Positions 1-64,000 of a DNA stretch of 64,000 nucleotides are shown in pieces (the first letter of the stretch is position 1; every line of letters begins with the position of its first letter). This DNA is from Rubrimonas cliftonensis. GTDB taxonomy: Bacteria > Pseudomonadota > Alphaproteobacteria > Rhodobacterales > Rhodobacteraceae. The stretch is taken from positions 310,001 through 374,000 of the forward strand of contig NZ_FNQM01000001.1 of the NCBI RefSeq assembly GCF_900107585.1, given 5' to 3'. The notes beneath the pieces were generated by a model that did no database searches, was not told the origin of the DNA, and saw only the letters and a list, made by a program, of their open reading frames with translations. The position numbers and the translations under genes are program-made.

Positions 1-84
1 CAGCAGCCAGTTCATCAGCGCGGTGCGGAGGTTGCCCGCATGGAGCAGGCCGGTGGGGGAAGGCGCGAAGCGCGTCAGCGTCAT
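1..84 (-). CDS. gltX: Glutamyl-tRNA synthetase, N-terminal 28 codons (gene runs off the window)
   Basis: The 28 codons read on the minus strand begin [12 protein letters not shown] and contain [15 protein letters not shown], the class I synthetase signature at the start of GltX, with HAGN at the HIGH position. The enzyme charges tRNA-Glu (and in many alphaproteobacteria also tRNA-Gln, later amidated by GatCAB) in the cytoplasm. The ATG at 84 is preceded by a strong AGGAGG-like ribosome binding site. Only the first fraction of the gene lies in the window. A shorter paralogue of the same fold (gluQ) lies at 19582. Confidence 0.9.
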
Positions 85-255
85 AAGGGCCCCTCCTGAT
101 GCGTCGGCTGAGGTATCGCGCGCGCCGCGCAGCCGCGCAAGTCATCGCGCCGCCGAGCCAGGAACGCTATGGACTGCATCAAGCAAGGCGAATAAACCCT
201 TTGTTCGCCTGAAGAACGCAGGGTGGCGATGATGAACGACCGGGGGAGGGAGAAG

Positions 256-1683
256 ATGACGGGCATCATCACGCGTCTCGCCGCCCTTGGCGTCGCCGGC
301 CTGGTCGGGCTCGCCGCCATCGGTCAGGACAGCGGCCAGACTGCGGTGAAGGAATACGACACCGGCGGCGTCTATGAGGGCGAGTTCCGCGACGGCAAGC
401 AGCATGGCTCCGGCACGTTCCGGTTGCCCGGCGGCTATGAATACACCGGCGAATGGGTCGAGGGCCGCATCGAGGGTCGCGGCGTCGCGCGCTACCCCAA
501 CGGTTCGGTCTACGAGGGCCAGTTCAAGGACGGCGCCCCCCACGGCGAGGGCCGCATCGTCTACGCCGACGGCGGCTCCTACGAGGGCGAGTGGGTCAAT
601 GGCCAGATCGAGGGCTACGGTCGCTCGGTGCAGGCCGACGGCATGATCTACGAGGGCGAGTTCAACGCCTCCGCCTTCGACGGCCAGGGCGTGATGAGCG
701 AGCCGAACGGTTATCGCTACGAGGGCGGCTGGAAGAACAACACGCCCCATGGCGAGGGTCTCGTCACCTATCCCGACGGCGCGGTGTATCGCGGCGGCTT
801 CGTGGACGGGGTGCGCGAGGGTCACGGCGAGATCTCCATGGCCGACGGCTTCAAGTACGAGGGCGAGTGGCGCGACGGGGAGATGACCGGCCAGGGCAAG
901 GCGGTCTATCCCAGCGGCGAGACCTACGAGGGCGGCTTCGTCAACGGCGTGCGCGAGGGCGACGGCGTCGCGCGCTACGCCAACGGCGACGTGTACGAGG
1001 GCGGATTCGTCAACGGGCGGCGCGAGGGCGCCGGCGTGCTGACCGCCGCCTCCGGCTTCCGCTACAGCGGCGCGTGGCGCGACGGCGCGATCACCGGCGC
1101 CGGCGTCGCGACCTACGCCAACGGCGTGGTGCACGAAGGGTCCTTCGTCGACGGCAAGCCCAACGGGGTCGGCGTCATCCGTTATCCCGACGGCGGCGTT
1201 TACGAGGGTGCGGTGGTCGACGGCATGATCGAGGGCGAGGGCGTCTTCGTCTCCGCCGACGGCCTGCGCTACGAGGGCTCCTTCAAGGCCGGCGAGCGCG
1301 ACGGCGAGGGCGTGCTGACCTCGCCGGAGGGCCACGAATACGCCGGGCTCTGGAAGGCCGGCAAGCTTGACGGCGCCGGCGTCGCGCGCTTTCCCGACGG
1401 CGCCGTGTACACTGGCGATTTCCGCGAGGGGATGCGCCACGGCCAGGGCAAGCTCGTGCTGCCGGACGGCTTCACATACGAAGGCGCCTGGGCCGAAGGC
1501 GACATCCATGGCGAGGGCGTCGCGCGCTACGCCAACGGCGACGTCTACAAGGGCGCCTTCCGCGAGGGCCAGCGCCACGGCTACGGCGTGATGACCTACG
1601 CCAGCGGGGCCGAATACGCCGGCTACTGGGTCAACGGCCAGCGCAGCGGCGCGCCCGAAACCGGGACCGGCGCGGCGGACTGA
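256..1683 (+). CDS. Secreted MORN-repeat protein
   Basis: A 475-residue protein built almost entirely of MORN repeats. After a hydrophobic N-terminal segment that looks like a signal peptide (MTGIITRLAALGVAG and on), 18 full 23-residue units follow, each of the form YEGxFxDGxxxGxGxxxxxDGxx, then a partial 19th unit. MORN repeats form an elongated beta-hairpin array that often serves as a scaffold or binds lipid; the bacterial function is mostly unknown. The start at 256 is preferred over upstream codons at 223 and 229 because a purine-rich GGGGGAGGGA sits just before it and because it puts the signal peptide at the N-terminus. The gene stands alone between gltX and a convergent RTX gene. Confidence 0.85.
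   Translation: MTGIITRLAALGVAGLVGLAAIGQDSGQTAVKEYDTGGVYEGEFRDGKQHGSGTFRLPGGYEYTGEWVEGRIEGRGVARYPNGSVYEGQFKDGAPHGEGRIVYADGGSYEGEWVNGQIEGYGRSVQADGMIYEGEFNASAFDGQGVMSEPNGYRYEGGWKNNTPHGEGLVTYPDGAVYRGGFVDGVREGHGEISMADGFKYEGEWRDGEMTGQGKAVYPSGETYEGGFVNGVREGDGVARYANGDVYEGGFVNGRREGAGVLTAASGFRYSGAWRDGAITGAGVATYANGVVHEGSFVDGKPNGVGVIRYPDGGVYEGAVVDGMIEGEGVFVSADGLRYEGSFKAGERDGEGVLTSPEGHEYAGLWKAGKLDGAGVARFPDGAVYTGDFREGMRHGQGKLVLPDGFTYEGAWAEGDIHGEGVARYANGDVYKGAFREGQRHGYGVMTYASGAEYAGYWVNGQRSGAPETGTGAAD
373..1614 (+). repeat. 18 tandem 69-bp units encoding MORN motifs
   Basis: The MORN array is regular at DNA level. Eighteen consecutive units of exactly 69 bases run from the first YEGEF codon at 373 to 1614, and a partial nineteenth unit begins at 1615. 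No unit is shortened or lengthened. Several units share long identical stretches, for example GGCGTCGCGCGCTAC recurs. The exact period explains the long stop-free frame on the opposite strand, which is not a gene. Confidence 0.85.
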
Positions 1684-1695
1684 GAGGACCCGCCC

Positions 1696-1726
1696 GCGCA
1701 GAGCTTCGGGAACCGCCGCTCTGCGC
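1696..1726. terminator. Hairpin between convergent genes
   Basis: A perfect 9-bp inverted repeat (GCGCAGAGC / GCTCTGCGC) with a 13-base loop lies 12 bases after the MORN gene and 17 bases after the end of the convergent RTX gene. It may serve both as a terminator. There is no clear T-tract, as is common in GC-rich alphaproteobacteria. Confidence 0.5.
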
Positions 1727-1743
1727 AGCTCTATCGCGGCCCA

Positions 1744-3372
1744 TCAGAAGACGAACGCCGTCTCGTCGAGGAGGTCGAGCCCGGAACCGTCGAGAACGAT
1801 GCGCCCGCCGTCTCCATCCTCGATCACCGCGCGCCGGCCGACCAGTCGGATCGAGAGGTCGCCGAACCCGCCGACGCCCGCGTGCAGGGAGAAGTCGAGC
1901 AGGTCGGAGCCGACGCGGAAATCGATGACCCGGTCCGAACCGAAACCCTCGCGGAACACCAGCACGTCGCGCCCCGGCCCCGCCACGATGCGGTCGTTCC
2001 CGGCGCCGCCCTCGATCAGGTCGTCGCCGATGCCGCCGCGGATGAAGTCGTCGCCCGCGCCGCCGTCGATGCTGTCGTCGCCGCGCCACGCGAACAGCAC
2101 GTCGTCGCCGTCGCCGCCGTCGATCAGGTCGTCGCCGAGCCCCGCCTTCACCGTATCGGCGCCGGACTGGCCGAACACGGTGTCGTCGCCGTCGCCGGCG
2201 AGCGCCACGTCGTCGCCGGCGCCGCAGGAGATGCGGTCGTCGTCGTCGCCGCTCCTGAGCACGTCGTCGCCGTCGCCGCCGATCAGCCACTCCCGGAACG
2301 CGCTGCCGATGATGCGGTCGTCGCCGTCGCCGCCGTCGAGCACCACGGGGAAGCCCGCGCGCGCCTCGCCGAACTCGCTGCCGACGCGCCCGTCGATCAC
2401 GTCGGCGCCGCCGCCGCCGACCGCGAAACGGTCGCCCCGCTCCGTGACCAGACGATCCGCGCCATCGCCGCCGAGCACGGCGGTGGTGGCGACGTAGCTC
2501 ACCCGGCCGTCGGCCGCGCCGTCGAGTCGGTCAAGCAGCGCCAGCGCGTCGCGGTCGGCCGAAATTACCGCCGACGCATAGACGTCGCGTTCGAACTCCC
2601 CGCCAGATTGAGCCGACTCGACGGCGATGATGTCCGGCAATCCGTCCCCGGTTATGTCGTCGATCACGTTCACGTAGCGCAGGCTAGGAAACCCGCTCCC
2701 GGCGATCGCATTCGACCACCCGGTCAGGATGAAGCCATTCGACCCATCGATGGCCGAAAGCGCAAGGTCGGGAACGCCGTCTGGGCCTCCGTAGACGATC
2801 ACCGCATGGGGGTCGTCACCGCCGGGGAGGCCGGTCTCGCTGTCGTAATCCACCATGGCCAGCGTCACGCGGTCGGCGTAGCCGTCGCCGTCGATGTCCG
2901 CATCAATGAACGCGGGACCGTCGAACAAACCGACAGCCCCTTGCGAAGCCCCGGGCGCACCGGCGAGCGGCGCGTCACTGCCGCGCACGGCGTCGAATGC
3001 GACGATGAACGGGGGCGCGAAGTTCTGGAAGACCTCCACGGCCGCCCCTTGCGGCGGCGCGAGGTCGATGAGGACGCGTCGTTGCGGAAAGGCGGCGCCA
3101 CCGAGGATCGTGGTGTAGACAATCGGCTCAAAGGCAAAGCCGGTATCGGGATCGACCAGAAAGTCGCCGCTGCTTGCGTCGACGAAGAACGCGGTTTCGG
3201 TGACGAACAGGTCCAGCGCGCCGTCGCCGTCGACATCGCCGATCTGCTCTGACCCTCTTAACGTGGACACGATCATTGCAGGCGCCCCTCCAAAGCTCGA
3301 GAAACCAATCTCCGCCGCGCCAAGGTCACCAGAGCTTCTCATGGGCGACATGGCGTGTATAGTGGCGGCCAT
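1744..3372 (-). CDS. RTX-type calcium-binding protein with FG-GAP-like N-terminal region
   Basis: A protein of about 542 residues. The N-terminal half carries Asp-rich FG-GAP/dockerin-like calcium loops (IGDVDGDGALDLFV, IDADIDGDGYADRV, ITGDGLPDIIAV). The C-terminal half is a run of hemolysin-type nonapeptides (GGDGDDVLxxG, GGAGDDFIRGG, GGAGNDRIVAG) and ends in a hydrophobic DETAFVF tail. That composition is typical of proteins exported by a type I secretion system without a signal peptide; no exporter genes lie in the window. The frame is open up to 3498, but that would begin 6 bases from the divergent leuA start. The ATG at 3372 is a more conservative choice, with 3351 or 3342 also possible, since none has a convincing ribosome binding site. 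Confidence 0.8.
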   Translation of the reverse strand: MAATIHAMSPMRSSGDLGAAEIGFSSFGGAPAMIVSTLRGSEQIGDVDGDGALDLFVTETAFFVDASSGDFLVDPDTGFAFEPIVYTTILGGAAFPQRRVLIDLAPPQGAAVEVFQNFAPPFIVAFDAVRGSDAPLAGAPGASQGAVGLFDGPAFIDADIDGDGYADRVTLAMVDYDSETGLPGGDDPHAVIVYGGPDGVPDLALSAIDGSNGFILTGWSNAIAGSGFPSLRYVNVIDDITGDGLPDIIAVESAQSGGEFERDVYASAVISADRDALALLDRLDGAADGRVSYVATTAVLGGDGADRLVTERGDRFAVGGGGADVIDGRVGSEFGEARAGFPVVLDGGDGDDRIIGSAFREWLIGGDGDDVLRSGDDDDRISCGAGDDVALAGDGDDTVFGQSGADTVKAGLGDDLIDGGDGDDVLFAWRGDDSIDGGAGDDFIRGGIGDDLIEGGAGNDRIVAGPGRDVLVFREGFGSDRVIDFRVGSDLLDFSLHAGVGGFGDLSIRLVGRRAVIEDGDGGRIVLDGSGLDLLDETAFVF

Positions 3373-3503
3373 GAGCGACGCCCGCTGCACCTCGCTGCCC
3401 CTGCTGCTTAGCCGCCCCTGAGCGCGGCCGTCTCGCGGCGCGCGCTCGGGGGTGACCTCCGACGCCGCGGGACCATCCAGCAGCAAGTTACGGACCATAC
3501 GCC

Positions 3504-5075
3504 ATGACCGACACCACCCCTGCGCCGCAGCGCGAGCGCGTGAAGATCTTCGACACCACCCTGCGCGACGGGGAGCAGTCGCCCGGCGCCTCGATGACGC
3601 TCGACGAGAAGCTGCGCATCGCGCATCTGCTGGCCGAGATGGGCGTCGACATCATCGAGGCGGGCTTCCCCATCGCCTCCGAAGGCGACTTCGAGGCCGT
3701 CTCCCGCATCGCCGACCAGGTGCGCGGCGCGGTGATCTGCGGCCTCGCCCGCGCCTCGAAGAAGGACATCGACCGCGCCTGGGCGGCGCTGGAGCGCGCC
3801 GACAAGCCGCGCATCCACACCTTCATCGGCACCTCGCCCCTTCACCGCGCCCACCAGCTCAACATGGACAAGGCGCAGGTGCTCGACCGCATCCACGACA
3901 CCGTGACCCATGCGCGCGCGCTCTGCGAGAACGTGCAGTGGTCGCCGATGGACGCGACGCGAACCGAGCACGACTATCTCGTGGAGACGGTGAACGTCGC
4001 CATCGCCGCCGGCGCCACCACCATCAACATCCCCGACACGGTCGGCTACACCGCCCCGCGCGAGAGCGCGCAGCTCATCGCGATGCTGCGCGAGAAATGC
4101 ACAGGCGTCGACGGCGTGACGCTGGCGACGCACTGCCACAACGACCTCGGCATGGCGACCGCGAACGCGCTGGCCGCCGTGGAGGCGGGCGCCCGCCAGA
4201 TCGAGTGCACCATCAACGGCCTCGGCGAGCGCGCCGGCAACACCGCGCTGGAGGAGGTCGTGATGGCGCTGAAGGTGCGCGGGGACATCATGCCCTTCGC
4301 AACCGGCGTCGACACCACGCGCATCATGGCGGCGTCGCGGCTGGTGGCGGCGGTCTCGGGCTTTGCAGTGCAGTTCAACAAGGCCATCGTCGGCAAGAAC
4401 GCCTTCGCCCACGAGAGCGGCATTCATCAGGACGGCATGCTCAAGAACGCCGAGACCTTCGAGATCATGCGCCCGGAGGACGTCGGCCTGACCGAGTCGA
4501 ACCTCGTGATGGGCAAGCACTCGGGGCGCCACGCCTTCCGCACGAAACTCAAGGAGATGGGCTACGAGCTGGGCGAGAACGCGCTTGAGGACGCCTTCGT
4601 GCGCTTCAAGGCGCTGGCCGACCGCAAGAAGGAGGTCTTCGCCGACGACCTCCGCGCGCTGGTCGACGATGCGGAGACCTCGCTCTCCAACGACCGCCTC
4701 CAGGTGCAGCGCCTGCGCGTCGTGTGCGGCACCGAGGGGCCGCAGACCGCGGAGCTGACGCTGAGCGTCGACGGCGCGGATCACCGCGTCGAGGCGACCG
4801 GCGACGGCCCCGTGGACGCCGCCTTCAACGCCGTCAAGGCGCTCGCCCCGCACGAGGCGGCGCTGAAGCTCTACCAGGTCCACGCCGTGACCGACGGCAC
4901 CGACGCGCAGGCGACCGTGACCGTGCGGCTGGAGGAGGCCGGCAAGATCGTCACCGGCCAGGCCGCCGACACCGACACCATCGTGGCAAGCGTCCGCGCC
5001 TATGTGAACGCGCTCAACAAGTTGCTGGTGCGGCGCGAGAAATCCGCGCCGGGCGATCTGAGCGCCGCGGGCTGA
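3504..5075 (+). CDS. leuA: 2-isopropylmalate synthase
   Basis: LeuA, 523 residues, condenses acetyl-CoA with 2-ketoisovalerate in the first committed step of leucine synthesis. The TIM-barrel start FDTTLRDGEQSPG lies at residues 16-28, the metal site THCHNDLGMA follows, and HESGIHQDGML and GKHSGRHAF come after it. The C-terminal third is the LeuA regulatory domain that normally binds leucine. Length is normal for a long-form LeuA. The gene appears to be a single-gene unit, since a strong hairpin follows the stop. The start region lacks a strong ribosome binding site, but the initial residues fit the family. Confidence 0.95.
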   Translation: MTDTTPAPQRERVKIFDTTLRDGEQSPGASMTLDEKLRIAHLLAEMGVDIIEAGFPIASEGDFEAVSRIADQVRGAVICGLARASKKDIDRAWAALERADKPRIHTFIGTSPLHRAHQLNMDKAQVLDRIHDTVTHARALCENVQWSPMDATRTEHDYLVETVNVAIAAGATTINIPDTVGYTAPRESAQLIAMLREKCTGVDGVTLATHCHNDLGMATANALAAVEAGARQIECTINGLGERAGNTALEEVVMALKVRGDIMPFATGVDTTRIMAASRLVAAVSGFAVQFNKAIVGKNAFAHESGIHQDGMLKNAETFEIMRPEDVGLTESNLVMGKHSGRHAFRTKLKEMGYELGENALEDAFVRFKALADRKKEVFADDLRALVDDAETSLSNDRLQVQRLRVVCGTEGPQTAELTLSVDGADHRVEATGDGPVDAAFNAVKALAPHEAALKLYQVHAVTDGTDAQATVTVRLEEAGKIVTGQAADTDTIVASVRAYVNALNKLLVRREKSAPGDLSAAG

Positions 5076-5080
5076 GCCGC

Positions 5081-5115
5081 GCGGTCGCCGCGCGCCCTGG
5101 CGGCGCGGCGACCGC
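5081..5115 (+). terminator. Terminator hairpin after leuA
   Basis: A perfect 13-bp inverted repeat (GCGGTCGCCGCGC paired with GCGCGGCGACCGC) with a 9-base loop starts 6 bases after the leuA stop. It is very GC-rich and has no T-tract. Confidence 0.65.
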
Positions 5116-5217
5116 CAGATCGTCGGGCCCGCCAAAGCGGGCTGGCGCCGACGGGCAAACCCATGCACAATCATTCATCAATCGTCGAATGTCCTGAGAC
5201 GAAGGGAACACCCGCCG

Positions 5218-7023
5218 GTGGCGCAGAGCGACGCGCTGAGGGAGATCGGCCTGCTCGACGGCGAGGCCGAGCCCTCCTTCGACCGTTTGCTGCGTTGGAT
5301 CGCCCACCGTCTCGGGGTGGAGGTCGTGCTGCTCAGCGTCATCGACGAACAGGGCGATCGGCAGTTCTTCAAGAGCGCCCTCGGCCTCGCCGAGCCATGG
5401 GCGTCTCAGCGGCAGACGCCGCTCTCCCACTCGTTCTGCCGACTGGTCGCCGCCACGGACGCTCCCGTGGTCATCCGGGACGCGCGGGAGGATGAGCGGG
5501 TCTATGAGAACCCCGCGATCGCTGATCTCGGCGTCATCGCCTATCTGGGCGTGCCTGTCGCGCCGGTGGGCCGCTCGCCGATCGGCGCGCTCTGCGCGAT
5601 CGGGTCGACCCCGCGAGACTGGACTGCGGCCGATCTCGATGACCTCCGGGTGATCGCGGACTCCGTCTCGAATCAGATCAGCCTCAAGCTGTCGCTGCGC
5701 GCCGCCGAGAAGGCGCAGCGAGAGATCGCGGCGGTCTCCCATGCGCTGAACGAGGCCAACCGCCGCTTCGCCGACCTCGCCGCCAACGTGCCGGGAGCGA
5801 TCTTCCGCTACCTGGCCCGCCCCGGCGGCCGCGACGCGATCGAGTACATGTCTCCCGGCTGCGTCGACATCTGGGAAATCCCGGCGGAACGGCTGATGGG
5901 CGACCCGAAGCTGCTGTGGGAAGCCGTCGAGAGCGAGGATCTCACCGACACGGTGGCCTCGGTCCGGCGTTCGGCGCAGGATCTCACGCCGTGGCGCCAT
6001 CGCTGGCGCATCGTGACGCCCTCGGGCCAGACCAAATGGCTGCAGGGTTACGGCGCGCCCCGCCGTCTCGACGACGGCTCGGTGCTGTGGAACACCCTCA
6101 TCCTCGACATCACCGTCGAGGTCGCGGCTCAACGCGAGTTGACCGAGACAGTCAGAATGCTGAACGAGGCCCGGAAGCAGGAGGTCATCGGGCGGCTCGC
6201 AGGCGGCGTCGCTCATGATTTCAACGACCTGCTCACCACAATTCTCGGGAACGCCGAACTCGCGATGGAGACGCCGGAGGCCCATGACCGCGACGGCATT
6301 CTATCCGAAATACGGGCGGCGGCGCTTCGCGGCGCCGAACTGAACCAGAGCCTGCTGAGCTTCGCACGCCGCTCGACCCCCAACCCCACCATGCTGGACA
6401 CCAATGACGCGATCTCCTGAATTCGCCCGCTCATCCGCCTGACGCCGCCCGAGAACATTTCCATCGAGGTCGCGCTGGCGGCGGACCTGCGGCGGGCGCG
6501 CGTGGGCCGGGCGCTGCTGGAGTGCGCGCTGCTCAACCTCGTGGTCAACGCCCGCGGCGCCATGCCGAGGGGCGGCGCGCTGATCATCGAGACCGCGAAC
6601 ATCGACGTTACCGCGGACTTCATCGCCGGGCGCGCCGAGATGCTCGCGCCCGGCCGCCATGTGATGATCGCGGTGACCGGCATCAGCGAAGGCGTTGGGC
6701 AAGAGCATCTCGGACGAATCTTCGAGCCGTTCTTGCCCACCTGCCCCCCCTGACAGGGACCGCGGCCTCGAGCTGGCGACGGCGCATGGGTTCGTTCAGC
6801 AGTCCGGCGGCGCGATAGCCGTACGTTCCGAACCGGGTCGCGGCGCATCGTTCAGCATCTACCTCCCGGCCGCTGACGACGAGGGCCCGGCGGCCGCGGC
6901 GCCGCGCGCCTCGGGCCACCCCCCGCGACCGCGGCTGCAGGAACAGTCCCGCTCGTCGAGGATATCGACCGGCAGGCGCTCCTCACAGACGTCCTGCTCG
7001 ACCGGAAAGCCGCCGCCGACTGA
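5218..7023 (+). pseudogene. Decayed hybrid sensor histidine kinase (GAF-PAS-HisKA-HATPase-receiver)
   Basis: The first 400 codons, from a GTG at 5218, encode a GAF domain, a PAS domain and a HisKA dimerisation helix with LAGGVAHDFNDLL carrying the phospho-acceptor His. A TGA at 6418-6420 interrupts the frame just before IRPLIRLTPPENI, where the family normally continues, consistent with a CGA to TGA change. The ATPase domain then runs in the same frame with damaged boxes: VNARGAM instead of the usual VNARDAM, and a broken G1 box (VTGISEGVG). The frame is lost around 6735-6756 near a run of C. ATAHGFVQQSGGAIAVRSEPGRG continues in the next frame, and a receiver-like start (VPLVEDIDRQALLTDVLL) is found in yet another frame before a stop at 7023. 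Several independent lesions argue for real decay rather than one sequencing error. Confidence 0.85.
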
Positions 7024-7157
7024 GGCCGCCGACCGGGACCGCCGACCGGGCCGCACGGTCCGCACGGTCCGCGGAGAGGGAGTGACGTCGGCCCGGGGTG
7101 GCCGGAAAGCCCTCATGTTGGTAAACGGACCCCGATCCGAGGCGGGAGGTGTTTGCG

Positions 7158-8525
7158 ATGGTCCACAATTTCATCCTGCGCGGGCTTCTGGCCCTCGCGC
7201 TGCTCACCGGCGTCGCCGCGGCGCAGGACGCCGCCGAGGACGGGCCGCCCCCGCCGCCTCTGGAGATCGTGAACCCCGAGATCGGCGTGGAGGAGCTCAC
7301 CCTGCGTCTCGTGCCGCTCACCGCGGACGATCTCGGCATCGCCGCCGGCGCATGGCTGGGCATGGTCAAGGAGCGCACGCAGGCCGTCGTCGACGCGCAG
7401 CTCGCCGTTCGCGCGTCCGAGGGCGAGGCGGCCGACGCCGCCCGCGAGCTCGTCGTCGAGCGCACCGCCGAGCGCGACCGGATGTTCGACGCGCTCACCA
7501 CCGTGCTCAGCAGCTGGGAGAAGAAGGGCGGCGACGAGGCCGCGATCTCCCAGATGCGCGCCTACCGCAACTCCATCGTGGTGGAGGAGACCCGCAGCGC
7601 CGACTTCGAGACGCTGATGAACCAGGCGATTGAGTGGGCCGTCTCATGGGATGGCGGCCTCGGGCTCGCCCGCGACATCGGCGTGATCGTCGCCGCGCTG
7701 ATCGGCCTCGTGATCGTGGCGCGCATCGTGCGGCGCATCTTCCGGCGCATCGTCGGGAGGGTGCCGAACCTCTCCAAGCTGCTGCAGGCGTTCCTCGTCA
7801 TGCTGATCTACTGGATCGTCATGGCCTTCGGCCTGATGATCGTGCTCTCGGCGCTCGGCGTCGACATCTCGCCCGTGTTCGCCCTGATCGGCGGCGCGTC
7901 CTTCATTCTCGCCTTCGCCTTCCAGGACACGCTCGGCAACCTCGCGGCCGGCCTGATGATCATGATCAACCGGCCTTTCGACGAGGGCGACTTCGTCGAC
8001 ATCGGCGGCACCGCCGGCACGGTAAAGTCGGTCAGCGTGGTGGCGACCACCGTGACCACGCCCGACAACCAGGTGATCGTCATCCCCAACAGCAAGGTCT
8101 GGGGCAACATCATCACCAACGTCACCAGCAGCCCGACGCGCCGCGTCGACCTGACCTTCGGCATCGGCTACGACGACAGCATCGAGACCGCGCAGAAGGT
8201 TCTGGAGGAGGTCGTCGGCGCCCACCCGCTCATCCTGAAGGAGCCGGCGCCGGTGATCCGCGTCAATGAACTCGCCGACAGCTCGGTGAACTTCGTCGTG
8301 CGGCCCTGGGTGCGCGGCGGCGACTACTGGACAGTCTACTGGGATCTGACGCGCCAGGTGAAGGAGGCGTTCGACGCCGCCGGGGTCTCGATCCCCTACC
8401 CCCAGCAGGACCTGCACATCAGGGCCGACAAGAACGCCGCGCCTGACGCTGGCGCGACTTTCGCGCCTGAGCGCCGCTCCGCCGGAACGGAGCCTGTCGC
8501 AGGGCTGGAGGAAGGGGCCGGCTGA
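7158..8525 (+). CDS. MscS-family mechanosensitive ion channel
   Basis: A protein of about 455 residues with a signal peptide, a periplasmic helical segment of roughly 140 residues, three or so transmembrane helices (about 165-275), and the MscS pore and beta domain (FAFQDTLGNLAAGLMIMINRPFDEGDFV, then TVKSVSVVATTVTTPDNQVIVIPNSKV). It should act in the inner membrane as an osmotic safety valve. The ATG at 7158 is chosen over a GTG at 7149 because GGGAGG sits 8 bases before it. It is larger than E. coli MscS because of the extra N-terminal periplasmic part. Confidence 0.9.
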   Translation: MVHNFILRGLLALALLTGVAAAQDAAEDGPPPPPLEIVNPEIGVEELTLRLVPLTADDLGIAAGAWLGMVKERTQAVVDAQLAVRASEGEAADAARELVVERTAERDRMFDALTTVLSSWEKKGGDEAAISQMRAYRNSIVVEETRSADFETLMNQAIEWAVSWDGGLGLARDIGVIVAALIGLVIVARIVRRIFRRIVGRVPNLSKLLQAFLVMLIYWIVMAFGLMIVLSALGVDISPVFALIGGASFILAFAFQDTLGNLAAGLMIMINRPFDEGDFVDIGGTAGTVKSVSVVATTVTTPDNQVIVIPNSKVWGNIITNVTSSPTRRVDLTFGIGYDDSIETAQKVLEEVVGAHPLILKEPAPVIRVNELADSSVNFVVRPWVRGGDYWTVYWDLTRQVKEAFDAAGVSIPYPQQDLHIRADKNAAPDAGATFAPERRSAGTEPVAGLEEGAG

Positions 8526-8540
8526 GCGCGGCCGCGCGTC

Positions 8541-9581
8541 TCAGGCGGCGCTGGCGTCCGGCGCGGCGAGCGAGGCCCGCCGGTAGGCGTGGGCGAGGTT
8601 GCGCAGCCGGGGCGTCGCGGCGGCCTCGGTCTCGGCCCGCGTCTCGACGCGGGTGCGCGCCACGAGGTCTCTGAAAGCCTCGGCCCGGCCGTCGCGCATC
8701 CAGTCGGCCGCCATCTGCGCCAGCCGCCCCTGCCCGAGCCGACCCACAGCGAAGCGCCGCGCGAAGCCGTGGCCCATGGGCAGGATCGCCCCGTCGCTCT
8801 CGATCACCAGCGGGCTCGTCACGTCGGCGAAGCCCGCCTCCCGGCCGCAGCGCCCGCGCGCGATCTCCGGCGCGATCTCCGGCGAGCCGGGCATGCTGAG
8901 TTGATAGTCCAGAACCACCTTCAGCCTGCCTTCCCAGCGCGCCTGAGCAGCCGTCGCGGCTTCCGCAGCGCGCAGCGCCGCGTCGTCGTCTGGCTTCGCC
9001 GCCGCCATCTCGGCGTCGCCCTCGGCGCGTCCCGTGGTGTCGAGCGGGTGGATCTGCAGCAGCGCCGCGCCCTGCTCTACGGCGAACTCGGCCGCCCACG
9101 CGATCTCCCCGACATTGTCTCGGCTCAACGTGAACAGGAAGCCGAACGGCACGCCGCTGTCGCGCAGGGCCGGCAGCTTCGCCGCCATGGTCTCGAAGGC
9201 GCGCGGGTTGGCGCGCATCCAGTCGTGCCGGGCGGGCGCGCCGTCGAGCGACACCGCCAGCAGGTCAAGCGCGCCCTGCAGCGGCGCCAGCCGCCGCGGG
9301 TCGAGATACATGCCGTTGGTCACGATCGCCGTGCGCATGCCGAGGCCCTTCGCGTGCGCGACGATCTCCGGCGCCGCCGGATACAGGAAAGGTTCGCCGC
9401 CGGAGAGGGTCGCGAAGGTGAAGCCGAGCGCCGCGGCGTCGTCGAGCGCCGCCGTCAGCGCGCGCGCCTCCAGCGCCTCGCGAACGTCCGGCCCCGACGA
9501 GGAATAGCAGTGGCGGCAGGTGAGGTTGCAGCGCCGCGTCACATGGATCTGCAGCGTGCGGGTCGCGGGACGATCAGCCAT
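8541..9581 (-). CDS. Radical SAM enzyme, PqqE/SPASM-like, probable peptide maturase
   Basis: A 346-residue protein. C18, C22 and C25 in CNLTCRHC form the CxxxCxxC 4Fe-4S/SAM site, followed by GGEP (61-64), SLDG and the usual TIM-barrel landmarks. The C-terminal segment resembles a SPASM/twitch domain (GRCGREAG at 242-250, then SDGAILPMGHGF), but only one further Cys (C245) is present, and the usual PC is PM, with a His nearby. The whole protein has four Cys. It therefore probably cannot hold two full auxiliary clusters. It lies 74 bases downstream of a small peptide gene on the same strand, with a perfect hairpin between them, which suggests that it modifies that peptide. No RRE domain, protease or exporter is next to it. 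The ATG at 9581 follows a GGAAGG-like site. Confidence 0.85.
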   Translation of the reverse strand: MADRPATRTLQIHVTRRCNLTCRHCYSSSGPDVREALEARALTAALDDAAALGFTFATLSGGEPFLYPAAPEIVAHAKGLGMRTAIVTNGMYLDPRRLAPLQGALDLLAVSLDGAPARHDWMRANPRAFETMAAKLPALRDSGVPFGFLFTLSRDNVGEIAWAAEFAVEQGAALLQIHPLDTTGRAEGDAEMAAAKPDDDAALRAAEAATAAQARWEGRLKVVLDYQLSMPGSPEIAPEIARGRCGREAGFADVTSPLVIESDGAILPMGHGFARRFAVGRLGQGRLAQMAADWMRDGRAEAFRDLVARTRVETRAETEAAATPRLRNLAHAYRRASLAAPDASAA

Positions 9582-9622
9582 CGGTCGCTCGCCTTCCGTC
9601 TGAGGTGCATCGGTGGGGGAGA

Positions 9623-9650
9623 GCGCCGGGCCGCCGAAACGGCCCGGCGC
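9623..9650 (-). promoter_or_regulatory. Perfect hairpin between peptide gene and radical SAM gene
   Basis: An 11-bp perfect inverted repeat (CGGCCCGGCGC and its complement) with a 6-base loop starts 5 bases after the peptide stop codon. No T-tract follows. Such hairpins in bacteriocin and other peptide operons act as leaky terminators or mRNA stabilisers, so that the precursor is made in excess over the enzyme. That role here is inferred. Confidence 0.7.
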
Positions 9651-9655
9651 GGGCT

Positions 9656-9889
9656 TCAGAAGCCCATCAGGCCGCCGTCGAAGAAGTCCGACGGAATGCC
9701 GTCGATCATCCCGTCGTCGCCGGGCAGGATCTTCTCGATCGCTTCGAACTTCACCGCGTCGAGCGTCAGCCCGCCGCGGCTTGCAGTGGCGAAGCCGCCG
9801 ACCTTCTGGACGAACCACGGATCGACAATGCCGTTATCGATCGGTTCGGGAACGAGGATCTTGAAGTCGAAAGAGAGCTCACGATACAT
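9656..9889 (-). CDS. Small Cys-free peptide, candidate radical SAM substrate (RiPP precursor)
   Basis: A 77-residue acidic peptide starting MYRELSFDFKILVPEPI and ending IPSDFFDGGLMGF. The ATG at 9889 is chosen because GGAGGA lies 7 bases before it; upstream in-frame ATGs at 9937, 9928 and 9904 have no such site, and the 9904 codon overlaps it. There is no Cys, no signal peptide and no membrane helix. The middle (GGFATASRGGLTLDAVKFEAIEKILPG) could be part of a leader or recognition region. The last 20 residues are Asp-, Gly- and Phe-rich and hold the motif DFFDGG. Position, size, the hairpin behind it and the radical SAM gene next in line suggest a precursor peptide. I do not recognise the family. 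Confidence 0.7.
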   Translation of the reverse strand: MYRELSFDFKILVPEPIDNGIVDPWFVQKVGGFATASRGGLTLDAVKFEAIEKILPGDDGMIDGIPSDFFDGGLMGF

Positions 9890-10131
9890 CTCAACTTCCT
9901 CCATGGTGATGAGAAGTGAGACGATCATGCTTAACACGCGTCATGTCGGCGTGATCACACCGTCATCTCCGCGTCAGCCGCAAGCGACAGACCGAAACCG
10001 GAAGGGTCACGCACGGCGGCGTGTCGTCAGACGTCGTGCTGCGACTTGGACTTGACCAGAGGGCGCCGATTCGGCGGGCCGCCAAACTTGCGGCGGACCC
10101 ACCTGCGCCGGCGACGGGCCGTCGCGGCGCC

Positions 10132-10371
10132 TCAGCGCCCCCGGGATGGCGCCGCGGTCGTCCATGCGAGCCACGCGACGCCCGCCAGCAGCACAGGCGC
10201 GTAGATGACGGGCAGCGCCGCCACGAACGGCCGAGCGTCGAACCCGAACGCCAGCGCCGCAAGGCCCAGCAACACCGCAGCCAGCCCCGCGATCGCCGTA
10301 ATCGCAACGCCGAAGCGGAAGAACCTCCGCTTAAGCACACGGTCCTGACGGTGGATGGTCTGGTGCGTCAT
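10132..10371 (-). CDS. Small two-helix membrane protein, function unknown
   Basis: A 79-residue basic-then-hydrophobic protein with two predicted transmembrane helices (about 22-43 and 49-70). The ATG at 10371 is preceded by GAGGAG, which supports it as a real gene. It lies on the same strand as the peptide and radical SAM genes, 242 bases upstream, so it is probably a separate transcript. It could be an unrelated inner-membrane protein. Its proximity to the peptide locus is noted, but nothing shows that they work together. Confidence 0.65.
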   Translation of the reverse strand: MTHQTIHRQDRVLKRRFFRFGVAITAIAGLAAVLLGLAALAFGFDARPFVAALPVIYAPVLLAGVAWLAWTTAAPSRGR

Positions 10372-10474
10372 GGTCTCCTCGCTTCACTTTCTGCCATCAA
10401 GGTGGGGGCTTTCGCGCGGGTTCGAAACCCCTTTCGGCCGGCGCATCGGGCGGCGGCGGTCTCGCCGCGATCGA

Positions 10475-10488
10475 CTGACACGGATCAA
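10475..10488 (+). promoter_or_regulatory. Fnr/FnrL-like box upstream of ompW
   Basis: CTGACACGGATCAA matches the Fnr-type consensus TTGAT-N4-ATCAA at 8 of 10 fixed positions, with a perfect right half. It lies 98 bases before the ompW ATG, a workable distance for activation under low oxygen. OmpW genes are known Fnr targets in other proteobacteria, which makes the match more credible. Confidence 0.5.
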
Positions 10489-10585
10489 GGCGCAGGCGCG
10501 CGCGTTTCGGCATGATTGCGGACCGGTCGCCAGACCGGGGAGCGCATCGCTCCGGACAAGACTACAAGCGCAGGAACCCCTCGCC

Positions 10586-11263
10586 ATGAATGCAATACAG
10601 CGCGCGGCGGTCGCGATCGCCGCTATGACGCTCGCCGCGGCCCCGGTCGCCGCCCAGGACGGATTTTTCGACGCCAAGCGCGACGGCGATTTCCTCGTGC
10701 GCTTGCGCGGGCTCGCGGTGATCCCGAACGAGGAGCTTTCCACGGCGGCCATTCCGGGGGCGGACGCCTCGATCTCGACCGCCGTCGTGCCCGAACTCGA
10801 CTTCACCTATTTCTTCACCGACAACATCGCCGCAGAGCTGATCCTTGCTGTCACGCCGCATGACGTGCGCGGGCGCGGCGCGCTCGCGGGCGCGAACCTC
10901 GGCGACGTCTGGCTGCTGCCGCCGACGCTGACGCTGCAGTATCACGTCGATCAACTCGGGGACTGGACCGGGATGGAGAGCCTCGCCGCGCTGAAACCCT
11001 ATGTCGGCGCCGGCGTGAACTACACGATGTTTCTGGGTGAGGACGCCGGCCAGTTCCAGAAGATCCGCTATGACGACGCGTTCGGCTTCGCGCTGCAGGC
11101 CGGGCTCGACTACGAGATCGCGGAGGGCGTCTATCTCAACGCCGACGTGAAGTACATCTTCCTTGAAACCGACTGGACGCTGGACACCGGCGCAGGGACG
11201 GTTGGCGGAAATGTCGAGATCAACCCGCTGATCATCGGCCTCGGCGTAGGCTACCGGTTCTGA
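10586..11263 (+). CDS. ompW: OmpW-family outer membrane protein
   Basis: A 225-residue protein with a cleavable signal peptide (cleavage likely after APVAAQ) and an 8-stranded beta-barrel pattern. Landmarks are LRGLAVIPNE, the WLLPPTLTLQYHV segment typical of OmpW, KPYVGAGVNYT, LNADVKYIFLETD, and a C-terminal aromatic ending GLGVGYRF that fits BAM-dependent insertion. OmpW forms a small outer-membrane channel for hydrophobic molecules. The start at 10586 puts the signal peptide at the N-terminus; the reading frame is open further upstream, but that part is not protein-like. A strong hairpin follows. Confidence 0.92.
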   Translation: MNAIQRAAVAIAAMTLAAAPVAAQDGFFDAKRDGDFLVRLRGLAVIPNEELSTAAIPGADASISTAVVPELDFTYFFTDNIAAELILAVTPHDVRGRGALAGANLGDVWLLPPTLTLQYHVDQLGDWTGMESLAALKPYVGAGVNYTMFLGEDAGQFQKIRYDDAFGFALQAGLDYEIAEGVYLNADVKYIFLETDWTLDTGAGTVGGNVEINPLIIGLGVGYRF

Positions 11264-11271
11264 GCCGGTGC

Positions 11272-11308
11272 GCGGCGGCCCCGGGCGCCAGAGCCCCGGG
11301 GCCGCCGC
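11272..11308. terminator. Strong hairpin between ompW and the convergent monooxygenase gene
   Basis: A perfect 14-bp inverted repeat (GCGGCGGCCCCGGG / CCCGGGGCCGCCGC) with a 9-base loop lies 8 bases after the ompW stop and 6 bases after the stop of the convergent gene. It probably ends both transcripts. Confidence 0.7.
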
Positions 11309-11314
11309 CGGGCT

Positions 11315-13108
11315 TCAGCCGGTGTGATGCACCTGCGCCAGCCCATAGACCGGCGTGGCCAGCCCTTCCGCCCTCGCCTTGAGCTGCAGGGCGAGAAACT
11401 GGCTGTAGTGCCGTGACTGGTGAAGGTTTCCGCCGTGAAACCATAGGTTATCCACCTGCGTCGGCTTCCACATGTTGCGCAGTTCGCCCTCCCATGGGCC
11501 GGGGTCTTTCGGCGTGTCGGAGCCGAGCCCCCAGCACTTGCCGACGCGGTCCGCGACCTCCTGGCTGATGAGCTGCGCCGCCCAGCCGTTCATCGAGCCG
11601 TAGCCCGTGGCGCACACGATGACATCCGCCGGCAGCTCGGTTCCGTCCTTCATCACCACGGCGTTCTCGGTGATGCGGTCGATCTCGCCGGTCCTGAGCT
11701 TGATCGAGCCGTTCGCCACCAGGTCCGACGCGCCCACGTCGATGTAGTAGCCCGAGCCGCGCCGCAGGTATTTCAGGAAAAGCCCGGTCTCGTCGGCGCC
11801 GAAGTCGAGCATGAAGCCCGCGTTCTCCAGCCTCCGGTAGAAGTCGGCGTCGCGCTTCTTCGTCTCGTCGCATTGCGGCTTCTGGATCGCCGGCAGCACC
11901 TTGTAGGGGATCGAGGCGAAGATCAGGTCGGCGGTGTTGACGTCGATGCCGTTCGCCACAGCCTCCTCGGAGTAGAGCGCCCCGAGCGCCAGCTCCATCA
12001 GCGTGTCGGACTTCACGATGTGGGTGCTCGACCGCTGCAGCATCGTCACGTCGACGCCCGCCTCCCACAGCGCCGCGCAGATGTCGTGCGAGGAGTTGTT
12101 GGAGCCGATCACCACCACCTTCTTCCCCTTGAACCCGTCCGGGCCGGGGTGCCTGCTGGAGTGGTGGATGTCGCCCTTGAAACTCTCCATGCCGGGGATC
12201 TTCGGCATGTTCGGCACGCCCGACATGCCGGTGGCGAGCACGAGCTGCTTCGGGCGCAGCGTCACCGGCCTGCCCTCGCGCTCGACCTCGATCACCCACT
12301 CGCCGGCGGCCTCGTCCCAGCGTGCGCTCTGGGCCGTGGACCGCGTCCAGTAGTTGAGCTCCATGATCTTCGTGTAGCTCTCCAGCCAGTCGCCCAGCTT
12401 GTCCTTGGGCGCGAAGACCGGCCAGTGGTCGGGGAACGGCAGGTAGGGCAGATGGTCGTACCAGACCGGGTCGTGCAGGCAGAGCGACTTGTAACGCTTG
12501 CGCCACGAGTCGCCGGCGCGCTCGTTCTTCTCCAGGATGATGGTCGGCACGCCGAGCCTGCGCAGCCGGGCGCCGAGCGCGATGCCGCCCTGCCCGCCGC
12601 CGATGATCACCACCTCGGGCTGGCGGGAGTAGCCGAGTTCGCGGCGCTCCTCCTCCATCCGCTCGGCGTAGCTCTTGCGGCCGGGCTGCACGCCGTGCTC
12701 CACGCCGCGCGGGCGGGCGGGGCCCTTCGGCTCCTCGAAGCCCTTCAGTTCCTGCAGGGTGGTCAGCAGCGTCCAGCAGCCCTCGCCGTTGAGGCGCAGG
12801 TGGCCGCGGCCCCTGCCCGTCTCGGTCTCGAACGTGAACCATCCCTCCGAGACGCCGCCCGCCTCGGTCGCGTCGCCGTCCAGCGTCAGGTGGCGCGGAC
12901 GGGCCGAGCCGAGCGTCGCGCGCAGCATCTCGGCGATGGCGTCGCGGCCCTCCATCGTCTTGATGTTCCAGGTCAGCGCGACGAGGTCGCGCCAGTAGCA
13001 CTCAGTGGCGAACAGCGCGGCGGCGGCGTCGGCGTCCTGCGCCTCCAGCGCGTCGTTGAGCTTGGCGAGAAAGGTCGTCACCTTCCCGGTCGGTGCGATG
13101 GCGTCCAA
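11315..13108 (-). CDS. NTF2-like domain fused to a flavin-containing monooxygenase
   Basis: A 597-residue protein. Residues 1-115 look like an NTF2/SnoaL-type alpha+beta fold. From 165 on comes a group B flavoprotein monooxygenase: FAD motif IIGGGQGG (168-175), the segment around WRKRYKSLCLHDP, and an NADPH-binding motif VVVIGSNNSSHDI. Related enzymes oxygenate amines, sulfides or ketones using NADPH and O2; the substrate cannot be read from sequence. The start is a TTG at 13108 with AGGAGG 7 bases upstream. No pathway genes surround it. Confidence 0.85.
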   Translation of the reverse strand: MDAIAPTGKVTTFLAKLNDALEAQDADAAAALFATECYWRDLVALTWNIKTMEGRDAIAEMLRATLGSARPRHLTLDGDATEAGGVSEGWFTFETETGRGRGHLRLNGEGCWTLLTTLQELKGFEEPKGPARPRGVEHGVQPGRKSYAERMEEERRELGYSRQPEVVIIGGGQGGIALGARLRRLGVPTIILEKNERAGDSWRKRYKSLCLHDPVWYDHLPYLPFPDHWPVFAPKDKLGDWLESYTKIMELNYWTRSTAQSARWDEAAGEWVIEVEREGRPVTLRPKQLVLATGMSGVPNMPKIPGMESFKGDIHHSSRHPGPDGFKGKKVVVIGSNNSSHDICAALWEAGVDVTMLQRSSTHIVKSDTLMELALGALYSEEAVANGIDVNTADLIFASIPYKVLPAIQKPQCDETKKRDADFYRRLENAGFMLDFGADETGLFLKYLRRGSGYYIDVGASDLVANGSIKLRTGEIDRITENAVVMKDGTELPADVIVCATGYGSMNGWAAQLISQEVADRVGKCWGLGSDTPKDPGPWEGELRNMWKPTQVDNLWFHGGNLHQSRHYSQFLALQLKARAEGLATPVYGLAQVHHTG

Positions 13109-13341
13109 GGGGTCTCCTCCTGTGCGCCGGGTTTTCTGGCCGAAAGGGCGTCGCCCGGCTCGTTGCGCCCTGTGGAAATGGTGACGCCGCCGACGTGCAA
13201 CCTCAAGGGCCGACGTCCGCCGCCGCCCGCCATCGGCTCGGTCGCCTGCGCGGCGCGCGTCGCGCGCGGCGCCGCATTCCGTCGCGTCCCGCCCGGGGTT
13301 AACCTTTCACTTGGAGCGCTGCAGGCGGGGAGGGAAGCGAC

Positions 13342-14361
13342 ATGGCGCAGGCTGGCGTATCGACGAGCAAGCTCCCGGTTGCGAAGGAAGGCTTCTCGGC
13401 TGTCTCGAATGCGGCCCTCAAGGAGCAGGCCGCCGCCCTCAAGGCGGCGGGCGTTGCGCCGCGCACCGCCGCCGCCAAGGCGGTGGACAATCACCTTGAG
13501 ATGGCTGGCGCGCATCGCAGGACGGCGGCGGCGCGGTTCGTGGCCAAGTCCGCGCAGACCGGCGTCATCGTCAGCAACCTCGGCGGGATGTCGGGCGCCG
13601 GCTTTGGCTGGTCAGGCCCGATGCCCGGCGGCGGCTCTGGCACAAACCCGGATACGGGCTCCACCCCTGGCGGCGACCCGCGGCCCTGGGTGCTGCTGAC
13701 GCCCGTCCTGCAGCTACAGTTGCTGCAGGCCGTGCAATACGGCGTGATGATGTTCACCTCGCTCGCCCATTTCCGCGCCCTCGCCGTCAATGGGCCGCTT
13801 GCAACGGGCCACACCGGCTGCCTCACCGGCCCCGATATCGCGTCGCAAATCAGCGCGGCGCCATTCGTCGCTTCGCTGACGCGGGGCGACGCGGAAATGC
13901 GCGAGGCGGTCGCCGACGGGGTCGCAGGATGTTTCGCAGCGTGGCGCGACGCCGTCACGGCGCCGAACCTGACTTTCTGGCCGGCTTTCCTCGCCTACCC
14001 AGCCGCCTATGCGCCGCCCATGGCCAACGTTCCCACGCCGATCGGGCTGTGTCTGTCCACCGGCGCAAGCCGAATCACGGTCGCCGGCGAACTGGCGAAC
14101 GCCATATTTGTGATGCTCCCGGCGACCCTGCGCACGCCCGAGGGGTTTGAGTTCGTCGCGAAGCTGAGCCTGGGGCTCGCGCCAGCCTTCGCCGCGTGGC
14201 TGACCACGACCCACGTCACCAACGTCATGGGACGCGGCCCGGTGCCGCTGTTCCAGCCGCCGTTCTCGATGTTCGGACCCGTGACCGGCGGGTCGATCAT
14301 CGAGGCGCCCGGCCATCTCGCGACCTCGCCGCCAATGCCGGTCATCCCGGTCCCGTTCTGA
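13342..14361 (+). CDS. Protein of unknown function, 339 residues
   Basis: I do not recognise this gene. The N-terminal 75 residues are Ala/Lys-rich and helical. Residues about 80-115 are a Gly/Pro-rich linker ([17 protein letters not shown]). The rest is a mostly hydrophobic alpha domain with [19 protein letters not shown] around 215 and a Gly/Pro-rich end ([20 protein letters not shown]). There is no signal peptide and no clear membrane helix. The ATG at 13342 is preceded by GGGGAGGGAAGC, a good ribosome binding site. The gene stands alone between a monooxygenase and argS. The pattern faintly recalls proteins encoded near contractile tail-like secretion systems, but no such genes are present, so this is only a weak suggestion. 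Confidence 0.75.
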
Positions 14362-14431
14362 GGCGCGCCGGCGATGGCGCAGGCGGCGACGATCTGCTAG
14401 GGCGCGTGAACTGCTCCGGGAAGCCCGCCCA

Positions 14432-16168
14432 ATGAACCTCTTCGCCGACATCCGCGCCCTCGTGATCGAGAACCTCGTCGCCCTCGCCGGCGATGGCGTC
14501 CTGCCGGAGGGGCTCGACCTCGGCGCCGTCGCCGTCGAGCCGCCGCGCGACGCGTCCCACGGCGACATGGCCACCAACGCCGCCATGGCGCTCGCGAAGC
14601 CGGCGAAGATGAACCCGCGCGCGCTGGCCGAGGCGCTGGCGCCGCGGCTCGCGCAGGATGCGCGCGTCGAGGCCGCCGAGATCGCCGGGCCCGGCTTCAT
14701 CAACCTGCGCCTCGCGCCCGAGGTCTGGCGCGGCGCCGTCGCGACAGCGCTGGAGTCCGGCCCCGACTATGGCCGCGCGCGCGCCGGCGCGGGCAGGCGC
14801 GTCAACATCGAATTCGTCTCCGCCAACCCCACCGGCCCGATGCATGTCGGCCACGCCCGCGGCGCCGTCTTCGGCGACGCGCTGGCGGGGCTGATGGCCT
14901 TCGCAGGATGGGACGTGACGCGCGAGTACTACATCAACGACGCCGGCGCGCAGGTCGACGTGCTCGCCCGCTCCGCCCATCTGCGCTACCGCGAGGCGCT
15001 CGGCGAGGCGGTGGAGATCCCCGCCGGCCTCTACCCCGGCGACTACCTGCGCCCCGTCGGCGAGAAGCTCGCCGAGCTCCACGGGCGCGAGCTGCTCGAC
15101 CAGCCGGAGGAGACCTGGCTGCCGGTCGTGCGGACCTTCGCCATCGACGCGATGCTGACCATGATCCGCGCCGACCTCAAGGCGCTGGGGGTGGAGATGG
15201 ACCATTTCCAGTCGGAGGCGCAGCTCGCCCGCGAGGGCCGCGTCGAGACGGCGCTGGAGACGCTGGAGAAGGCCGACCTCATCTATGTCGGCACGCTGGA
15301 GCCGCCCAAGGGCAAGACGCCGGAGGACTGGGAGCCGCGCCCGCAGACCCTGTTCCGCTCCACCGCCTTCGGCGACGACATGGACCGGCCGCTGAAGAAG
15401 TCCGACGGCGCCTGGACCTATTTCGCGCCCGACATCGCCTATCATTTCGACAAGGTGAGCCGCGGCTACGACCTGCTGATCGACGTGCTGGGCGCCGACC
15501 ACGCCGGCTACGTCAAGCGGCTCAAGGCGGTGGTGTCGGCGGTCTCGGGCGGCAGGGTGCCGCTGGAGGTGAAGCTCTGCCAGCTCGTGAAGCTGTTCCG
15601 CGCCGGCGAGCCGGTGAAGATGTCGAAGCGCTCCGGAACCTTCGTCACCCTGCGCGAGGTGGTCGAGGAGGTCGGGCCCGACGTCGCCCGCTTCACCATG
15701 CTCACCCGCCGCAACGACGCCGCGCTGGACTTCGACTTCGCGAAGGCGGTCGAGCAGTCCAAGGACAACCCGGTTTTCTATGTGCAGTACGCACACGCCC
15801 GCGTCGCCTCGATGCGGAAGCTGGCGGCCGCGCAGGGGGTGGACCTCGAGGCGCTGGCGCGGGCCGACCTGTCGCCGCTCGTCCATCCCGCCCAGATCGG
15901 CCTCGCCCGCAAGCTGGCCGAATGGCCGCGGCAGGTCGAGCAGGCCGCCGAGGCCGCGGAGCCGCACCGCGTGGCCTTCTACCTCTACGATCTCGCCTCG
16001 ACCTTTCACAGCCTCTACAATCTCGGGCGGGACGAACCCGCGCTGCGTGTGGTCCAGGACGGAGACGCGCCGGGCAATGCGGCGCGCATCGCACTCGCCT
16101 CCGCCGTTTCGGTTGTGATTTCGGCTGGTCTTGGTATGCTTGGCGTGACCCCGCTGGACGAAATGTAG
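14432..16168 (+). CDS. argS: Arginyl-tRNA synthetase
   Basis: ArgS, 578 residues, cytoplasmic, attaches arginine to tRNA-Arg. The class I landmarks are [15 protein letters not shown] (HIGH motif HVGH), [10 protein letters not shown] and the KMSKRSGTF loop, with an N-terminal additional domain and a C-terminal DALR anticodon domain ([24 protein letters not shown]). It begins the tightly packed plus-strand group that continues into the SPOR protein, nagZ, scpA, scpB and gluQ; the 103-base gap to the next gene leaves room for a separate promoter. Confidence 0.96.
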
Positions 16169-16271
16169 CGTCAAGCTGCCGGCGGTCGGGGTTTCGAGCA
16201 GGCGACCGTCAGGATGCGCTCCGCCGACAGGCGAAAGACGCGACCGCGGGCAGGAACAGGCGCAACGGCCC

Positions 16272-17138
16272 ATGCGGGACGATTCCCAGGTCTATGAAGC
16301 GTATGACGACATCGGGACACGCGGCGTCGGCAGGCTGAGCGCCGCGGCCGCCGCGGTGGCGTCGCTGGTGGTGCTGGGGCTGGTGGTGGCGTGGACCTAC
16401 CGTCTGGGCGTGCGGGACGCCTCGGACGTCCCCGTGATCCGCGCCGTCGAAGGCCCCGCGAAGATCCGCCCGGAGGATCCCGGCGGCGCGCGCTTCGCCC
16501 ACCAGGGCCGCTCGGTCTATGGCCTGATGGAGGGCGCGCCGACGCCCGAGCGCCCGGTGACGCTGGCGCCGCCCGCCGAGACGCCCGTCGCCGAGGATGT
16601 CGAGGTCGCGCGCTCGGCGGCCACCGGTCGCGAGCAGGAAGCGGTCGATGCGCCGTCCGCCGAGGAGCCGAGCGCCCTCGCCTCCCTCGGGGCCGAGATC
16701 GACCAGCTCGTGGCCTCCGTGACCGGCGGGGCCGCTCCCGACGCGGGCAGGGCCGAAGCGCCGCAGGGCGCTCCGTCGCCGCGCCCGCGGCCAGCCTCGT
16801 TCGACGTCGCCGGCGCCAGCCCGGCGGCGCAAGCCGCTGCGATGACCGCGCCCGCCGCGCCGCCTGCCGCCGCGCCGGCTGACGGTTCGGCGGATGGGCC
16901 CATGGTCCAGCTCGGCGCCTATCTGACGGGCGAGGACGCCCGCGGCCGCTGGCCCGGCATCGTGCGCCGCAGCGACGGGCTGCTCGCCGGGCGCGGCCCG
17001 GTCGTCTCGCCCGTCGCCGGCGCCACCCGCACCCTGCATCGCCTGCGCGCCGGCCCCTTCGCCAGCGACGCGGAGGCGCGCGAGATGTGCGAGGCGCTCA
17101 AGGCGCGCGGCCTCGACTGCATCGTGCCGCCGAGATGA
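16272..17138 (+). CDS. SPOR-domain protein
   Basis: A 288-residue bitopic membrane protein: a short cytoplasmic N-terminus, one transmembrane helix (about 24-43), a long Ala/Pro-rich periplasmic linker, and a C-terminal SPOR domain of about 70 residues (VQLGAYLTGEDAR, then TLHRLRAGPFASDAEAREMCEALKARGLDCIV). SPOR domains bind denuded septal peptidoglycan, so a role in cell division is likely. It is followed after 4 bases by nagZ, another peptidoglycan gene, an arrangement (argS-SPOR-nagZ-scpAB) familiar in Rhodobacterales. Confidence 0.88.
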   Translation: MRDDSQVYEAYDDIGTRGVGRLSAAAAAVASLVVLGLVVAWTYRLGVRDASDVPVIRAVEGPAKIRPEDPGGARFAHQGRSVYGLMEGAPTPERPVTLAPPAETPVAEDVEVARSAATGREQEAVDAPSAEEPSALASLGAEIDQLVASVTGGAAPDAGRAEAPQGAPSPRPRPASFDVAGASPAAQAAAMTAPAAPPAAAPADGSADGPMVQLGAYLTGEDARGRWPGIVRRSDGLLAGRGPVVSPVAGATRTLHRLRAGPFASDAEAREMCEALKARGLDCIVPPR

Positions 17139-17142
17139 CCCG

Positions 17143-18129
17143 GTGAACGCCGCCCGCGCCGCGATCTTCGGCCTGTCCGGCCCGACACCAACGCCCATGG
17201 AGCGGGATTTCTTCCGGGCCGCCGACCCTTGGGGCTTCATCCTCTTCGGCCGCAACGTCGAGACGCCGGGGCAGCTTTCCGCGCTCTGCGCCTCCCTGCG
17301 CGACGCCGTGGGCCGCGACGCGCCGATCCTGATCGACCAGGAGGGCGGCCGCGTCGCCCGCCTGCGCGGGCCGGTCTGGCGCGAGTGGCCCGACGTCGCC
17401 GACCACATCGCCGCCACGCCGCCAGGGGCGCGCGACGCGATGCTGCGCGACCGCTACCGCGCCATCGCGCTGGAGCTTTCCGCCTGCGGCGTGGACGTCA
17501 ACTGCGCGCCGGTGCTCGACGTCGCCGCGCCCGACTGCCACCCTTTCCTCACGCCGCGCGCGCTGGGTTCGGATGCGGAGACGGTGGCGCGCCATGGCCG
17601 GGCCATCCGCGAGGCCATGGCCGGGGGCGGCGTCAGCGCCGTCGTGAAGCACATCCCCGGCCACGGGCGCGCGCGCGTCGACAGCCATCGCGAATTGCCG
17701 GTGATCGAAGCCGACATCGAGACGCTGCGCGCCGTCGACTTCGCGCCGTTCCGCGCCAACGCCGACGCCGCCATGGCGATGACCGGACACCTGATGCTGC
17801 CGGCCATCGACCCCGACGCCTGCGCCACCTTCTCGCCGGCGGTCATCGAGGTCATCCGCACGGAGATCGGTTTCGACGGCCTGCTGATGACCGATGACCT
17901 TGCGATGGGCGCGCTGAGCGGGACCGCCGCCGAGCGCGCCGCCCGCGCGCTGAAGGCCGGCTGCGACCTCGTGCTCCACTGCACCGGCGACCGCGCCGAG
18001 ATGGAGGCCGTCGCCGAGGCGGCGCCGCGCCTGGCGGGCCGAGCCCGCGACCGCGCCGACGCCGCCCTCGCCGCCCGCCCCGGCAGGCCGGAAACGGCTC
18101 CGAGCATGGAGCGCGCCGATGCCCGATGA
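17143..18129 (+). CDS. nagZ: Beta-N-acetylhexosaminidase
   Basis: Glycoside hydrolase family 3 enzyme, 328 residues, that removes GlcNAc from cytoplasmic muropeptides during wall recycling. Landmarks are ILIDQEGGRVARL, the catalytic loop KHIPGHGRARVDSH and the nucleophile region MTDDLAMGAL. It starts with GTG at 17143, 4 bases after the SPOR gene, and its end overlaps scpA by 11 bases, pointing to translational coupling. Confidence 0.94.
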   Translation: MNAARAAIFGLSGPTPTPMERDFFRAADPWGFILFGRNVETPGQLSALCASLRDAVGRDAPILIDQEGGRVARLRGPVWREWPDVADHIAATPPGARDAMLRDRYRAIALELSACGVDVNCAPVLDVAAPDCHPFLTPRALGSDAETVARHGRAIREAMAGGGVSAVVKHIPGHGRARVDSHRELPVIEADIETLRAVDFAPFRANADAAMAMTGHLMLPAIDPDACATFSPAVIEVIRTEIGFDGLLMTDDLAMGALSGTAAERAARALKAGCDLVLHCTGDRAEMEAVAEAAPRLAGRARDRADAALAARPGRPETAPSMERADAR

Positions 18130-18925
18130 TTTCGCGCCCGGGGCGATGCACCCCCCGCCGCTCGACCCCGACGCCGAGGCGCTGCTGGTCGACGTGGACG
18201 GCTTCGAGGGTCCGCTCGACCTGCTGCTGACGCTGGCGCGCAGCCAGAAGGTCGACCTGCGCCGCGTCTCGGTGCTGCAGCTCGCGGAGCGCTACCTCGC
18301 CTTCGTCGCCGCCGCCGAGCGCCTGCGCATCGAGCTCGCAGCCGACTACCTGGTGATGGCGGCCTGGCTCGCCTTCCTGAAGTCGCGCCTGCTGCTGCCC
18401 CAGCCCGCGCAGGGGCCCGGCCCCAGCGCCGAGGACATGGCGGCCCGGCTGGCCTTCCAGCTGGAGCGGCTGGAGGCGATGCGCCGCGCCGCCGCGCGCC
18501 TTTTCGGCGGCGACCTGATGGGCCGCGACCGTTTTCCGCGCGGCGCGCCCGAGACGGCCGGCCAGACCACGACGACCGAGTGGCGCGCCGAGCTGATGGA
18601 CCTTCTGCGCGCCTACGCCTCGGTCAAGACGCGCGACGCCTATGAGCCGCTGCACATGAAGCGGCCGGCGGTGCTGACGCTGGAGGACGCCTTCGCCAGG
18701 CTCCAGCGCCTGCTCGCCGTCACCGCCGAGGACTGGCGCGCGCTGAGCGCGATGCTGCCGGCCGACTGGCTCACGACGCCGCAGCGCCGCCGCAGCGCCT
18801 GCGCCTCCACCTTCGCCGCGACGCTGGAGCTCGCGCGAAGGGGCGTGCTCTCGCTAAGGCAGGACGCGCCCTTCGCCCCGGTCTACCTGCGCGCCAAGGC
18901 ATTCGACGCGGAGCAGCCGTCATGA
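18119..18925 (+). CDS. scpA: Segregation and condensation protein A
   Basis: ScpA, 268 residues, is the kleisin subunit that bridges SMC heads with ScpB in chromosome condensation. The kleisin start FEGPLDLLLTLARSQKVDLR is clear at about 31-50, the typical YLVMAAWLAFLKSRLLLP follows, and there is a winged-helix end. It overlaps nagZ by 11 bases and scpB by 4, so the three are co-translated. Confidence 0.94.
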   Translation: MPDDFAPGAMHPPPLDPDAEALLVDVDGFEGPLDLLLTLARSQKVDLRRVSVLQLAERYLAFVAAAERLRIELAADYLVMAAWLAFLKSRLLLPQPAQGPGPSAEDMAARLAFQLERLEAMRRAAARLFGGDLMGRDRFPRGAPETAGQTTTTEWRAELMDLLRAYASVKTRDAYEPLHMKRPAVLTLEDAFARLQRLLAVTAEDWRALSAMLPADWLTTPQRRRSACASTFAATLELARRGVLSLRQDAPFAPVYLRAKAFDAEQPS

Positions 18926-19572
18926 ACCACACCCCCTCGCAAGGCCTGTTCGACGCCCCGCAGGAGGCTGAGCAGGAGCGCATGGTCGAAGCCCTGCTCT
19001 TCGCCAGCGCCGAACCCCTAACGCCGCGCGCGCTCGCCGATCGCCTGCCCGAAGGCGCCGACCCCGCCGCCACGCTCGCCCGGCTTCAGGCGCGCTATGA
19101 CGGCCGCGGCGTCACGCTCTGCCGCGTGGGCGAGGCCTGGGCCTTCCGCACCGCGCCCGATCTCGGCTTCCTGATGAACCGTGAGCAGAGCGAGACCCGC
19201 CGGCTCAGCCGCGCGGCGATGGAGACGCTGGCCATCGTCGCCTATCACCAGCCCGTCACCCGCGCCGAGATCGAGGAGATCCGCGGCGTCGCCGTCTCCA
19301 AGGGCACGCTCGACCTGCTGCTGGAGCTGGGCTGGGTGAAGCTCGGCCGCCGCCGCTTCTCCCCCGGCCGCCCCGCGACCTTCATCACGACGCAGGCGTT
19401 CCTCGACCATTTCGGCCTGAGCGCGGCGACCGACCTGCCCGGCCTCAAGGAACTGCGCGAGGCCGGGCTGCTCTCGGGCCGTCAGGACGTCGCGATGCCC
19501 GGCGGGATCACCTCCGCCATGGCCGACGCCGAGCCGCCCCGCGGCCCCGACATGGACGAACTTTTCGACTGA
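18922..19572 (+). CDS. scpB: Segregation and condensation protein B
   Basis: ScpB, 216 residues, two winged-helix domains, partner of ScpA in the SMC complex. Landmarks are ALLFASAEPLT, the MNREQSETRRLSRAAMETLAIVAYHQPVTRAEIEEIRG stretch (about 90-130) and FITTQAFLDHFGL. The ATGA overlap with scpA fixes the start. Confidence 0.94.
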   Translation: MNHTPSQGLFDAPQEAEQERMVEALLFASAEPLTPRALADRLPEGADPAATLARLQARYDGRGVTLCRVGEAWAFRTAPDLGFLMNREQSETRRLSRAAMETLAIVAYHQPVTRAEIEEIRGVAVSKGTLDLLLELGWVKLGRRRFSPGRPATFITTQAFLDHFGLSAATDLPGLKELREAGLLSGRQDVAMPGGITSAMADAEPPRGPDMDELFD

Positions 19573-19581
19573 GCCGCCGCC

Positions 19582-20439
19582 ATGGCGCCGGCGCCGCCCC
19601 CTGTCGAACGCTTCGCCCCCAGCCCCACCGGCCTGCTGCATCTCGGCCACGCCTTTTCGGCGATGCTGGCGCATGACGCGGCGCGGCAGGCCGGCGGCCG
19701 CTTCCTCCTGCGCATCGAGGATCTCGACGAGGGCCGCGCCCGCGAGACGTTCGTCGACGCCATCTTCCGCGAACTCGGCTGGCTGGGGCTGCGCTGGGAG
19801 AGGCCGGTGATGCGCCAGTCAGCCCGCGCCGACGCATACAGCGCGGCGCTCGACCGGCTCGCTGCGCGCGGGCTGCTCTACCCTTGCGTCTGCACCCGCG
19901 CCGACATCGCCGCCGCCGCCGCGCCGCAGGAGGGCGACGCGGCCGCCGTCTATCCCGGAACCTGCCGCGGCGCCGCCGTCGACCCGTCAAAGCCCGCCGC
20001 GCTCCGACTCGACCTCGCCTCGGCGTTCGCCGCCGCGCCGCCCGGCCTCGCACTCGACGAGATCGGCGCCGGCCCGAACGGCGAGACCGGCCGCCTGCCG
20101 CTCAACCCCGACGCGCTGCTGCGCGGCCTGGGCGACGTCGTGCTGGCCCGCAAGGACGGCTTCGCCGCCTATCATCTCGCCGTGGTCGTGGATGACGCGG
20201 CCCAGGGCGTGACCTGCGTCACCCGAGGCGAAGACCTGTTCGAGGCCGCGCCGCTGCATCGCCTGCTGCAGGCGCTGCTCGGCCTCGCCCCGCCGGTCTG
20301 GCGCCATCACCAGCTGATCCGCGACGGGTTCGGCCGCCGCCTCGCCAAGCGCGACGACGCCCGCTCGCTGGCCTCCCTGCGCGAGGCCGGCGCGACGCCG
20401 GCAGGCATCCGCGCGAGGCTCGGCCTCCCGGCGGCCTGA
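19582..20439 (+). CDS. gluQ: Glutamyl-Q tRNA(Asp) synthetase
   Basis: A 285-residue protein equal to the catalytic half of GluRS without an anticodon-binding domain, as expected for GluQRS, which attaches glutamate to queuosine in tRNA-Asp. It contains [18 protein letters not shown] and RIEDLDEGRARE, then YPCVCTRADI with zinc-site type cysteines, and KRDDARSLASLR in place of KMSKS. It starts 9 bases after scpB and is probably in the same transcript. Confidence 0.92.
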   Translation: MAPAPPPVERFAPSPTGLLHLGHAFSAMLAHDAARQAGGRFLLRIEDLDEGRARETFVDAIFRELGWLGLRWERPVMRQSARADAYSAALDRLAARGLLYPCVCTRADIAAAAAPQEGDAAAVYPGTCRGAAVDPSKPAALRLDLASAFAAAPPGLALDEIGAGPNGETGRLPLNPDALLRGLGDVVLARKDGFAAYHLAVVVDDAAQGVTCVTRGEDLFEAAPLHRLLQALLGLAPPVWRHHQLIRDGFGRRLAKRDDARSLASLREAGATPAGIRARLGLPAA

Positions 20440-20444
20440 GCGCC

Positions 20445-20795
20445 TCAGATCGCCGTTTCCGCCCCCTCGCGCACCGCCGTGAAGAAGCAGGAGCGCCGCC
20501 CGGTGTGGCAGGCCGGCCCGGTCTGATCGACCAGCAGCAGCAGCGTGTCGCGGTCGCAGTCGAGCCGCATCTCCACCAGCCGCTGCACATGGCCCGACGT
20601 GTCGCCCTTGCGCCAGAACGCCCGGCGCGAACGCGACCAGTAGACGACGCGCCCCTCCGCCAGCGTGCGCGCGACGCTCTCGGCGTTCATCCACGCCACC
20701 ATGAGCACCTCGCCGGTGTCATGCTGCTGCGCGACAGCCGTGATGAGCCCTGCGGCGTCGAACCTGAGCGAGGCGGGGTCGAACGGTTCCGGCAT
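20445..20795 (-). CDS. hisI: Phosphoribosyl-AMP cyclohydrolase
   Basis: HisI, 116 residues, opens the purine ring of PR-AMP in the third step of histidine synthesis. The hallmark segments are VLMVAWMNAESVARTL, YWSRSRRAFWRKGDTSGH, the metal site DCDRDTLLLLVDQTGPACHTG and CFFTAV. The start at 20795 has GAAAGGTGG just before it; the frame stays open to 20864, but the extra N-terminus is not family-like. It is convergent with gluQ and separate from other his genes. Confidence 0.94.
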   Translation of the reverse strand: MPEPFDPASLRFDAAGLITAVAQQHDTGEVLMVAWMNAESVARTLAEGRVVYWSRSRRAFWRKGDTSGHVQRLVEMRLDCDRDTLLLLVDQTGPACHTGRRSCFFTAVREGAETAI

Positions 20796-20887
20796 CGGCC
20801 ACCTTTCACGTCTGCAAGCGCGCGCTTTAACATTCGCGCGCGCCGCGCTATCTAACCCAACCAACGATACGCGCAGGGAGCCTGAGC

Positions 20888-21349
20888 ATGGCTGACGGTC
20901 AGGATCTTATCCAACTCTACTCGCGCCGCATCCTCGCGCTCGCGGCCGACCTGCCGCACGCCGAGCGGCTCGACGCGCCGGACGGCAGCGCCACGAAGCG
21001 CTCCCCGCTCTGCGGATCGACCGTCACGGTGGACGTGACGCTTGACGGAGACCGCATCGCCGGCTTCGGGCAGGACGTCAAGGCCTGCGCGCTTGGCCAG
21101 GCCTCCGCCTCGGTGCTGGGCGGGGCCGTGATCGGTCGCACCCGCGACGAGATCGCCGGCGCGCGCGACGCGCTCAAGGCGATGCTGAAGCAGGGCGGCG
21201 AGCCGCCGGCGGTCCCCTTCGACGGGCTGGAGGCGCTGCGCCCCGCCGCCGAGTACAAGAATCGCCACGCCTCGATCCTGCTGGCGTGGGACGCGACGCT
21301 CGGCGCCATCGACGCGGCCGCCGCGTCGGCCCACGCACGCACGTCCTGA
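20888..21349 (+). CDS. NifU/IscU-like iron-sulfur cluster scaffold protein
   Basis: A 153-residue protein of the NifU N-terminal fold. The first two ligand positions are visible (SPLCGSTVTV, C42; GFGQDVKACALG, D63 and C67). The third position of classical IscU/SufU, a Cys in RxxCxxLxW, reads RHASILLAW here, with Ser in place of Cys and a nearby His. It may be a cluster scaffold or a carrier variant. The ATG at 20888 follows AGGGAGCC. It is a single-gene unit with a good terminator. Confidence 0.8.
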   Translation: MADGQDLIQLYSRRILALAADLPHAERLDAPDGSATKRSPLCGSTVTVDVTLDGDRIAGFGQDVKACALGQASASVLGGAVIGRTRDEIAGARDALKAMLKQGGEPPAVPFDGLEALRPAAEYKNRHASILLAWDATLGAIDAAAASAHARTS

Positions 21350-21397
21350 CGCTCTTCCGGGCGGTCGCCGCGCCGCGCCCGAACTCCCCGAAAGCAT

Positions 21398-21430
21398 ACG
21401 GCCCGCCGATAGGCGGGCCGTCGTCGTTTT
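21398..21430. terminator. Bidirectional rho-independent terminator
   Basis: A perfect 10-bp stem (ACGGCCCGCC / GGCGGGCCGT) with a GATA loop is followed on the plus strand by CGTCGTTTT, and on the minus strand by a shorter T-containing tail. It lies between the NifU-like gene and the end of rpsI and should end both transcripts. Confidence 0.8.
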
Positions 21431-21439
21431 CCCCTCGGC

Positions 21440-21925
21440 TCAGCGCTTGGAGAACTGGAAGCTCCGCCGCGCCTTGCGCTTGCCGTACTTCTTGCGCTCC
21501 ACCACGCGGGCGTCACGGGTGAGGAAGCCGGCGGCCTTCAGCGCGGGGCGCAGCGTGGGATCATAAAGCGTCAGCGCCTTGGAGATGCCGTGCTTCACGG
21601 CGCCGGCCTGGCCCGAGAGCCCGCCGCCCTTCACCGTTGCGTAGACGTCGAACTGCCCGGCGACGTTGGCGACCGTGAAGGCCTGCCCGATCACCATCTG
21701 CAGCACCGGCCGCGCAAAATACGCCGCCATCTCCTTGCCGTTGACCATCACCGCGCCGCGGCCCGGCTTCACCCAGACGCGGGCGATGGCGTCCTTGCGC
21801 TTGCCGGTGGCGTAGCTGCGGCCGAGCGCGTCGCGCTTCGGCTCGCGGACGAGCGCGATGTCTGCGTCGAGATCGCTGTCGGCGACGGCCTCTTTCAGGT
21901 CGTCAAGGGTGCGGATGTCATCCAT
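21440..21925 (-). CDS. rpsI: 30S ribosomal protein S9
   Basis: S9, 161 residues, with the long N-terminal extension usual in alphaproteobacteria. Landmarks are [37 protein letters not shown] and the C-terminal [10 protein letters not shown] tail that reaches the ribosomal P site. It follows rplM by 2 bases in the conserved rplM-rpsI operon. Confidence 0.97.
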
Positions 21926-21927
21926 GC

Positions 21928-22407
21928 TCAGGCGCTCCGGTCAGCGGAGGAACGGGTGTTCTTCGGGTTCATCGCGGCCACGTCAAGGGGAAGCGGCTGC
22001 TGCGCCTCGTGCGGGTGCTCGGCGCCGCCATAGACGCGCAGGTTGGAGAGCTGCTTGCGGGTCAGCGGGCCGCCCGGCATCATCCGCTTCACGGCCATCT
22101 CGATCACGCGCTCGGGGTGCTTGCCCTCAAGCACCTTGCCGGCGGTGGTCGACTTGATGCCGCCCGGATAGCCGGTGTGGCGGTAGTAGGTCTTGTCGGC
22201 GCGCTTGTTGCCGGTCATCTGGACCTCGCGCGCGTTCACGACGATCACGTTGTCGCCCATGTCCATGTGCGGGGTGAAGCTGGGCTTGTGCTTGCCGCGC
22301 AGGCGCATGGCGATGATGGAGGCGAGACGGCCGAGGACGATGCCCTGCGCGTCGATCACCACCCACTTCTTGTCGATGTCCGCCGGTTTGGCGCTGAAGG
22401 TTTTCAT
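21928..22407 (-). CDS. rplM: 50S ribosomal protein L13
   Basis: L13, 159 residues. Landmarks are [44 protein letters not shown], and [24 protein letters not shown]. The ATG at 22407 matches the family start; a frame extension to 22434 adds nine non-conserved residues. A sigma-70-like promoter lies about 52 bases upstream. Confidence 0.97.
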
Positions 22408-22458
22408 GTTTTCGCTTTCGCTCGAAAGACGCATGGGCGCCCGCGTTGTCCAGCGCGG

Positions 22459-22486
22459 TGGATAGCGATTTCGCGGCGCTTGTCAA
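22459..22486 (-). promoter_or_regulatory. Sigma-70-type promoter of rplM-rpsI
   Basis: Read on the minus strand, TTGACA and TATCCA are separated by 16 bases. The -10 element ends 52 bases before the rplM start codon. A perfect -35 box is unusual in this GC-rich sequence and fits a strong ribosomal protein promoter. Confidence 0.65.
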
Positions 22487-22625
22487 TCTTGCGACACCGC
22501 GATTCTGCGTGCAAAGCCAATATGCTGACATATGGGGTATCTCAATACCACGCATTTGCGCAGCGCCGCGTTGACCCCGGGGCCGCGCGGCCCTATCCCC
22601 GCGACATCCATTCGCGGAGGGCGGC

Positions 22626-23480
22626 GTGACGCGCATCATCGAAAGCCTTGAGGACGTTGCGGACCACTACGACGCGCTCTACTGCGATCTCTGGGGCTGC
22701 TATCATAACGGGCTGGCCCCCTACCCGGCCGCCGTGGCGGCGCTGCGCGCGTTCCGCGCCGCGGGCAAGACCGTGATCCTGATGACCAACGCGCCACGCT
22801 CGGCCGACCAGGTGGCAGGCCATCTCGCGCGCATGGGCGCGCCGACCGACACCCATGACGCCATCGTGAGCTCCGGCGACGCGGCGCGCGCCGAGGTCGC
22901 CTCGCACCGCTTCGGGCGGCGCGTGCACTATCTCGGGCCGGAGCGCGACCTGAGCTTTTTCGACGGGGCCGAGGTCGAACTCGTTGCCGCCGAAAAAGCC
23001 GAGAGCGTCATCGCCGTCGGCCTGCGCGACGACAGCTTCGAGACCCCGGCCCATTACGCCGACGACATCGCGCTGTGGAAGTCCCGCGCGCTGCCGATGC
23101 TGTGCGCCAACCCCGATCTCATCGTCGACCGCGGCGAGACGCGGCTCTACTGCGCCGGCGCCGTCGCCGCCGCCTATGAGGCCGCCGGCGGCGTCGTGAC
23201 CCATTCCGGCAAGCCGCACGCGCCGATCTACCGTCTTGGCGCCGCCAGGCTGAACGACCTGTGCGGCGCAGGCCCGCACCGTGTGCTCGCCGTGGGCGAC
23301 GGCATCCGTACCGACGTGCTCGGCGGCCTAAACCACGGCTTCGACAGCATCTTTCTCGCCGGCGGCATCGCCCATGACGTGATCGGCGGCGACCCCGAGA
23401 ACCCCGACCCGGAAGCGGTAGCCCGGTTCATCGCGGCGGAAGGCGTGAGGCCCACCTACGCCATGGGTCGGCTGCGCTGA
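22626..23480 (+). CDS. HAD-IIA family sugar phosphatase-like protein
   Basis: A 284-residue HAD hydrolase of the NagD/class IIA type. It has the nucleophile motif YCDLWGCYHNG near residue 20, MTNAPRS as the second motif, SGKPHAPIY with the conserved Lys, and GDGIRTDVLGGLNHGFDSI near the C-terminus. It probably dephosphorylates a small sugar phosphate or nucleotide; the substrate is unknown. The start is GTG at 22626 with GGAGGG upstream. It is divergent from rplM. Confidence 0.88.
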   Translation: MTRIIESLEDVADHYDALYCDLWGCYHNGLAPYPAAVAALRAFRAAGKTVILMTNAPRSADQVAGHLARMGAPTDTHDAIVSSGDAARAEVASHRFGRRVHYLGPERDLSFFDGAEVELVAAEKAESVIAVGLRDDSFETPAHYADDIALWKSRALPMLCANPDLIVDRGETRLYCAGAVAAAYEAAGGVVTHSGKPHAPIYRLGAARLNDLCGAGPHRVLAVGDGIRTDVLGGLNHGFDSIFLAGGIAHDVIGGDPENPDPEAVARFIAAEGVRPTYAMGRLR

Positions 23481-23534
23481 GCCCGCCCTGCAGGCGGAGC
23501 GCCTCCCTCACCCCCTGAGGGCCCAACGAAAGAG

Positions 23535-23553
23535 CGCCCGCACGAGGCGGGCG
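23535..23553. terminator. Short hairpin between the HAD gene and sdhB
   Basis: A 7-bp perfect stem (CGCCCGC / GCGGGCG) with a 5-base loop lies between the two convergent genes. It is a plausible but weak terminator, with no T-tract. Confidence 0.4.
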
Positions 23554-23599
23554 TCCATTGCGGCCAAGGGCGCCGGGCGGCGCGAGCGGGTCAAGCGCC

Positions 23600-24379
23600 T
23601 CAGAGCGTGCGCTCGACCATCATCTTCTTCACCTCGGCGATCGCCTTCGCCGGGTTGAGGCCCTTCGGACAGGCCTTGGCGCAGTTCATGATGGTGTGGC
23701 AGCGGTAGAGCTTGAACGGATCCTCCAGCGCGTCGAGCCGCTCGCCAGTGGCCTCGTCGCGGCTGTCGATCAGCCAGCGATACGCGTGCAGCAGCGCGGC
23801 CGGACCAAGATACCGGTCGCCGTTCCACCAATAGCTCGGGCAGGAGGTCGAACAACAGGCGCACATCACGCATTCATAGAGGCCGTCGAGCTTCTTGCGG
23901 TCTTCGATGGACTGCCGCCACTCCGTCCCCGGCGTCGCCGTCTTTGTCTCCAACCATGGCTGGATCGCCGCGTGCTGCGCGTAGAAATGCGTCAGATCGG
24001 GGATCAGATCCTTGATCACGGGCATGTGCGGCAGCGGGTAGATCTTCACGTCGCCGGAGATCTCGTCGATGCCCTTGGTGCAGGCGAGCGTGTTCAGCCC
24101 GTCGATGTTCATCGCGCAGGAACCGCAGATGCCCTCGCGGCACGAGCGCCGGAAGGTCAGCGTCGGGTCGATCTCGTTCTTGATCTTGATGATCCCGTCG
24201 AGAACCATCGGCCCGCATTTGTCGCGATCGATGAAATAGGTGTCGACGCGCGGGTTGTCGCCGGTGTCCGGATCCCACCGATAGATGCGGAACGCCTTGA
24301 CGTTCTTGGCGTCTTCGGGTTTCGGCCACGTCTTCCCGGCCACGATCCGGGAGTTTTTCGGCAGGTTGAACTCAACCAT
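23600..24379 (-). CDS. sdhB: Succinate dehydrogenase iron-sulfur subunit
   Basis: SdhB, 259 residues, carries the 2Fe-2S, 4Fe-4S and 3Fe-4S clusters that pass electrons from SdhA to quinone. Visible ligands are [15 protein letters not shown] for the 2Fe-2S site, [16 protein letters not shown] and [17 protein letters not shown]. It is the last gene of the sdhCDAB operon, 15 bases after sdhA. Confidence 0.97.
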
Positions 24380-24394
24380 GATGCAGGCTCCCGG

Positions 24395-26194
24395 TCAGTA
24401 CACTCGCGCCTTGGGCGCAATCTTGGCCATTTCGATGCCGTTCGACAGCGGCTCCAGATGAACCGGCCGATAGCCGAGCGTCACATGTCCGGTGTCGGAC
24501 AGCCAGGCCAGCGTATGCTTGCGCCATTCGGCGTCGTCGCGGCTGGAATAGTCCTCGCGGGCGTGGGCGCCGCGGCTCTCCGTGCGCGCTTCCGCCGAAT
24601 AGACGGTCGTGATGGCGTTCGCCATCAGGTTCTCGAACTCCAGCGTCTCCATCAGGTCGGAGTTCCAGATCATCGACCTGTCCGTGACGCGGATATCTGC
24701 CGCCTCCTGCCAGATGCCGCTGATGCGCTGGCAGCCCTGCTTCAGCGTCTCCTCGGTGCGGAACACGGCGGCGTCTTCCTGCATCGCGCGCTGCATCTTG
24801 TCGCGCAGGCTCGCCGTCGGGGTGTCGCCGCTCGAATGCCGGATGCGGTCGAACCGCGCCATCGCCTTGTCGAGCGCGTTCCTGTCGAGGTCCGGCGCCG
24901 CCGTGCCGCGCTCGACGGTCTGGCCCGCCCTGATCGCCGCCGCGCGTCCGAACACCACGAGGTCGATCAGCGAGTTCGAGCCGAGCCGGTTCGCGCCGTG
25001 CACGCTCGCGCAGCCCGCCTCGCCCACGGCCATGAGGCCGGGAACGACAGCGTCCGGGTCGCTCTCGGTCGGTCGCAGCACCTCTCCCCAGTAGTTCGTC
25101 GGCACGCCGCCCATGTTGTAGTGAACCGTCGGCAGGACCGGGATGGGCTCTCGCGTCAGGTCGACGCCGGCGAAGATGCGCGCGCTCTCGGAGATGCCGG
25201 GCAGACGCTCGGCGAGAACTTCGGGCGGCAGGTGGTTGAGATGCAGGTGGATGTGATCCTTGCGCTCGCCGACGCCGCGGCCCTCGCGGATCTCCATGGT
25301 CATGCAGCGCGAGACGACGTCGCGCGAGGCGAGATCCTTGTAGGTCGGCGCATAGCGCTCCATGAAGCGCTCGCCCTCGGAGTTGGTGAGGTAGCCGCCC
25401 TCGCCCCGCGCGCCCTCGGTGATCAGGCAGCCGGCGCCGTAGATGCCGGTGGGGTGGAACTGCACGAACTCCATGTCCTGCAGCGGAATGCCGGCGCGCG
25501 CCGCCATGCCGCCGCCGTCGCCGGTGCAGGTGTGCGCCGAGGTGGCGGAGAAGTAGGCGCGACCATAGCCCCCGGTCGCGAGCACCACCATCTTGGCGCG
25601 GAAGCGGTGCACCTGGCCGCTTTCGAGATCCCAGGTCACGACGCCGACGCAGGCGCCCTCATCGTTCATGATGAGGTCGGTCGCGAAGTGCTCGATGTAG
25701 AACTCCGCGCCCTGCTTGAGGCTCTGGCCGTAGAGGGTGTGCAGGATGGCGTGGCCGGTGCGGTCGGCGGCGGCGCAGGTGCGCTGCACCGGCGGGCCCT
25801 CGCCGTACTCCGTGGTGTGGCCGCCAAAGGGGCGCTGGTAGATCTTGCCGTCCTCGGTGCGCGAGAACGGAACGCCGTAGTGCTCGAGCTCGTAGACAGC
25901 CTTCGGCGCCTCGCGCGCGAGGTACTCCATCGCGTCGGTGTCGCCGAGCCAGTCGGAGCCCTTCACCGTGTCGTACATGTGCCACTGCCAGCTGTCGGGC
26001 CCCATGTTGCCGAGGCTCGCGGCGATGCCGCCCTGGGCTGCGACCGTGTGGCTGCGCGTCGGGAACACCTTGGTGACGCAGGCCGTGCGCAGGCCCTGCT
26101 CCGCCATGCCGAGCGTCGCCCGCAGCCCCGAGCCGCCGGCGCCGACCACAACGACATCATAGGCGTGATCGACGTAATCGTATGAATTAGCCAT
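24395..26194 (-). CDS. sdhA: Succinate dehydrogenase flavoprotein subunit
   Basis: SdhA, 599 residues, oxidises succinate to fumarate using covalently bound FAD. Landmarks are [20 protein letters not shown] (FAD), the [16 protein letters not shown] segment with the flavin-linking His, [30 protein letters not shown], and [17 protein letters not shown]. Normal length. It lies in sdhCDAB, 25 bases after sdhD. Confidence 0.97.
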
Positions 26195-26219
26195 GTCTTT
26201 CCCCGTCAGGCCGCCCGCG

Positions 26220-26600
26220 TCACGCGCTCAGCGCAATTTTCGCCACGCCGAATGCGCCGGCCAGGCCCACGATCCAGCAGAAGCCCGAATTCGCGAGCAG
26301 CAGGCCCGTCCGCCAAGCCCTGTGGTGGACATAGTCCTCGATGACCACCTGCAAGCCCTGCTGAAGGTGGCGGAACGTCACGCCGATCAGCAGAAGCATG
26401 ACCAGCGCGTTGAACGGGTCGGCGTAGGTCGCGAGCACCGCGTCGCGCCCCGCCCCGATGGCGCGGCCGAGCGGCAGGATCGCGAGCAGCGTGAGCGGGA
26501 TCAGCGCGATGGAGCTGACGCGCTGGCTCCACCAGTGGCCGACCCCCTCCTTCGCCGAGCCGAGGCCGATCACCCGGCTCATGGGCGTCTGATAGCTCAT
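26220..26600 (-). CDS. sdhD: Succinate dehydrogenase membrane anchor subunit
   Basis: SdhD, 126 residues, three transmembrane helices, helps hold haem b and the quinone site. It has [20 protein letters not shown] near the N-terminus and [16 protein letters not shown], typical of the alphaproteobacterial anchor. It sits between sdhC and sdhA. Confidence 0.93.
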
Positions 26601-26613
26601 GACGATTTCCCCC

Positions 26614-26997
26614 TCAGACCAGCGCGACGGTGAGCGCGGTGAGCGCCGCGGTCGCGGCGATGATGAGCTTTCCAGACTGGTCGACCTTGTCGAGTTCGAA
26701 GCCGTAGCCCGCGTCCCAGGCCAGATGCCGCAGCCCGTTGCAGAAGTGATACCACAGCGCCGCGGTTGAGCCGATCAGCAGCAGCGCGCCGAGCCAGGAC
26801 GTCATCAGCCCGTCGACGAAGGCGAAATATTCCGCGCTCGTCGCCGCCGCCAGCAGCCACCAGGCCACCAGCGCCGCGCCGAGCGTCAGTCCGACGCCGG
26901 TGATCCGATGCATGATCGACATCACCATGTTGAGTTCGGGCTTGTAGACCGAAAGATGGGGCGAGAGCGGCCGCGCGCCCCGGTTCACGTCTGCCAT
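26614..26997 (-). CDS. sdhC: Succinate dehydrogenase cytochrome b556 subunit
   Basis: SdhC, 127 residues, three transmembrane helices. RPLSPHLSVYKPELNMVMSIMHRITG is the classical SdhC start; Ser and Arg there belong to the quinone site, and HFCNGLRHLAWDAG contains the haem-ligating His. It is first in the operon; the 283 bases upstream to the next start contain the end of a DUF1737 gene and about 125 bases where the promoter must lie. Confidence 0.95.
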   Translation of the reverse strand: MADVNRGARPLSPHLSVYKPELNMVMSIMHRITGVGLTLGAALVAWWLLAAATSAEYFAFVDGLMTSWLGALLLIGSTAALWYHFCNGLRHLAWDAGYGFELDKVDQSGKLIIAATAALTALTVALV

Positions 26998-27123
26998 GAA
27001 CGTCTCCTTGCCCGCCCCGGATGATACCGGAGCGTCCTGGGATCGGCGCCCGCTCGCGAGTCGCCGCAGCGCACAATCGGCCGATGCGGACCGCAGGACA
27101 AGCCGCCCGCCTGTCGCAGCGCG

Positions 27124-27330
27124 TTACCGCTCGCCGAGCTTCATCGCCGGATCATAGGCTTCGTCGACGTCCTTGATCACCGCTTGGCCGCAGCGCATGA
27201 CGCCGCGGGCCGCATCGAAGGCGTAGGACGGCCCGCCATGCAACGCCCAGCCGGCCGCCAGCGCCGCGCTGACCTTGTGGCAGAAGGCGGAGTCGTCGTC
27301 GCCGCTCAGGAATCGGTACAGCGTCGCCAT
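27124..27330 (-). CDS. DUF1737-type small protein
   Basis: A 68-residue soluble protein (MATLYRFLSGDDDSAFCHKVSAAL and on) with the GWALHGGPSYAFD and CGQAVIKD segments typical of DUF1737. Function unknown. It starts 4 bases after the stop of the NnrU-like gene, so the two are co-transcribed and probably co-translated. Confidence 0.82.
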   Translation of the reverse strand: MATLYRFLSGDDDSAFCHKVSAALAAGWALHGGPSYAFDAARGVMRCGQAVIKDVDEAYDPAMKLGER

Positions 27331-27334
27331 CGCC

Positions 27335-27901
27335 TCAGCCCGGGAACGGCCAGACGCCGAGCCAGTTGTGCGCGGCCGTGACGGCGAGGAAGACCACGAC
27401 GGCGGCGCCGGCATGGGCGAGGTCGCGGGTGCGCGCCGCGGGCTCGGGCTTCACCCGCGCCCCGTCGCGCTTGTTGATCATGATCACGCTGACGACGGCC
27501 CAGGCGAGCAGGCCGCCGAACAGCACCAGAGATCTCAGGTCGCCGTTGACCAGCAGATGCGCGATCGCCCAGGTCTTGAGGCCGATGAGCTGGGGGTGGC
27601 GGATGGCGCGCGCCACGGCTCCCCCGAACGGCCCCGCGATGAAGATGCCGACGGCGACCAGCATCAGCAGATTGTTGACGTGCACGAGAAACGGCGGCGG
27701 GAACCACAGGATCGGGCCGCCGGCCGCAGCGCCGTAGCCGTAGATCATCAGCAGCAGCCCGATGAGCGAGACCACCGTGTAGCCGATCTTGAAGCCGCCT
27801 TCGCCGAAGCGTTCGGCCAGCGCCGCGCGCGTGTGAGGACGCGCCGTCGGGATCAGATGGACGGCGCAGAACAGCGCCAGCCCCAGGATCAGAATCGCCA
27901 T
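27335..27901 (-). CDS. NnrU-family membrane protein
   Basis: A 188-residue integral membrane protein with about five helices and the NnrU pattern (AVHLIPTARPHTRAAL at the start, RHPQLIGLKTWAIAHLLVNGDLRSLVLFG in the middle). NnrU was named from nitric-oxide and nitrite reductase loci, but copies are widespread and may be isoprenoid- or haem-related; no denitrification gene is nearby. It is followed by the DUF1737 gene. Confidence 0.88.
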   Translation of the reverse strand: MAILILGLALFCAVHLIPTARPHTRAALAERFGEGGFKIGYTVVSLIGLLLMIYGYGAAAGGPILWFPPPFLVHVNNLLMLVAVGIFIAGPFGGAVARAIRHPQLIGLKTWAIAHLLVNGDLRSLVLFGGLLAWAVVSVIMINKRDGARVKPEPAARTRDLAHAGAAVVVFLAVTAAHNWLGVWPFPG

Positions 27902-27968
27902 GGTCGCCCCTCTCGTTCAGACCCGAGGACCATTGGCGCGGGGGCGCGCGGTCTTCAAGCCGAAACCG

Positions 27969-28553
27969 TCAGAGGAACGGCGCCATCCCGCCTCCGCCGA
28001 AGCGCCTCAGGCTCCATCGCCATGCGTCCTCCAGCGCCTGCATCGCCTCCGCCGTGTGGCTGAGCAGGTTCGGGGCCTCGGCGGCGATCACGCCCTCCGC
28101 GTCCGCGATGTCGAACTCGAAGGCGGCGCCATTCGCCTGCGCCGCGCGCAGCATCGGCAGGTTCCGGCGCGTGGTGTGGATCAGCAGCCTGCGCACGCCG
28201 CGATTGCGCGACCAAAGGAGCGTTCGGGCCACGAGTTCGGTGCCGACGCCCCGGCCGCGATACGACTGCTCGACCTCGAAAGCCGCCTCCGCTTCGGTCT
28301 CGCCCGGCGCAAAAGCCACCTCCGCGGCGGCCCGCAGCGTTCCACCGTCGAACCATCCCAGCACGCGGCCCGGCCGCCGCAGGGCCTCTCGGGCGTGCGC
28401 CTCGATGCGATGATCGCGCACCACGCCGTGGAAGCGTGAAACGCGATCCTCGGGGCTCAGCCGCTTCAGGTGGGCGGTGTAGTGCACCCAGTCGAGCGAC
28501 CAGAGTTCGCGAAACACGCCCCCATGTCGCCTGCGTCTCTCGGTCATGGTCAT
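27969..28553 (-). CDS. GNAT-family N-acetyltransferase
   Basis: A 194-residue GNAT enzyme with the acetyl-CoA motif QSYRGRGVGTELV and the following ARTLLWSRNRGVRRLLIHTTRRNLPMLRAAQANGA segment. Substrate unknown. It is a single gene, divergent from mmsA. Confidence 0.85.
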   Translation of the reverse strand: MTMTERRRRHGGVFRELWSLDWVHYTAHLKRLSPEDRVSRFHGVVRDHRIEAHAREALRRPGRVLGWFDGGTLRAAAEVAFAPGETEAEAAFEVEQSYRGRGVGTELVARTLLWSRNRGVRRLLIHTTRRNLPMLRAAQANGAAFEFDIADAEGVIAAEAPNLLSHTAEAMQALEDAWRWSLRRFGGGGMAPFL

Positions 28554-28759
28554 CTGCGCAACACCCTCGCCAATGGCGCGGCCGCCGCCACTCCCGTCGC
28601 CCTCCCAGGCGTTCTTCGCAGACGCGATTTACCTCACGGAGGTAATCGCTTTATGAACGTCGAAAAGCCGCTGACCCCGCAAGCCCACGATGCTTGCGGC
28701 GCAGGGCTGGCGTATGAAGGCCGCGGGCGACTGGCCCTTCAGCGGCGGAAAGGGAGACG

Positions 28760-30256
28760 ATGCAGGACCTCACGCACTTCATTGACGGCGCGCATGTCGC
28801 AGGCCGGTCGGGGCGCTTCGCCGACGTCTTCAACCCTGCGACCGGGGAAGTCGAGAAGCGCGCGCCGCTCGCAAGCGGCGACGAGGTCCGCGCCGCGGTG
28901 GAATCGGCGCTGAAGGCGCAGCCCGGATGGGGCGCGACCAACCCGCAGCGCCGCGCGCGCGTCATGATGCGCTTCGTGCAGCTGCTGCAACGCGACATGG
29001 ACAAGCTCGCCGAGGCGCTCTCGCGCGAGCACGGCAAGACGCTGCCGGACGCGCGCGGCGACGTGCAGCGCGGCCTGGAAGTCGCGGAGTTCTGCATCGG
29101 CGCGCCCCATCTGCTGAAGGGCGAATACACCGAGGGCGCCGGGCCCGGCATCGACATGTACTCCATGCGCCAGCCGCTCGGCGTGACCGCCGGCATCACG
29201 CCGTTCAACTTTCCGGCCATGATCCCGATGTGGAAGTTCTGCCCCGCCATCGCCTGCGGCAACGCCTTCATCCTCAAGCCCTCCGAGCGCGACCCGTCGG
29301 TGCCGCTGATGCTCGCCGAACTGATGATCGAGGCGGGGCTGCCGGCGGGCGTGCTCAACGTCGTCAACGGCGACAAGGAGGCGGTGGACGCGATTCTGGA
29401 CGACCCCGACATCGCGGCGGTCGGCTTCGTCGGCTCGACGCCCATCGCCCACTACGTCTATTCCCGCGGGACGGCGGCGGGCAAGCGCGTGCAGTGCTTC
29501 GGCGGCGCCAAGAACCACATGATCGTGATGCCCGACGCCGACCTCGATCAGGCCGTCGACGCGCTGATCGGCGCCGGCTACGGCGCGGCGGGAGAGCGGT
29601 GCATGGCGATCTCCGTCGCCGTGCCGGTGGGCGAGGAGACGGCCGACAGGCTCGTGGCGAGGCTCGCCCCGCGCATCGAAGCGCTGAAGGTCGGCCCCTA
29701 CACCGCCGGAGAGGACGTCGACTTCGGGCCGGTGATCACGCCGGAGGCGCTGACGCGCATCAAGAGCCTCGTCGATCGCGGCGTGGAGCAGGGCGCGGAG
29801 CTTGTCGTGGATGGCCGCAACTTCTCGTTGCAGGGCTACGAGAACGGCAACTTCATGGGCGGCTGCCTGTTCGACCGCGTGACCCGCGACATGGACATCT
29901 ACCGCACCGAGATCTTCGGCCCGGTGCTGTCGGTGGTCCGCGCGGCGACCTACGAGGAGGGACTCGGGCTCGCCATGGACCACGAATACGGCAACGGCGT
30001 CGCCATCTTCACGCGAGACGGCGACGCCGCGCGGGATTTCGCGGCGCGGGTCAACGTCGGCATGGTCGGCGTGAACGTGCCGATTCCGGTGCCGCTCGCC
30101 TACCACACCTTCGGCGGGTGGAAGAAATCGATGTTCGGCGACCTGAACCAGCACGGGCCGGACGCCTTCCGATTCTACACCCGGACCAAAACCGTCACGT
30201 CGCGCTGGCCTTCTGGCGTGAAAGAGGGCGCCGAGTTCTCGATTCCGACCATGTAA
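28760..30256 (+). CDS. mmsA: Methylmalonate-semialdehyde dehydrogenase (acylating)
   Basis: A 498-residue aldehyde dehydrogenase converting methylmalonate semialdehyde (and malonate semialdehyde) to propionyl-CoA/acetyl-CoA in valine and beta-alanine or inositol breakdown. GITPFNFPAMIPMWKFCPAI and the FGGAKNHMIVMPDADLDQ and GERCMAISVAVPVG segments are characteristic; C in GERCMA is the catalytic Cys. The start at 28760 is preceded by AAAGGGAGA. It is followed by a clear terminator. Confidence 0.95.
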   Translation: MQDLTHFIDGAHVAGRSGRFADVFNPATGEVEKRAPLASGDEVRAAVESALKAQPGWGATNPQRRARVMMRFVQLLQRDMDKLAEALSREHGKTLPDARGDVQRGLEVAEFCIGAPHLLKGEYTEGAGPGIDMYSMRQPLGVTAGITPFNFPAMIPMWKFCPAIACGNAFILKPSERDPSVPLMLAELMIEAGLPAGVLNVVNGDKEAVDAILDDPDIAAVGFVGSTPIAHYVYSRGTAAGKRVQCFGGAKNHMIVMPDADLDQAVDALIGAGYGAAGERCMAISVAVPVGEETADRLVARLAPRIEALKVGPYTAGEDVDFGPVITPEALTRIKSLVDRGVEQGAELVVDGRNFSLQGYENGNFMGGCLFDRVTRDMDIYRTEIFGPVLSVVRAATYEEGLGLAMDHEYGNGVAIFTRDGDAARDFAARVNVGMVGVNVPIPVPLAYHTFGGWKKSMFGDLNQHGPDAFRFYTRTKTVTSRWPSGVKEGAEFSIPTM

Positions 30257-30268
30257 TGGGCACAATAC

Positions 30269-30299
30269 CCCGCAGCGCTTCGAAAGCTTGCGCTGCGGG
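30269..30299 (+). terminator. Terminator hairpin after mmsA
   Basis: A perfect 10-bp inverted repeat (CCCGCAGCGC / GCGCTGCGGG) with an 11-base loop lies 12 bases after the mmsA stop. Confidence 0.65.
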
Positions 30300-30456
30300 A
30301 GGCCGATCGCGATATTAACGATAACTTCGTCCCTCTTGGGCATGTTGCGGGTAATGACCCTGCCTCGATGACACTTCGATGAAGTCAAGAGTGCAGATCA
30401 CCCGCGGCGCGTGGAGCGACAGCGACACGCGCGCGCCAGAGCCAGGAGTAGTCTCC

Positions 30457-30771
30457 ATGCGCCTGCCCAGCATCGCCGCCTGCGCCCTCGCGTTCCTGTT
30501 CGCCGCTCCCGCGCTCGCCGAGAACGCCGCGACCGGCGCGGCCCCCTGCGCCCCGCGCGATCAGATCGTCACCCAGCTCGAGAAGAAATACGGCGAGACG
30601 CGCCGCGGCGCCGGCCTGCAGAACCGCGGCTCCGTCACCGAGGTGTTCGCCTCCAGCGAGACCGGCACCTGGACCATCCTCGTCACCCGCCCCGACGGCG
30701 TGTCGTGCGCCGTCGCGGCGGGCGAGGCCTGGCTCGAGGACGTCGCTTCGCTGGAGACGCCCCCGGTCTGA
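30457..30771 (+). CDS. Small periplasmic protein of unknown function
   Basis: A 104-residue protein with a clear signal peptide (MRLPSIAACALAFLFAAPALA, cleavage after ALA) and a mature part with two Cys that could form a disulfide (PCAPRDQIV and GVSCAVAAG). The C-terminal segment ETGTWTILVTRPDGVSCAVAAGEAW is common in small secreted alphaproteobacterial proteins. AGGAGT precedes the ATG at 30457. It is convergent with the PatB-type gene. Confidence 0.8.
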   Translation: MRLPSIAACALAFLFAAPALAENAATGAAPCAPRDQIVTQLEKKYGETRRGAGLQNRGSVTEVFASSETGTWTILVTRPDGVSCAVAAGEAWLEDVASLETPPV

Positions 30772-30784
30772 GCCCCGCCGCGCG

Positions 30785-31966
30785 TCAGCGCAGGTCGGAG
30801 AACGCCTCGCCGAGACGGTCGAGCGCGGTGTCGATCACCGAGCGGCTGCAGGCGAGGTTGAACCGCGCCCATCCCTGCCCGCCGGTCCCGAAGCTCGGGC
30901 CCGAATTGACGCCGATCCGCGCCGCCTCCTGCAGGCGGCGCATCACGTCGGCCGCGTCGAGCCCGGTCCCGGCGAAGTCGGTCCAGGCGAGGTAGGTCGA
31001 CGCCATCGGCATGACCCGCGCCCCCGGCGCGCGTTCTGCGACCCCTGCGGCGAAGACGTCTCGGTTGACCGCGAGATAGGCGAGCAGCGCGTCGAGCCAT
31101 GGCGCGCCGCCGTCATAGGCGGCCTCCGCCGCGAGCATCCCGAACAGGTTTCCGCTCATCGCATGGCCCGCGTCCGCCGCCGCGCGATACCGCCGGCGCA
31201 GCGCGGCGTCCGCGATGATCACCTCCGCGACGCTGCCGCCCGCGAGGTTGAACGTCTTGGAGGGCGCGGCGCAGGTGATGAGCCGGTCGGCGACATCCGG
31301 CGCCGCGACGGCGGTGGGGACGTGTCGCGCGCCCTCGAACACCAGATCGTGCCACACCTCGTCCGATACGAGGATGAGGTCGCGCTCCGCGCAGAACGCC
31401 GCCACGGCGCGCAGCTCCGCGGCCGTCCAGACCGTGCCGCCGGGGTTGTGCGGGCTGCACAGGAAGACGATGCGCGCGTCCGCCGGCAGGTTCGCGCCGA
31501 GCGCCTCGAGATCCATCTCGTAGCGGCCCTGGACCTGCCGAAGCGGGCTCTCAACGACGCGCCGCCCGTTGGCGCGGATCAGCGCGCCGAAGGCGTGGTA
31601 CACGGGCGCGAAGACCACGACGCCCGCGCCGGGCGCGCTGAACGCCTGCACGACCATGCTCAGCGCGGCGCAGACCCCGGGCGAGACAGTCAGCCAGTCC
31701 GGCTCGACGGCCCAGCCGTGCCGCCGCGCCATCCAGCCGCAGACCGCCGCGCGCCAGCTCTCGTCGCCGCCGTAATAGCCGAAGACGCCATGGCGCACGG
31801 CCTCGGCGAGCCGCTCGCGCACCGGCTCCGGCGCGGCGAACTCCATGTCCGCCACCCACATCGGAATGCCGTCCGGCGCCGTCACGCCGGTGCGCGCGGC
31901 CATGGCTTCGTACTTGTTGGCGTGGGTGCCCCGCCGGTCAATCGGATGATCGAAGTCGAACGCCAT
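30785..31966 (-). CDS. MalY/PatB-type PLP-dependent lyase or aminotransferase
   Basis: A 393-residue fold-type I PLP enzyme. IPMWVADMEFAAPEPV and VFGYYGGDESW near the N-terminus mark the MalY/PatB branch (cystathionine beta-lyase activity), CSPHNPGGTVW is the Asn site, SDEVWHDLVF the Asp site, and SKTFNLAGG carries the Schiff-base Lys. The ATG at 31966 has GGGGAGAAG upstream. It lies divergently from def. Confidence 0.9.
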   Translation of the reverse strand: MAFDFDHPIDRRGTHANKYEAMAARTGVTAPDGIPMWVADMEFAAPEPVRERLAEAVRHGVFGYYGGDESWRAAVCGWMARRHGWAVEPDWLTVSPGVCAALSMVVQAFSAPGAGVVVFAPVYHAFGALIRANGRRVVESPLRQVQGRYEMDLEALGANLPADARIVFLCSPHNPGGTVWTAAELRAVAAFCAERDLILVSDEVWHDLVFEGARHVPTAVAAPDVADRLITCAAPSKTFNLAGGSVAEVIIADAALRRRYRAAADAGHAMSGNLFGMLAAEAAYDGGAPWLDALLAYLAVNRDVFAAGVAERAPGARVMPMASTYLAWTDFAGTGLDAADVMRRLQEAARIGVNSGPSFGTGGQGWARFNLACSRSVIDTALDRLGEAFSDLR

Positions 31967-32094
31967 GCTTCTCCCCTGCGCAACGTGGCGGAAAGCTACG
32001 GCGGCGCGTGCGGTGCGGCAATGGCCGCGACAGCCGAAGGCGCCCCGCAAGGCCGGGGATTGACCGGCCTGCTCCGCGTCGCTACCTCGCGCCC

Positions 32095-32625
32095 ATGACG
32101 ACGCGCCCCATCCTCATCCATCCCGACCCGCGGCTGAAGAAGGTCTGCGCGCCCGTGGCCGTGGTCGACGACGTGGTGACGGACCTCATCGACGACATGT
32201 TCGACACGATGTACGAGGCGCCCGGCGTCGGCCTCGCCGCGCCGCAGATCGGCGTCGGCCTGCGCGTGCTGGTGATGGACTGCGCGGCCAAGGACCAGCT
32301 CCCCGAGCCGGTCGCGATGGTCAATCCCGAGATCGTAGAGGCGTCCGAGGCGCTCAACGAGCACGAGGAAGGCTGCCTTTCGATCCCCGAGGTCTATGCG
32401 CCGGTGACGCGCCCGGCCTCGGTCACGGTGCGCTATCTCGACCGCAACGGCGCGCTGATAGAGCGCAGCTTCGACGAGCTGTGGGCGACCTGCGTGCAGC
32501 ACGAGATCGACCACCTCAACGGCAGGCTCTTCATCGACTATCTCGGCGCCGCGCGGCGCATGATGATCACCGAGAAGATGAAGAAGCTGAAGCGCGAGCG
32601 CGCCAAGGCCGCGTCGGACGCCTGA
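32095..32625 (+). CDS. def: Peptide deformylase
   Basis: Def, 176 residues, a metalloenzyme that removes the N-formyl group from new proteins. The three motifs are [19 protein letters not shown] and QHEIDHLNG. The ATG at 32095 matches the family start ([13 protein letters not shown]). Its TGA overlaps the ATG of fmt in TGATG, indicating translational coupling. Confidence 0.96.
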
Positions 32626-33545
32626 TGCGCATCGCCTTCATGGGCGCGCCGGCGTTCGCCGCCACGGCCCTCGAGGAGTTGGCGGGGCGCGACGGCTTCG
32701 AGATCGCGGCGGTCTACAGCCAGCCGCCGCGCCCGGCGGGCCGGGGCAAGAAGCTCCAGCCCACCGCCACGCACGCACTCGCGGAGCGGCTCGGCCTGCC
32801 GGTGCGCACGCCGCCCACCCTGCGCGACGCCGGGGCGCAGGCGGACTTCGCCGCGCTCCGCCTCGACGCCGCCGTGGTCGTCGCCTACGGCCTGATCCTG
32901 CCGCAGCCGGTGCTCGACGCGCCGCGGCTCGGCTGCGTGAACCTCCACGGCTCGCTGCTGCCGCGCTGGCGCGGCGCGGCGCCGGTCCAGCGCGCGATCA
33001 TGGCCGGCGACGCGGAGACCGGCGTGTGCGTGATGCAGATGGAGGCGGGGCTGGACACAGGGCCGGTGCTCGCCCGGGCCGCGACGCCCATCGGCCCCGA
33101 GGAGACGGCCGGCGCGCTTGCGGCGCGTCTCGCGCTTCTCGGCGCGCCGTTGCTGGCGGACACGCTGACGGCGCTGGAAGCGGGGCTGACGACGCCCGAG
33201 CGCCAGCCCGACGCGGGTGCGACCTACGCCGCCAAGATCGACAAGGCCGAGGCGCGCATCGACTGGACGGCGCCCGCGGCACGCCTCGCGCGCCTCGTGC
33301 GCGGTCTCAACCCCGCCCCCGGCGCGTGGACCGAGGCGGGCGCCGAGCGCCTCAAGATCCTGCTGGCGCGCGAGGAGCCGGGCGCCGGCGCGCCGGGTGC
33401 GCTGCTGGACGACCGCCTGCTCGTGGCCTGCGGCGACGGCCGCGCCCTGCGCATTCTCCGCGCGCAGCGGCCCGGCAAGGGCGCCATGGACGCAGACGAA
33501 CTGCTGCGCGGATTTCACGCTCCCAAAGGCGGACGTCTCGGCTGA
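32625..33545 (+). CDS. fmt: Methionyl-tRNA formyltransferase
   Basis: Fmt, 306 residues, formylates initiator Met-tRNA using 10-formyl-THF. Landmarks are [54 protein letters not shown] (catalytic Asn and His), and a C-terminal OB-fold domain. It is coupled to def through the TGATG overlap. Confidence 0.96.
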
Positions 33546-33596
33546 CGCGGCGCGCCATGGCGGATAGGCTGCGCCGACGCCTACAGGGGGAACGCG

Positions 33597-33833
33597 ATGC
33601 TCGGCTCGGTGATCATGCTGGCGCTGCTCGGCGCCGTCGCAGGCTGGCTTGCGACCCGCATCATGGAGGTGCGCATGAGCGTGCCGCAGACGGTCGCCAT
33701 CGGCGTTCTCGGCGCGCTCGCAGGCGGCTTCGTGCTGCGCTTCGTCGTGCCGCTGATCGGCAGCTTCATCGGCGCCGTGGCCTGCGCCTGCCTGCTGATC
33801 TGGCTGATCCAGCGCTACGGCGCGCGCGGCTAG
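33597..33833 (+). CDS. GlsB/YeaQ/YmgE-type small membrane protein
   Basis: A 78-residue hydrophobic protein with three predicted helices and a Gly-rich pattern (MLALLGAVAGWLATRIM, TVAIGVLGALAGGFVLR), matching the transglycosylase-associated family. Function uncertain, often stress-related. AGGGGG precedes the ATG. Its stop overlaps the stop of the convergent nudC by 4 bases. Confidence 0.75.
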   Translation: MLGSVIMLALLGAVAGWLATRIMEVRMSVPQTVAIGVLGALAGGFVLRFVVPLIGSFIGAVACACLLIWLIQRYGARG

Positions 33834-34759
33834 AACTCCTCCACCTCGCCGGCCACCCAGGCCTCGAGGATCGCCCGGGCGACGGCGCCTTTGCGCGCGG
33901 CGGTGAAGCGGCCGGGCTCGCCGCGGAGCGACGCCGCGACCTCCGCCTTCGGCGCCCACAGCGCGTCCTGCAGCTCCTCGTCGGCGCGATGGATGGCGGC
34001 GTCGAGCGCCAGACCTGCGCAGCCCAGCATCAGCGAGGACGGGAACGGCCAGGGCTGCGAGCACAGGTAGCGCACCGGCCCGACCGGCACGCCGGCTTCC
34101 TCCAGCGTCTCGCGCCGCACCGCGTCCTCGATCGTCTCGCCGGGCTCCATGAACCCCGCGAGCAGGGAGTACATGCCCTCCGGCCAGGCCGCCTGACGCC
34201 CCAGAAGGACACGGTCGCCGTGCAGGATCAGCATGATCACGACGGGGTCCGTCCGCGGGAAGTGTTTGGCGCCGCAGGCCCCGCAGCCGCGGCGCCAGCC
34301 GCCGTCCTCCATCATCGTCGGCTTGCCGCAGCGGGCGCAGCAGGGGTGGCTGCGGTGCCATTCCAGCACGCCCTTCGCAGTGGCCGCGTCGCCCGCCGCG
34401 GCGGCGTCGAGGTCCGACATCAGGCCGCGCAGCTCGCGGAAAATCCCGTGGTCGCCGAGCGGCAGGGTCGCCGGATCGAGAAAGCCCGGCTCGCTCTCCG
34501 GGCCTTCGAGGTGGCTCAGGTCGAGCGCGAATCGCGGGCCGTCCGGCGCCATGCCGAGAAACACCGGCGCCTCCCGCGCGCCCGACAGCGCGCCGTCGCC
34601 CGCCCCGAGCCACGCGAGCCGCGGCCCGTCGGAGATCAGCGGTTTGCCGCGCCAGAAAGGCAGCACGCGCGCGCCCTCGTCGTCGAGCATCGCGGCGCTG
34701 GACGCGCGCAGATGCGTCGCCCGCTCGATCGCGCCGCCGGCGAATAACGCGTCGATCAT
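33830..34759 (-). CDS. nudC: NAD(H) pyrophosphatase, Nudix family
   Basis: NudC, 309 residues, splits NADH to NMNH and AMP (and can remove NAD caps from RNA). An N-terminal domain is followed by a zinc ribbon (CCARCGKP ... CGACGAKHFPRTDPVVI) and the Nudix box GFMEPGETIEDAVRRETLEEAG, then SQPWPFPSSLMLG, the NudC-specific SQPWPFPxS motif. Confidence 0.94.
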   Translation of the reverse strand: MIDALFAGGAIERATHLRASSAAMLDDEGARVLPFWRGKPLISDGPRLAWLGAGDGALSGAREAPVFLGMAPDGPRFALDLSHLEGPESEPGFLDPATLPLGDHGIFRELRGLMSDLDAAAAGDAATAKGVLEWHRSHPCCARCGKPTMMEDGGWRRGCGACGAKHFPRTDPVVIMLILHGDRVLLGRQAAWPEGMYSLLAGFMEPGETIEDAVRRETLEEAGVPVGPVRYLCSQPWPFPSSLMLGCAGLALDAAIHRADEELQDALWAPKAEVAASLRGEPGRFTAARKGAVARAILEAWVAGEVEEF

Positions 34760-34836
34760 GGAAAGGGGCCTCTCGGCGGGAACGCTGAGCGCGCAGGATG
34801 CACCGCCGCGCCGGCCTGCGCAACGCGAGCCGACCG

Positions 34837-34865
34837 TTGCGCCCGGGGCCGGTCGTTGCTATCTG
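34837..34865 (+). promoter_or_regulatory. Promoter of the 4.5S RNA gene
   Basis: TTGCGC and TATCTG are separated by exactly 17 bases, and the -10 element ends 5 bases before the first paired base of the 4.5S RNA, which is where transcription is expected to start. Confidence 0.6.
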
Positions 34866-34870
34866 AAGCA

Positions 34871-34966
34871 TGAGAGGTTGGCGCGGGCAGGCGCCTCGCC
34901 AACCCGGTCAGGTCCGGAAGGAAGCAGCCGTAACGAGCCCCGCTTGGGTCGTTGTCCAGCCTCTCA
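34871..34966 (+). ncRNA. ffs: 4.5S RNA of the signal recognition particle
   Basis: The conserved SRP core GGTCAGGTCCGGAAGGAAGC followed by AGCCGTAACGA is present, and the ends pair (TGAGAGGTTGG with CCAGCCTCTCA). The RNA binds Ffh and directs membrane proteins to FtsY and the translocon. Ends are set by the outer helix and may be a few bases off. It lies directly before the dnaX region, as in many alphaproteobacteria. Confidence 0.95.
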
Positions 34967-35031
34967 CCCGCCTCTCGTCGCTCCCCTCGGGCCACGCTTC
35001 TCCAGCCCCGCTTCTCCAACAAGGTGTCGCG

Positions 35032-35481
35032 ATGCTCCGCGGGCTCGATCTTCCCCCGGTCTGGGGCGCGCTCTTCGCCGCGCTCATCTGGCTATGGGCC
35101 GAGAACGTCACGATCGCGCCCCTGCCCGCGACGCCGGCGCTCTGGGGCGGTCGGGCGCTGATCGCCCTCGCTCTCGGGCTCGCGCTCTGGGCGGCGTGGT
35201 TCTTTCTGAAGCGCCGCACGCCCATCGAGCCCCGCCAGACGCCCCGCGCCCTGCTGACCGAGGGCCCCTTCGCCTTCACGCGCAACCCGATCTACCGCAG
35301 CCTCGTCATGATTCTGGCCGGCTGGGCGCTGATCTGCGGCGAGACGACCGCGTTCATCTTCCCCGCCGCCTACGCCTTGCTGCTGCTGAAGCGCTTCGCG
35401 ATCCCCGAGGAGGCGATCCTGCTGGAGACCTTCGGCTCGGAGTGGCGGGACTACGCGGCGCGCGTGCGCCGGCGGCTGTGA
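35032..35481 (+). CDS. Isoprenylcysteine methyltransferase-like membrane protein
   Basis: A 149-residue integral membrane protein with three or four helices and the ICMT/PEMT C-terminal pattern (LLTEGPFAFTRNPIYRSLVMIL, then EEAILLETFGSEWRDYAARVRR). Proteins of this fold methylate lipids or small hydrophobic substrates using SAM; the actual substrate is unknown. Chosen start: ATG at 35032, 66 bases after the 4.5S RNA. Confidence 0.82.
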   Translation: MLRGLDLPPVWGALFAALIWLWAENVTIAPLPATPALWGGRALIALALGLALWAAWFFLKRRTPIEPRQTPRALLTEGPFAFTRNPIYRSLVMILAGWALICGETTAFIFPAAYALLLLKRFAIPEEAILLETFGSEWRDYAARVRRRL

Positions 35482-35548
35482 GCCGCGCGCCTTGCGAGCC
35501 CGCCCGCGCGCCCGGTAGTCTCGCGCCGATCTCCCCGGCGAGGACGCG

Positions 35549-37525
35549 ATGACCGACCAGCCCGTGTATCAGGCCCTCGCCCGCAAGCACCGTCCGCAGG
35601 ACTTCGCGGCGCTGATCGGCCAGGAGGCGATGGTGCGCGTGCTGCGCAACGCCTTCGCATCAGACCGCATCCATCACGCCTTCGTGCTGACCGGCGTGCG
35701 CGGCGTCGGCAAGACGACCACCGCCCGCATCATCGCCAAGGGCCTCAACTGCGAGGGCGTGGACGGAAGCGGCGGCCCCACGGTTGCGCCCTGCGGCGTC
35801 TGCGAGCCGTGCCGGCGCATCGCCGAGGGGCGCTACATCGACGTGCTGGAGATCGACGCCGCCTCCAACACCGGCGTCGACTTCGTGCGCGACGTCACCG
35901 AGATGGCGCGAACCGCGCCCTCGGGCCGCTTCCGCGTGTTCATCCTCGACGAGGTGCACATGCTCTCCACCAGCGCCTTCAACGCGCTGCTGAAGACGCT
36001 GGAGGAGCCGCCGCCCCATGTGAAGTTCATTTTCGCCACCACCGAGATCCGCAAGGTGCCGGCCACCATCCTCAGCCGATGCCAGCGATTCGACCTCCGG
36101 CGCATCGAGCCGGAGGTGATGATGGGCTACCTGCGCGGCGTGGCCGAGGCGGAGGGCGCGGCGATCGCCAACGACGCGCTGGCGCTGATCACGCGGGCGG
36201 CGGGCGGCTCGGTGCGCGACGCGCTGTCGCTGATGGACCAGGCGCTGACGCCCGGCGGGCCGGAGACCAGCGCCGCCGAGGTGCGCGCGATGCTCGGCCT
36301 CGCAGACCGCGGCCGCGTACTCGACCTTTTCGAGGCGATCATGCGCGGCGACGCCGCCGGCGCGCTCGCCGAGCTTGGCGCGCAATACGCCGACGGCGCC
36401 GACCCGGAGGCGGTGCTGCGCGATCTCGCCGAGGTGACGCACTGGCTCTCGGTCGTGAAGGTGGCGCCAGACGCCGCCGACGACCCCGCCGCGGCGGCGG
36501 CGGAGCGCGAGCGCGGCCGGGCGCTGGCGGAGCGGCTCGGCATGCGCAGCCTCGCGCGCGCCTGGCAGATGCTGCTCAAGGCGCTGGAGGAGGTCGCGGT
36601 CGCGCCCAACGTCATGATGGCCGCAGAGATGGCCGTGATCCGGTTGACCCATGTGGCGGACCTGCCCAGTCCCGAGGATCTCGTGCGCCGCCTCTCGGCC
36701 GGCGGGTCGCCAGGGTCGGCGTCGGCGTCGGCGTCCGGGCCGCGCAACGCCCCCGCGCCCGACCGCAATGGCGACGGAGACGGTTCCGCCGGCCCCGCTC
36801 GCGGCGCGGGGCAGGAAGCGCGGATCGCGCAGCCGCCCACCCGCGCGGCGGTCACGGCGGTCTCGGCAGGCGCGGCGGTCTCGGCTCAGCCTGCGCGCGC
36901 CGGACAGGCCGTGGCGCAGGCGCCGGCGGCGCGGGCCGAGCGCGCGCCCCACCCTGAACCGCCGCCCGAACCGGAGACCGAGCCGGAGCCGGAGCCGGAG
37001 CCGGAGGAGGCGCCCGCGGCCCTCCTTCCCTATGCGGATTTCGACGCGGTGATCGCGCTGATCCGCGCGCGGCGCGATCTCCGCCTGCTGGTCAACGTCG
37101 AGCGGGGACTGCGCGTCGCCGAGTGCCGGCCGGGGCGCATCCGAGCCGCTCTCGCCCCGGGAACCGACGCCGCGCTGCTCACGGAGCTCGCCGGCCGGCT
37201 GACCGCATGGACCGGCGCCCGCTGGAGCGTCTCGCAGGCGCCGGACTGCGACGCGCCCACGATCGAGGAGCGCCGCGCCGCCGAGGCCGCCGCGATGCGC
37301 GCGGAGGCGGCGCGGAACCCGCTCGTCGCGGCCGCCCTCGCCGCCTTCCCCGGCGCCGAGATCGCGACGGTTCGGCCCTTCGCGCAGGAGGTGGACGCTC
37401 CCTCGGACACCATCGACGACGAGGGCGACGTCGCGCCCCCGGACGAAGACTACGACGGCGCGCCGCCGCTCGACGCCTACGCCGGCGAGGACTGGTCGCC
37501 GTTCGATCCTTTCGAAGAGTCGTAG
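35549..37525 (+). CDS. dnaX: DNA polymerase III subunits gamma/tau
   Basis: DnaX, 658 residues, the clamp-loader ATPase. The AAA+ Walker A GVRGVGKTTTARIIAKG, a zinc module (CEGVDG ... CGVCEPC), Walker B FILDEVHMLS, sensor 1 FIFATTE and SRCQRFDLRRI are all present in the first 220 residues. An Ala/Pro/Glu-rich linker (about 390-490, with PEPEPEPE repeats) precedes the tau C-terminal domain. No slippery frameshift site for gamma was identified. It heads the dnaX-ybaB-recR cluster. Confidence 0.96.
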   Translation: MTDQPVYQALARKHRPQDFAALIGQEAMVRVLRNAFASDRIHHAFVLTGVRGVGKTTTARIIAKGLNCEGVDGSGGPTVAPCGVCEPCRRIAEGRYIDVLEIDAASNTGVDFVRDVTEMARTAPSGRFRVFILDEVHMLSTSAFNALLKTLEEPPPHVKFIFATTEIRKVPATILSRCQRFDLRRIEPEVMMGYLRGVAEAEGAAIANDALALITRAAGGSVRDALSLMDQALTPGGPETSAAEVRAMLGLADRGRVLDLFEAIMRGDAAGALAELGAQYADGADPEAVLRDLAEVTHWLSVVKVAPDAADDPAAAAAERERGRALAERLGMRSLARAWQMLLKALEEVAVAPNVMMAAEMAVIRLTHVADLPSPEDLVRRLSAGGSPGSASASASGPRNAPAPDRNGDGDGSAGPARGAGQEARIAQPPTRAAVTAVSAGAAVSAQPARAGQAVAQAPAARAERAPHPEPPPEPETEPEPEPEPEEAPAALLPYADFDAVIALIRARRDLRLLVNVERGLRVAECRPGRIRAALAPGTDAALLTELAGRLTAWTGARWSVSQAPDCDAPTIEERRAAEAAAMRAEAARNPLVAAALAAFPGAEIATVRPFAQEVDAPSDTIDDEGDVAPPDEDYDGAPPLDAYAGEDWSPFDPFEES

Positions 37526-37593
37526 GCCCGCGACTGGCCGCCCGCCACGGCCTCCGGTAAGCAGACTGACAGGCGAAGGGAGAGGAGCCGGCA

Positions 37594-37932
37594 ATGTTCA
37601 AGGGTCTCGGCGACATGGCCAAGCTGATGCAGCAGGCCAAGCAGATGCAGGAGCGGCTTGCCGAGGCGCAGGAGCGCGTCGCCTCGATCGAGGCCGAAGG
37701 CGGCTCCGGCGCCGGCCTCGTCACCGCGGCGGTCAGCGGCCGGGGCGAGCTGCGGCGGCTCTCCATCGACCCCTCGCTGATGGTCGAGGGCGAGCGCGAG
37801 GTGCTCGAGGATCTCGTGGTCGCAGCCGTGAACGACGCGCACGCCAAGGCGCAGGAGGCCGCGCAGGCCGAAATGGCGAAGATCACCGAAGGCATGGCGC
37901 TGCCCCCCGGCATGGCCCCGCCGTTCGGCTGA
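37594..37932 (+). CDS. ybaB: YbaB/EbfC-family nucleoid-associated protein
   Basis: A 112-residue DNA-binding protein. MFKGLGDMAKLMQQAKQMQERL is the typical helical start, followed by the VSGRGELRRLSIDPSLM beta segment and a Met/Pro-rich tail. It forms dimers that bridge DNA. It sits between dnaX and recR as in most proteobacteria; GGGAGAGGAG precedes the ATG. Confidence 0.95.
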   Translation: MFKGLGDMAKLMQQAKQMQERLAEAQERVASIEAEGGSGAGLVTAAVSGRGELRRLSIDPSLMVEGEREVLEDLVVAAVNDAHAKAQEAAQAEMAKITEGMALPPGMAPPFG

Positions 37933-37950
37933 GCCGGCCGGTGTCCGCCG

Positions 37951-38550
37951 GTGGCGTCGATGGATGACGGCGGGGAGATTCAGCGCCTGATCGCGCTGAT
38001 GGCCAAGCTGCCGGGGCTCGGGCCGCGCTCCGCGCGCCGCGCCGTGCTGGCGCTGGTGCGGCGGCGCGAGGCGCTGCTCGCGCCGCTGGCCGAGGCGATG
38101 GCCACTGTCGCCGAGCGCGCCAGGCTCTGCGCGCGCTGCGGCAACCTCGACACCACGGAAATCTGCGCGATCTGCCGCGACCCCGAGCGCGACGACGGGC
38201 TGATCTGCGTGGTGGAGGAGGTCGGAGACCTGTGGGCGATGGAGCGCGCAGGCGCCTTCCGCGGGCGCTACCATGTGCTCGGCGGCGTGCTCTCCGCGCT
38301 CGACGGCGTCGGCCCCGATGATCTGCGCATCCCGGCGCTGGCGGAGCGCGCGGCGACCGCCCGCGAGGTCATTCTCGCCCTGAATGCGACGGTCGACGGC
38401 GTGACCACCGCCCACTACGTCGCCGACAGCCTCGCCGCGCTGGGCGTGCCGGTCACCTCGCTCGCGCAGGGCGTGCCCGTGGGCGGCGAGCTCGACTACC
38501 TGGACGACGGCACCATCGGCGCCGCCCTGCGGGCGCGGCGGGCGCTCTGA
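37951..38550 (+). CDS. recR: Recombination protein RecR
   Basis: RecR, 199 residues, a ring-forming partner of RecFO in gap repair. [24 protein letters not shown] is the HhH region, [16 protein letters not shown] the zinc finger, and [28 protein letters not shown] the Toprim domain. A GTG at 37951 or an ATG at 37960 may start it; neither has a strong ribosome binding site. Confidence 0.95.
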
Positions 38551-38554
38551 GCCC

Positions 38555-38938
38555 TCAGTCGGGCACCTTGATCATCCGGCCCAGGAACTTGCCGCCGAAG
38601 ATGTGGACGTGGAGGTGCGGCACCTCCTGATGGGCGTCCGGCCCTGCGTTGGAGAGGATGCGATAGCCCTCGCCGCCGGCGATCTGGGCATGGCCGAGCA
38701 TCGCCGCCACCTTGCCCACCGCACGGGTGAAATCCACGATCTCCGCGTCGGACGCCTCCGCGGAGAAGTGGTCGTAGTTGACGTAGGCGCCCTTGGGAAT
38801 GACGAGCACGTGGGTAGGCGCCTGCGGATTGATGTCCTTGAAGGCCAGGCTGTGCTCTGTCTCATGGACCCGCGCGCAGGGGATCTCCCCGCGCAGAATC
38901 CGGGCGAAAATGTTCTGGCTGTCGTACTCATAGGGCAT
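38555..38938 (-). CDS. HIT-family (HINT) nucleotide hydrolase
   Basis: A 127-residue histidine triad protein with FARILRGEIPCARVHE at the start and the active-site HLHVHIFGG (HxHxHxx) near the end. HINT enzymes cleave AMP-linked amines and adenylates. The ATG at 38938 has AGGAG 10 bases upstream. It is convergent with recR with only 4 bases between. Confidence 0.92.
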   Translation of the reverse strand: MPYEYDSQNIFARILRGEIPCARVHETEHSLAFKDINPQAPTHVLVIPKGAYVNYDHFSAEASDAEIVDFTRAVGKVAAMLGHAQIAGGEGYRILSNAGPDAHQEVPHLHVHIFGGKFLGRMIKVPD

Positions 38939-39010
38939 AGGGCGCAATCTCCTGGGCGGCAGGCGTAAAATCTATAGCTGCGCCCGGACCCCCGCGCAAA
39001 GCGCCGCGAT

Positions 39011-39820
39011 TCAACTTCGATGCACGATGCAGTAGCCGCCCTGCGCCTTCACGCGCCGGCAGAGCGACTGCGCGGCGGCGCGGCTGTCCCGGCCCACGCG
39101 CACCGCCCAGTAGGCGGTCGCGTTGCGCCTCAGGTTGTTGCGCACCAGCATCGGCGATTCGCCCTGCAGGGCGGGGTAGCGCTGCTGCAGGCGCCGGAAC
39201 GCGGCCAGCGCGGCGTCGCGCGAGACGGCGCCGGCGAGCTGCGCGCCCCACGGCTGCGAAGTCGCCGAGGCGGCGCGGGTCCGCATCACCGGCAGGCGCT
39301 CGCAGGCGTCGAGGAAGCCGAGATGCGGCTCCAGCGGCGCAGGCTCGACCTCGCGCCCACCAGGCCGGAACCAGTCCGCCGGGCGATCCGTGATCTTCAC
39401 GACATAGGCCCGCGTCTCCGCCGGAAGGCCGCGACGCCCCGCCAGCCAGTCGGAGACGCGCGCCTCGCCGGCGTTGTAGGCCGCCGCGGCGCGACCGAGG
39501 TCGCCGAAGCGGGCGCGCAGCTCGGCGAGGTAGGCCGCGGCGGCGGGAATCGCCTGCGCCGGATCCCACGGGTCGCGCAGCCCGCGCAGGGCCGCGGTGC
39601 CGGGCATGAACTGCGCCACGCCCTGCGCGCCCTTCGGGCTGAGCGCCCGCGCGTCGAAACGGCTCTCGGTCCAGATCAGCCGCGCGAGATAAGGCGCCGG
39701 AAGGCCATGCGCCGCCGCCCCGCGCGCGATCAGCCCGCAGATCTCGCGCGCCTCCCGCCCCTGCGCTGACGGGGCGGCCGAGCAGAGCAGACAGGCCAGG
39801 AGAAACAGACGCGCCAGCAT
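39011..39820 (-). CDS. Lytic transglycosylase (SLT domain)
   Basis: A 269-residue secreted protein with a signal peptide (LARLFLLACLLCSAAPSAQG) and an SLT catalytic domain: LARLIWTESRFDARALSPKGAQGVAQFMPGTA has the catalytic Glu in TESR, followed by AAAYNAGEARVSDWL and ETRAYVVKI. The C-terminal third has no named domain and contains paired Cys. It cleaves the glycan strands of peptidoglycan. The frame stays open far upstream because of GC bias; the ATG at 39820 puts the signal peptide first. Confidence 0.9.
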   Translation of the reverse strand: MLARLFLLACLLCSAAPSAQGREAREICGLIARGAAAHGLPAPYLARLIWTESRFDARALSPKGAQGVAQFMPGTAALRGLRDPWDPAQAIPAAAAYLAELRARFGDLGRAAAAYNAGEARVSDWLAGRRGLPAETRAYVVKITDRPADWFRPGGREVEPAPLEPHLGFLDACERLPVMRTRAASATSQPWGAQLAGAVSRDAALAAFRRLQQRYPALQGESPMLVRNNLRRNATAYWAVRVGRDSRAAAQSLCRRVKAQGGYCIVHRS

Positions 39821-39855
39821 GGCCCGTGATCTACCGCGCAATCGTGACGAACGCG

Positions 39856-40788
39856 TCACGGATGGGCGACGCCGCGACGCTTCGGCCCGACGGCGCATGC
39901 CGCGAACATGATCAGGCCAGCGACCGTCGCGATCATCCCGGCGGCGCTGACCGACCCCTGGTAGCCCAGCCATCCCGGCCCCCAGCCGGCGAGCAGCCAG
40001 CCGAAGAACGCGGAGGCCACGGCGAAGACGAGGCTCCACGCCACCTGCGCGTCCAGCCGGTCGGTCATCAGCCGGGCCGCCGCCGGCGGGCAGATGAACA
40101 TCGCGATGACGATGACCGAGCCCACCGCCTCGAAGGCCGCGACCGCCGCAACCGCCGTCGCCGCCGTCAGCGCGGCGCCGGCGAGCCTCGGCCGCGCGCC
40201 GACGCTGGCCGCGAAGCCCGCGTCGAACGCGCTCAGCGCAAGCTCCTTCCAGAACAGCCGGGCGCAGAGCGCCATCAGCGCCAGCGCCCCGGCCATGCGC
40301 CAGATCTGCGCCGGCGCCGCCGCGAGCGCCTCGGGGTCGAGCAGCGAGCCCCAGCCCTCCGCCTCGAACCAGACGACGCTCTCCAGGTTGCCGTAGAGCG
40401 CATGCTCGACGTCGATGTGCACGGACGACGCCGAACTCAGCTCCAGCGCGACGACGCCGACGGCGAACAGCGTCGTGAACACCACGCCCATCGCCGCCCC
40501 CGGCTCGAGACGGCCGAGCCGACGCACCGCCTCGATCATCGCCGCCGCCGCCAGCGCCGCGACGCCGGCGCCCAGCATCATGGGCCATGTCGAGATCGTC
40601 CCCGTCAGCAGGAAGGCGAGCACGATGCCCGGCAGCGCGACATGGGAGATCGCGTCGCCGATCAGCGCCTGACGACGCAGCAGCAGGAAATTGCCCGGCA
40701 GCGCGCAGGCGAGCGCGCCGAGCAGGGCGGCGACCAGCGGCGGCAGGCCGAGCGCGACGAACTCGGCGTGGCTCATCCCCCCGATCAT
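39856..40788 (-). CDS. Metal ABC transporter permease (SitD/MntD-like)
   Basis: A 310-residue ABC-3 type permease with about eight helices (LRRQALIGDAISHVALPGIVLAFLL is the family signature). It is the last gene of the four-gene manganese/iron or zinc uptake operon, 10 bases after the first permease gene. The presence of two different permeases is typical of SitABCD/TroABCD rather than ZnuABC. A Fur-type palindrome precedes the operon. Confidence 0.88.
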   Translation of the reverse strand: MIGGMSHAEFVALGLPPLVAALLGALACALPGNFLLLRRQALIGDAISHVALPGIVLAFLLTGTISTWPMMLGAGVAALAAAAMIEAVRRLGRLEPGAAMGVVFTTLFAVGVVALELSSASSVHIDVEHALYGNLESVVWFEAEGWGSLLDPEALAAAPAQIWRMAGALALMALCARLFWKELALSAFDAGFAASVGARPRLAGAALTAATAVAAVAAFEAVGSVIVIAMFICPPAAARLMTDRLDAQVAWSLVFAVASAFFGWLLAGWGPGWLGYQGSVSAAGMIATVAGLIMFAACAVGPKRRGVAHP

Positions 40789-40798
40789 GGCGCGGGTC

Positions 40799-42004
40799 TC
40801 ATGGCGCCAGCCTCAGCGCGCCGAGCCGCGCGTCGAAGGCCGCGATCTCGTCGGGCGTGAAGGCCTCCGCGATCGGCCGCAGCCCCTCCATGCCGGGCGC
40901 GCCGGGCGCGTCGGCCCGGGCGAGCGCCCAGCGGGCCTCGTCGCGCAGCGCGGCCGCCGCCGCCGCCCGGCCCGCCATCGTCGGCGCGCCGTCACGGCCG
41001 ATGAGGCCCTCGCCGCGCAGCGCGCGCAGGCTGTCGCGGTCGTGGATCGCCTCGCCCCGCGCCAGCGCGAGCAGCCCCTGGCGCCGGTGCACGCGCCGGC
41101 TCAGCCGGCGTCGCGCCAGCGCCTCGGCGAGCGCGCCGCGCTTCGGCGCCATGAGCATGGAGACGGTGAACAGCGCCGCCGCGCTCAGCACCACCAGCGC
41201 GCCGGTGGGCGCTCCGGGGATCGCCGCCGACAGCGCCGCGCCGATCCATGCAGACACCGCGCCGATCAGCGCCGCGCCCAGCGCGGTGAGGTCGACCCGC
41301 TCGGTCCAGAACCGCGCCGCCGCCGGCGGGATGATCAGCAGCGCGACGATCAGGATCAGCCCCACCACCTTCAGGCCGGTCACGGTCACGGCCAGCGCCA
41401 GCGCGAGGATCGCGAGGTCGACCGCGCGCACGTTCACCCCCACAGCCGCGGCGTAGCCGGGGTCGAAGGAGGCCAGCGTCATGGGCCTGCGCAGCGCGAA
41501 GGTCGCAAGGGCGAGGGCCGCCCCCATGCTGGCGATGGTCAGCGCCTCGGCCTGGAGCATCCCCGCCGTCGCGCCGAGCAGAAAGCCGTCGAGACCCGCC
41601 TGACGCCCGCCGGGCATCGCCTGGATGACGGTCAGCAGCACGACGCCGAAGCCGAAGAAGCTCGCCAGAACGCCGCCGATGGCCGCGTCCTCGCCGAGCC
41701 GCGTGCGGCGCGGGATCGCCTCGACCGCCCAGAGCCCCAGGGCCGCGGACGCCGCCGAGCCCAGCATGAGCCCCGGCAGCCAGCGGCCGTCGCCCCCCAT
41801 CCACACCATCGCGATGAATGCCAGCGCGACGCCCGGCAGGGTCGCATGGGCCGCGGCGTCCGCCGCCAGCGCCCGCCGCCGCAGGAACAGGAACGCTCCG
41901 GCGGCGCCGGCCGCCGCGCCCAGCAGCGCCGCCCCCACCGTCACGAGCGCGGTGTTCCAGCCCGCCGAAAGCGCGAGCGCGCCCAGAAACAGCGCCACAT
42001 CCAT
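40799..42004 (-). CDS. Metal ABC transporter permease with C-terminal cytosolic domain (SitC/MntC-like)
   Basis: A 401-residue protein. Residues 1-280 are an ABC-3 permease (FLRRRALAADAAAHATLPGVALAFIAM). The last 115 residues are soluble and basic-then-acidic (RRRLSRRVHRRQGLLALARGE and on, with a helical DALRALRGEGLIGRDG-like stretch), resembling the winged-helix/DtxR-like tail seen in some SitC/TroC permeases. The ATG at 42004 is 4 bases after the ATPase gene, indicating coupling. Confidence 0.85.
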   Translation of the reverse strand: MDVALFLGALALSAGWNTALVTVGAALLGAAAGAAGAFLFLRRRALAADAAAHATLPGVALAFIAMVWMGGDGRWLPGLMLGSAASAALGLWAVEAIPRRTRLGEDAAIGGVLASFFGFGVVLLTVIQAMPGGRQAGLDGFLLGATAGMLQAEALTIASMGAALALATFALRRPMTLASFDPGYAAAVGVNVRAVDLAILALALAVTVTGLKVVGLILIVALLIIPPAAARFWTERVDLTALGAALIGAVSAWIGAALSAAIPGAPTGALVVLSAAALFTVSMLMAPKRGALAEALARRRLSRRVHRRQGLLALARGEAIHDRDSLRALRGEGLIGRDGAPTMAGRAAAAAALRDEARWALARADAPGAPGMEGLRPIAEAFTPDEIAAFDARLGALRLAP

Positions 42005-42008
42005 CGCT

Positions 42009-42839
42009 CTAGCCCGCCATCGCCTCGGCGCGCGCCTGAGCCAGCCTGCCGCCATAGGCCGCCTGAAGCGCCTCGGGCGTCGCGGCCTCGGCGACGGGCC
42101 CCTCGCTCACCCGCCGCACGTTCATCAGAAGCGCGCGGTCGAAATAGTCGTTCAGCGTCGAGAGGTCGTGATGCACGCAGATCACCACGGCGCCCCGGTC
42201 GCGCAGCTCGCGCAGCAGGGCGATGACGGCGCGCTCGGTCGTCGCGTCGACGCCGGCGAAAGGTTCGTCGAGCAGGAACGCGTCGGCCCCCTGCGCCAGC
42301 GCGCGGGCCAGAAACACGCGCTGCTGCTGGCCGCCGGAGAGCTGCCCGATCTGCCGCTCCGCGAAGTCGGCCATGCCCACGCGATCGAGCGCGGCGAGCG
42401 CCGCCTCGCGGTGGCGGCGGCGCGCGAGGCGGAACAGCCCGATCTCGCGGTAGAGCCCCATCATCGCGACGTCGACGGCGCGGGCGGGGAACTCCCAGTC
42501 CACGCTTGCGCGCTGCGGGACATAGGCGACGCGGCCGCGCGCCCGGGCGAAGGGCTCGCCGAAGAAGCGCACCTCCCCCGCCAGCTTCGGCGCCGCGTCG
42601 ACCATCGCCTTCATCAGGGTGGACTTGCCGGCGCCGTTGGGGCCGACCACGGCCGTCATCGCCCCGGCGGGGAAGGTCGCGTCGACGGCGAAGACCGCGG
42701 GCCGCTCGCCATAGGACACGGTGACGCTGCGCACCGTGACGGCGTCGCGCGCCTCGGCGCCGCGATGCGCGCCGACGACCTCGAGCATCCCGCCGAGGCC
42801 GGAGGCGCGCAGGGCTGACGCGTCGCCCCCCGTGCTCAC
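42009..42839 (-). CDS. Metal ABC transporter ATP-binding protein (SitB/MntB-like)
   Basis: A 276-residue ATPase with Walker A GPNGAGKST, LSGGQQQRVFLARALAQ signature and Walker B FLLDEPFAG; CVHHDLSTLN is the switch region with an unusual HHD (HDL) pattern typical of metal transporters. It starts with GTG overlapping the stop of the binding protein gene by 3 bases (GTGA). Confidence 0.92.
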   Translation of the reverse strand: MSTGGDASALRASGLGGMLEVVGAHRGAEARDAVTVRSVTVSYGERPAVFAVDATFPAGAMTAVVGPNGAGKSTLMKAMVDAAPKLAGEVRFFGEPFARARGRVAYVPQRASVDWEFPARAVDVAMMGLYREIGLFRLARRRHREAALAALDRVGMADFAERQIGQLSGGQQQRVFLARALAQGADAFLLDEPFAGVDATTERAVIALLRELRDRGAVVICVHHDLSTLNDYFDRALLMNVRRVSEGPVAEAATPEALQAAYGGRLAQARAEAMAG

Positions 42840-43792
42840 GCCGCCACCTCCAGCCGTCCGTTGAGGCCGCGCTCGGGCGCGGCGCCGCCGAGCGCGCGGG
42901 CGATGACCGTCACGTTGTGGTCGATCATGCCCACATAGGTGCCCTCATAGGAGCCTTCCGCGCCCATCGCGTCTGCAAAGAGCTCCGCGCCGATGCTCAC
43001 CCGCCAGCCCTGCGCGGCGGCCCCCTCCACCAGCGCGCGCACGTTGCGTTGCGCAACGGAGCTCTCCACGAACACCGCCGGCACGCGGCGCGCGACGATC
43101 AGCGCCACCAGTTCCTCGATGCGCCGCAGTCCCGCCTCCGCCTCGGTGGAGACGCCCTGCACGCCCTCGACGTCGAAGCCGTAGGCGCGGCCGAAATAGC
43201 CGAAGGCGTCATGCGCGGTCACCAGCATGCGGGCCGCCTCGGGCACCGAGGCCAGCGTCTCGCGCGCGTAGCGGTCGAGCCTCGTCATATCGTCGAGATA
43301 GACCTGCGCGTTGGCGCCGAAATCGTCGGCGCCCGCGGGCTGGGCCTCCGACAGCGCCGCCGCCACCGCCTCCACGGCGTGCCGCCACTGCGGCGGGGCC
43401 ATCCAGAGATGAGGGTCGAACCGGCCGGCATAGTCCGCATGCGCCAGCAGCGTCGCCTCGGGCGCGGCCTCGGCGACCGCCACGACACGCCGCCTGGCGC
43501 CCAGATCCAGCAGCAGCTCCTCGAGCTGCGCCTCCAGATAGAGCCCGTTCCACAGAACGAGGCCCGCGCGCGACAGCGCCAGCACGTCGGTCCGCGTCTG
43601 CCGGTAGCCGTGCGGATCGACGCCCGGCCCCATCAGCGCCCGAACCGAAACCCTGTCGCCGCCGATCGCGCGCGCGGCGTCCGCGATCATCGCGGTCGTC
43701 GCCACGACATCCAGTCGGTCCGACCCGGCGGCGAGCGCCGGAGCCGCGCATAAGGCGGCTCCGGCCTTAACCAGCGCGCGTCGCGAGAGCAT
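42836..43792 (-). CDS. Metal ABC transporter substrate-binding protein (SitA/MntA-like)
   Basis: A 318-residue periplasmic cluster-9 binding protein. The N-terminus has a twin-Arg-like MLSRRALVKAGAALCAAPALA signal. Metal-site residues occur in GVDPHGYR, FDPHLWM, and VTAHDAFGYF, with a final Asp in the VGMIDHNV segment. ZnuA-type His-rich loops are missing, which points to Mn or Fe rather than Zn. The ATG at 43792 follows AGGAGAGG and lies 14 bases after the Fur-type palindrome. Confidence 0.9.
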   Translation of the reverse strand: MLSRRALVKAGAALCAAPALAAGSDRLDVVATTAMIADAARAIGGDRVSVRALMGPGVDPHGYRQTRTDVLALSRAGLVLWNGLYLEAQLEELLLDLGARRRVVAVAEAAPEATLLAHADYAGRFDPHLWMAPPQWRHAVEAVAAALSEAQPAGADDFGANAQVYLDDMTRLDRYARETLASVPEAARMLVTAHDAFGYFGRAYGFDVEGVQGVSTEAEAGLRRIEELVALIVARRVPAVFVESSVAQRNVRALVEGAAAQGWRVSIGAELFADAMGAEGSYEGTYVGMIDHNVTVIARALGGAAPERGLNGRLEVAA

Positions 43793-43806
43793 GATGCCTC
43801 TCCTGT

Positions 43807-43827
43807 TAATGCGAATTATTCTCATTA
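43807..43827. promoter_or_regulatory. Fur/Mur-type operator palindrome
   Basis: A 21-base palindrome with half-sites TAATGAGAAT and ATTCGCATTA around a central A (minus-strand reading). Only one base pair of each arm fails to match. The core TGAGAAT-N-ATTCGCA matches the 7-1-7 Fur box. It lies 14 bases before the metal-binding protein start and 102 before the hydrolase start, so it could repress the transporter when Fe or Mn is plentiful. Confidence 0.7.
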
Positions 43828-43928
43828 GAATGGAGAGGCCGGACGCGAAGTCAAGCACGACGCTGGCGGCGGTCGCGCGCCCGGTGATAAACTATGCGCC
43901 AAAAGTGATTGCAGGAGAGCTTGCGACG

Positions 43929-44714
43929 GTGCGCAGAAGCCAGACCACGCCGAACGGCCAGCCGCCGATCCTTTTTCTGCACGGCGCGTTCGGCGGCCCC
44001 GAGATGTGGCGGCGCTTCATCGCGCCCTGGTTCGCCGCAAGAGGCCGCGAAGTCGCCACGCCCGATCTTCGGACCGGGCCGCACGCGCGGCTTCGCGCCT
44101 ATGTCGCCGCCGCGCGGGCCGCGGCCGATGCGCTGGATGCGCCGCCTGTCGTGGTGGGCCATTCGCTCGGCGGCCTCATCGCGCAGCATCTCGCGGCGGA
44201 GCGGCCGGTGGCCGGGCTTGCGCTGGTGGGGTCGCCCGGCCCCTTCGGGATCGCGCCCTCGCTGATGCAGCTGTCGACGGTGCGGCCGCGGGCCCTCGCG
44301 GCGCTTCTCGCCGCGCAGGCCGGGGCCGGCGCGCTGCTCAGCGTGGCGGCGGTGCGCGAGACGCTGTTCACCTCCGACACGCCAGAGACCTGGATCCGCG
44401 AGCACGCACCCTCGCCCGCGCCGGAGAGCCCCCTGGCGCTGCTCGACGCGATGACCTGGGATCTGCCGGCGTGGATGCTGGCCAGACGAGCGCCGACGCT
44501 GGCGCTTCTGGGGGCCGCCGACGCCTTCATTCCGCCGACCGACCTCATGGCGCTCGCCGCGTTCTATGGCGCCGAGACGGCCGTCCTCGCCGAAATGGCC
44601 CACGGCGCGCCGATTGACCCGCATTGGAAGCGGATCGCGTGGCGTCTCGATGCGTGGATGGAGGAGAAGGTGGCGCCGCGGCTCGCCCGGGACGAAGCCG
44701 CCGCGCTGGTCTGA
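43929..44714 (+). CDS. Alpha/beta hydrolase
   Basis: A 261-residue hydrolase with the oxyanion segment FLHGAFGGPEMWRRF, the nucleophile elbow VGHSLGGLIAQ (Ser in GHSLGG), an Asp in GAADAFIP and the catalytic His in MAHGAPID. Substrate unknown. The GTG at 43929 is preferred because AGGAGA lies 10 bases upstream; the frame is open back to 43791 across the Fur-type box, but that part is not protein-like. Confidence 0.82.
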   Translation: MRRSQTTPNGQPPILFLHGAFGGPEMWRRFIAPWFAARGREVATPDLRTGPHARLRAYVAAARAAADALDAPPVVVGHSLGGLIAQHLAAERPVAGLALVGSPGPFGIAPSLMQLSTVRPRALAALLAAQAGAGALLSVAAVRETLFTSDTPETWIREHAPSPAPESPLALLDAMTWDLPAWMLARRAPTLALLGAADAFIPPTDLMALAAFYGAETAVLAEMAHGAPIDPHWKRIAWRLDAWMEEKVAPRLARDEAAALV

Positions 44715-44716
44715 AC

Positions 44717-44740
44717 GCCGTCGCCCGGGCGGGCGGCGGC
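44717..44740. terminator. Hairpin between the hydrolase and degQ
   Basis: A 10-bp stem with one G-T wobble (GCCGTCGCCC / GGGCGGCGGC) and a GGGC loop lies 2 bases after the hydrolase stop and 17 bases after the end of the convergent degQ. Confidence 0.55.
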
Positions 44741-44757
44741 GAAGATCGGCCTTTGAC

Positions 44758-46203
44758 TCAGTTCTCGAGGCTCAGGGCGACAAAGCGCAGTTCGCCGGCC
44801 GTCTGCAGCAGGAGCAGCACGGTGGACCGGCGGGCCTTGCGGGCCTCGTCGATCTTGGCGACCACCTCGCGCGGCTGGCTGACCGGCGTCTGGGCCACCT
44901 CCACGATGACGTCGCCCGGCCGTACGCCCTTCTCCGCGGCGGGGCTGTCGCTCTCCACCGCAGACACCACGACGCCTTCCACGTCCTCGTCGAGACCGAG
45001 ATTGGCGCGCGTCTCGGCGGTCAGCGCCTCAAGCGTCATGCCGAGCTCAGCGCTCGGCGCGCCGTTGGCGCCGTCAGGCAGCGTCGCGACCTCGTTCTCC
45101 TCCAGCAGGCCCACCTCCACGCGCAGGGTCTGGAGCGAGCCCTTGCGCCACACGCCGACCGGCACATCGGCCCCCACGGCGGTGTCGGCCACGATGCGCG
45201 GCAGATCCCGCATCTCGTCGACGTCCTGTCCGTCGAAGGTCACGATGACGTCGCCCGGCTCCATGCCCGCCTCCGCCGCCGGACCGCCGCGCGTCACGTC
45301 GGCGATGAGCGCGCCGCGGGCCGGATCGAGATCAAGCCCCTCCGCGATCTCGGGCGTGACGGTCTGGATGCGCACGCCGAGCCAGCCGCGCCGGGTCTGG
45401 CCGTATTCGCGCAGCTGCGCGACGATGTTGTTGACGAGATTGGACGGAACCGAGAAGCCGATGCCGATGGAGCCGCCCGAGGGCGAGATGATCGCCGTGT
45501 TGACGCCGATCACCTGACCTTCGAGGTTGAACAGCGGACCGCCGGAGTTGCCCCGATTGATCGCCGCGTCGGTCTGGATGAAGTCGTCGTAGGGGCCCGC
45601 GTTGATGTCGCGGTTGCGGGCCGAGACGATGCCCGCCGAAACCGAGCCGCCGAGGCCGAACGGGTTGCCGATCGCCAGCACCCAGTCCCCGACCCGGATG
45701 GCGTCGCTGTCGCCGAGATCGACGGAGATGAGCGGCGACGTCGGCTCGACCTTCAGCACCGCGATGTCGGTCTTGGGGTCGGTGCCGAGCAGCGTCGCCG
45801 GCAGCGACGAGCCGTCCGAGAAGTTGGCGACGATCTCATCGGCGTTCTCGATCACGTGGTTGTTCGTGACGATCACGCCCGAGGGGTCGATCACGAAGCC
45901 TGAGCCCAGCGAGCTGACCGAGCGCGGGCCGCGCTGGTTGCGCTCGAAGAAGTCCCGGAACAGGTCCTCGAACGGGGCGCCCTCGGGAATGTTGGGCGGC
46001 TGCGGCCCGGCCGCGCCGACGCTCTGCCTGGTGGAGATATTGACGACCGCGGGGCTCAGCTGCTCGGCGAGATCGGCGAAACTGGGCGGCCGCTCCTGCG
46101 CCGCCGCCTCGTCCGGCGCAAAGGCCGGCGCGGCGAGGCCCATGGTCAGGCCGACGGCCCCAGCCCTGAGGGCCAAACTGAACAGTCGCGAAAACTCAGT
46201 CAT
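44758..46203 (-). CDS. degQ: Periplasmic serine protease of the Do/DegQ family
   Basis: A 481-residue HtrA protease. A signal peptide precedes the trypsin-like domain with His116 (TNNHVIENAD), Asp146 (KTDIAVLKV) and Ser220 (NRGNSGGPLF). Two PDZ domains follow (GWLGVRIQTV from about 265, and a second from about 370 with VRPGDVIVEVAQ). It degrades misfolded envelope proteins. It follows hflK and hflC with 82 bases between, as in other alphaproteobacteria, where the three genes form an envelope quality-control locus. Confidence 0.95.
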   Translation of the reverse strand: MTEFSRLFSLALRAGAVGLTMGLAAPAFAPDEAAAQERPPSFADLAEQLSPAVVNISTRQSVGAAGPQPPNIPEGAPFEDLFRDFFERNQRGPRSVSSLGSGFVIDPSGVIVTNNHVIENADEIVANFSDGSSLPATLLGTDPKTDIAVLKVEPTSPLISVDLGDSDAIRVGDWVLAIGNPFGLGGSVSAGIVSARNRDINAGPYDDFIQTDAAINRGNSGGPLFNLEGQVIGVNTAIISPSGGSIGIGFSVPSNLVNNIVAQLREYGQTRRGWLGVRIQTVTPEIAEGLDLDPARGALIADVTRGGPAAEAGMEPGDVIVTFDGQDVDEMRDLPRIVADTAVGADVPVGVWRKGSLQTLRVEVGLLEENEVATLPDGANGAPSAELGMTLEALTAETRANLGLDEDVEGVVVSAVESDSPAAEKGVRPGDVIVEVAQTPVSQPREVVAKIDEARKARRSTVLLLLQTAGELRFVALSLEN

Positions 46204-46285
46204 GTTTCGACTCCTGGCTCAAAAGGCCGCTACGGGCGGCCGCCGCGCGCGCGCGGCGACCGCATCGGGCGCATGGCGCCCGCAC

Positions 46286-47185
46286 TCACTGCGTCGGTCT
46301 CGCCTGCGCAGGCGCGCCGTTGGGGTTGCGCAGGTAGTTGAAGAACTCGCTCTCGGGCGACATCACCATCGACGAGTTGCCGCCCTGCAGCGCGCCCTCA
46401 TAGGCCCGCATCGACCGGTAGAACGCGAAGAACTCGGGGTCGCGCCCAAAGGCCTCTGCGAAGACGGCGTTGCGCTCGGCGTCGGCCCGGCCGCGGATCA
46501 CGTCGGCTTCCCGGCGCGCCTCGGAGACGAGTTCGACCGCCTGCCTGTCGGCGTTCGCACGCACGCGCTGCGCGGCCTCGGCGCCGCGGGCCCGTTCATC
46601 GGCGGCCTCGCGCTCGCGCTCGGCCTTCATGCGCTCGAAGGTCGCCTGGAGGTTCTGTTCGGGAAGGTCGGCGCGACGGATGCGGACGTCGACGATGTCG
46701 ACGCCGAGTTCGCGGGCGGATGTCCGCGCGTCGTCGCGGATCTGCTCCATCAGCGCCGTGCGCTCGTCCGACAGCACCGCGTCCGAACCGACCGAACCCA
46801 GAACCTCGCGCAGTGAGGCGTTCAGGATGCGCTCGAGCCGCGGAACCGCCGCCGCCTCGTCAAAGACCGCCTGGCGGAAGCGGATCGTGTCGACGATGCG
46901 CCAGCGGGCGAAGGCGTCCACGACCAGACGGCGATCGTCGAGCGGCGTGACCTCGAGCGCCCGGGTGTCGAGCGGCAGGATGCGATCCTCGAAATAGACG
47001 ACGTTCTGGATGAACGGCGCCTTGACGTAGAGGCCCGGCTCCTCGACCGGGTCGCCGCGGACCTGACCGAACTGCAGCACCAGCGCGCGCTGGCGCTCGT
47101 CCACGATGAACAGCGCGTTCGCAAGCAGGAAAAGCCCGACGGCGAGCGCCGCCCCTGCGATGATCGGCCAACGTCCCTGCATCAC
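46286..47185 (-). CDS. hflC: HflC, modulator of FtsH protease
   Basis: HflC, 299 residues, an SPFH/band 7 membrane protein. One N-terminal helix (GAALAVGLFLLANALFIVDE) is followed by the SPFH domain (RALVLQFGQVRGDPVEEPGLYVKAPFIQNVVYFEDR) and a coiled coil with many Ala/Arg/Glu (EREREAADERARGAEAAQ). HflK and HflC form a cage around FtsH. It overlaps hflK by 4 bases. Confidence 0.96.
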   Translation of the reverse strand: MMQGRWPIIAGAALAVGLFLLANALFIVDERQRALVLQFGQVRGDPVEEPGLYVKAPFIQNVVYFEDRILPLDTRALEVTPLDDRRLVVDAFARWRIVDTIRFRQAVFDEAAAVPRLERILNASLREVLGSVGSDAVLSDERTALMEQIRDDARTSARELGVDIVDVRIRRADLPEQNLQATFERMKAEREREAADERARGAEAAQRVRANADRQAVELVSEARREADVIRGRADAERNAVFAEAFGRDPEFFAFYRSMRAYEGALQGGNSSMVMSPESEFFNYLRNPNGAPAQARPTQ

Positions 47186-48327
47186 CGGTCGCTCCTGCGG
47201 GTCAGTTCGTTGAGGGGGAGATAGGGCACGACGCCCTGTCCACCCCCGCCATTGGCGCCGACGTCGTCAAGGATCACCTTGTCCATGCCGCCGAGCACCC
47301 TCTCCATCGTCTCCAGATAGAGGCGCTGCCGCGTCACGTCAGGGGCGCGGGCGTATTCGTCGTAGATCGACACGAAGCGCGCCGCCTCGCCCGAGGCCTC
47401 GTTGACCGTCTGCGCCGCGTAGGCTTCGGCCTCCTGGAGGATCTGCGCCGCGGAGCCGCGCGCCTCGGCGAGCGCCTGGTTTGCGTAGGCCTCGGCGCGG
47501 CTCTCGGCGGTGTTGCGGTCCTGCGCCGCCGCCTGAACGTCGCGGAATGCGTCGATGACCTCGTTCGGCGGGTCGGCGCGGTCGAAGTTCACGCGCAGGA
47601 TGTTCACGCCGGCCTCGTAGCCGTCGAGCGTCTGCTGGATCAGGTCGCGGACCTGCTGGCTGACGAGCGCGCGGTCACGGTTGAGGATCGGGCTGAGCTG
47701 GGAGCGGCCGATCACTTCCCGCATCGCGGACTCGCTCACGGCGCGGATGGTCTCGGTCTGGCCCGCCAGATTGAAGAGATGCGCCCGCAGGTCGTTGATG
47801 TTCCACACGACCTGAAAATCGATGTCGACGATGTTCTCGTCGCCGGTGAGCATCAGGCCGGTGTCCGCGAGGCGGTTGCGCGAACTCTGTTCGAAACCGA
47901 TGTCCACGGTGTTTTCCCGCGTCACCGCGCGCTTCTCGTAGGTCACGAAGGGGAATGGCGCGAACTGCAGGCCGCTGTCGCGCGTGCCGATGTACTCGCC
48001 GAACAGAAGCTCGACGGACTGCTCTTCGGGCTTGACCGTATAGAGCGACGCGAAAATCCACACGGCGACAAGCGCGACGCCGATGAGCGCGAAGCCCTTC
48101 CTGCCGAGCGGCGGCAGACCGCCGCCGCCGCGCCCGCGGCCCCCGCCGCCGCCGCCGACGATCACCCGGAGTTTCTCGCGCCCCTGGCGCAGGATGTCGT
48201 CGATGTCGGGCGGCCTGCGGTCGCCGCCGCCGCCGCCGCCGCCGCCCCACGGCCCCTTGCCGCCGCCGGATCCGCCTCCCTGGCCGCCCCCGCCCCAGGG
48301 ACCGCCGGAATTATTGCTCCAAGGCAT
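47182..48327 (-). CDS. hflK: HflK, modulator of FtsH protease
   Basis: HflK, 381 residues. A cytosolic Gly/Trp-rich N-terminus (MPWSNNSGGPWGGGGQGG) precedes the single transmembrane helix (GFALIGVALVAVWIFASLY), the SPFH domain and a coiled coil rich in Ala/Glu. The ATG at 48327 has AGGAGG upstream; the open frame further back lacks family residues. Operon hflK-hflC-degQ. Confidence 0.96.
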   Translation of the reverse strand: MPWSNNSGGPWGGGGQGGGSGGGKGPWGGGGGGGGDRRPPDIDDILRQGREKLRVIVGGGGGGRGRGGGGLPPLGRKGFALIGVALVAVWIFASLYTVKPEEQSVELLFGEYIGTRDSGLQFAPFPFVTYEKRAVTRENTVDIGFEQSSRNRLADTGLMLTGDENIVDIDFQVVWNINDLRAHLFNLAGQTETIRAVSESAMREVIGRSQLSPILNRDRALVSQQVRDLIQQTLDGYEAGVNILRVNFDRADPPNEVIDAFRDVQAAAQDRNTAESRAEAYANQALAEARGSAAQILQEAEAYAAQTVNEASGEAARFVSIYDEYARAPDVTRQRLYLETMERVLGGMDKVILDDVGANGGGGQGVVPYLPLNELTRRSDR

Positions 48328-48453
48328 ATGGACCTGATCCTCCTGCACGAACCGTGCACTGGTTATAGGCGCCCCCCGGCGGCGTCGCAACGCGCAGCCC
48401 GGCGCTTCTTTTTCGTTGCGCCGCGCCTGGAGCCGCGGGCCCGGGGTTCAAGG

Positions 48454-48472
48454 GGCGCGACGATGTCGCGCC
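48454..48472 (-). terminator. Short hairpin after gor
   Basis: An 8-bp perfect stem (GGCGCGAC / GTCGCGCC) with a 3-base loop lies 7 bases after the gor stop on the minus strand, before the hflK promoter region. Confidence 0.5.
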
Positions 48473-48479
48473 GCGACCG

Positions 48480-49829
48480 TCACGCAACCGGGTCGCGCAT
48501 CGTCACGAGCTCCTCCGCCGCAGTCGGATGCACGGCGACGGTGCGGTCGAAATCCTCCTTGGTGGCGCCCATCTTCACCGCAACGCCGGCGAGCTGGATC
48601 ATCTCGCCTGCGGCGTGACCGGCGATGTGCACGCCGAGCACCCGGCGGTCCGACGGCCGCACCACGAGCTTCATCATCACCTTTTCGTCACGTCCCGAAA
48701 GCGTCGCCATCATCGGCCGGAAGATCGCGCGGTAGATCTCCACCTCGCCCTCCGCGCGGGCCTGCTCCTCCGTCAGCCCCACCGTGCCGAGCTCTGGCTG
48801 GGTGAAGACCGCGGTGGCGACGCAGGCGTGATCGGGCTTCGTCGGCCGGCCGTTGAACACCGTCTCGACGAAGGCGGCGCCCTCGCGGATCGCCACGGGC
48901 GTCAGGGCCATGCGGTCGGTCACGTCGCCGACCGCGTAGATCGACGGGACGGTGGACTGGGAATAGTCGTCCACCTTCACCGCGCCGCCCGGCGTCAGCG
49001 CCACGCCGACGTCCTCCAGCCCGAGGCCGGCGGTGTTGGGCCGTCGGCCCGTGCCGAAGAACACGACGTCGGCGCTCGCCTCGCCGCCGGACCGCAGCTT
49101 CGCGCGCAGGCCGTCGCTGGTCTCCTCGATGGCGACGACGTCCTCGCCGAAGCGCACGTCGACGCCGCGCGCCGCCATGCTCTCCGCGACGAAGGCGCGA
49201 AGGTTGTTGTCGAAGCCCTTGAGAAACATGTCGCCGCGATAGACCAGCGTCGTCTCCACCCCCAGCCCGTGGAAGATGCAGGCGAACTCGCAGGCGATGT
49301 AGCCGCCGCCGACGAGCAGGACCTTGCGCGGCAGCCGGTCGAGATGGAACGCTTCGTTCGACGTGATCCCGAGAGCGCGCCCGGGCATGTCCGGCACGAA
49401 GGGCGCCCCGCCGGTCGCGACGAGGATGTGGCGGGCGCTGACGGTTCCGCCCTCGGCCAGCGCCACCTCGTGCGGCCCCGCCACCGTCGCACGGCAGCGA
49501 TGCAGCGTGGCGCCCGCATTCGACAGGTTGCGCTCGTAGATCGACTCAAGCCGCGCGATCTCGCGATCCTTCGCCTGAAGGAAGGTCGGCCAGTCGAAGC
49601 TGGTCTCGCCCACGCTCCACCCGAAGCCGCGGGCGTCCTCGAACGCCTCCGAGAAGGCGGAGGCGTAGACCATGAGCTTCTTCGGCACGCAGCCGCGGAT
49701 GACGCAGGTGCCACCGAAGCGGTGCTCCTCCGCCACGCCCACCTTCGCGCCGCCCTGCGCGGCGAGGCGGCCGGCGCGCACGCCGCCGGAGCCCCCGCCG
49801 ATCACGAAAAGGTCATAGTCGAAAGCCAT
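48480..49829 (-). CDS. gor: Glutathione-disulfide reductase
   Basis: A 449-residue FAD enzyme reducing oxidised glutathione with NADPH. FAD motif VIGGGSGGVRAGR, redox-active disulfide C42/C47 in GGTCVIRGCVPKK, NADPH motif VGGGYIACEFA, and the C-terminal catalytic HPTAAEELVTM. Normal length; single gene. Confidence 0.95.
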   Translation of the reverse strand: MAFDYDLFVIGGGSGGVRAGRLAAQGGAKVGVAEEHRFGGTCVIRGCVPKKLMVYASAFSEAFEDARGFGWSVGETSFDWPTFLQAKDREIARLESIYERNLSNAGATLHRCRATVAGPHEVALAEGGTVSARHILVATGGAPFVPDMPGRALGITSNEAFHLDRLPRKVLLVGGGYIACEFACIFHGLGVETTLVYRGDMFLKGFDNNLRAFVAESMAARGVDVRFGEDVVAIEETSDGLRAKLRSGGEASADVVFFGTGRRPNTAGLGLEDVGVALTPGGAVKVDDYSQSTVPSIYAVGDVTDRMALTPVAIREGAAFVETVFNGRPTKPDHACVATAVFTQPELGTVGLTEEQARAEGEVEIYRAIFRPMMATLSGRDEKVMMKLVVRPSDRRVLGVHIAGHAAGEMIQLAGVAVKMGATKEDFDRTVAVHPTAAEELVTMRDPVA

Positions 49830-49928
49830 CGATCCCCCTCATCCGGCCGCCGAAGGCCGGCGGTCCGCCCGACCGCCGCGCAACCGGCGGAGCTTGCCCT
49901 TCGCCGCCGCCGCGCGGCCGGCGCGCGG

Positions 49929-50657
49929 TCACGCCTTCGGCGCGTCGCGCCTTTCGGTCCCTCCGTCCTCGCGCCCGAAGATCGCGGCGTCGGCGACGCC
50001 GAGGAACAGGCCGGTGTCGATCACGCCGGGGATCGCCACGAGCTCCGACGCGAGCCGCCGGGGAGCGCCGATTCGACCGAGCCTGAGATCGAGGATCATG
50101 TGGCCGCCGTCGGTGATGAAGGGCGTGTCCCTGGCGAGCCGCAGCGCGGTCTCACGACCGGACACGTCGGCGTCCGCGAGCACCGCCTCCACCAGCGCCT
50201 TCGTCGTCTCCCAGCCGAAGGGCACGATCTCCACGGGCAGCGGAAACGCCCCGAGCACGTCGACGGACTTGCTCGCATCCGCGATCACGATCATGCGGTC
50301 GGACGCGCAGGCGACGATCTTCTCCTGAAGCAGCGCCCCGCCGCCGCCCTTGATGAGGTTCAACTCCGGATCGACCTCGTCGGCGCCGTCCACCGTCAGG
50401 TCGAGCCAGCCGGCATCGTCGAGGGTTGTCAGCCGCAGGCCGGAACGCTCCGCGAGTTCGCCCGTCCGCAGGCTCGTCGGCACGCCGACGACGTCCCTGA
50501 AGCGGCCCGCGCCGCAGGCCTCGCCCAGCAGGCGCACGAACCAGTCGGCCGTCGACCCGGTGCCGAGCCCGAGGCGCATCCCGCTCTGCACATCGTCAAG
50601 CGCCGCCAGCGCGGCGGCGCGCTTGCCGGCGTCGGCGGCGCTGGGGGTCTTGGTCAT
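49929..50657 (-). CDS. rpiA: Ribose-5-phosphate isomerase A
   Basis: RpiA, 242 residues, interconverts ribose-5-P and ribulose-5-P. Landmarks are [53 protein letters not shown] and [12 protein letters not shown]. The ATG at 50657 has GAGGAG upstream. It may be co-transcribed with the downstream gor, which starts 99 bases after it. Confidence 0.96.
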
Positions 50658-50740
50658 GCGCTGGACTCCTCGCTCGTCGCGCACCATAGCTTCCCGCGGG
50701 GCTGGCGCAATCTCCGCCGCGAAGCGTTTCGGGGCCGGAC

Positions 50741-51673
50741 GTGGAGAAGCAGGCTGTGCGGCTGCTCGTTTCGATACCGACGCGCAATCGCCCGCAACTG
50801 CTGAAGGCCGCGCTCGACAGCCTTGCGCGCGCGGACGCCCCCGAGGGCGCGACGATCGAGATCCTGGTGGTCGACAACAACGCCGACCCCGACGAAGCCG
50901 CCCGGATCGCGGCGCTCGTCGCCGATTCGGCGGGGCGGTTCCCTGCGCGCGTCGAGACGGAGGGCCGGCTCGGCATTCCCTTCGTGCGCAACCGCGCGCT
51001 GGCGGCGGCGCGGCGCGGAGGCCACGACGCGGTGTTCCTGCTCGACGCCGATCAGACCGTCGCGCCCGACATCTTTCGCACGCTGCTGAAAGTCGCCGCC
51101 GAGGAAGCCGCCGACGTGGTCAAGCCGCTCGTGCGCTGGGAGTTCGAGCCGCCGGCGCGGTATGGGGAGGCGTTCGAGGGCCGAAAGGAGCCGGCCGACC
51201 CGCCCCCGCGCACCGCGCTGACCGGCCATGTCGCCACCAACGGCGTTCTGGTGTCGCGGCGCGTCTGGGGCGATATCGGCCTCTCCTTCGACGAACGCAG
51301 GCCGCTCATCGGCGGCGAGGACGCCGGCTACTTCACCCGCGCCGCCGCCGCCGGCGCGGTCATGACGCTGACCCGGGAAACCCATGAGGTGGAGTTCCGC
51401 CCCGCCGCGAAACAGACCCGCGCCTGGCTGCTGCGCCGCGCGATGCGCGTCGGCAACGCCGAGGCGCTGTTCCGGCTCAAGGGCTACAGTTCCGCGCAAA
51501 CCTTCCTTTCGGGGCTGCTGCAGGCCGCCTATTACGGCGTGGCGGCGGTCGCGCCGGCCTCGCGTCCGGAGCGGCGCATCCGACGCCTGTCGCGCTGCGC
51601 CAAGGCGCTCGGCGCGATGCTCGGCGCGCTGGGCGTGTGCGTGAAGGAATATCGGCGCACAGTGGGTCGCTGA
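50741..51673 (+). CDS. Family 2 glycosyltransferase
   Basis: A 310-residue GT-A enzyme with [26 protein letters not shown], and the DXD-like LLDADQT motif, then [14 protein letters not shown] and a basic amphipathic C-terminus. It most resembles ExoM-type transferases that extend surface polysaccharides. No polysaccharide cluster surrounds it. It starts with a GTG at 50741. Confidence 0.85.
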
Positions 51674-51715
51674 GCCGGCGCCCCGCAAGGCGCGCCGCAC
51701 CGGCTGGAGTTCGAG

Positions 51716-53110
51716 ATGGTCCTGAGCGTTTTCGAAATCTTCAAGATCGGGGTCGGCCCGTCCAGCTCCCACACCATGGGGCCCATGACGGCCGCGGCGC
51801 GGTTTCTCGACCTGCTGCGCGACCCGGCCTCGCGGGCGCCGGGGGCCGGCGCTCCGGCGCGGCTCTCGTGCCGCCTGCACGGCTCGCTCGCCTTCACGGG
51901 ACGCGGCCATGCGACGGACCGCGCGGTGATCCAGGGGCTCGCCGGGCAGACGCCGGAGACGTTCGAGCCCGAAGCCGCCGCCGCCGCGGTGCGCCGGGCG
52001 CAGGAGGAGGGGCGCGTCGCGCCGCCGGACCTTCCGGAGATGGGCTTCGAGCCCGACGCCGACCTCGTTTTCGACTACGGCCCGCCCCTGCCCGGCCACG
52101 CCAACGCGATGGTGCTGGAGGCGCGGGACGCCGCCGGCGTCGTCGCCGCGCGCGAGACGTACTATTCCGTCGGCGGCGGCTTCGTGCTCACGGAGGCCGA
52201 GCTTGCGCGCCGCGATCAGGCCGTCGCGGACGATGCCCCCCTGCCCTTCGCTTTTCGCTCCGCCTCCCAGATGCTCGACATGGCGCTCGCGTCGGGGCTT
52301 GGCGTCGCGGGCATGATGCGTGCGAACGAACTCGCGCGCCGCGACGGCGCCGAACTCGACGCCGGGCTCGACCGCATATGGGCGACGATGTCGGCCTGCA
52401 TCGACCGCGGCCTCGCCGCGCGCGGCGAACTGCCCGGCGGGCTGCGCGTGCGCCGCCGCGCCGGGCCGATCCACGAACAGCTCGTGGCGGAGCGCGGCCT
52501 CAACCGCGCGGCGCCCCATACGGTGAACGACTGGCTGACGGTCTGCGCCATGGCCGTCAACGAGGAGAACGCCGCCGGCGGGCAGGTAGTCACGGCACCG
52601 ACGAACGGCGCGGCCGGGGTGATCCCGGCGGCGATCCGCTATCACCTCGACCATGTCGCCGGGGCCCGGCCGACCGACGTGCGCGACATGCTGCTGACCG
52701 CCGCGGCGATCGGCGGGCTGATCAAGACGAACGCCTCGATCTCGGGCGCCGAGTGCGGCTGCCAGGCCGAGGTCGGCTCCGCCTCGGCCATGGCGGCCGC
52801 CGCCCTCGCCCATGTCTGGGGCGGCGACGCGCGACGGGTCGAGAACGCGGCCGAGATCGCGCTGGAGCATCATCTCGGCATGACCTGCGACCCCATCGCG
52901 GGGCTCGTTCAGGTGCCGTGCATCGAGCGCAACGGGCTCGGCGCGGTCAAGGCCGTCACCGCGGCCTCGCTGGCGCTGCGCGGCGACGGGGCGCATCTCG
53001 TCAGCCTCGACGCCTGCGTGGAGACCATGCGCCAGACCGGCCGCGACATGGGGGAGAAGTACAAGGAGACGTCGCTCGGCGGCCTCGCCGTCAACGTCCC
53101 CAACTGCTGA
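51716..53110 (+). CDS. sdaA: L-serine ammonia-lyase, single-chain
   Basis: A 464-residue iron-sulfur serine dehydratase converting L-serine to pyruvate and ammonia. The N-terminal beta domain has [13 protein letters not shown], and the alpha domain has [27 protein letters not shown] and [16 protein letters not shown] with the cluster cysteines. It starts 42 bases after the glycosyltransferase. It is followed 2 bases later by an exporter, suggesting a two-gene unit. Confidence 0.95.
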
Positions 53111-53112
53111 GG

Positions 53113-54120
53113 ATGCGCATGGTGGCCGCCGCAGACCCCACGACCGCGCCTCCCCCGGCGACGCCCATGGCGGCGGTGCCGGCGCCCGGCCTGATGGCCG
53201 GCGTGGGCTTCATGCTGGTCTTCGCCGCCATCGCGCCGCTGCTCGACATGTTCGCGAAGCTCGCCGCGCCGGAAGCGACCGCCGCCCAGACCGCCTTCGC
53301 CCGCTTCGCGCTGCAGACGGTGTTTCTGGCGCCGGTGCTGGCGCTGCGCGGACGGCTGCGCCTGCCCGACCGCGCGGAATGGGCGATCCATGCCGGGCGC
53401 GGCGCGATGCTGGCCGCCGCGACGACCTGCTTCTTCACCGCCATCGCCGTGATGCCGCTCGCCGACGCGCTGGCCATCGTCTTCGTCTCGCCGCTGATCC
53501 TGACGTTGCTGGCCGGGCCGATGCTCGGCGAGACGGTGGGCTGGCGGCGACGCCTCGCCTGCCTGGCCGGCCTCGGCGGCGCGATGCTGGTGGCGCAGCC
53601 GGGGTTCTCCGAAGTCGGCTGGGTCGTGACGGCGCCGCTGGGCACGGCGGTGTTCTTCGCGCTCTACCTCGCCCTGACCCGGCGCCACGGCGCGCGCAGC
53701 GACCCGGTCACGATGCAGTTCTGGTCGGGCCTCGTCGGCGGCCTGGCGATGGCGGCGGCGCTCGGGCTCGGCTTCGCGACGGGGTCGGAGACTTTCGCGG
53801 TGCGCGCCTTCGGCGTGGAGACCGGGCTCTATCTCGTCGGCATGGGCGCCTGCGCGACCGTCGCGCATCTCGCCATCGCTGCCGCGTTCCAGCGCGCGCC
53901 GGCCGGCGTGCTGGCGCCCCTGCAGTATCTCGAGATCGTCACGGCGGTCACGGTGGGGTGGCTGGTGTTCGACGACCTGCCGGGGCCGATGACCTGGGCC
54001 GGCGTCGCGGTCATCGTCGGCGCCGGGCTCGTCGTCGTGCACCGGGAGCGCGCGGCGGCGCGGCGGGCTTATGGCCCGGCGCTCGGGGCGCCGCGAGACG
54101 GCGGGCTGACGCGGCGCTGA
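53113..54120 (+). CDS. EamA/DMT-family transporter
   Basis: A 335-residue membrane protein with ten helices in two EamA repeats ([26 protein letters not shown] and [27 protein letters not shown]). Such proteins export amino acids or other metabolites. The gene begins 2 bases after sdaA, so a role in serine or pyruvate-related export is possible. Start: ATG at 53113 (or 53119). Confidence 0.85.
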
Positions 54121-54373
54121 CGCCGGCCGCGCCATGATGCAGGCGGCGACGGGGTCTCCCGTCCTCGCATCCGGACGCCGGGCTTTCGCCCCAGGCCTCC
54201 GCCCCCGTCGCCCCGCGCCGGCCCGTCAGGCCGCGCGGCCCTGCGGGGTCCGTCGCGCGCGGGTATCGCGCGTCGGCCCCGGCTTTTCGCGCCGTCAGCC
54301 CGCGCCGCAGCCCGCGCCTTCGGTCGCGCGCGAGCCTTCGGCGCGCTCTGACGTTTCTCTGACGCTTGCGCGC

Positions 54374-54389
54374 TTAACGCTTCGTTAAC
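54374..54389 (+). promoter_or_regulatory. Consensus CtrA-binding box before the peroxidase gene
   Basis: TTAACGCTTCGTTAAC matches TTAA-N7-TTAAC without a mismatch. It begins 42 bases and ends 26 bases before the peroxidase ATG. The rest of the 295-base gap (54121-54373) holds no ORF with gene-like features; it is GC-rich, unlike the AT-richer end with this box. Confidence 0.8.
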
Positions 54390-54415
54390 GAAAGCAGACC
54401 CCACGAGGACGCGCC

Positions 54416-55957
54416 ATGTCGGTTCAGATGTTCCGTCGCTCCCTGCCCGAAAGCCTGCGCCACGACGCCCGCGACGCCCGGCTTCCCGCGCGCCCCGCGG
54501 CGGGGTTCCGCAACATGTTCAACCTCCATGAGGCAGACGAGCCCGAGCGCTGGCGCGGCGAGGGCTGCGCCAGCGAGACGGAGCGGATGCTGGCGGCGGT
54601 GGCGCAGCGGATGATGGGCGCGCGGCCCTCCGAGGCGCCCTCGCCCTTCCCCGCCGGCTACACCTATCTGGCGCAGTTCGTCGCCCACGACATGCAGTTC
54701 TCCACCGAGGAGGCCGAGTATCCGCCCGGCTCCGTGCCCGACGTGGCGCTGCGCCGCCGCCGGCTGATGCTCGAGACGATCTACGGCGAAGGCCCGGAGC
54801 GCGAACCGGGCCTCTACCAGGCGGGCGACGACGCGTTCGCCCGCTTCCGTCTGCGCTACGGCGCCTTCGGGCCCGGCGTCTCGCCCGGCCAGCGCACCCT
54901 CGCGCGGATGGGCGGCGCGAGCGGGCAGACGCTCTGCGCCGCCGACATCCGCAACGACGAGAACCCGGTGGTCGCGCAGGTCGCCGGCGCCTTCATCCGC
55001 CTGCACAACGTCGCGATGCGCAGGCTGACCGACTACGCCGAGCCCGAGGCCCGCTTCGAGGCGGCGCGCCGCGTCACCCGCGCGGTCTATCGCGGGCTGG
55101 TGTTCGGAGACCTGCTCCCGAGGCTCCTGCGCCCGGACGTCGCCGCCGCCTACGCCGGCGGCCTGCGGCTCGACAGCCCGGCGCTTGAGACCGACGACAT
55201 GCCGGTGGAATTCAGCCATGCGGCCTTCCGCACCGGCCACGCGCTCGTGCGCGCCGACTACGCCATCGGGCCGGCGGTCAACGGGGGCATGGCGATCAAC
55301 GTCCGCTCGATGATCCGCCACACCACGCGGCGCGACCCGGACGCCTTCGCCGAAGGGCGCGCGTGGCCGCTCGACTGGTCGCGCTTCTTCGGGCCTTCGG
55401 CGCAGGGGGCGCAGCCCTTCGGCCCCCATGTGAACGTCTTTCTCGCCGAGGCGCCCGGACTGCTGGACGACGACTACCCGCGCAAGCGCGGCGCGCATCT
55501 CATCCTGCGCGACCTCGTGCGCGGCATGGACGCCGGCCTGCTCAACGTCGCGGCGCTCGGCGCGGCGATCGCGCCGGGCTTCGGCGGGACGCCCGGCGCG
55601 AAGGAGTGGCTCGCCTTCGACGCCGCCGCGCGCGGCAAGGCGATGCTAGACTGGATCGACGGCGAAACGACGCTGAAGCCCTATCTGGCGAACCTGTGCT
55701 CGGACCCGCCGCTCTACCTCTTCCTCATGGTCGAGGCGGCGGCGCCGGCGGCGGTCGGGGGTGGCGACCGGGCGCGCTACGGCGTGATGGGAGGCGCCAT
55801 CGTCGCCGAACCGCTCCACGCCGCGCGGGACGCCACCCTGCGCGACGTCGAGGAAGTCTCGGGGCTGGACAACGACATCGCAAAGGTCTTCGGCGACGAC
55901 GGCGGCTCGCCCCGCCCGGCGGAGATGTCGCAGCTTCTCGCCCGCCTCACTCGGTGA
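54416..55957 (+). CDS. Animal-type haem peroxidase
   Basis: A 513-residue member of the animal (mammalian) peroxidase superfamily. YLAQFVAHDMQF has the distal His91 and Asp92, DIRNDENPVVAQVAGAFIRLHN has the catalytic Arg and the structural segment, and EFSHAAFRTGHALV has the proximal His275. No signal peptide is visible, so the site of action is unclear, but C-terminal residues have no RTX repeats that would target export. AGGAC precedes the ATG, and a CtrA box precedes the gene. A small unknown gene follows after 41 bases. Confidence 0.9.
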   Translation: MSVQMFRRSLPESLRHDARDARLPARPAAGFRNMFNLHEADEPERWRGEGCASETERMLAAVAQRMMGARPSEAPSPFPAGYTYLAQFVAHDMQFSTEEAEYPPGSVPDVALRRRRLMLETIYGEGPEREPGLYQAGDDAFARFRLRYGAFGPGVSPGQRTLARMGGASGQTLCAADIRNDENPVVAQVAGAFIRLHNVAMRRLTDYAEPEARFEAARRVTRAVYRGLVFGDLLPRLLRPDVAAAYAGGLRLDSPALETDDMPVEFSHAAFRTGHALVRADYAIGPAVNGGMAINVRSMIRHTTRRDPDAFAEGRAWPLDWSRFFGPSAQGAQPFGPHVNVFLAEAPGLLDDDYPRKRGAHLILRDLVRGMDAGLLNVAALGAAIAPGFGGTPGAKEWLAFDAAARGKAMLDWIDGETTLKPYLANLCSDPPLYLFLMVEAAAPAAVGGGDRARYGVMGGAIVAEPLHAARDATLRDVEEVSGLDNDIAKVFGDDGGSPRPAEMSQLLARLTR

Positions 55958-55998
55958 AGATCGGCAGGCCCAGAGCCGCCAAACGACGGAGACCCGAA

Positions 55999-56463
55999 AT
56001 GCCTGTCAACATGAACGTCATGCAGCACCAGCTTGTGGGCGCCTACATCTCCAAGTTGGCGCTGCATCCCGACGGTCGCCCGAGCTCCGTGGAGGGCCTG
56101 CTCCACGGCCTCGCGGAGTTCGTCAACGACGCGCTGGGCGTCGAGGCTATGACGGCCGTCTACGACGCCGGCACCCGCACCTGGCGCATCCATGGCGTCA
56201 TCGAGATGATCGGGATCGAAAAGGACGCCGCGCTCGACTACGCATGGCACACGCCCAAGCGGATCACCCTGCGGATGCCCGATCCGGAGCTGCTGGCGGA
56301 GGGCCGGAACCTTGCGATCGCATTCGACGCGGGGCGTCAGGGCGGCCGCATCTACACGCACCAGTTCTACTACGACTACATCCGCGACAGCTCCTACAAG
56401 ATGAGCAACGGCGACTTCCTCGACAGCCGCATCGCGGACTACGTCTTTTCCTCATGCCGCTGA
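55999..56463 (+). CDS. Protein of unknown function, 154 residues
   Basis: I do not recognise this gene. The protein is mixed alpha/beta with no signal peptide, membrane helix or metal-binding motif. A segment LVGAYISKLALHPDGRPSSVEGLLHGLAEFVNDALG is helical, and the second half has GRIYTHQFYYDYIRDSSYKMSNGDFLDSRIADYVF, rich in aromatic residues. GGAG precedes the ATG at 55999. It follows the peroxidase by 41 bases, so the two form a probable operon under the CtrA box. Its 3' end overlaps the convergent regulator gene by 12 bases. Confidence 0.75.
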   Translation: MPVNMNVMQHQLVGAYISKLALHPDGRPSSVEGLLHGLAEFVNDALGVEAMTAVYDAGTRTWRIHGVIEMIGIEKDAALDYAWHTPKRITLRMPDPELLAEGRNLAIAFDAGRQGGRIYTHQFYYDYIRDSSYKMSNGDFLDSRIADYVFSSCR

Positions 56464-58413
56464 AACGGGCGACACCAGCGAAACCGTTTCGACAAGAGCG
56501 CTTCTGAGAAGCGGGACCATCGGGGGCGCCGCCACGAACCATCGGGCGATGGCGGCGTCCTCCGGCGGTTCGGCCCCCTTCCAGCGGCTGCGGACCCATC
56601 CGCAGTATCGCGCCCAGGCCTCCTTCGCGCCGGCGAGATCGCCCATGCGCGCCCGCGCGACGGCCTCGTATCCGCCCGCGAGCGGTATGGTCGACTGGCT
56701 TCGGCGCGCCGCCTCGACGGCGGTCTCCAGGCGCCCGCCGTGCAGGTGGACGGCGACGCGATAACCCCAGTTCAGGCGCGAGGCCCCGAGATCGAGGTCG
56801 AGCGAGGTCTGCGCGTAGCGCTCAGCATCGGCCTGCGCGCCGCAGTTGGCGAGCGCGTCCGCTGCGGAGGCGAGCTTGCTGGGGCTCGTGGGATTTGCCT
56901 CGCATGAGGCGAGCAGCGGCGCCACAGCCTCGTCGCAGCGGCCCGCCATCGCCAGCGACCAGCCCAGACAGAGCAGCGCCTCGGAGTCGAGCGGATCGGC
57001 GTCGACCGCGGCCTGCGCCAGACGCACCGCCTCGGACTCGCCCGGCCGCAGGCGGCGCACGCCGGGAAACACGATATGGCCGGAATTCATGATCTTGGCG
57101 ATGCCGATCTGCGCGCGCGAGAAGCCGGGATCGGCGCGCAGGATGTCGCGGAAGATCGCCTCGGCGCGCTGGTCGGCCTCGGGCGTCCACTGCGCCATCA
57201 GGTCGCGCGCCTTCAGCAGCTTGTCGTAGAGCGGCAGCGAGACGTCGGCGACGTCCGAGCGCCGCGCCAGCCGGTCGCCGGCGATGCGCACGTCCAGCGC
57301 GGCGGCGATGCGGCGCGTCGTGACGCGGCATGTCTCGAACCAGCGCATGATGGTCAGGTCGATGTCCTGCTGGCCCCAGATGAAGCGCCGCGCGGCGCTC
57401 TCCTTCAGGGTCACGTTCAGGCGCACGCCGTCGCGGCTGGGAAAGGCGAGGCCCTCGATCTCGTAGACGCCGTCGGCGCGCGGCGGCGGCGCCCCCTCGC
57501 CGGGCTCCACGACGACCCATTCGCGGTAGGGCGTCAGCGAGGCGATGAGATCCTGCCGGAAGCCGCGCACGAGGTAGCCGTGCCGTTCGTCGACGCCGTC
57601 CAGCCGGAACTCGCCCATGCTGAGCGTCAGCGCCGGCCGGCCGCCGGCGACCGCCGCCGGCGGCGGCGCCTCGATCGATTTCAGCTTCACCGCAAGGGCC
57701 TGGGTCTCGGGCGAGGGCTCCGCCGCGAATTCGTCGTCGAGCAGATCCCAGAGCGCGGCGTAGCGTTTGAGCGCCCCGCGAAGATCGCCGCGGGCGGCGT
57801 CGCTCTCCATCAGGCGGCGGCAGGCGGGTTCGTGGCTCGGCTCCAGCGCCTGAAGGGCCTGGGCGGCGTGGCGCGCGGCGTCGTCGTCCGCATCGGTCAG
57901 CCGATGTTCGAGCCCGGCCGTCACCCGGTCGATCAGGGCGATGCGGCGCGCGGCCAGCCATTCCCCGAAAACGCCGTCCACCTCGTCGAAACCAGGCAGG
58001 ATCGCCTGCGGCAACGCGGCCCAGTCGATGTCCGACGGCGGCGGCGCGCCGGCTTCGAGCGCGTCGACCAGCGACAGCACGTCGACCGTGAAGGCTTCGT
58101 GCCGCAGTCCCACCGCGTCGCGGCGCACGTCCACCAGCTCGTCGAAGGCGGCGCCGAGGGCGCGCCGCAGGTCGTGCAGCGTCTGCCGCAGCGACTGCCG
58201 CGCCTGCTCCGCCGCGCGCTCGCTCCACAGCGCGAAGGCGAGGCGCTCGCGCGGCTGCACGGGAGGGCTCGACAGGGCGATATGCGCGACGATCGCCTGC
58301 GCCTTGCGGTTGCGCAGGTCTACGGGGCCGTCGGCGCCCAAGAGCGCGAAGCCGCCGATCACCCTGATTTCATGCGCCGCCGTCGCGCTTTTCCGCCACC
58401 GTTCCTGCACCAT
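56452..58413 (-). CDS. SARP-like regulator: winged helix, BTAD and TPR regions
   Basis: A 653-residue protein. The N-terminal 95 residues match an OmpR-type winged helix (VIGGFALLGADGPVDLRNRKAQAIVAHIAL ... RERLAFALW, then RQSLRQTLHDLRRALG). Residues about 100-260 form a bacterial transcriptional activation domain with its tetratricopeptide helices (LQALEPSHEPACRRLMESDAARGDLRGALKRYAAL). A central CHASE-like or adenylate-cyclase-like region (about 280-400) and a C-terminal TPR region follow. There is no NB-ARC domain, so it is not AfsR-like. The ATG at 58413 is preferred over 58434 because GGACGAGAG precedes it. It is downstream of the YcaO gene by 80 bases. Confidence 0.82.
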   Translation of the reverse strand: MVQERWRKSATAAHEIRVIGGFALLGADGPVDLRNRKAQAIVAHIALSSPPVQPRERLAFALWSERAAEQARQSLRQTLHDLRRALGAAFDELVDVRRDAVGLRHEAFTVDVLSLVDALEAGAPPPSDIDWAALPQAILPGFDEVDGVFGEWLAARRIALIDRVTAGLEHRLTDADDDAARHAAQALQALEPSHEPACRRLMESDAARGDLRGALKRYAALWDLLDDEFAAEPSPETQALAVKLKSIEAPPPAAVAGGRPALTLSMGEFRLDGVDERHGYLVRGFRQDLIASLTPYREWVVVEPGEGAPPPRADGVYEIEGLAFPSRDGVRLNVTLKESAARRFIWGQQDIDLTIMRWFETCRVTTRRIAAALDVRIAGDRLARRSDVADVSLPLYDKLLKARDLMAQWTPEADQRAEAIFRDILRADPGFSRAQIGIAKIMNSGHIVFPGVRRLRPGESEAVRLAQAAVDADPLDSEALLCLGWSLAMAGRCDEAVAPLLASCEANPTSPSKLASAADALANCGAQADAERYAQTSLDLDLGASRLNWGYRVAVHLHGGRLETAVEAARRSQSTIPLAGGYEAVARARMGDLAGAKEAWARYCGWVRSRWKGAEPPEDAAIARWFVAAPPMVPLLRSALVETVSLVSPVSAA

Positions 58414-58493
58414 CTCTCGTCCTGGACGCCCCATGGCGGGACGTTAGGACTTTCTCCGCAGCCGCGCCACTGGCGTAGGCGACACGCGCAATT

Positions 58494-59528
58494 TCAGCCC
58501 GGATCGAGGGCGAAACAGATCAGCTTGACTACGGTTGCAGCGCCCAGAGGCGCCTCAAGCGTCACGCGGCGAACCGGGTGCGCAAGGTCGGCGAGCGCCG
58601 CGCCCAGTTCGAAGGCTCCGGGCCGTCGCCCCGGCCACGCCGCGCCCGCCGGAAGCCCTCGAGGCGGCGCGAGGCCGCCCCGGCGCGCCGCGAAGAGCGC
58701 GCCGGTCTCCGCCGCGACGAGTTCGCGCGCGGCGGCGCAGGCCGCCTCGGCGGCGGTCTCGCCGGCAGCCGCGCCCTCGCCGAGTTCCGAGAACGCCGCG
58801 ACCACCGGCAGCGGATGGCAGTCGCGATCGATCCTGAACAGCGCGACGGGCGGCGCGGCGGCCGGCCTGCCGAGGCGCGCGAGCGTCGCGGCGCCGGCTT
58901 CGGCCGCATCGGCGTCGAAGCTGCACGCGCCATGGCGACGGAAACCGGCCATGGCGTGGCGTTCGAAGAGTTCGAGCGCAGCCGCGCGCAGCGCCGCGGT
59001 CGGCGTGACGCCGGCCGCGCAGCCGACGCTCAGCGGCGGCCCTGCGCGCGGCGCCTGCGGACTGGCGGGCGCCGTCCTGATCGCCAGCGCCGCGGGCGCG
59101 AGCGCCGGGGCGTCGTCGATCTCGGCGTCGATCCAGTCGAGCGGCGCGCGCGGATCGAGGCCCATGGCGCTCAATCGCGCGGCGCAGACGGCCTGCTCCG
59201 CGACGGACAGGCCGATCCCGGCGGCGCCGAGCGGCGCCCGCAGGCGCGGCTTCGCCGCGACGCATTGCGCCAGCGTCTCCGCCGCCTCGCCAAGACAGCC
59301 GCCGAGCGCGGCGCGGCGGCTGGCGCCGACGCCGGCGGCGTTGAAGCGCGCCCCGGCTCCGGCGAACACGGCGCCGACCACGACCGCCAGCGGCGCGGTC
59401 GGCGACGGCAGCGCGAAGAGAGCGTCGAGCCGGGGCGCGAGCGTCGACAGGCGCCGCAGGTCCACATCATCCTCCCCCGCCCAGCGCAGCAGCGCCTCGG
59501 GGTCGTCCTTCGGGAGATGCTCTGGCAC
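58494..59528 (-). CDS. Stand-alone YcaO-domain protein
   Basis: A 344-residue protein with the YcaO ATP-binding signature in three parts: NAAGVGASRRAALGGCLGEAAE (E81 and E84), VGCAAGVTPTAALRAAALELFERHA (E186, E189, R190), and a third Ala-rich segment with E269. YcaO enzymes activate amide backbones with ATP, for example to make thiazolines, thioamides or amidines, and E. coli YcaO aids RimO-dependent S12 methylthiolation. There is no C-terminal PxPxP tail, no TfuA, E1-like or dehydrogenase partner and no obvious precursor peptide. The start is GTG at 59528. It lies 71 bases downstream of a FliM-like gene and upstream of the SARP-like regulator, all on one strand. Confidence 0.75.
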   Translation of the reverse strand: MPEHLPKDDPEALLRWAGEDDVDLRRLSTLAPRLDALFALPSPTAPLAVVVGAVFAGAGARFNAAGVGASRRAALGGCLGEAAETLAQCVAAKPRLRAPLGAAGIGLSVAEQAVCAARLSAMGLDPRAPLDWIDAEIDDAPALAPAALAIRTAPASPQAPRAGPPLSVGCAAGVTPTAALRAAALELFERHAMAGFRRHGACSFDADAAEAGAATLARLGRPAAAPPVALFRIDRDCHPLPVVAAFSELGEGAAAGETAAEAACAAARELVAAETGALFAARRGGLAPPRGLPAGAAWPGRRPGAFELGAALADLAHPVRRVTLEAPLGAATVVKLICFALDPG

Positions 59529-59599
59529 GGCGCCGCTTTCCGGATCGCTTCTCCCCGCAGCAGAGCGCGACCGCGCGGCGCGGGCAAGCCGTCCCTGCG

Positions 59600-60544
59600 T
59601 CAGCCCTCGAGCCGGAGCTGGTCGATCAGGTCGATCGGCGGATCCGAGACGAGCTTGACCGCCTTCAGCGACCCCTTGGCCCCGAGCCGACAGGCGGCGA
59701 AGGAACGCTTGCCGCGCTGGGTGTCGATGACGAGCTCAAGCTGCTCCATGGCGCCGTGGCCGAGCTTGATGACGTCCCCGACCTTCATGGTGGACAGGCG
59801 CTCCAGCGGCAGGTGCTGCATGTCGATGACGGCGTCGAGCGTCAGCGCGGACTGCAGCAGGCTCCGCCGCAGCCGCTTGTCCCACAGGTCGGAGTTCAGC
59901 GACGACGGCGAGCCGTAGTGCTGCATCAGGTCGCCCTTGATCGGGTCGACGACCGAGAGCGGAAGCACGAGCTCGAAGAAGCCGTTGCGCCCGGCCTCGC
60001 CGATCTCGACGCGCTGGTTGATGATCATCACCTCGGACCGCTCCGGCGCGATGTTGGCCATCTGCGGCGTCGTCTCGAAGCGCATGCAGCGCATGTAGCC
60101 GAGGGACTTGCCCTTGCAGACGGTGCGCACGGCCGTGTCGAGCGCCTGCAGCACCGAGTTCGCGAAACGGGTGCACATGGCGAGGTCGATCGCGGTCTGC
60201 GAGCGCTGGGGGTAGGAGCTGTCGACGCCCGGATCACCGCCGAGCGACATGTCGACCACATGGCTCACGAGTTCGGCGTCCATGTGGAACGCGGCGGAGT
60301 TCGGCACGCCGTCCACCTCCAGCACGCCCAGCAGCGTCGGAGCCGGCAGGCCGCGCAGGTAGCGGCCGGCTCGAATCACCGCGTTCGCCTCCGTCTTGAC
60401 GTCTGCGGGCGTGTTGAACAGCGAACGCACCCGCGCCGCCGTCTCGCGCGCATGGCTGGCCGCGAGGACGCTGAGCTTCGGGTAGGAAGCCACCGAAACC
60501 CGGCTCTGGTCGATCTTCTTTCGGAGAACCGCTTCGGTCGACAT
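59600..60544 (-). CDS. fliM: FliM-like flagellar motor switch protein
   Basis: A 314-residue FliM/FliN-type protein. The middle domain matches FliM (LRGLPAPTLLGVLEVDGVPNSAAFHMDAELVSHVVDMSLGG), and the C-terminal SpoA domain has LTLDAVIDMQHLPLERLSTMKVGDVIKLG. The N-terminal CheY-binding EIDALL motif of canonical FliM is not visible. The ATG at 60544 has GGGGGCGG upstream; the frame is open to 60625, but the added residues are unlike FliM. It is divergent from motB across a 149-base gap with a CtrA-like site. Confidence 0.85.
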   Translation of the reverse strand: MSTEAVLRKKIDQSRVSVASYPKLSVLAASHARETAARVRSLFNTPADVKTEANAVIRAGRYLRGLPAPTLLGVLEVDGVPNSAAFHMDAELVSHVVDMSLGGDPGVDSSYPQRSQTAIDLAMCTRFANSVLQALDTAVRTVCKGKSLGYMRCMRFETTPQMANIAPERSEVMIINQRVEIGEAGRNGFFELVLPLSVVDPIKGDLMQHYGSPSSLNSDLWDKRLRRSLLQSALTLDAVIDMQHLPLERLSTMKVGDVIKLGHGAMEQLELVIDTQRGKRSFAACRLGAKGSLKAVKLVSDPPIDLIDQLRLEG

Positions 60545-60590
60545 GCCGCCCCCATCGTTTCGCGTTGCGACATGCATGCACCGCCCGCCG

Positions 60591-60605
60591 TTAACCGCTC
60601 GTTGC
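60591..60605. promoter_or_regulatory. Degenerate CtrA-like site between fliM and motB
   Basis: TTAACCGCTCGTTGC has a perfect left half and a mismatched right half (TTGC) at the correct 7-base spacing. It lies 46 bases before fliM and 88 bases before motB. Confidence 0.4.
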
Positions 60606-60693
60606 CCAAGGCTGGGCCGATGCACGATTTCTCAACGGCCCCCCGCGCAGTCTTCACGCGCCGTCCAGCATTCCGCCGCGACGGGGAGCGCGC

Positions 60694-61629
60694 ATGTCCA
60701 ACCTCAGACCGATCATCAAGAAGAAGAAGAAGGTGATGGGCGGCGGCCATCACGGCGGCGCCTGGAAGGTCGCCTACGCCGACTTCGTCACCGCCATGAT
60801 GGCGTTCTTCCTCCTGATGTGGCTGCTCAACGCGACCTCGGAGGAGCAGCGCGAGGGTCTCGCCGAGTATTTCGTGCAGCGCATCCCGATCTCGCCCGTT
60901 TCCGGCGGCGGCGACGGCGCGCTCAAGGGCGATTCGCTCGAAGCGATGGGGGCAAAGGCCGCGAGCGGCAGGGGCGCCGCCAATGCGCGGGAGGATCTCG
61001 ACGAGACCTCCTCCTCCGTCTCCAGCAACGACGGCCCAAGCGAGAAGCCCGCCGAGACCGACGGCGTGGAGCAGCGCGACGCCGCTGAAGGCGCCGCGGG
61101 CGAGAAGGCCTTCTCCGACATCGAATCCGCGTTCGAATCGCTAAGCGGCGAAAGCGACGTGGCCGACACCATGCTGCGCCACATCCGGACCCGCACGACG
61201 CCGGAGGGCCTGGTGATCGAGGTGTTCGACACGGAGGGGGAGACGCTCTTCACCGCAGGCAGTTCGGAGCCGACCCCGATGCTGCGCGCCCTGCTAGGCA
61301 TGGTCGCAAGCGTCGCGAAACTCGTCGATAACGACGTCGCGATCACCGGCCACACCGATTCCTCGCCTTTCGTGGTGAACGGCGACGACGGCAACTGGCG
61401 CCTGTCGAGCGACCGGGCCAACGGCGCGCGCCGCGCCCTGCTCGCGGAGGGGCTCGACCCCGGCCGCATCTCCGAAGTCTCCGGCAAGGCAGGAACGCAG
61501 CCGCTGGTGGATGATCCGGAAGACCCCCGCAACCGGCGGGTCGAGATCACCCTGCTGCGCAGGCCGCCGCAGGAGGCGCACTTCGACGTTCCGAAAGGGA
61601 AGCCCGCGGCGGAGGCCGAGGGCGAATGA
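60694..61629 (+). CDS. motB: Flagellar motor protein MotB
   Basis: MotB, 311 residues. A basic N-terminus (IIKKKKKVMGGGHHGG) precedes the single transmembrane helix with the proton-channel Asp30 (VAYADFVTAMMAFFLLMWLL). A long acidic linker (60-155) leads to the OmpA-like peptidoglycan-binding domain (TGHTDSSPF ... NWRLSSDRANGARRAL, then NRRVEITLL). It anchors the stator around the motor. The linker is longer than in E. coli MotB. motA is not adjacent. Confidence 0.93.
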   Translation: MSNLRPIIKKKKKVMGGGHHGGAWKVAYADFVTAMMAFFLLMWLLNATSEEQREGLAEYFVQRIPISPVSGGGDGALKGDSLEAMGAKAASGRGAANAREDLDETSSSVSSNDGPSEKPAETDGVEQRDAAEGAAGEKAFSDIESAFESLSGESDVADTMLRHIRTRTTPEGLVIEVFDTEGETLFTAGSSEPTPMLRALLGMVASVAKLVDNDVAITGHTDSSPFVVNGDDGNWRLSSDRANGARRALLAEGLDPGRISEVSGKAGTQPLVDDPEDPRNRRVEITLLRRPPQEAHFDVPKGKPAAEAEGE

Positions 61630-61642
61630 CGACCAACCGTCG

Positions 61643-61657
61643 TTAGGCGGGAATTAA
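61643..61657 (+). promoter_or_regulatory. CtrA-like site before flgE
   Basis: TTAGGCGGGAATTAA matches TTAA-N7-TTAA with one mismatch and correct spacing. It ends 58 bases before the flgE ATG and follows motB by 13 bases. Confidence 0.5.
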
Positions 61658-61715
61658 GATGGCCGCGCGCAGGGTGCGGTCATCGGTGATCCTCAGAATG
61701 GGATGAGGCGGTTAC

Positions 61716-63146
61716 ATGGGTATTTCTTCTGCGCTCAACGCAGGCGTGATGGGGCTGAACGTCAACGGCAGCAAGCTGTCGACGATTTCGGACAACATCG
61801 CGAACTCGGGCACCAAGGGCTACAAGCGCGCCGACGTGGAGTTCTCCAACCTCGTCATGACGGAGCGCCCGACGAGCTACGATGCTGGCGGCGTGCGCGG
61901 CACGACGGTGCGCGACATCGACCAGCGCGGCGCGATCCTTTCCACCACCAATGTCGGCGACATCGCCATCGGCGGCGGCGGGTTCCTGCCGGTCACCGAC
62001 CGCTCGCTCGTGGACAAGACGGTGAACCTGCCGCTCAAGCTGACCACCACGGGCTCGTTCCGACCCGACGCCCAGGGCGTCATGACGTCCGCCACCGGGC
62101 TGACGCTGATGGGCTGGGCCGCTGACGCGAACGGCGTGGTCACGCCTCCGAACCGCGAGAGCTCCGCGGGCCTCGAGCCGGTGCAGATCAAGAACCTCGC
62201 CATCGCCTCCGACCCGACGTCCGAGATCAAGCTCGCGGTCAACCTGCCCTCCTCCGTCACTGGCCCCACCACGCCGGCGGACCGGGAGTCGCTTTCACTT
62301 CCGGTCGAGTATTTCGGCGCGCTCGGCGGCTCCGACACGCTGTCGATCCAGTTCTCGAACTTCACCACCGACCGGACGGTGACGACGCCCTATGCGCAGA
62401 CGTCGCTGCCGGCCAACCAGTGGAACTTCGAGCTGTTTCCGAACGAGGAAGGTACGCTCAACCAGGTGCTGAACGAGACGCCGATCGCATCCTACCGGCT
62501 GACCTTCTCCGCCTCGCCAACCTCCGGCGGCGTGCTTACGCGGATCGAGGAGGTCTCGGCGAACGGCACGCTCTCCGGCAACTTCTCGCAATTCGCCACG
62601 CCTGACGACGCCACCACCGCACTGACGGACACGCTGACGGCCTACGATCCGGCCTCCGGCGAACTGAGCACGACGGTGAACGGTCAGGACATCACCATCG
62701 ACATCGGCCGGCTCACGACCAACGACGGCTTCCAGCAGCTCGACACCGACTTCACGGTGATCGAGATCGAGAAGAACGGCTCGCCGGCCTCGCCGCTGAT
62801 CGGCATCGAGATCAACCAGCGCGGCTTCCTGGACGCGATCTTCGAGTCGGGCTTCCGCCGCACGCTCTACCAGATCCCGGTCGGCGCCGTGCCGAACACG
62901 CGCGGTCTCTCGGCCGAGGACGGGCAGGCCTTCACGATCACGCCGCAGTCGGGCGGCGTCTACTTCTTCAACGCCGGCGAGGGTCCGACGGGCCGCATGG
63001 TGAGCTTCGCGCTGGAGGAGAGCACCACCGACATCGCCCAGGAGCTGACCGACCTGATCAAGACCCAGCGCGCCTACTCATCGAACGCCAAGATCATCCA
63101 GACGGTCGACGAGATGCTTCAGGAGACCACCAACCTCAAGCGCTGA
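61716..63146 (+). CDS. flgE: Flagellar hook protein FlgE
   Basis: FlgE, 476 residues, forms the hook. Starts with the rod/hook family signature MGISSALNAGVMGLNVNGSKLSTISDNIANSGTKGYKR, has GDIAIGGGGFLPV and GLTLMGWAADANG in the D0/D1 domains, and ends LTDLIKTQRAYSSNAKIIQTVDEMLQETTNLKR. The 4-base shift of frames to the next gene leaves 40 bases to flgK, which is probably in the same operon. Confidence 0.94.
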   Translation: MGISSALNAGVMGLNVNGSKLSTISDNIANSGTKGYKRADVEFSNLVMTERPTSYDAGGVRGTTVRDIDQRGAILSTTNVGDIAIGGGGFLPVTDRSLVDKTVNLPLKLTTTGSFRPDAQGVMTSATGLTLMGWAADANGVVTPPNRESSAGLEPVQIKNLAIASDPTSEIKLAVNLPSSVTGPTTPADRESLSLPVEYFGALGGSDTLSIQFSNFTTDRTVTTPYAQTSLPANQWNFELFPNEEGTLNQVLNETPIASYRLTFSASPTSGGVLTRIEEVSANGTLSGNFSQFATPDDATTALTDTLTAYDPASGELSTTVNGQDITIDIGRLTTNDGFQQLDTDFTVIEIEKNGSPASPLIGIEINQRGFLDAIFESGFRRTLYQIPVGAVPNTRGLSAEDGQAFTITPQSGGVYFFNAGEGPTGRMVSFALEESTTDIAQELTDLIKTQRAYSSNAKIIQTVDEMLQETTNLKR

Positions 63147-63186
63147 GACCGGCTGAAGTCGGTCCAGCGCGCCCAAGGAGGCCGCA

Positions 63187-64000
63187 ATGACCATCAACAG
63201 CGCGCTCGCGAACTCGTACTCGGGGCTGACGGCCAACACCCGTCTCTCCGAGATCGTCTCGCGGAACGTGGCGAACGCGGCGACGGACGGCTATGCCGCC
63301 CGGTCCGTGACGCTCAGCAACCGGGTCATCGCCGATGTGGGATCGGGCGTGCTCACCAGCGCGCCGAACCGCGCCGGCGACGCCTTCCTCACCGCCGACC
63401 GGCGGCAGTCCGAGGCGCGCTCCGAGAGCGAGGGCGTCACGGCCGAGGCCATGCGCAAGATCTCGAACATGATCGCGCCCGGCGAGGGGCAGGCGTCCCT
63501 CTCCGACCGCTACGAGAAGCTCGACACGGCGCTCCGCGCGCTGGCGGAGACGCCCGAGTCGGTCGCCATCCAGGCCCAGGTGCTGGACGCCGCGACCTCC
63601 GTGGCGCGCACGCTGCAGGAGCTGAGCGCCGGCGCGCAGAGCCTGCGGCTCGAGGCGGACACCTCGATCGCGCGCCAGGTGGAGGCGGTCAACCGCGCCC
63701 TCGCCCGCATCGAGTCGCTCAACGGCGAGATCGTGACCGCCCGCGCGACGGGTCGGGACGCCACTGCGCTGGAGGACGAGCGCGACCGTCAGATCGACGT
63801 CGTCAACGGCATCGTCCCCATCAAGGCCAGCCCGCGCGACGGCGGGCGGGTGGCCCTCTACACAAATGGCGGCGGCCTGCTGATCGACGGCAAGGCCCGA
63901 TCCCTCGAATTCGACCGCTCCAGCATGGTGACGGACGCCGACACGCTCGCCTCCGGCTCGCTCTCGGACGTGGCCTTCCTCGGCAAGCCAGCCGCGCCGA
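63187..64000 (+). CDS. flgK: Flagellar hook-associated protein FlgK, 5' part (runs off the window)
   Basis: The 271 codons present begin MTINSALANSYSGLTANTRLSEIVSRNVANAATDGYAARSV, the N-terminal helix common to hook-type proteins, followed by the FlgK-type region (ALRALAETPESVAIQAQVLDAATSVARTLQELSAGAQSLR and RDRQIDVVNGIVPIKASPRDGGRVALYTNGGGLLIDG). HAP1 joins hook and filament. AAGGAGG precedes the ATG. The frame is open to the end of the window. Confidence 0.92.
   Translation, partial: MTINSALANSYSGLTANTRLSEIVSRNVANAATDGYAARSVTLSNRVIADVGSGVLTSAPNRAGDAFLTADRRQSEARSESEGVTAEAMRKISNMIAPGEGQASLSDRYEKLDTALRALAETPESVAIQAQVLDAATSVARTLQELSAGAQSLRLEADTSIARQVEAVNRALARIESLNGEIVTARATGRDATALEDERDRQIDVVNGIVPIKASPRDGGRVALYTNGGGLLIDGKARSLEFDRSSMVTDADTLASGSLSDVAFLGKPAAP

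Follow-up and report, generated by a model that had tools for sequence, protein, structure and literature searches.

What does a radical SAM (rSAM) enzyme do when its gene stands directly behind that of a short, cysteine-free peptide, and is this peptide its substrate? The question is raised by a minus-strand locus in the window, the whole 64,000-nucleotide stretch of Rubrimonas cliftonensis DNA that was analyzed. An earlier note had described there a 77-residue peptide gene with a ribosome binding site, followed by a perfect hairpin and an rSAM gene, and all of these elements were found. They are given below together with the residues that align with L012, a second copy of the locus in another genus.

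9902..9898, minus strand: Shine-Dalgarno sequence GGAGG, 8 nt 5′ of the peptide ATG
9889..9656, minus strand: 77-aa peptide gene (ORF and translation, MYRELSFDFKILVPEPIDNGIVDPWFVQKVGGFATASRGGLTLDAVKFEAIEKILPGDDGMIDGIPSDFFDGGLMGF), the candidate rSAM substrate
9695..9712, minus strand: GMIDGI codons, residues 60-65 of the peptide, identical in L012
9659..9694, minus strand: C-terminal tail of the peptide, PSDFFDGGLMGF, in which D68, F70, M75, and the terminal F77 align with L012
9650..9623, minus strand: perfect 12-bp stem with a 4-nt loop, directly 3′ of the peptide stop
9581..8541, minus strand: 346-aa radical SAM gene (Pfam Radical_SAM, E=2.6e-19)
9507..9530, minus strand: codons of the CxxxCxxC cluster motif in the sequence (CNLTCRHC, residues 18-25)
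8847..8849, minus strand: C245 codon, aligned with Cys244 of L012, a candidate H-atom donor

The best reading of this arrangement, and one that we consider probable, is that peptide and enzyme are a precursor-maturase pair in which the rSAM enzyme radically modifies the adjacent peptide. The peptide is acidic (pI 4.1), and the codon-position GC of its frame (0.60/0.37/0.83) shows the same coding pattern as the rSAM gene (0.74/0.56/0.92) and the neighboring mscS (0.68/0.44/0.94). It had no matches in Pfam, NCBIfam, or PHROGs. Searching 296 genomes of the same family with the peptide returned only itself above noise, with everything else at E>0.01, and a search of plasmids gave only noise (E>0.01).

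The second copy was recovered via the rSAM, since its peptide is too diverged to be found with a 77-aa query. A search of the 296 family genomes with the enzyme identified one close orthologue (G146/L012, 54-55% identical) in another genus, and directly 5′ of it, in the same orientation, lies a 61-aa acidic ORF (MYIIDWRDLGQAPEDFFNAKPDYSAVSFEPVELDVRGVLGNGGMIDGIVDDIVFLPDMMQF) with its own Shine-Dalgarno sequence (AAAGGAG) at a spacing similar to that in the window. As had been stated for the window peptide, neither of the two contains any Cys. They share 24 identical columns, including an MY start, AVxFExxE, GMIDGI, a D, an F, and an M-x-F end, and align with a Smith-Waterman score of 50. Only 1 of 5000 shuffles scored as high, and among 6317 ORFs of 45-140 aa taken from unrelated loci, none did. 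Claims on the conservation of the peptide are thin because only two sequences are available (n=2 after ~2,000 genome slots searched, many of them the same genomes repeated).

The genes flanking the pair differ between the window (mscS, OmpW, and an FMO-like gene) and L012 (plsY, glutamate-cysteine ligase (GCS2), and an amidohydrolase), where they are housekeeping genes unrelated to the pair; the unit is thus a self-contained two-gene cassette. The one other genome of the window's genus that was examined lacks the rSAM. The immediate neighbors of the cassette, in the window and in L012, include no gene for a protease, an exporter/transporter, or an RRE, so that the product would either remain inside the cell or depend for its processing on enzymes whose genes lie elsewhere.

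The hairpin was also found in L012, where a 12-bp stem with a 4-nt loop, different in sequence from that of the window, follows just past the peptide stop. When each intergenic region was shuffled 2000 times by a Markov model, stems of at least 12 bp arose 4 times for the window and 8 times for L012. The folding z-scores are modest in both, at -1.95 for the window, where the region is GC-rich and the score limited for this reason, and at -1.56 for L012. From peptide stop to rSAM start, the gap measures 74 nt in the window and 81 nt in L012. An Rfam scan gave no match in the cassette region, a sigma-70 promoter scan found none, and terminator-like sites were not above chance. The window hairpin is probably an attenuator or an mRNA-stabilizing stem.

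In the rSAM enzyme, the CxxxCxxC/SGGEP core is intact, and apart from the three cluster ligands at positions 18, 22, and 25, the sequence contains a single Cys, C245. The C-terminal domain lacks the auxiliary-cluster Cys of SPASM maturases, C245 being the single non-core Cys, which bears out the description of a degenerate SPASM in the earlier note. Its label "PqqE-like" holds only loosely: the enzyme scored 69 bits on the PqqE model, whose cutoff is 381, and came nearest to NirJ, with 92.8 bits where 515 are required. As the mycofactocin MftC model also remained far below its threshold (52.5 bits vs 265), the enzyme fits no named NCBIfam family, and no epimerase family appeared among its 25 best NCBIfam matches. 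The AlphaFold2 model (pLDDT 84.7) places C245 in a loop of low confidence (pLDDT about 41-44 over residues 230-248). Among PDB structures, SkfB (Z 26.5, rmsd 5.2 with 281 aligned) and SuiB (Z 24.0), both RiPP maturases, come nearest to this model, followed by BlsE (Z 23.4), viperins (Z about 22), and PqqE (Z 21.9). A role in defence was considered and set aside, as the PADLOC matches were viperins covering only residues 10-116, i.e., the common rSAM core.

A maximum-likelihood tree grouped the window and L012 enzymes (support 100/99) within a nine-member clade (window, L012, L019, L013, L014, L099, L100, L102, and L015) that stands apart from NirJ and other rSAMs at 100/100, with L015 on a long branch. 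All eight rSAMs aligned (alignment A2) have CNLxCxHCYSxSxP and SGGEP in common and lack auxiliary-cluster Cys. NirJ, the haem d1 rSAM, is the nearest named HMM and shares the CNLTCxHCYS stretch, whereas HCYSxS is mostly followed by SAD in NirJ-type relatives, which carry 4-7 further Cys. The clade is rare: matches were found in 8 of the 296 family genomes at E<=1e-25 (the window's own included), in 6 of 391 genomes of the order and 1 of 385 of the class at 1e-32, in 1 of 175 genomes of the phylum by profile search, and in 2 of 154 genomes of the class to which the distant genome G968 belongs. Plasmids contained neither the rSAM nor the small protein described below, and viral contigs gave only distant rSAM superfamily matches.

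In every clade member, a small ORF lies directly upstream of the rSAM. In L013, L014, L099, L100/L101, L102, L019, and L183, this ORF encodes a ~100-aa protein with a D-x-C-x-[YF]-G-x-C motif (except in L019, which has a longer insertion between its two Cys) and, downstream of it, an [FM][PI]xGI motif. The CxYGxC/CxFGxC small-protein genes are as follows.

L013:1097-1453
L014:1106-1423
L099:2395-2727
L100:1127-1489
L102:2343-2639
L019:5628-5963
L183:2528-2764

These ORFs overlap the rSAM start or end within about 20 nt of it, and the ~100-aa protein and the cluster-less rSAM form an adjacent pair wherever they were found. Indeed, the small-protein profile matched exactly 2 of the 296 genomes, those with that rSAM type, in each case adjoining the rSAM gene. 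In the AlphaFold2 prediction (pLDDT 82), two helices precede a pair of beta-hairpins, with CxYGxC at a predicted beta-hairpin turn; a PDB search with this model gave no convincing match, with nothing above background, and Pfam and NCBIfam assigned the protein to no family. Homology of the window peptide with these proteins, at which a MAFFT alignment had hinted, is not put forward here, as HMM and HHalign comparisons gave no support: the CxYGxC-protein profile (alignment A3) had no significant score on the window or L012 peptide, and the resemblance is limited to position and a short G-I motif. It is possible, though doubtful, that this unnamed clade, which has no auxiliary clusters, modifies Cys-free peptides at GMIDGI in one branch and, in the other, folded proteins of ~100 aa at the hairpin tips that carry CxYGxC; such single-cluster rSAM enzymes would give a new class of products derived from peptides or proteins. 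L015, whose rSAM diverges most within the clade, has a different upstream ORF of 113 aa (L015:1130-1471), which by visual comparison is unrelated to the other small proteins.

The identity of the substrate was weighed against these data. The structural neighbors that are RiPP maturases (SkfB, SuiB, and PqqE) suggest that the rSAM most likely modifies the adjacent peptide; against this, the nearest named models, NirJ and AhbD, are haem enzymes, and BlsE, a nucleoside-sugar decarboxylase, is structurally close. These same models are what a small-molecule substrate (tetrapyrrole or nucleoside/sugar) would draw upon, with the peptide reduced to a regulatory or leader ORF. We regard this as highly improbable, as the clade is split from NirJ at 100/100 and lacks HCYSxSAD and the 4-7 extra Cys, no tetrapyrrole or nucleoside genes were found among the flanking genes examined, and the peptide has its own Shine-Dalgarno sequence and is conserved at the protein level over several blocks. 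The small protein could otherwise serve the enzyme as a dedicated partner or chaperone, the true substrate being elsewhere. The compact fold predicted for the ~100-aa partner in the distant members of the clade (pLDDT 82) would suit such a role, as would the overlap or the spacing of within about 20 nt from the rSAM start, which suggests 1:1 production. The window and L012 peptides, however, are short and acidic and lie 74-81 nt away from the rSAM with a hairpin in between, and their conservation is mainly C-terminal, as expected for a precursor made in excess, making this explanation rather unlikely.

The precursor-maturase pair is thus the reading that we retain. The 77-aa peptide would be the substrate, and the downstream rSAM would modify its C-terminal region, residues 1 to about 55 acting as the leader and the GMIDGI...F...MxF tail as the modified core. 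The hairpin and the 74-81-nt gap might place the peptide in excess over the enzyme, the hairpin keeping peptide mRNA above enzyme mRNA. The earlier interpretation as a RiPP locus stands in its layout, as the order precursor, hairpin, and maturase is conserved in L012 and a conserved short precursor ORF adjoins the maturase gene in both places (two genomes only), but not in the cyclophane chemistry that had been proposed for it. The lack of a conserved peptide in front of orthologous rSAM genes, which the earlier note had named as a refutation, was thus not what L012 showed.

That chemistry would be an oxidative crosslink (triceptide/cyclophane or a related C-C or C-N bond) in the FFDGG region. 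Triceptide enzymes link an aromatic residue to residue i+2 (PMC11002830), and FFD (F-x-D) near the C-terminus of the window peptide fits the spacing of the three-residue aromatic-x-acceptor motif. The enzyme fold, closest to RiPP maturases, also agrees with a crosslink, and a small precursor beside an rSAM is what triceptide and 3-CyFE systems have as well. However, no F-x-D site is present in the corresponding L012 tail (GMIDGIVDDIVFLPDMMQF; IVDDIVFLPDMMQF), so that the window system has no conserved aromatic-x-acceptor motif, and the enzyme lacks the SPASM/twitch auxiliary-cluster Cys. In crosslinking rSAM enzymes, such clusters are essential for modification and are probably electron sinks (PMC8326336). 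Hence, we consider a crosslink improbable.

Given that the peptide is the substrate, redox-neutral chemistry, in the first place C-alpha epimerization, can tentatively be put forward from the sequences, although we would not yet count on it. It is favored because auxiliary Cys are missing from the enzyme, because its sole additional Cys (C245) is aligned in L012, and because the core contains two invariant Ile. Speculatively, epimerization might take place at Ile62 and/or Ile65, with C245 donating the H atom. A counterpart of C245 is absent from most other clade members, and the alignment with L012 is that of one orthologue only. The loss of 2 Da per crosslink that had been proposed as a read-out would miss redox-neutral chemistry such as epimerization.

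In the epimerases EpeE and PoyD, the H atom is donated by one conserved Cys of the enzyme (PMC8326336), and the single extra Cys of the window enzyme and its one orthologue recalls EpeE/YydG and PoyD in this respect. EpeE targets Val36 and Ile44 (PMC8326336), so that Ile, present here in the conserved precursor core, is among its targets. EpeE differs in that the titles of its PDB entries speak of [4Fe-4S] clusters rather than of one cluster. The precursors of PoyD, unlike the window peptide, are proteusins of the nitrile-hydratase-like type. The mycofactocin precursor MftA has an IDG motif and an aromatic C-terminus and resembles the window peptide in both; its CGVY end is lacking in the latter. 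With the SPASM or twitch maturases SkfB, SuiB, and PqqE, the window system shares the rSAM fold over most of the chain and a small precursor gene beside the enzyme gene, but its enzyme has no N-terminal RRE extension and no auxiliary-cluster Cys, and its precursor is unrelated.

The layout and the enzyme superfamily are already known. No library that was searched contains the peptide family, the cluster-less clade, or the CxYGxC partners, and a literature search, mostly at the level of titles and abstracts and outside subscription papers, returned no description of any of the three. Should the peptide be modified without auxiliary clusters, the pair would offer a minimal system for asking what these clusters do in rSAM peptide chemistry, as well as an uncatalogued RiPP-like family in the form of an easily expressed two-gene cassette. 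The pairs of CxYGxC small protein and rSAM extend this scope to a rare clade in the window's family and to a second, distant lineage.

Elsewhere in the window, the frame of a GAF/PAS-type histidine kinase (5218-6818) is seemingly broken: the frame at 5218-6420 stops and kinase-like sequence resumes in other frames (6502-6753 and 6695 onwards), which might reflect a pseudogene or a sequencing error. Finally, positions 223-1683 and 1744-3498 encode a long MORN-repeat-like protein and a convergent neighbor with RTX-like GGxGxD repeats.
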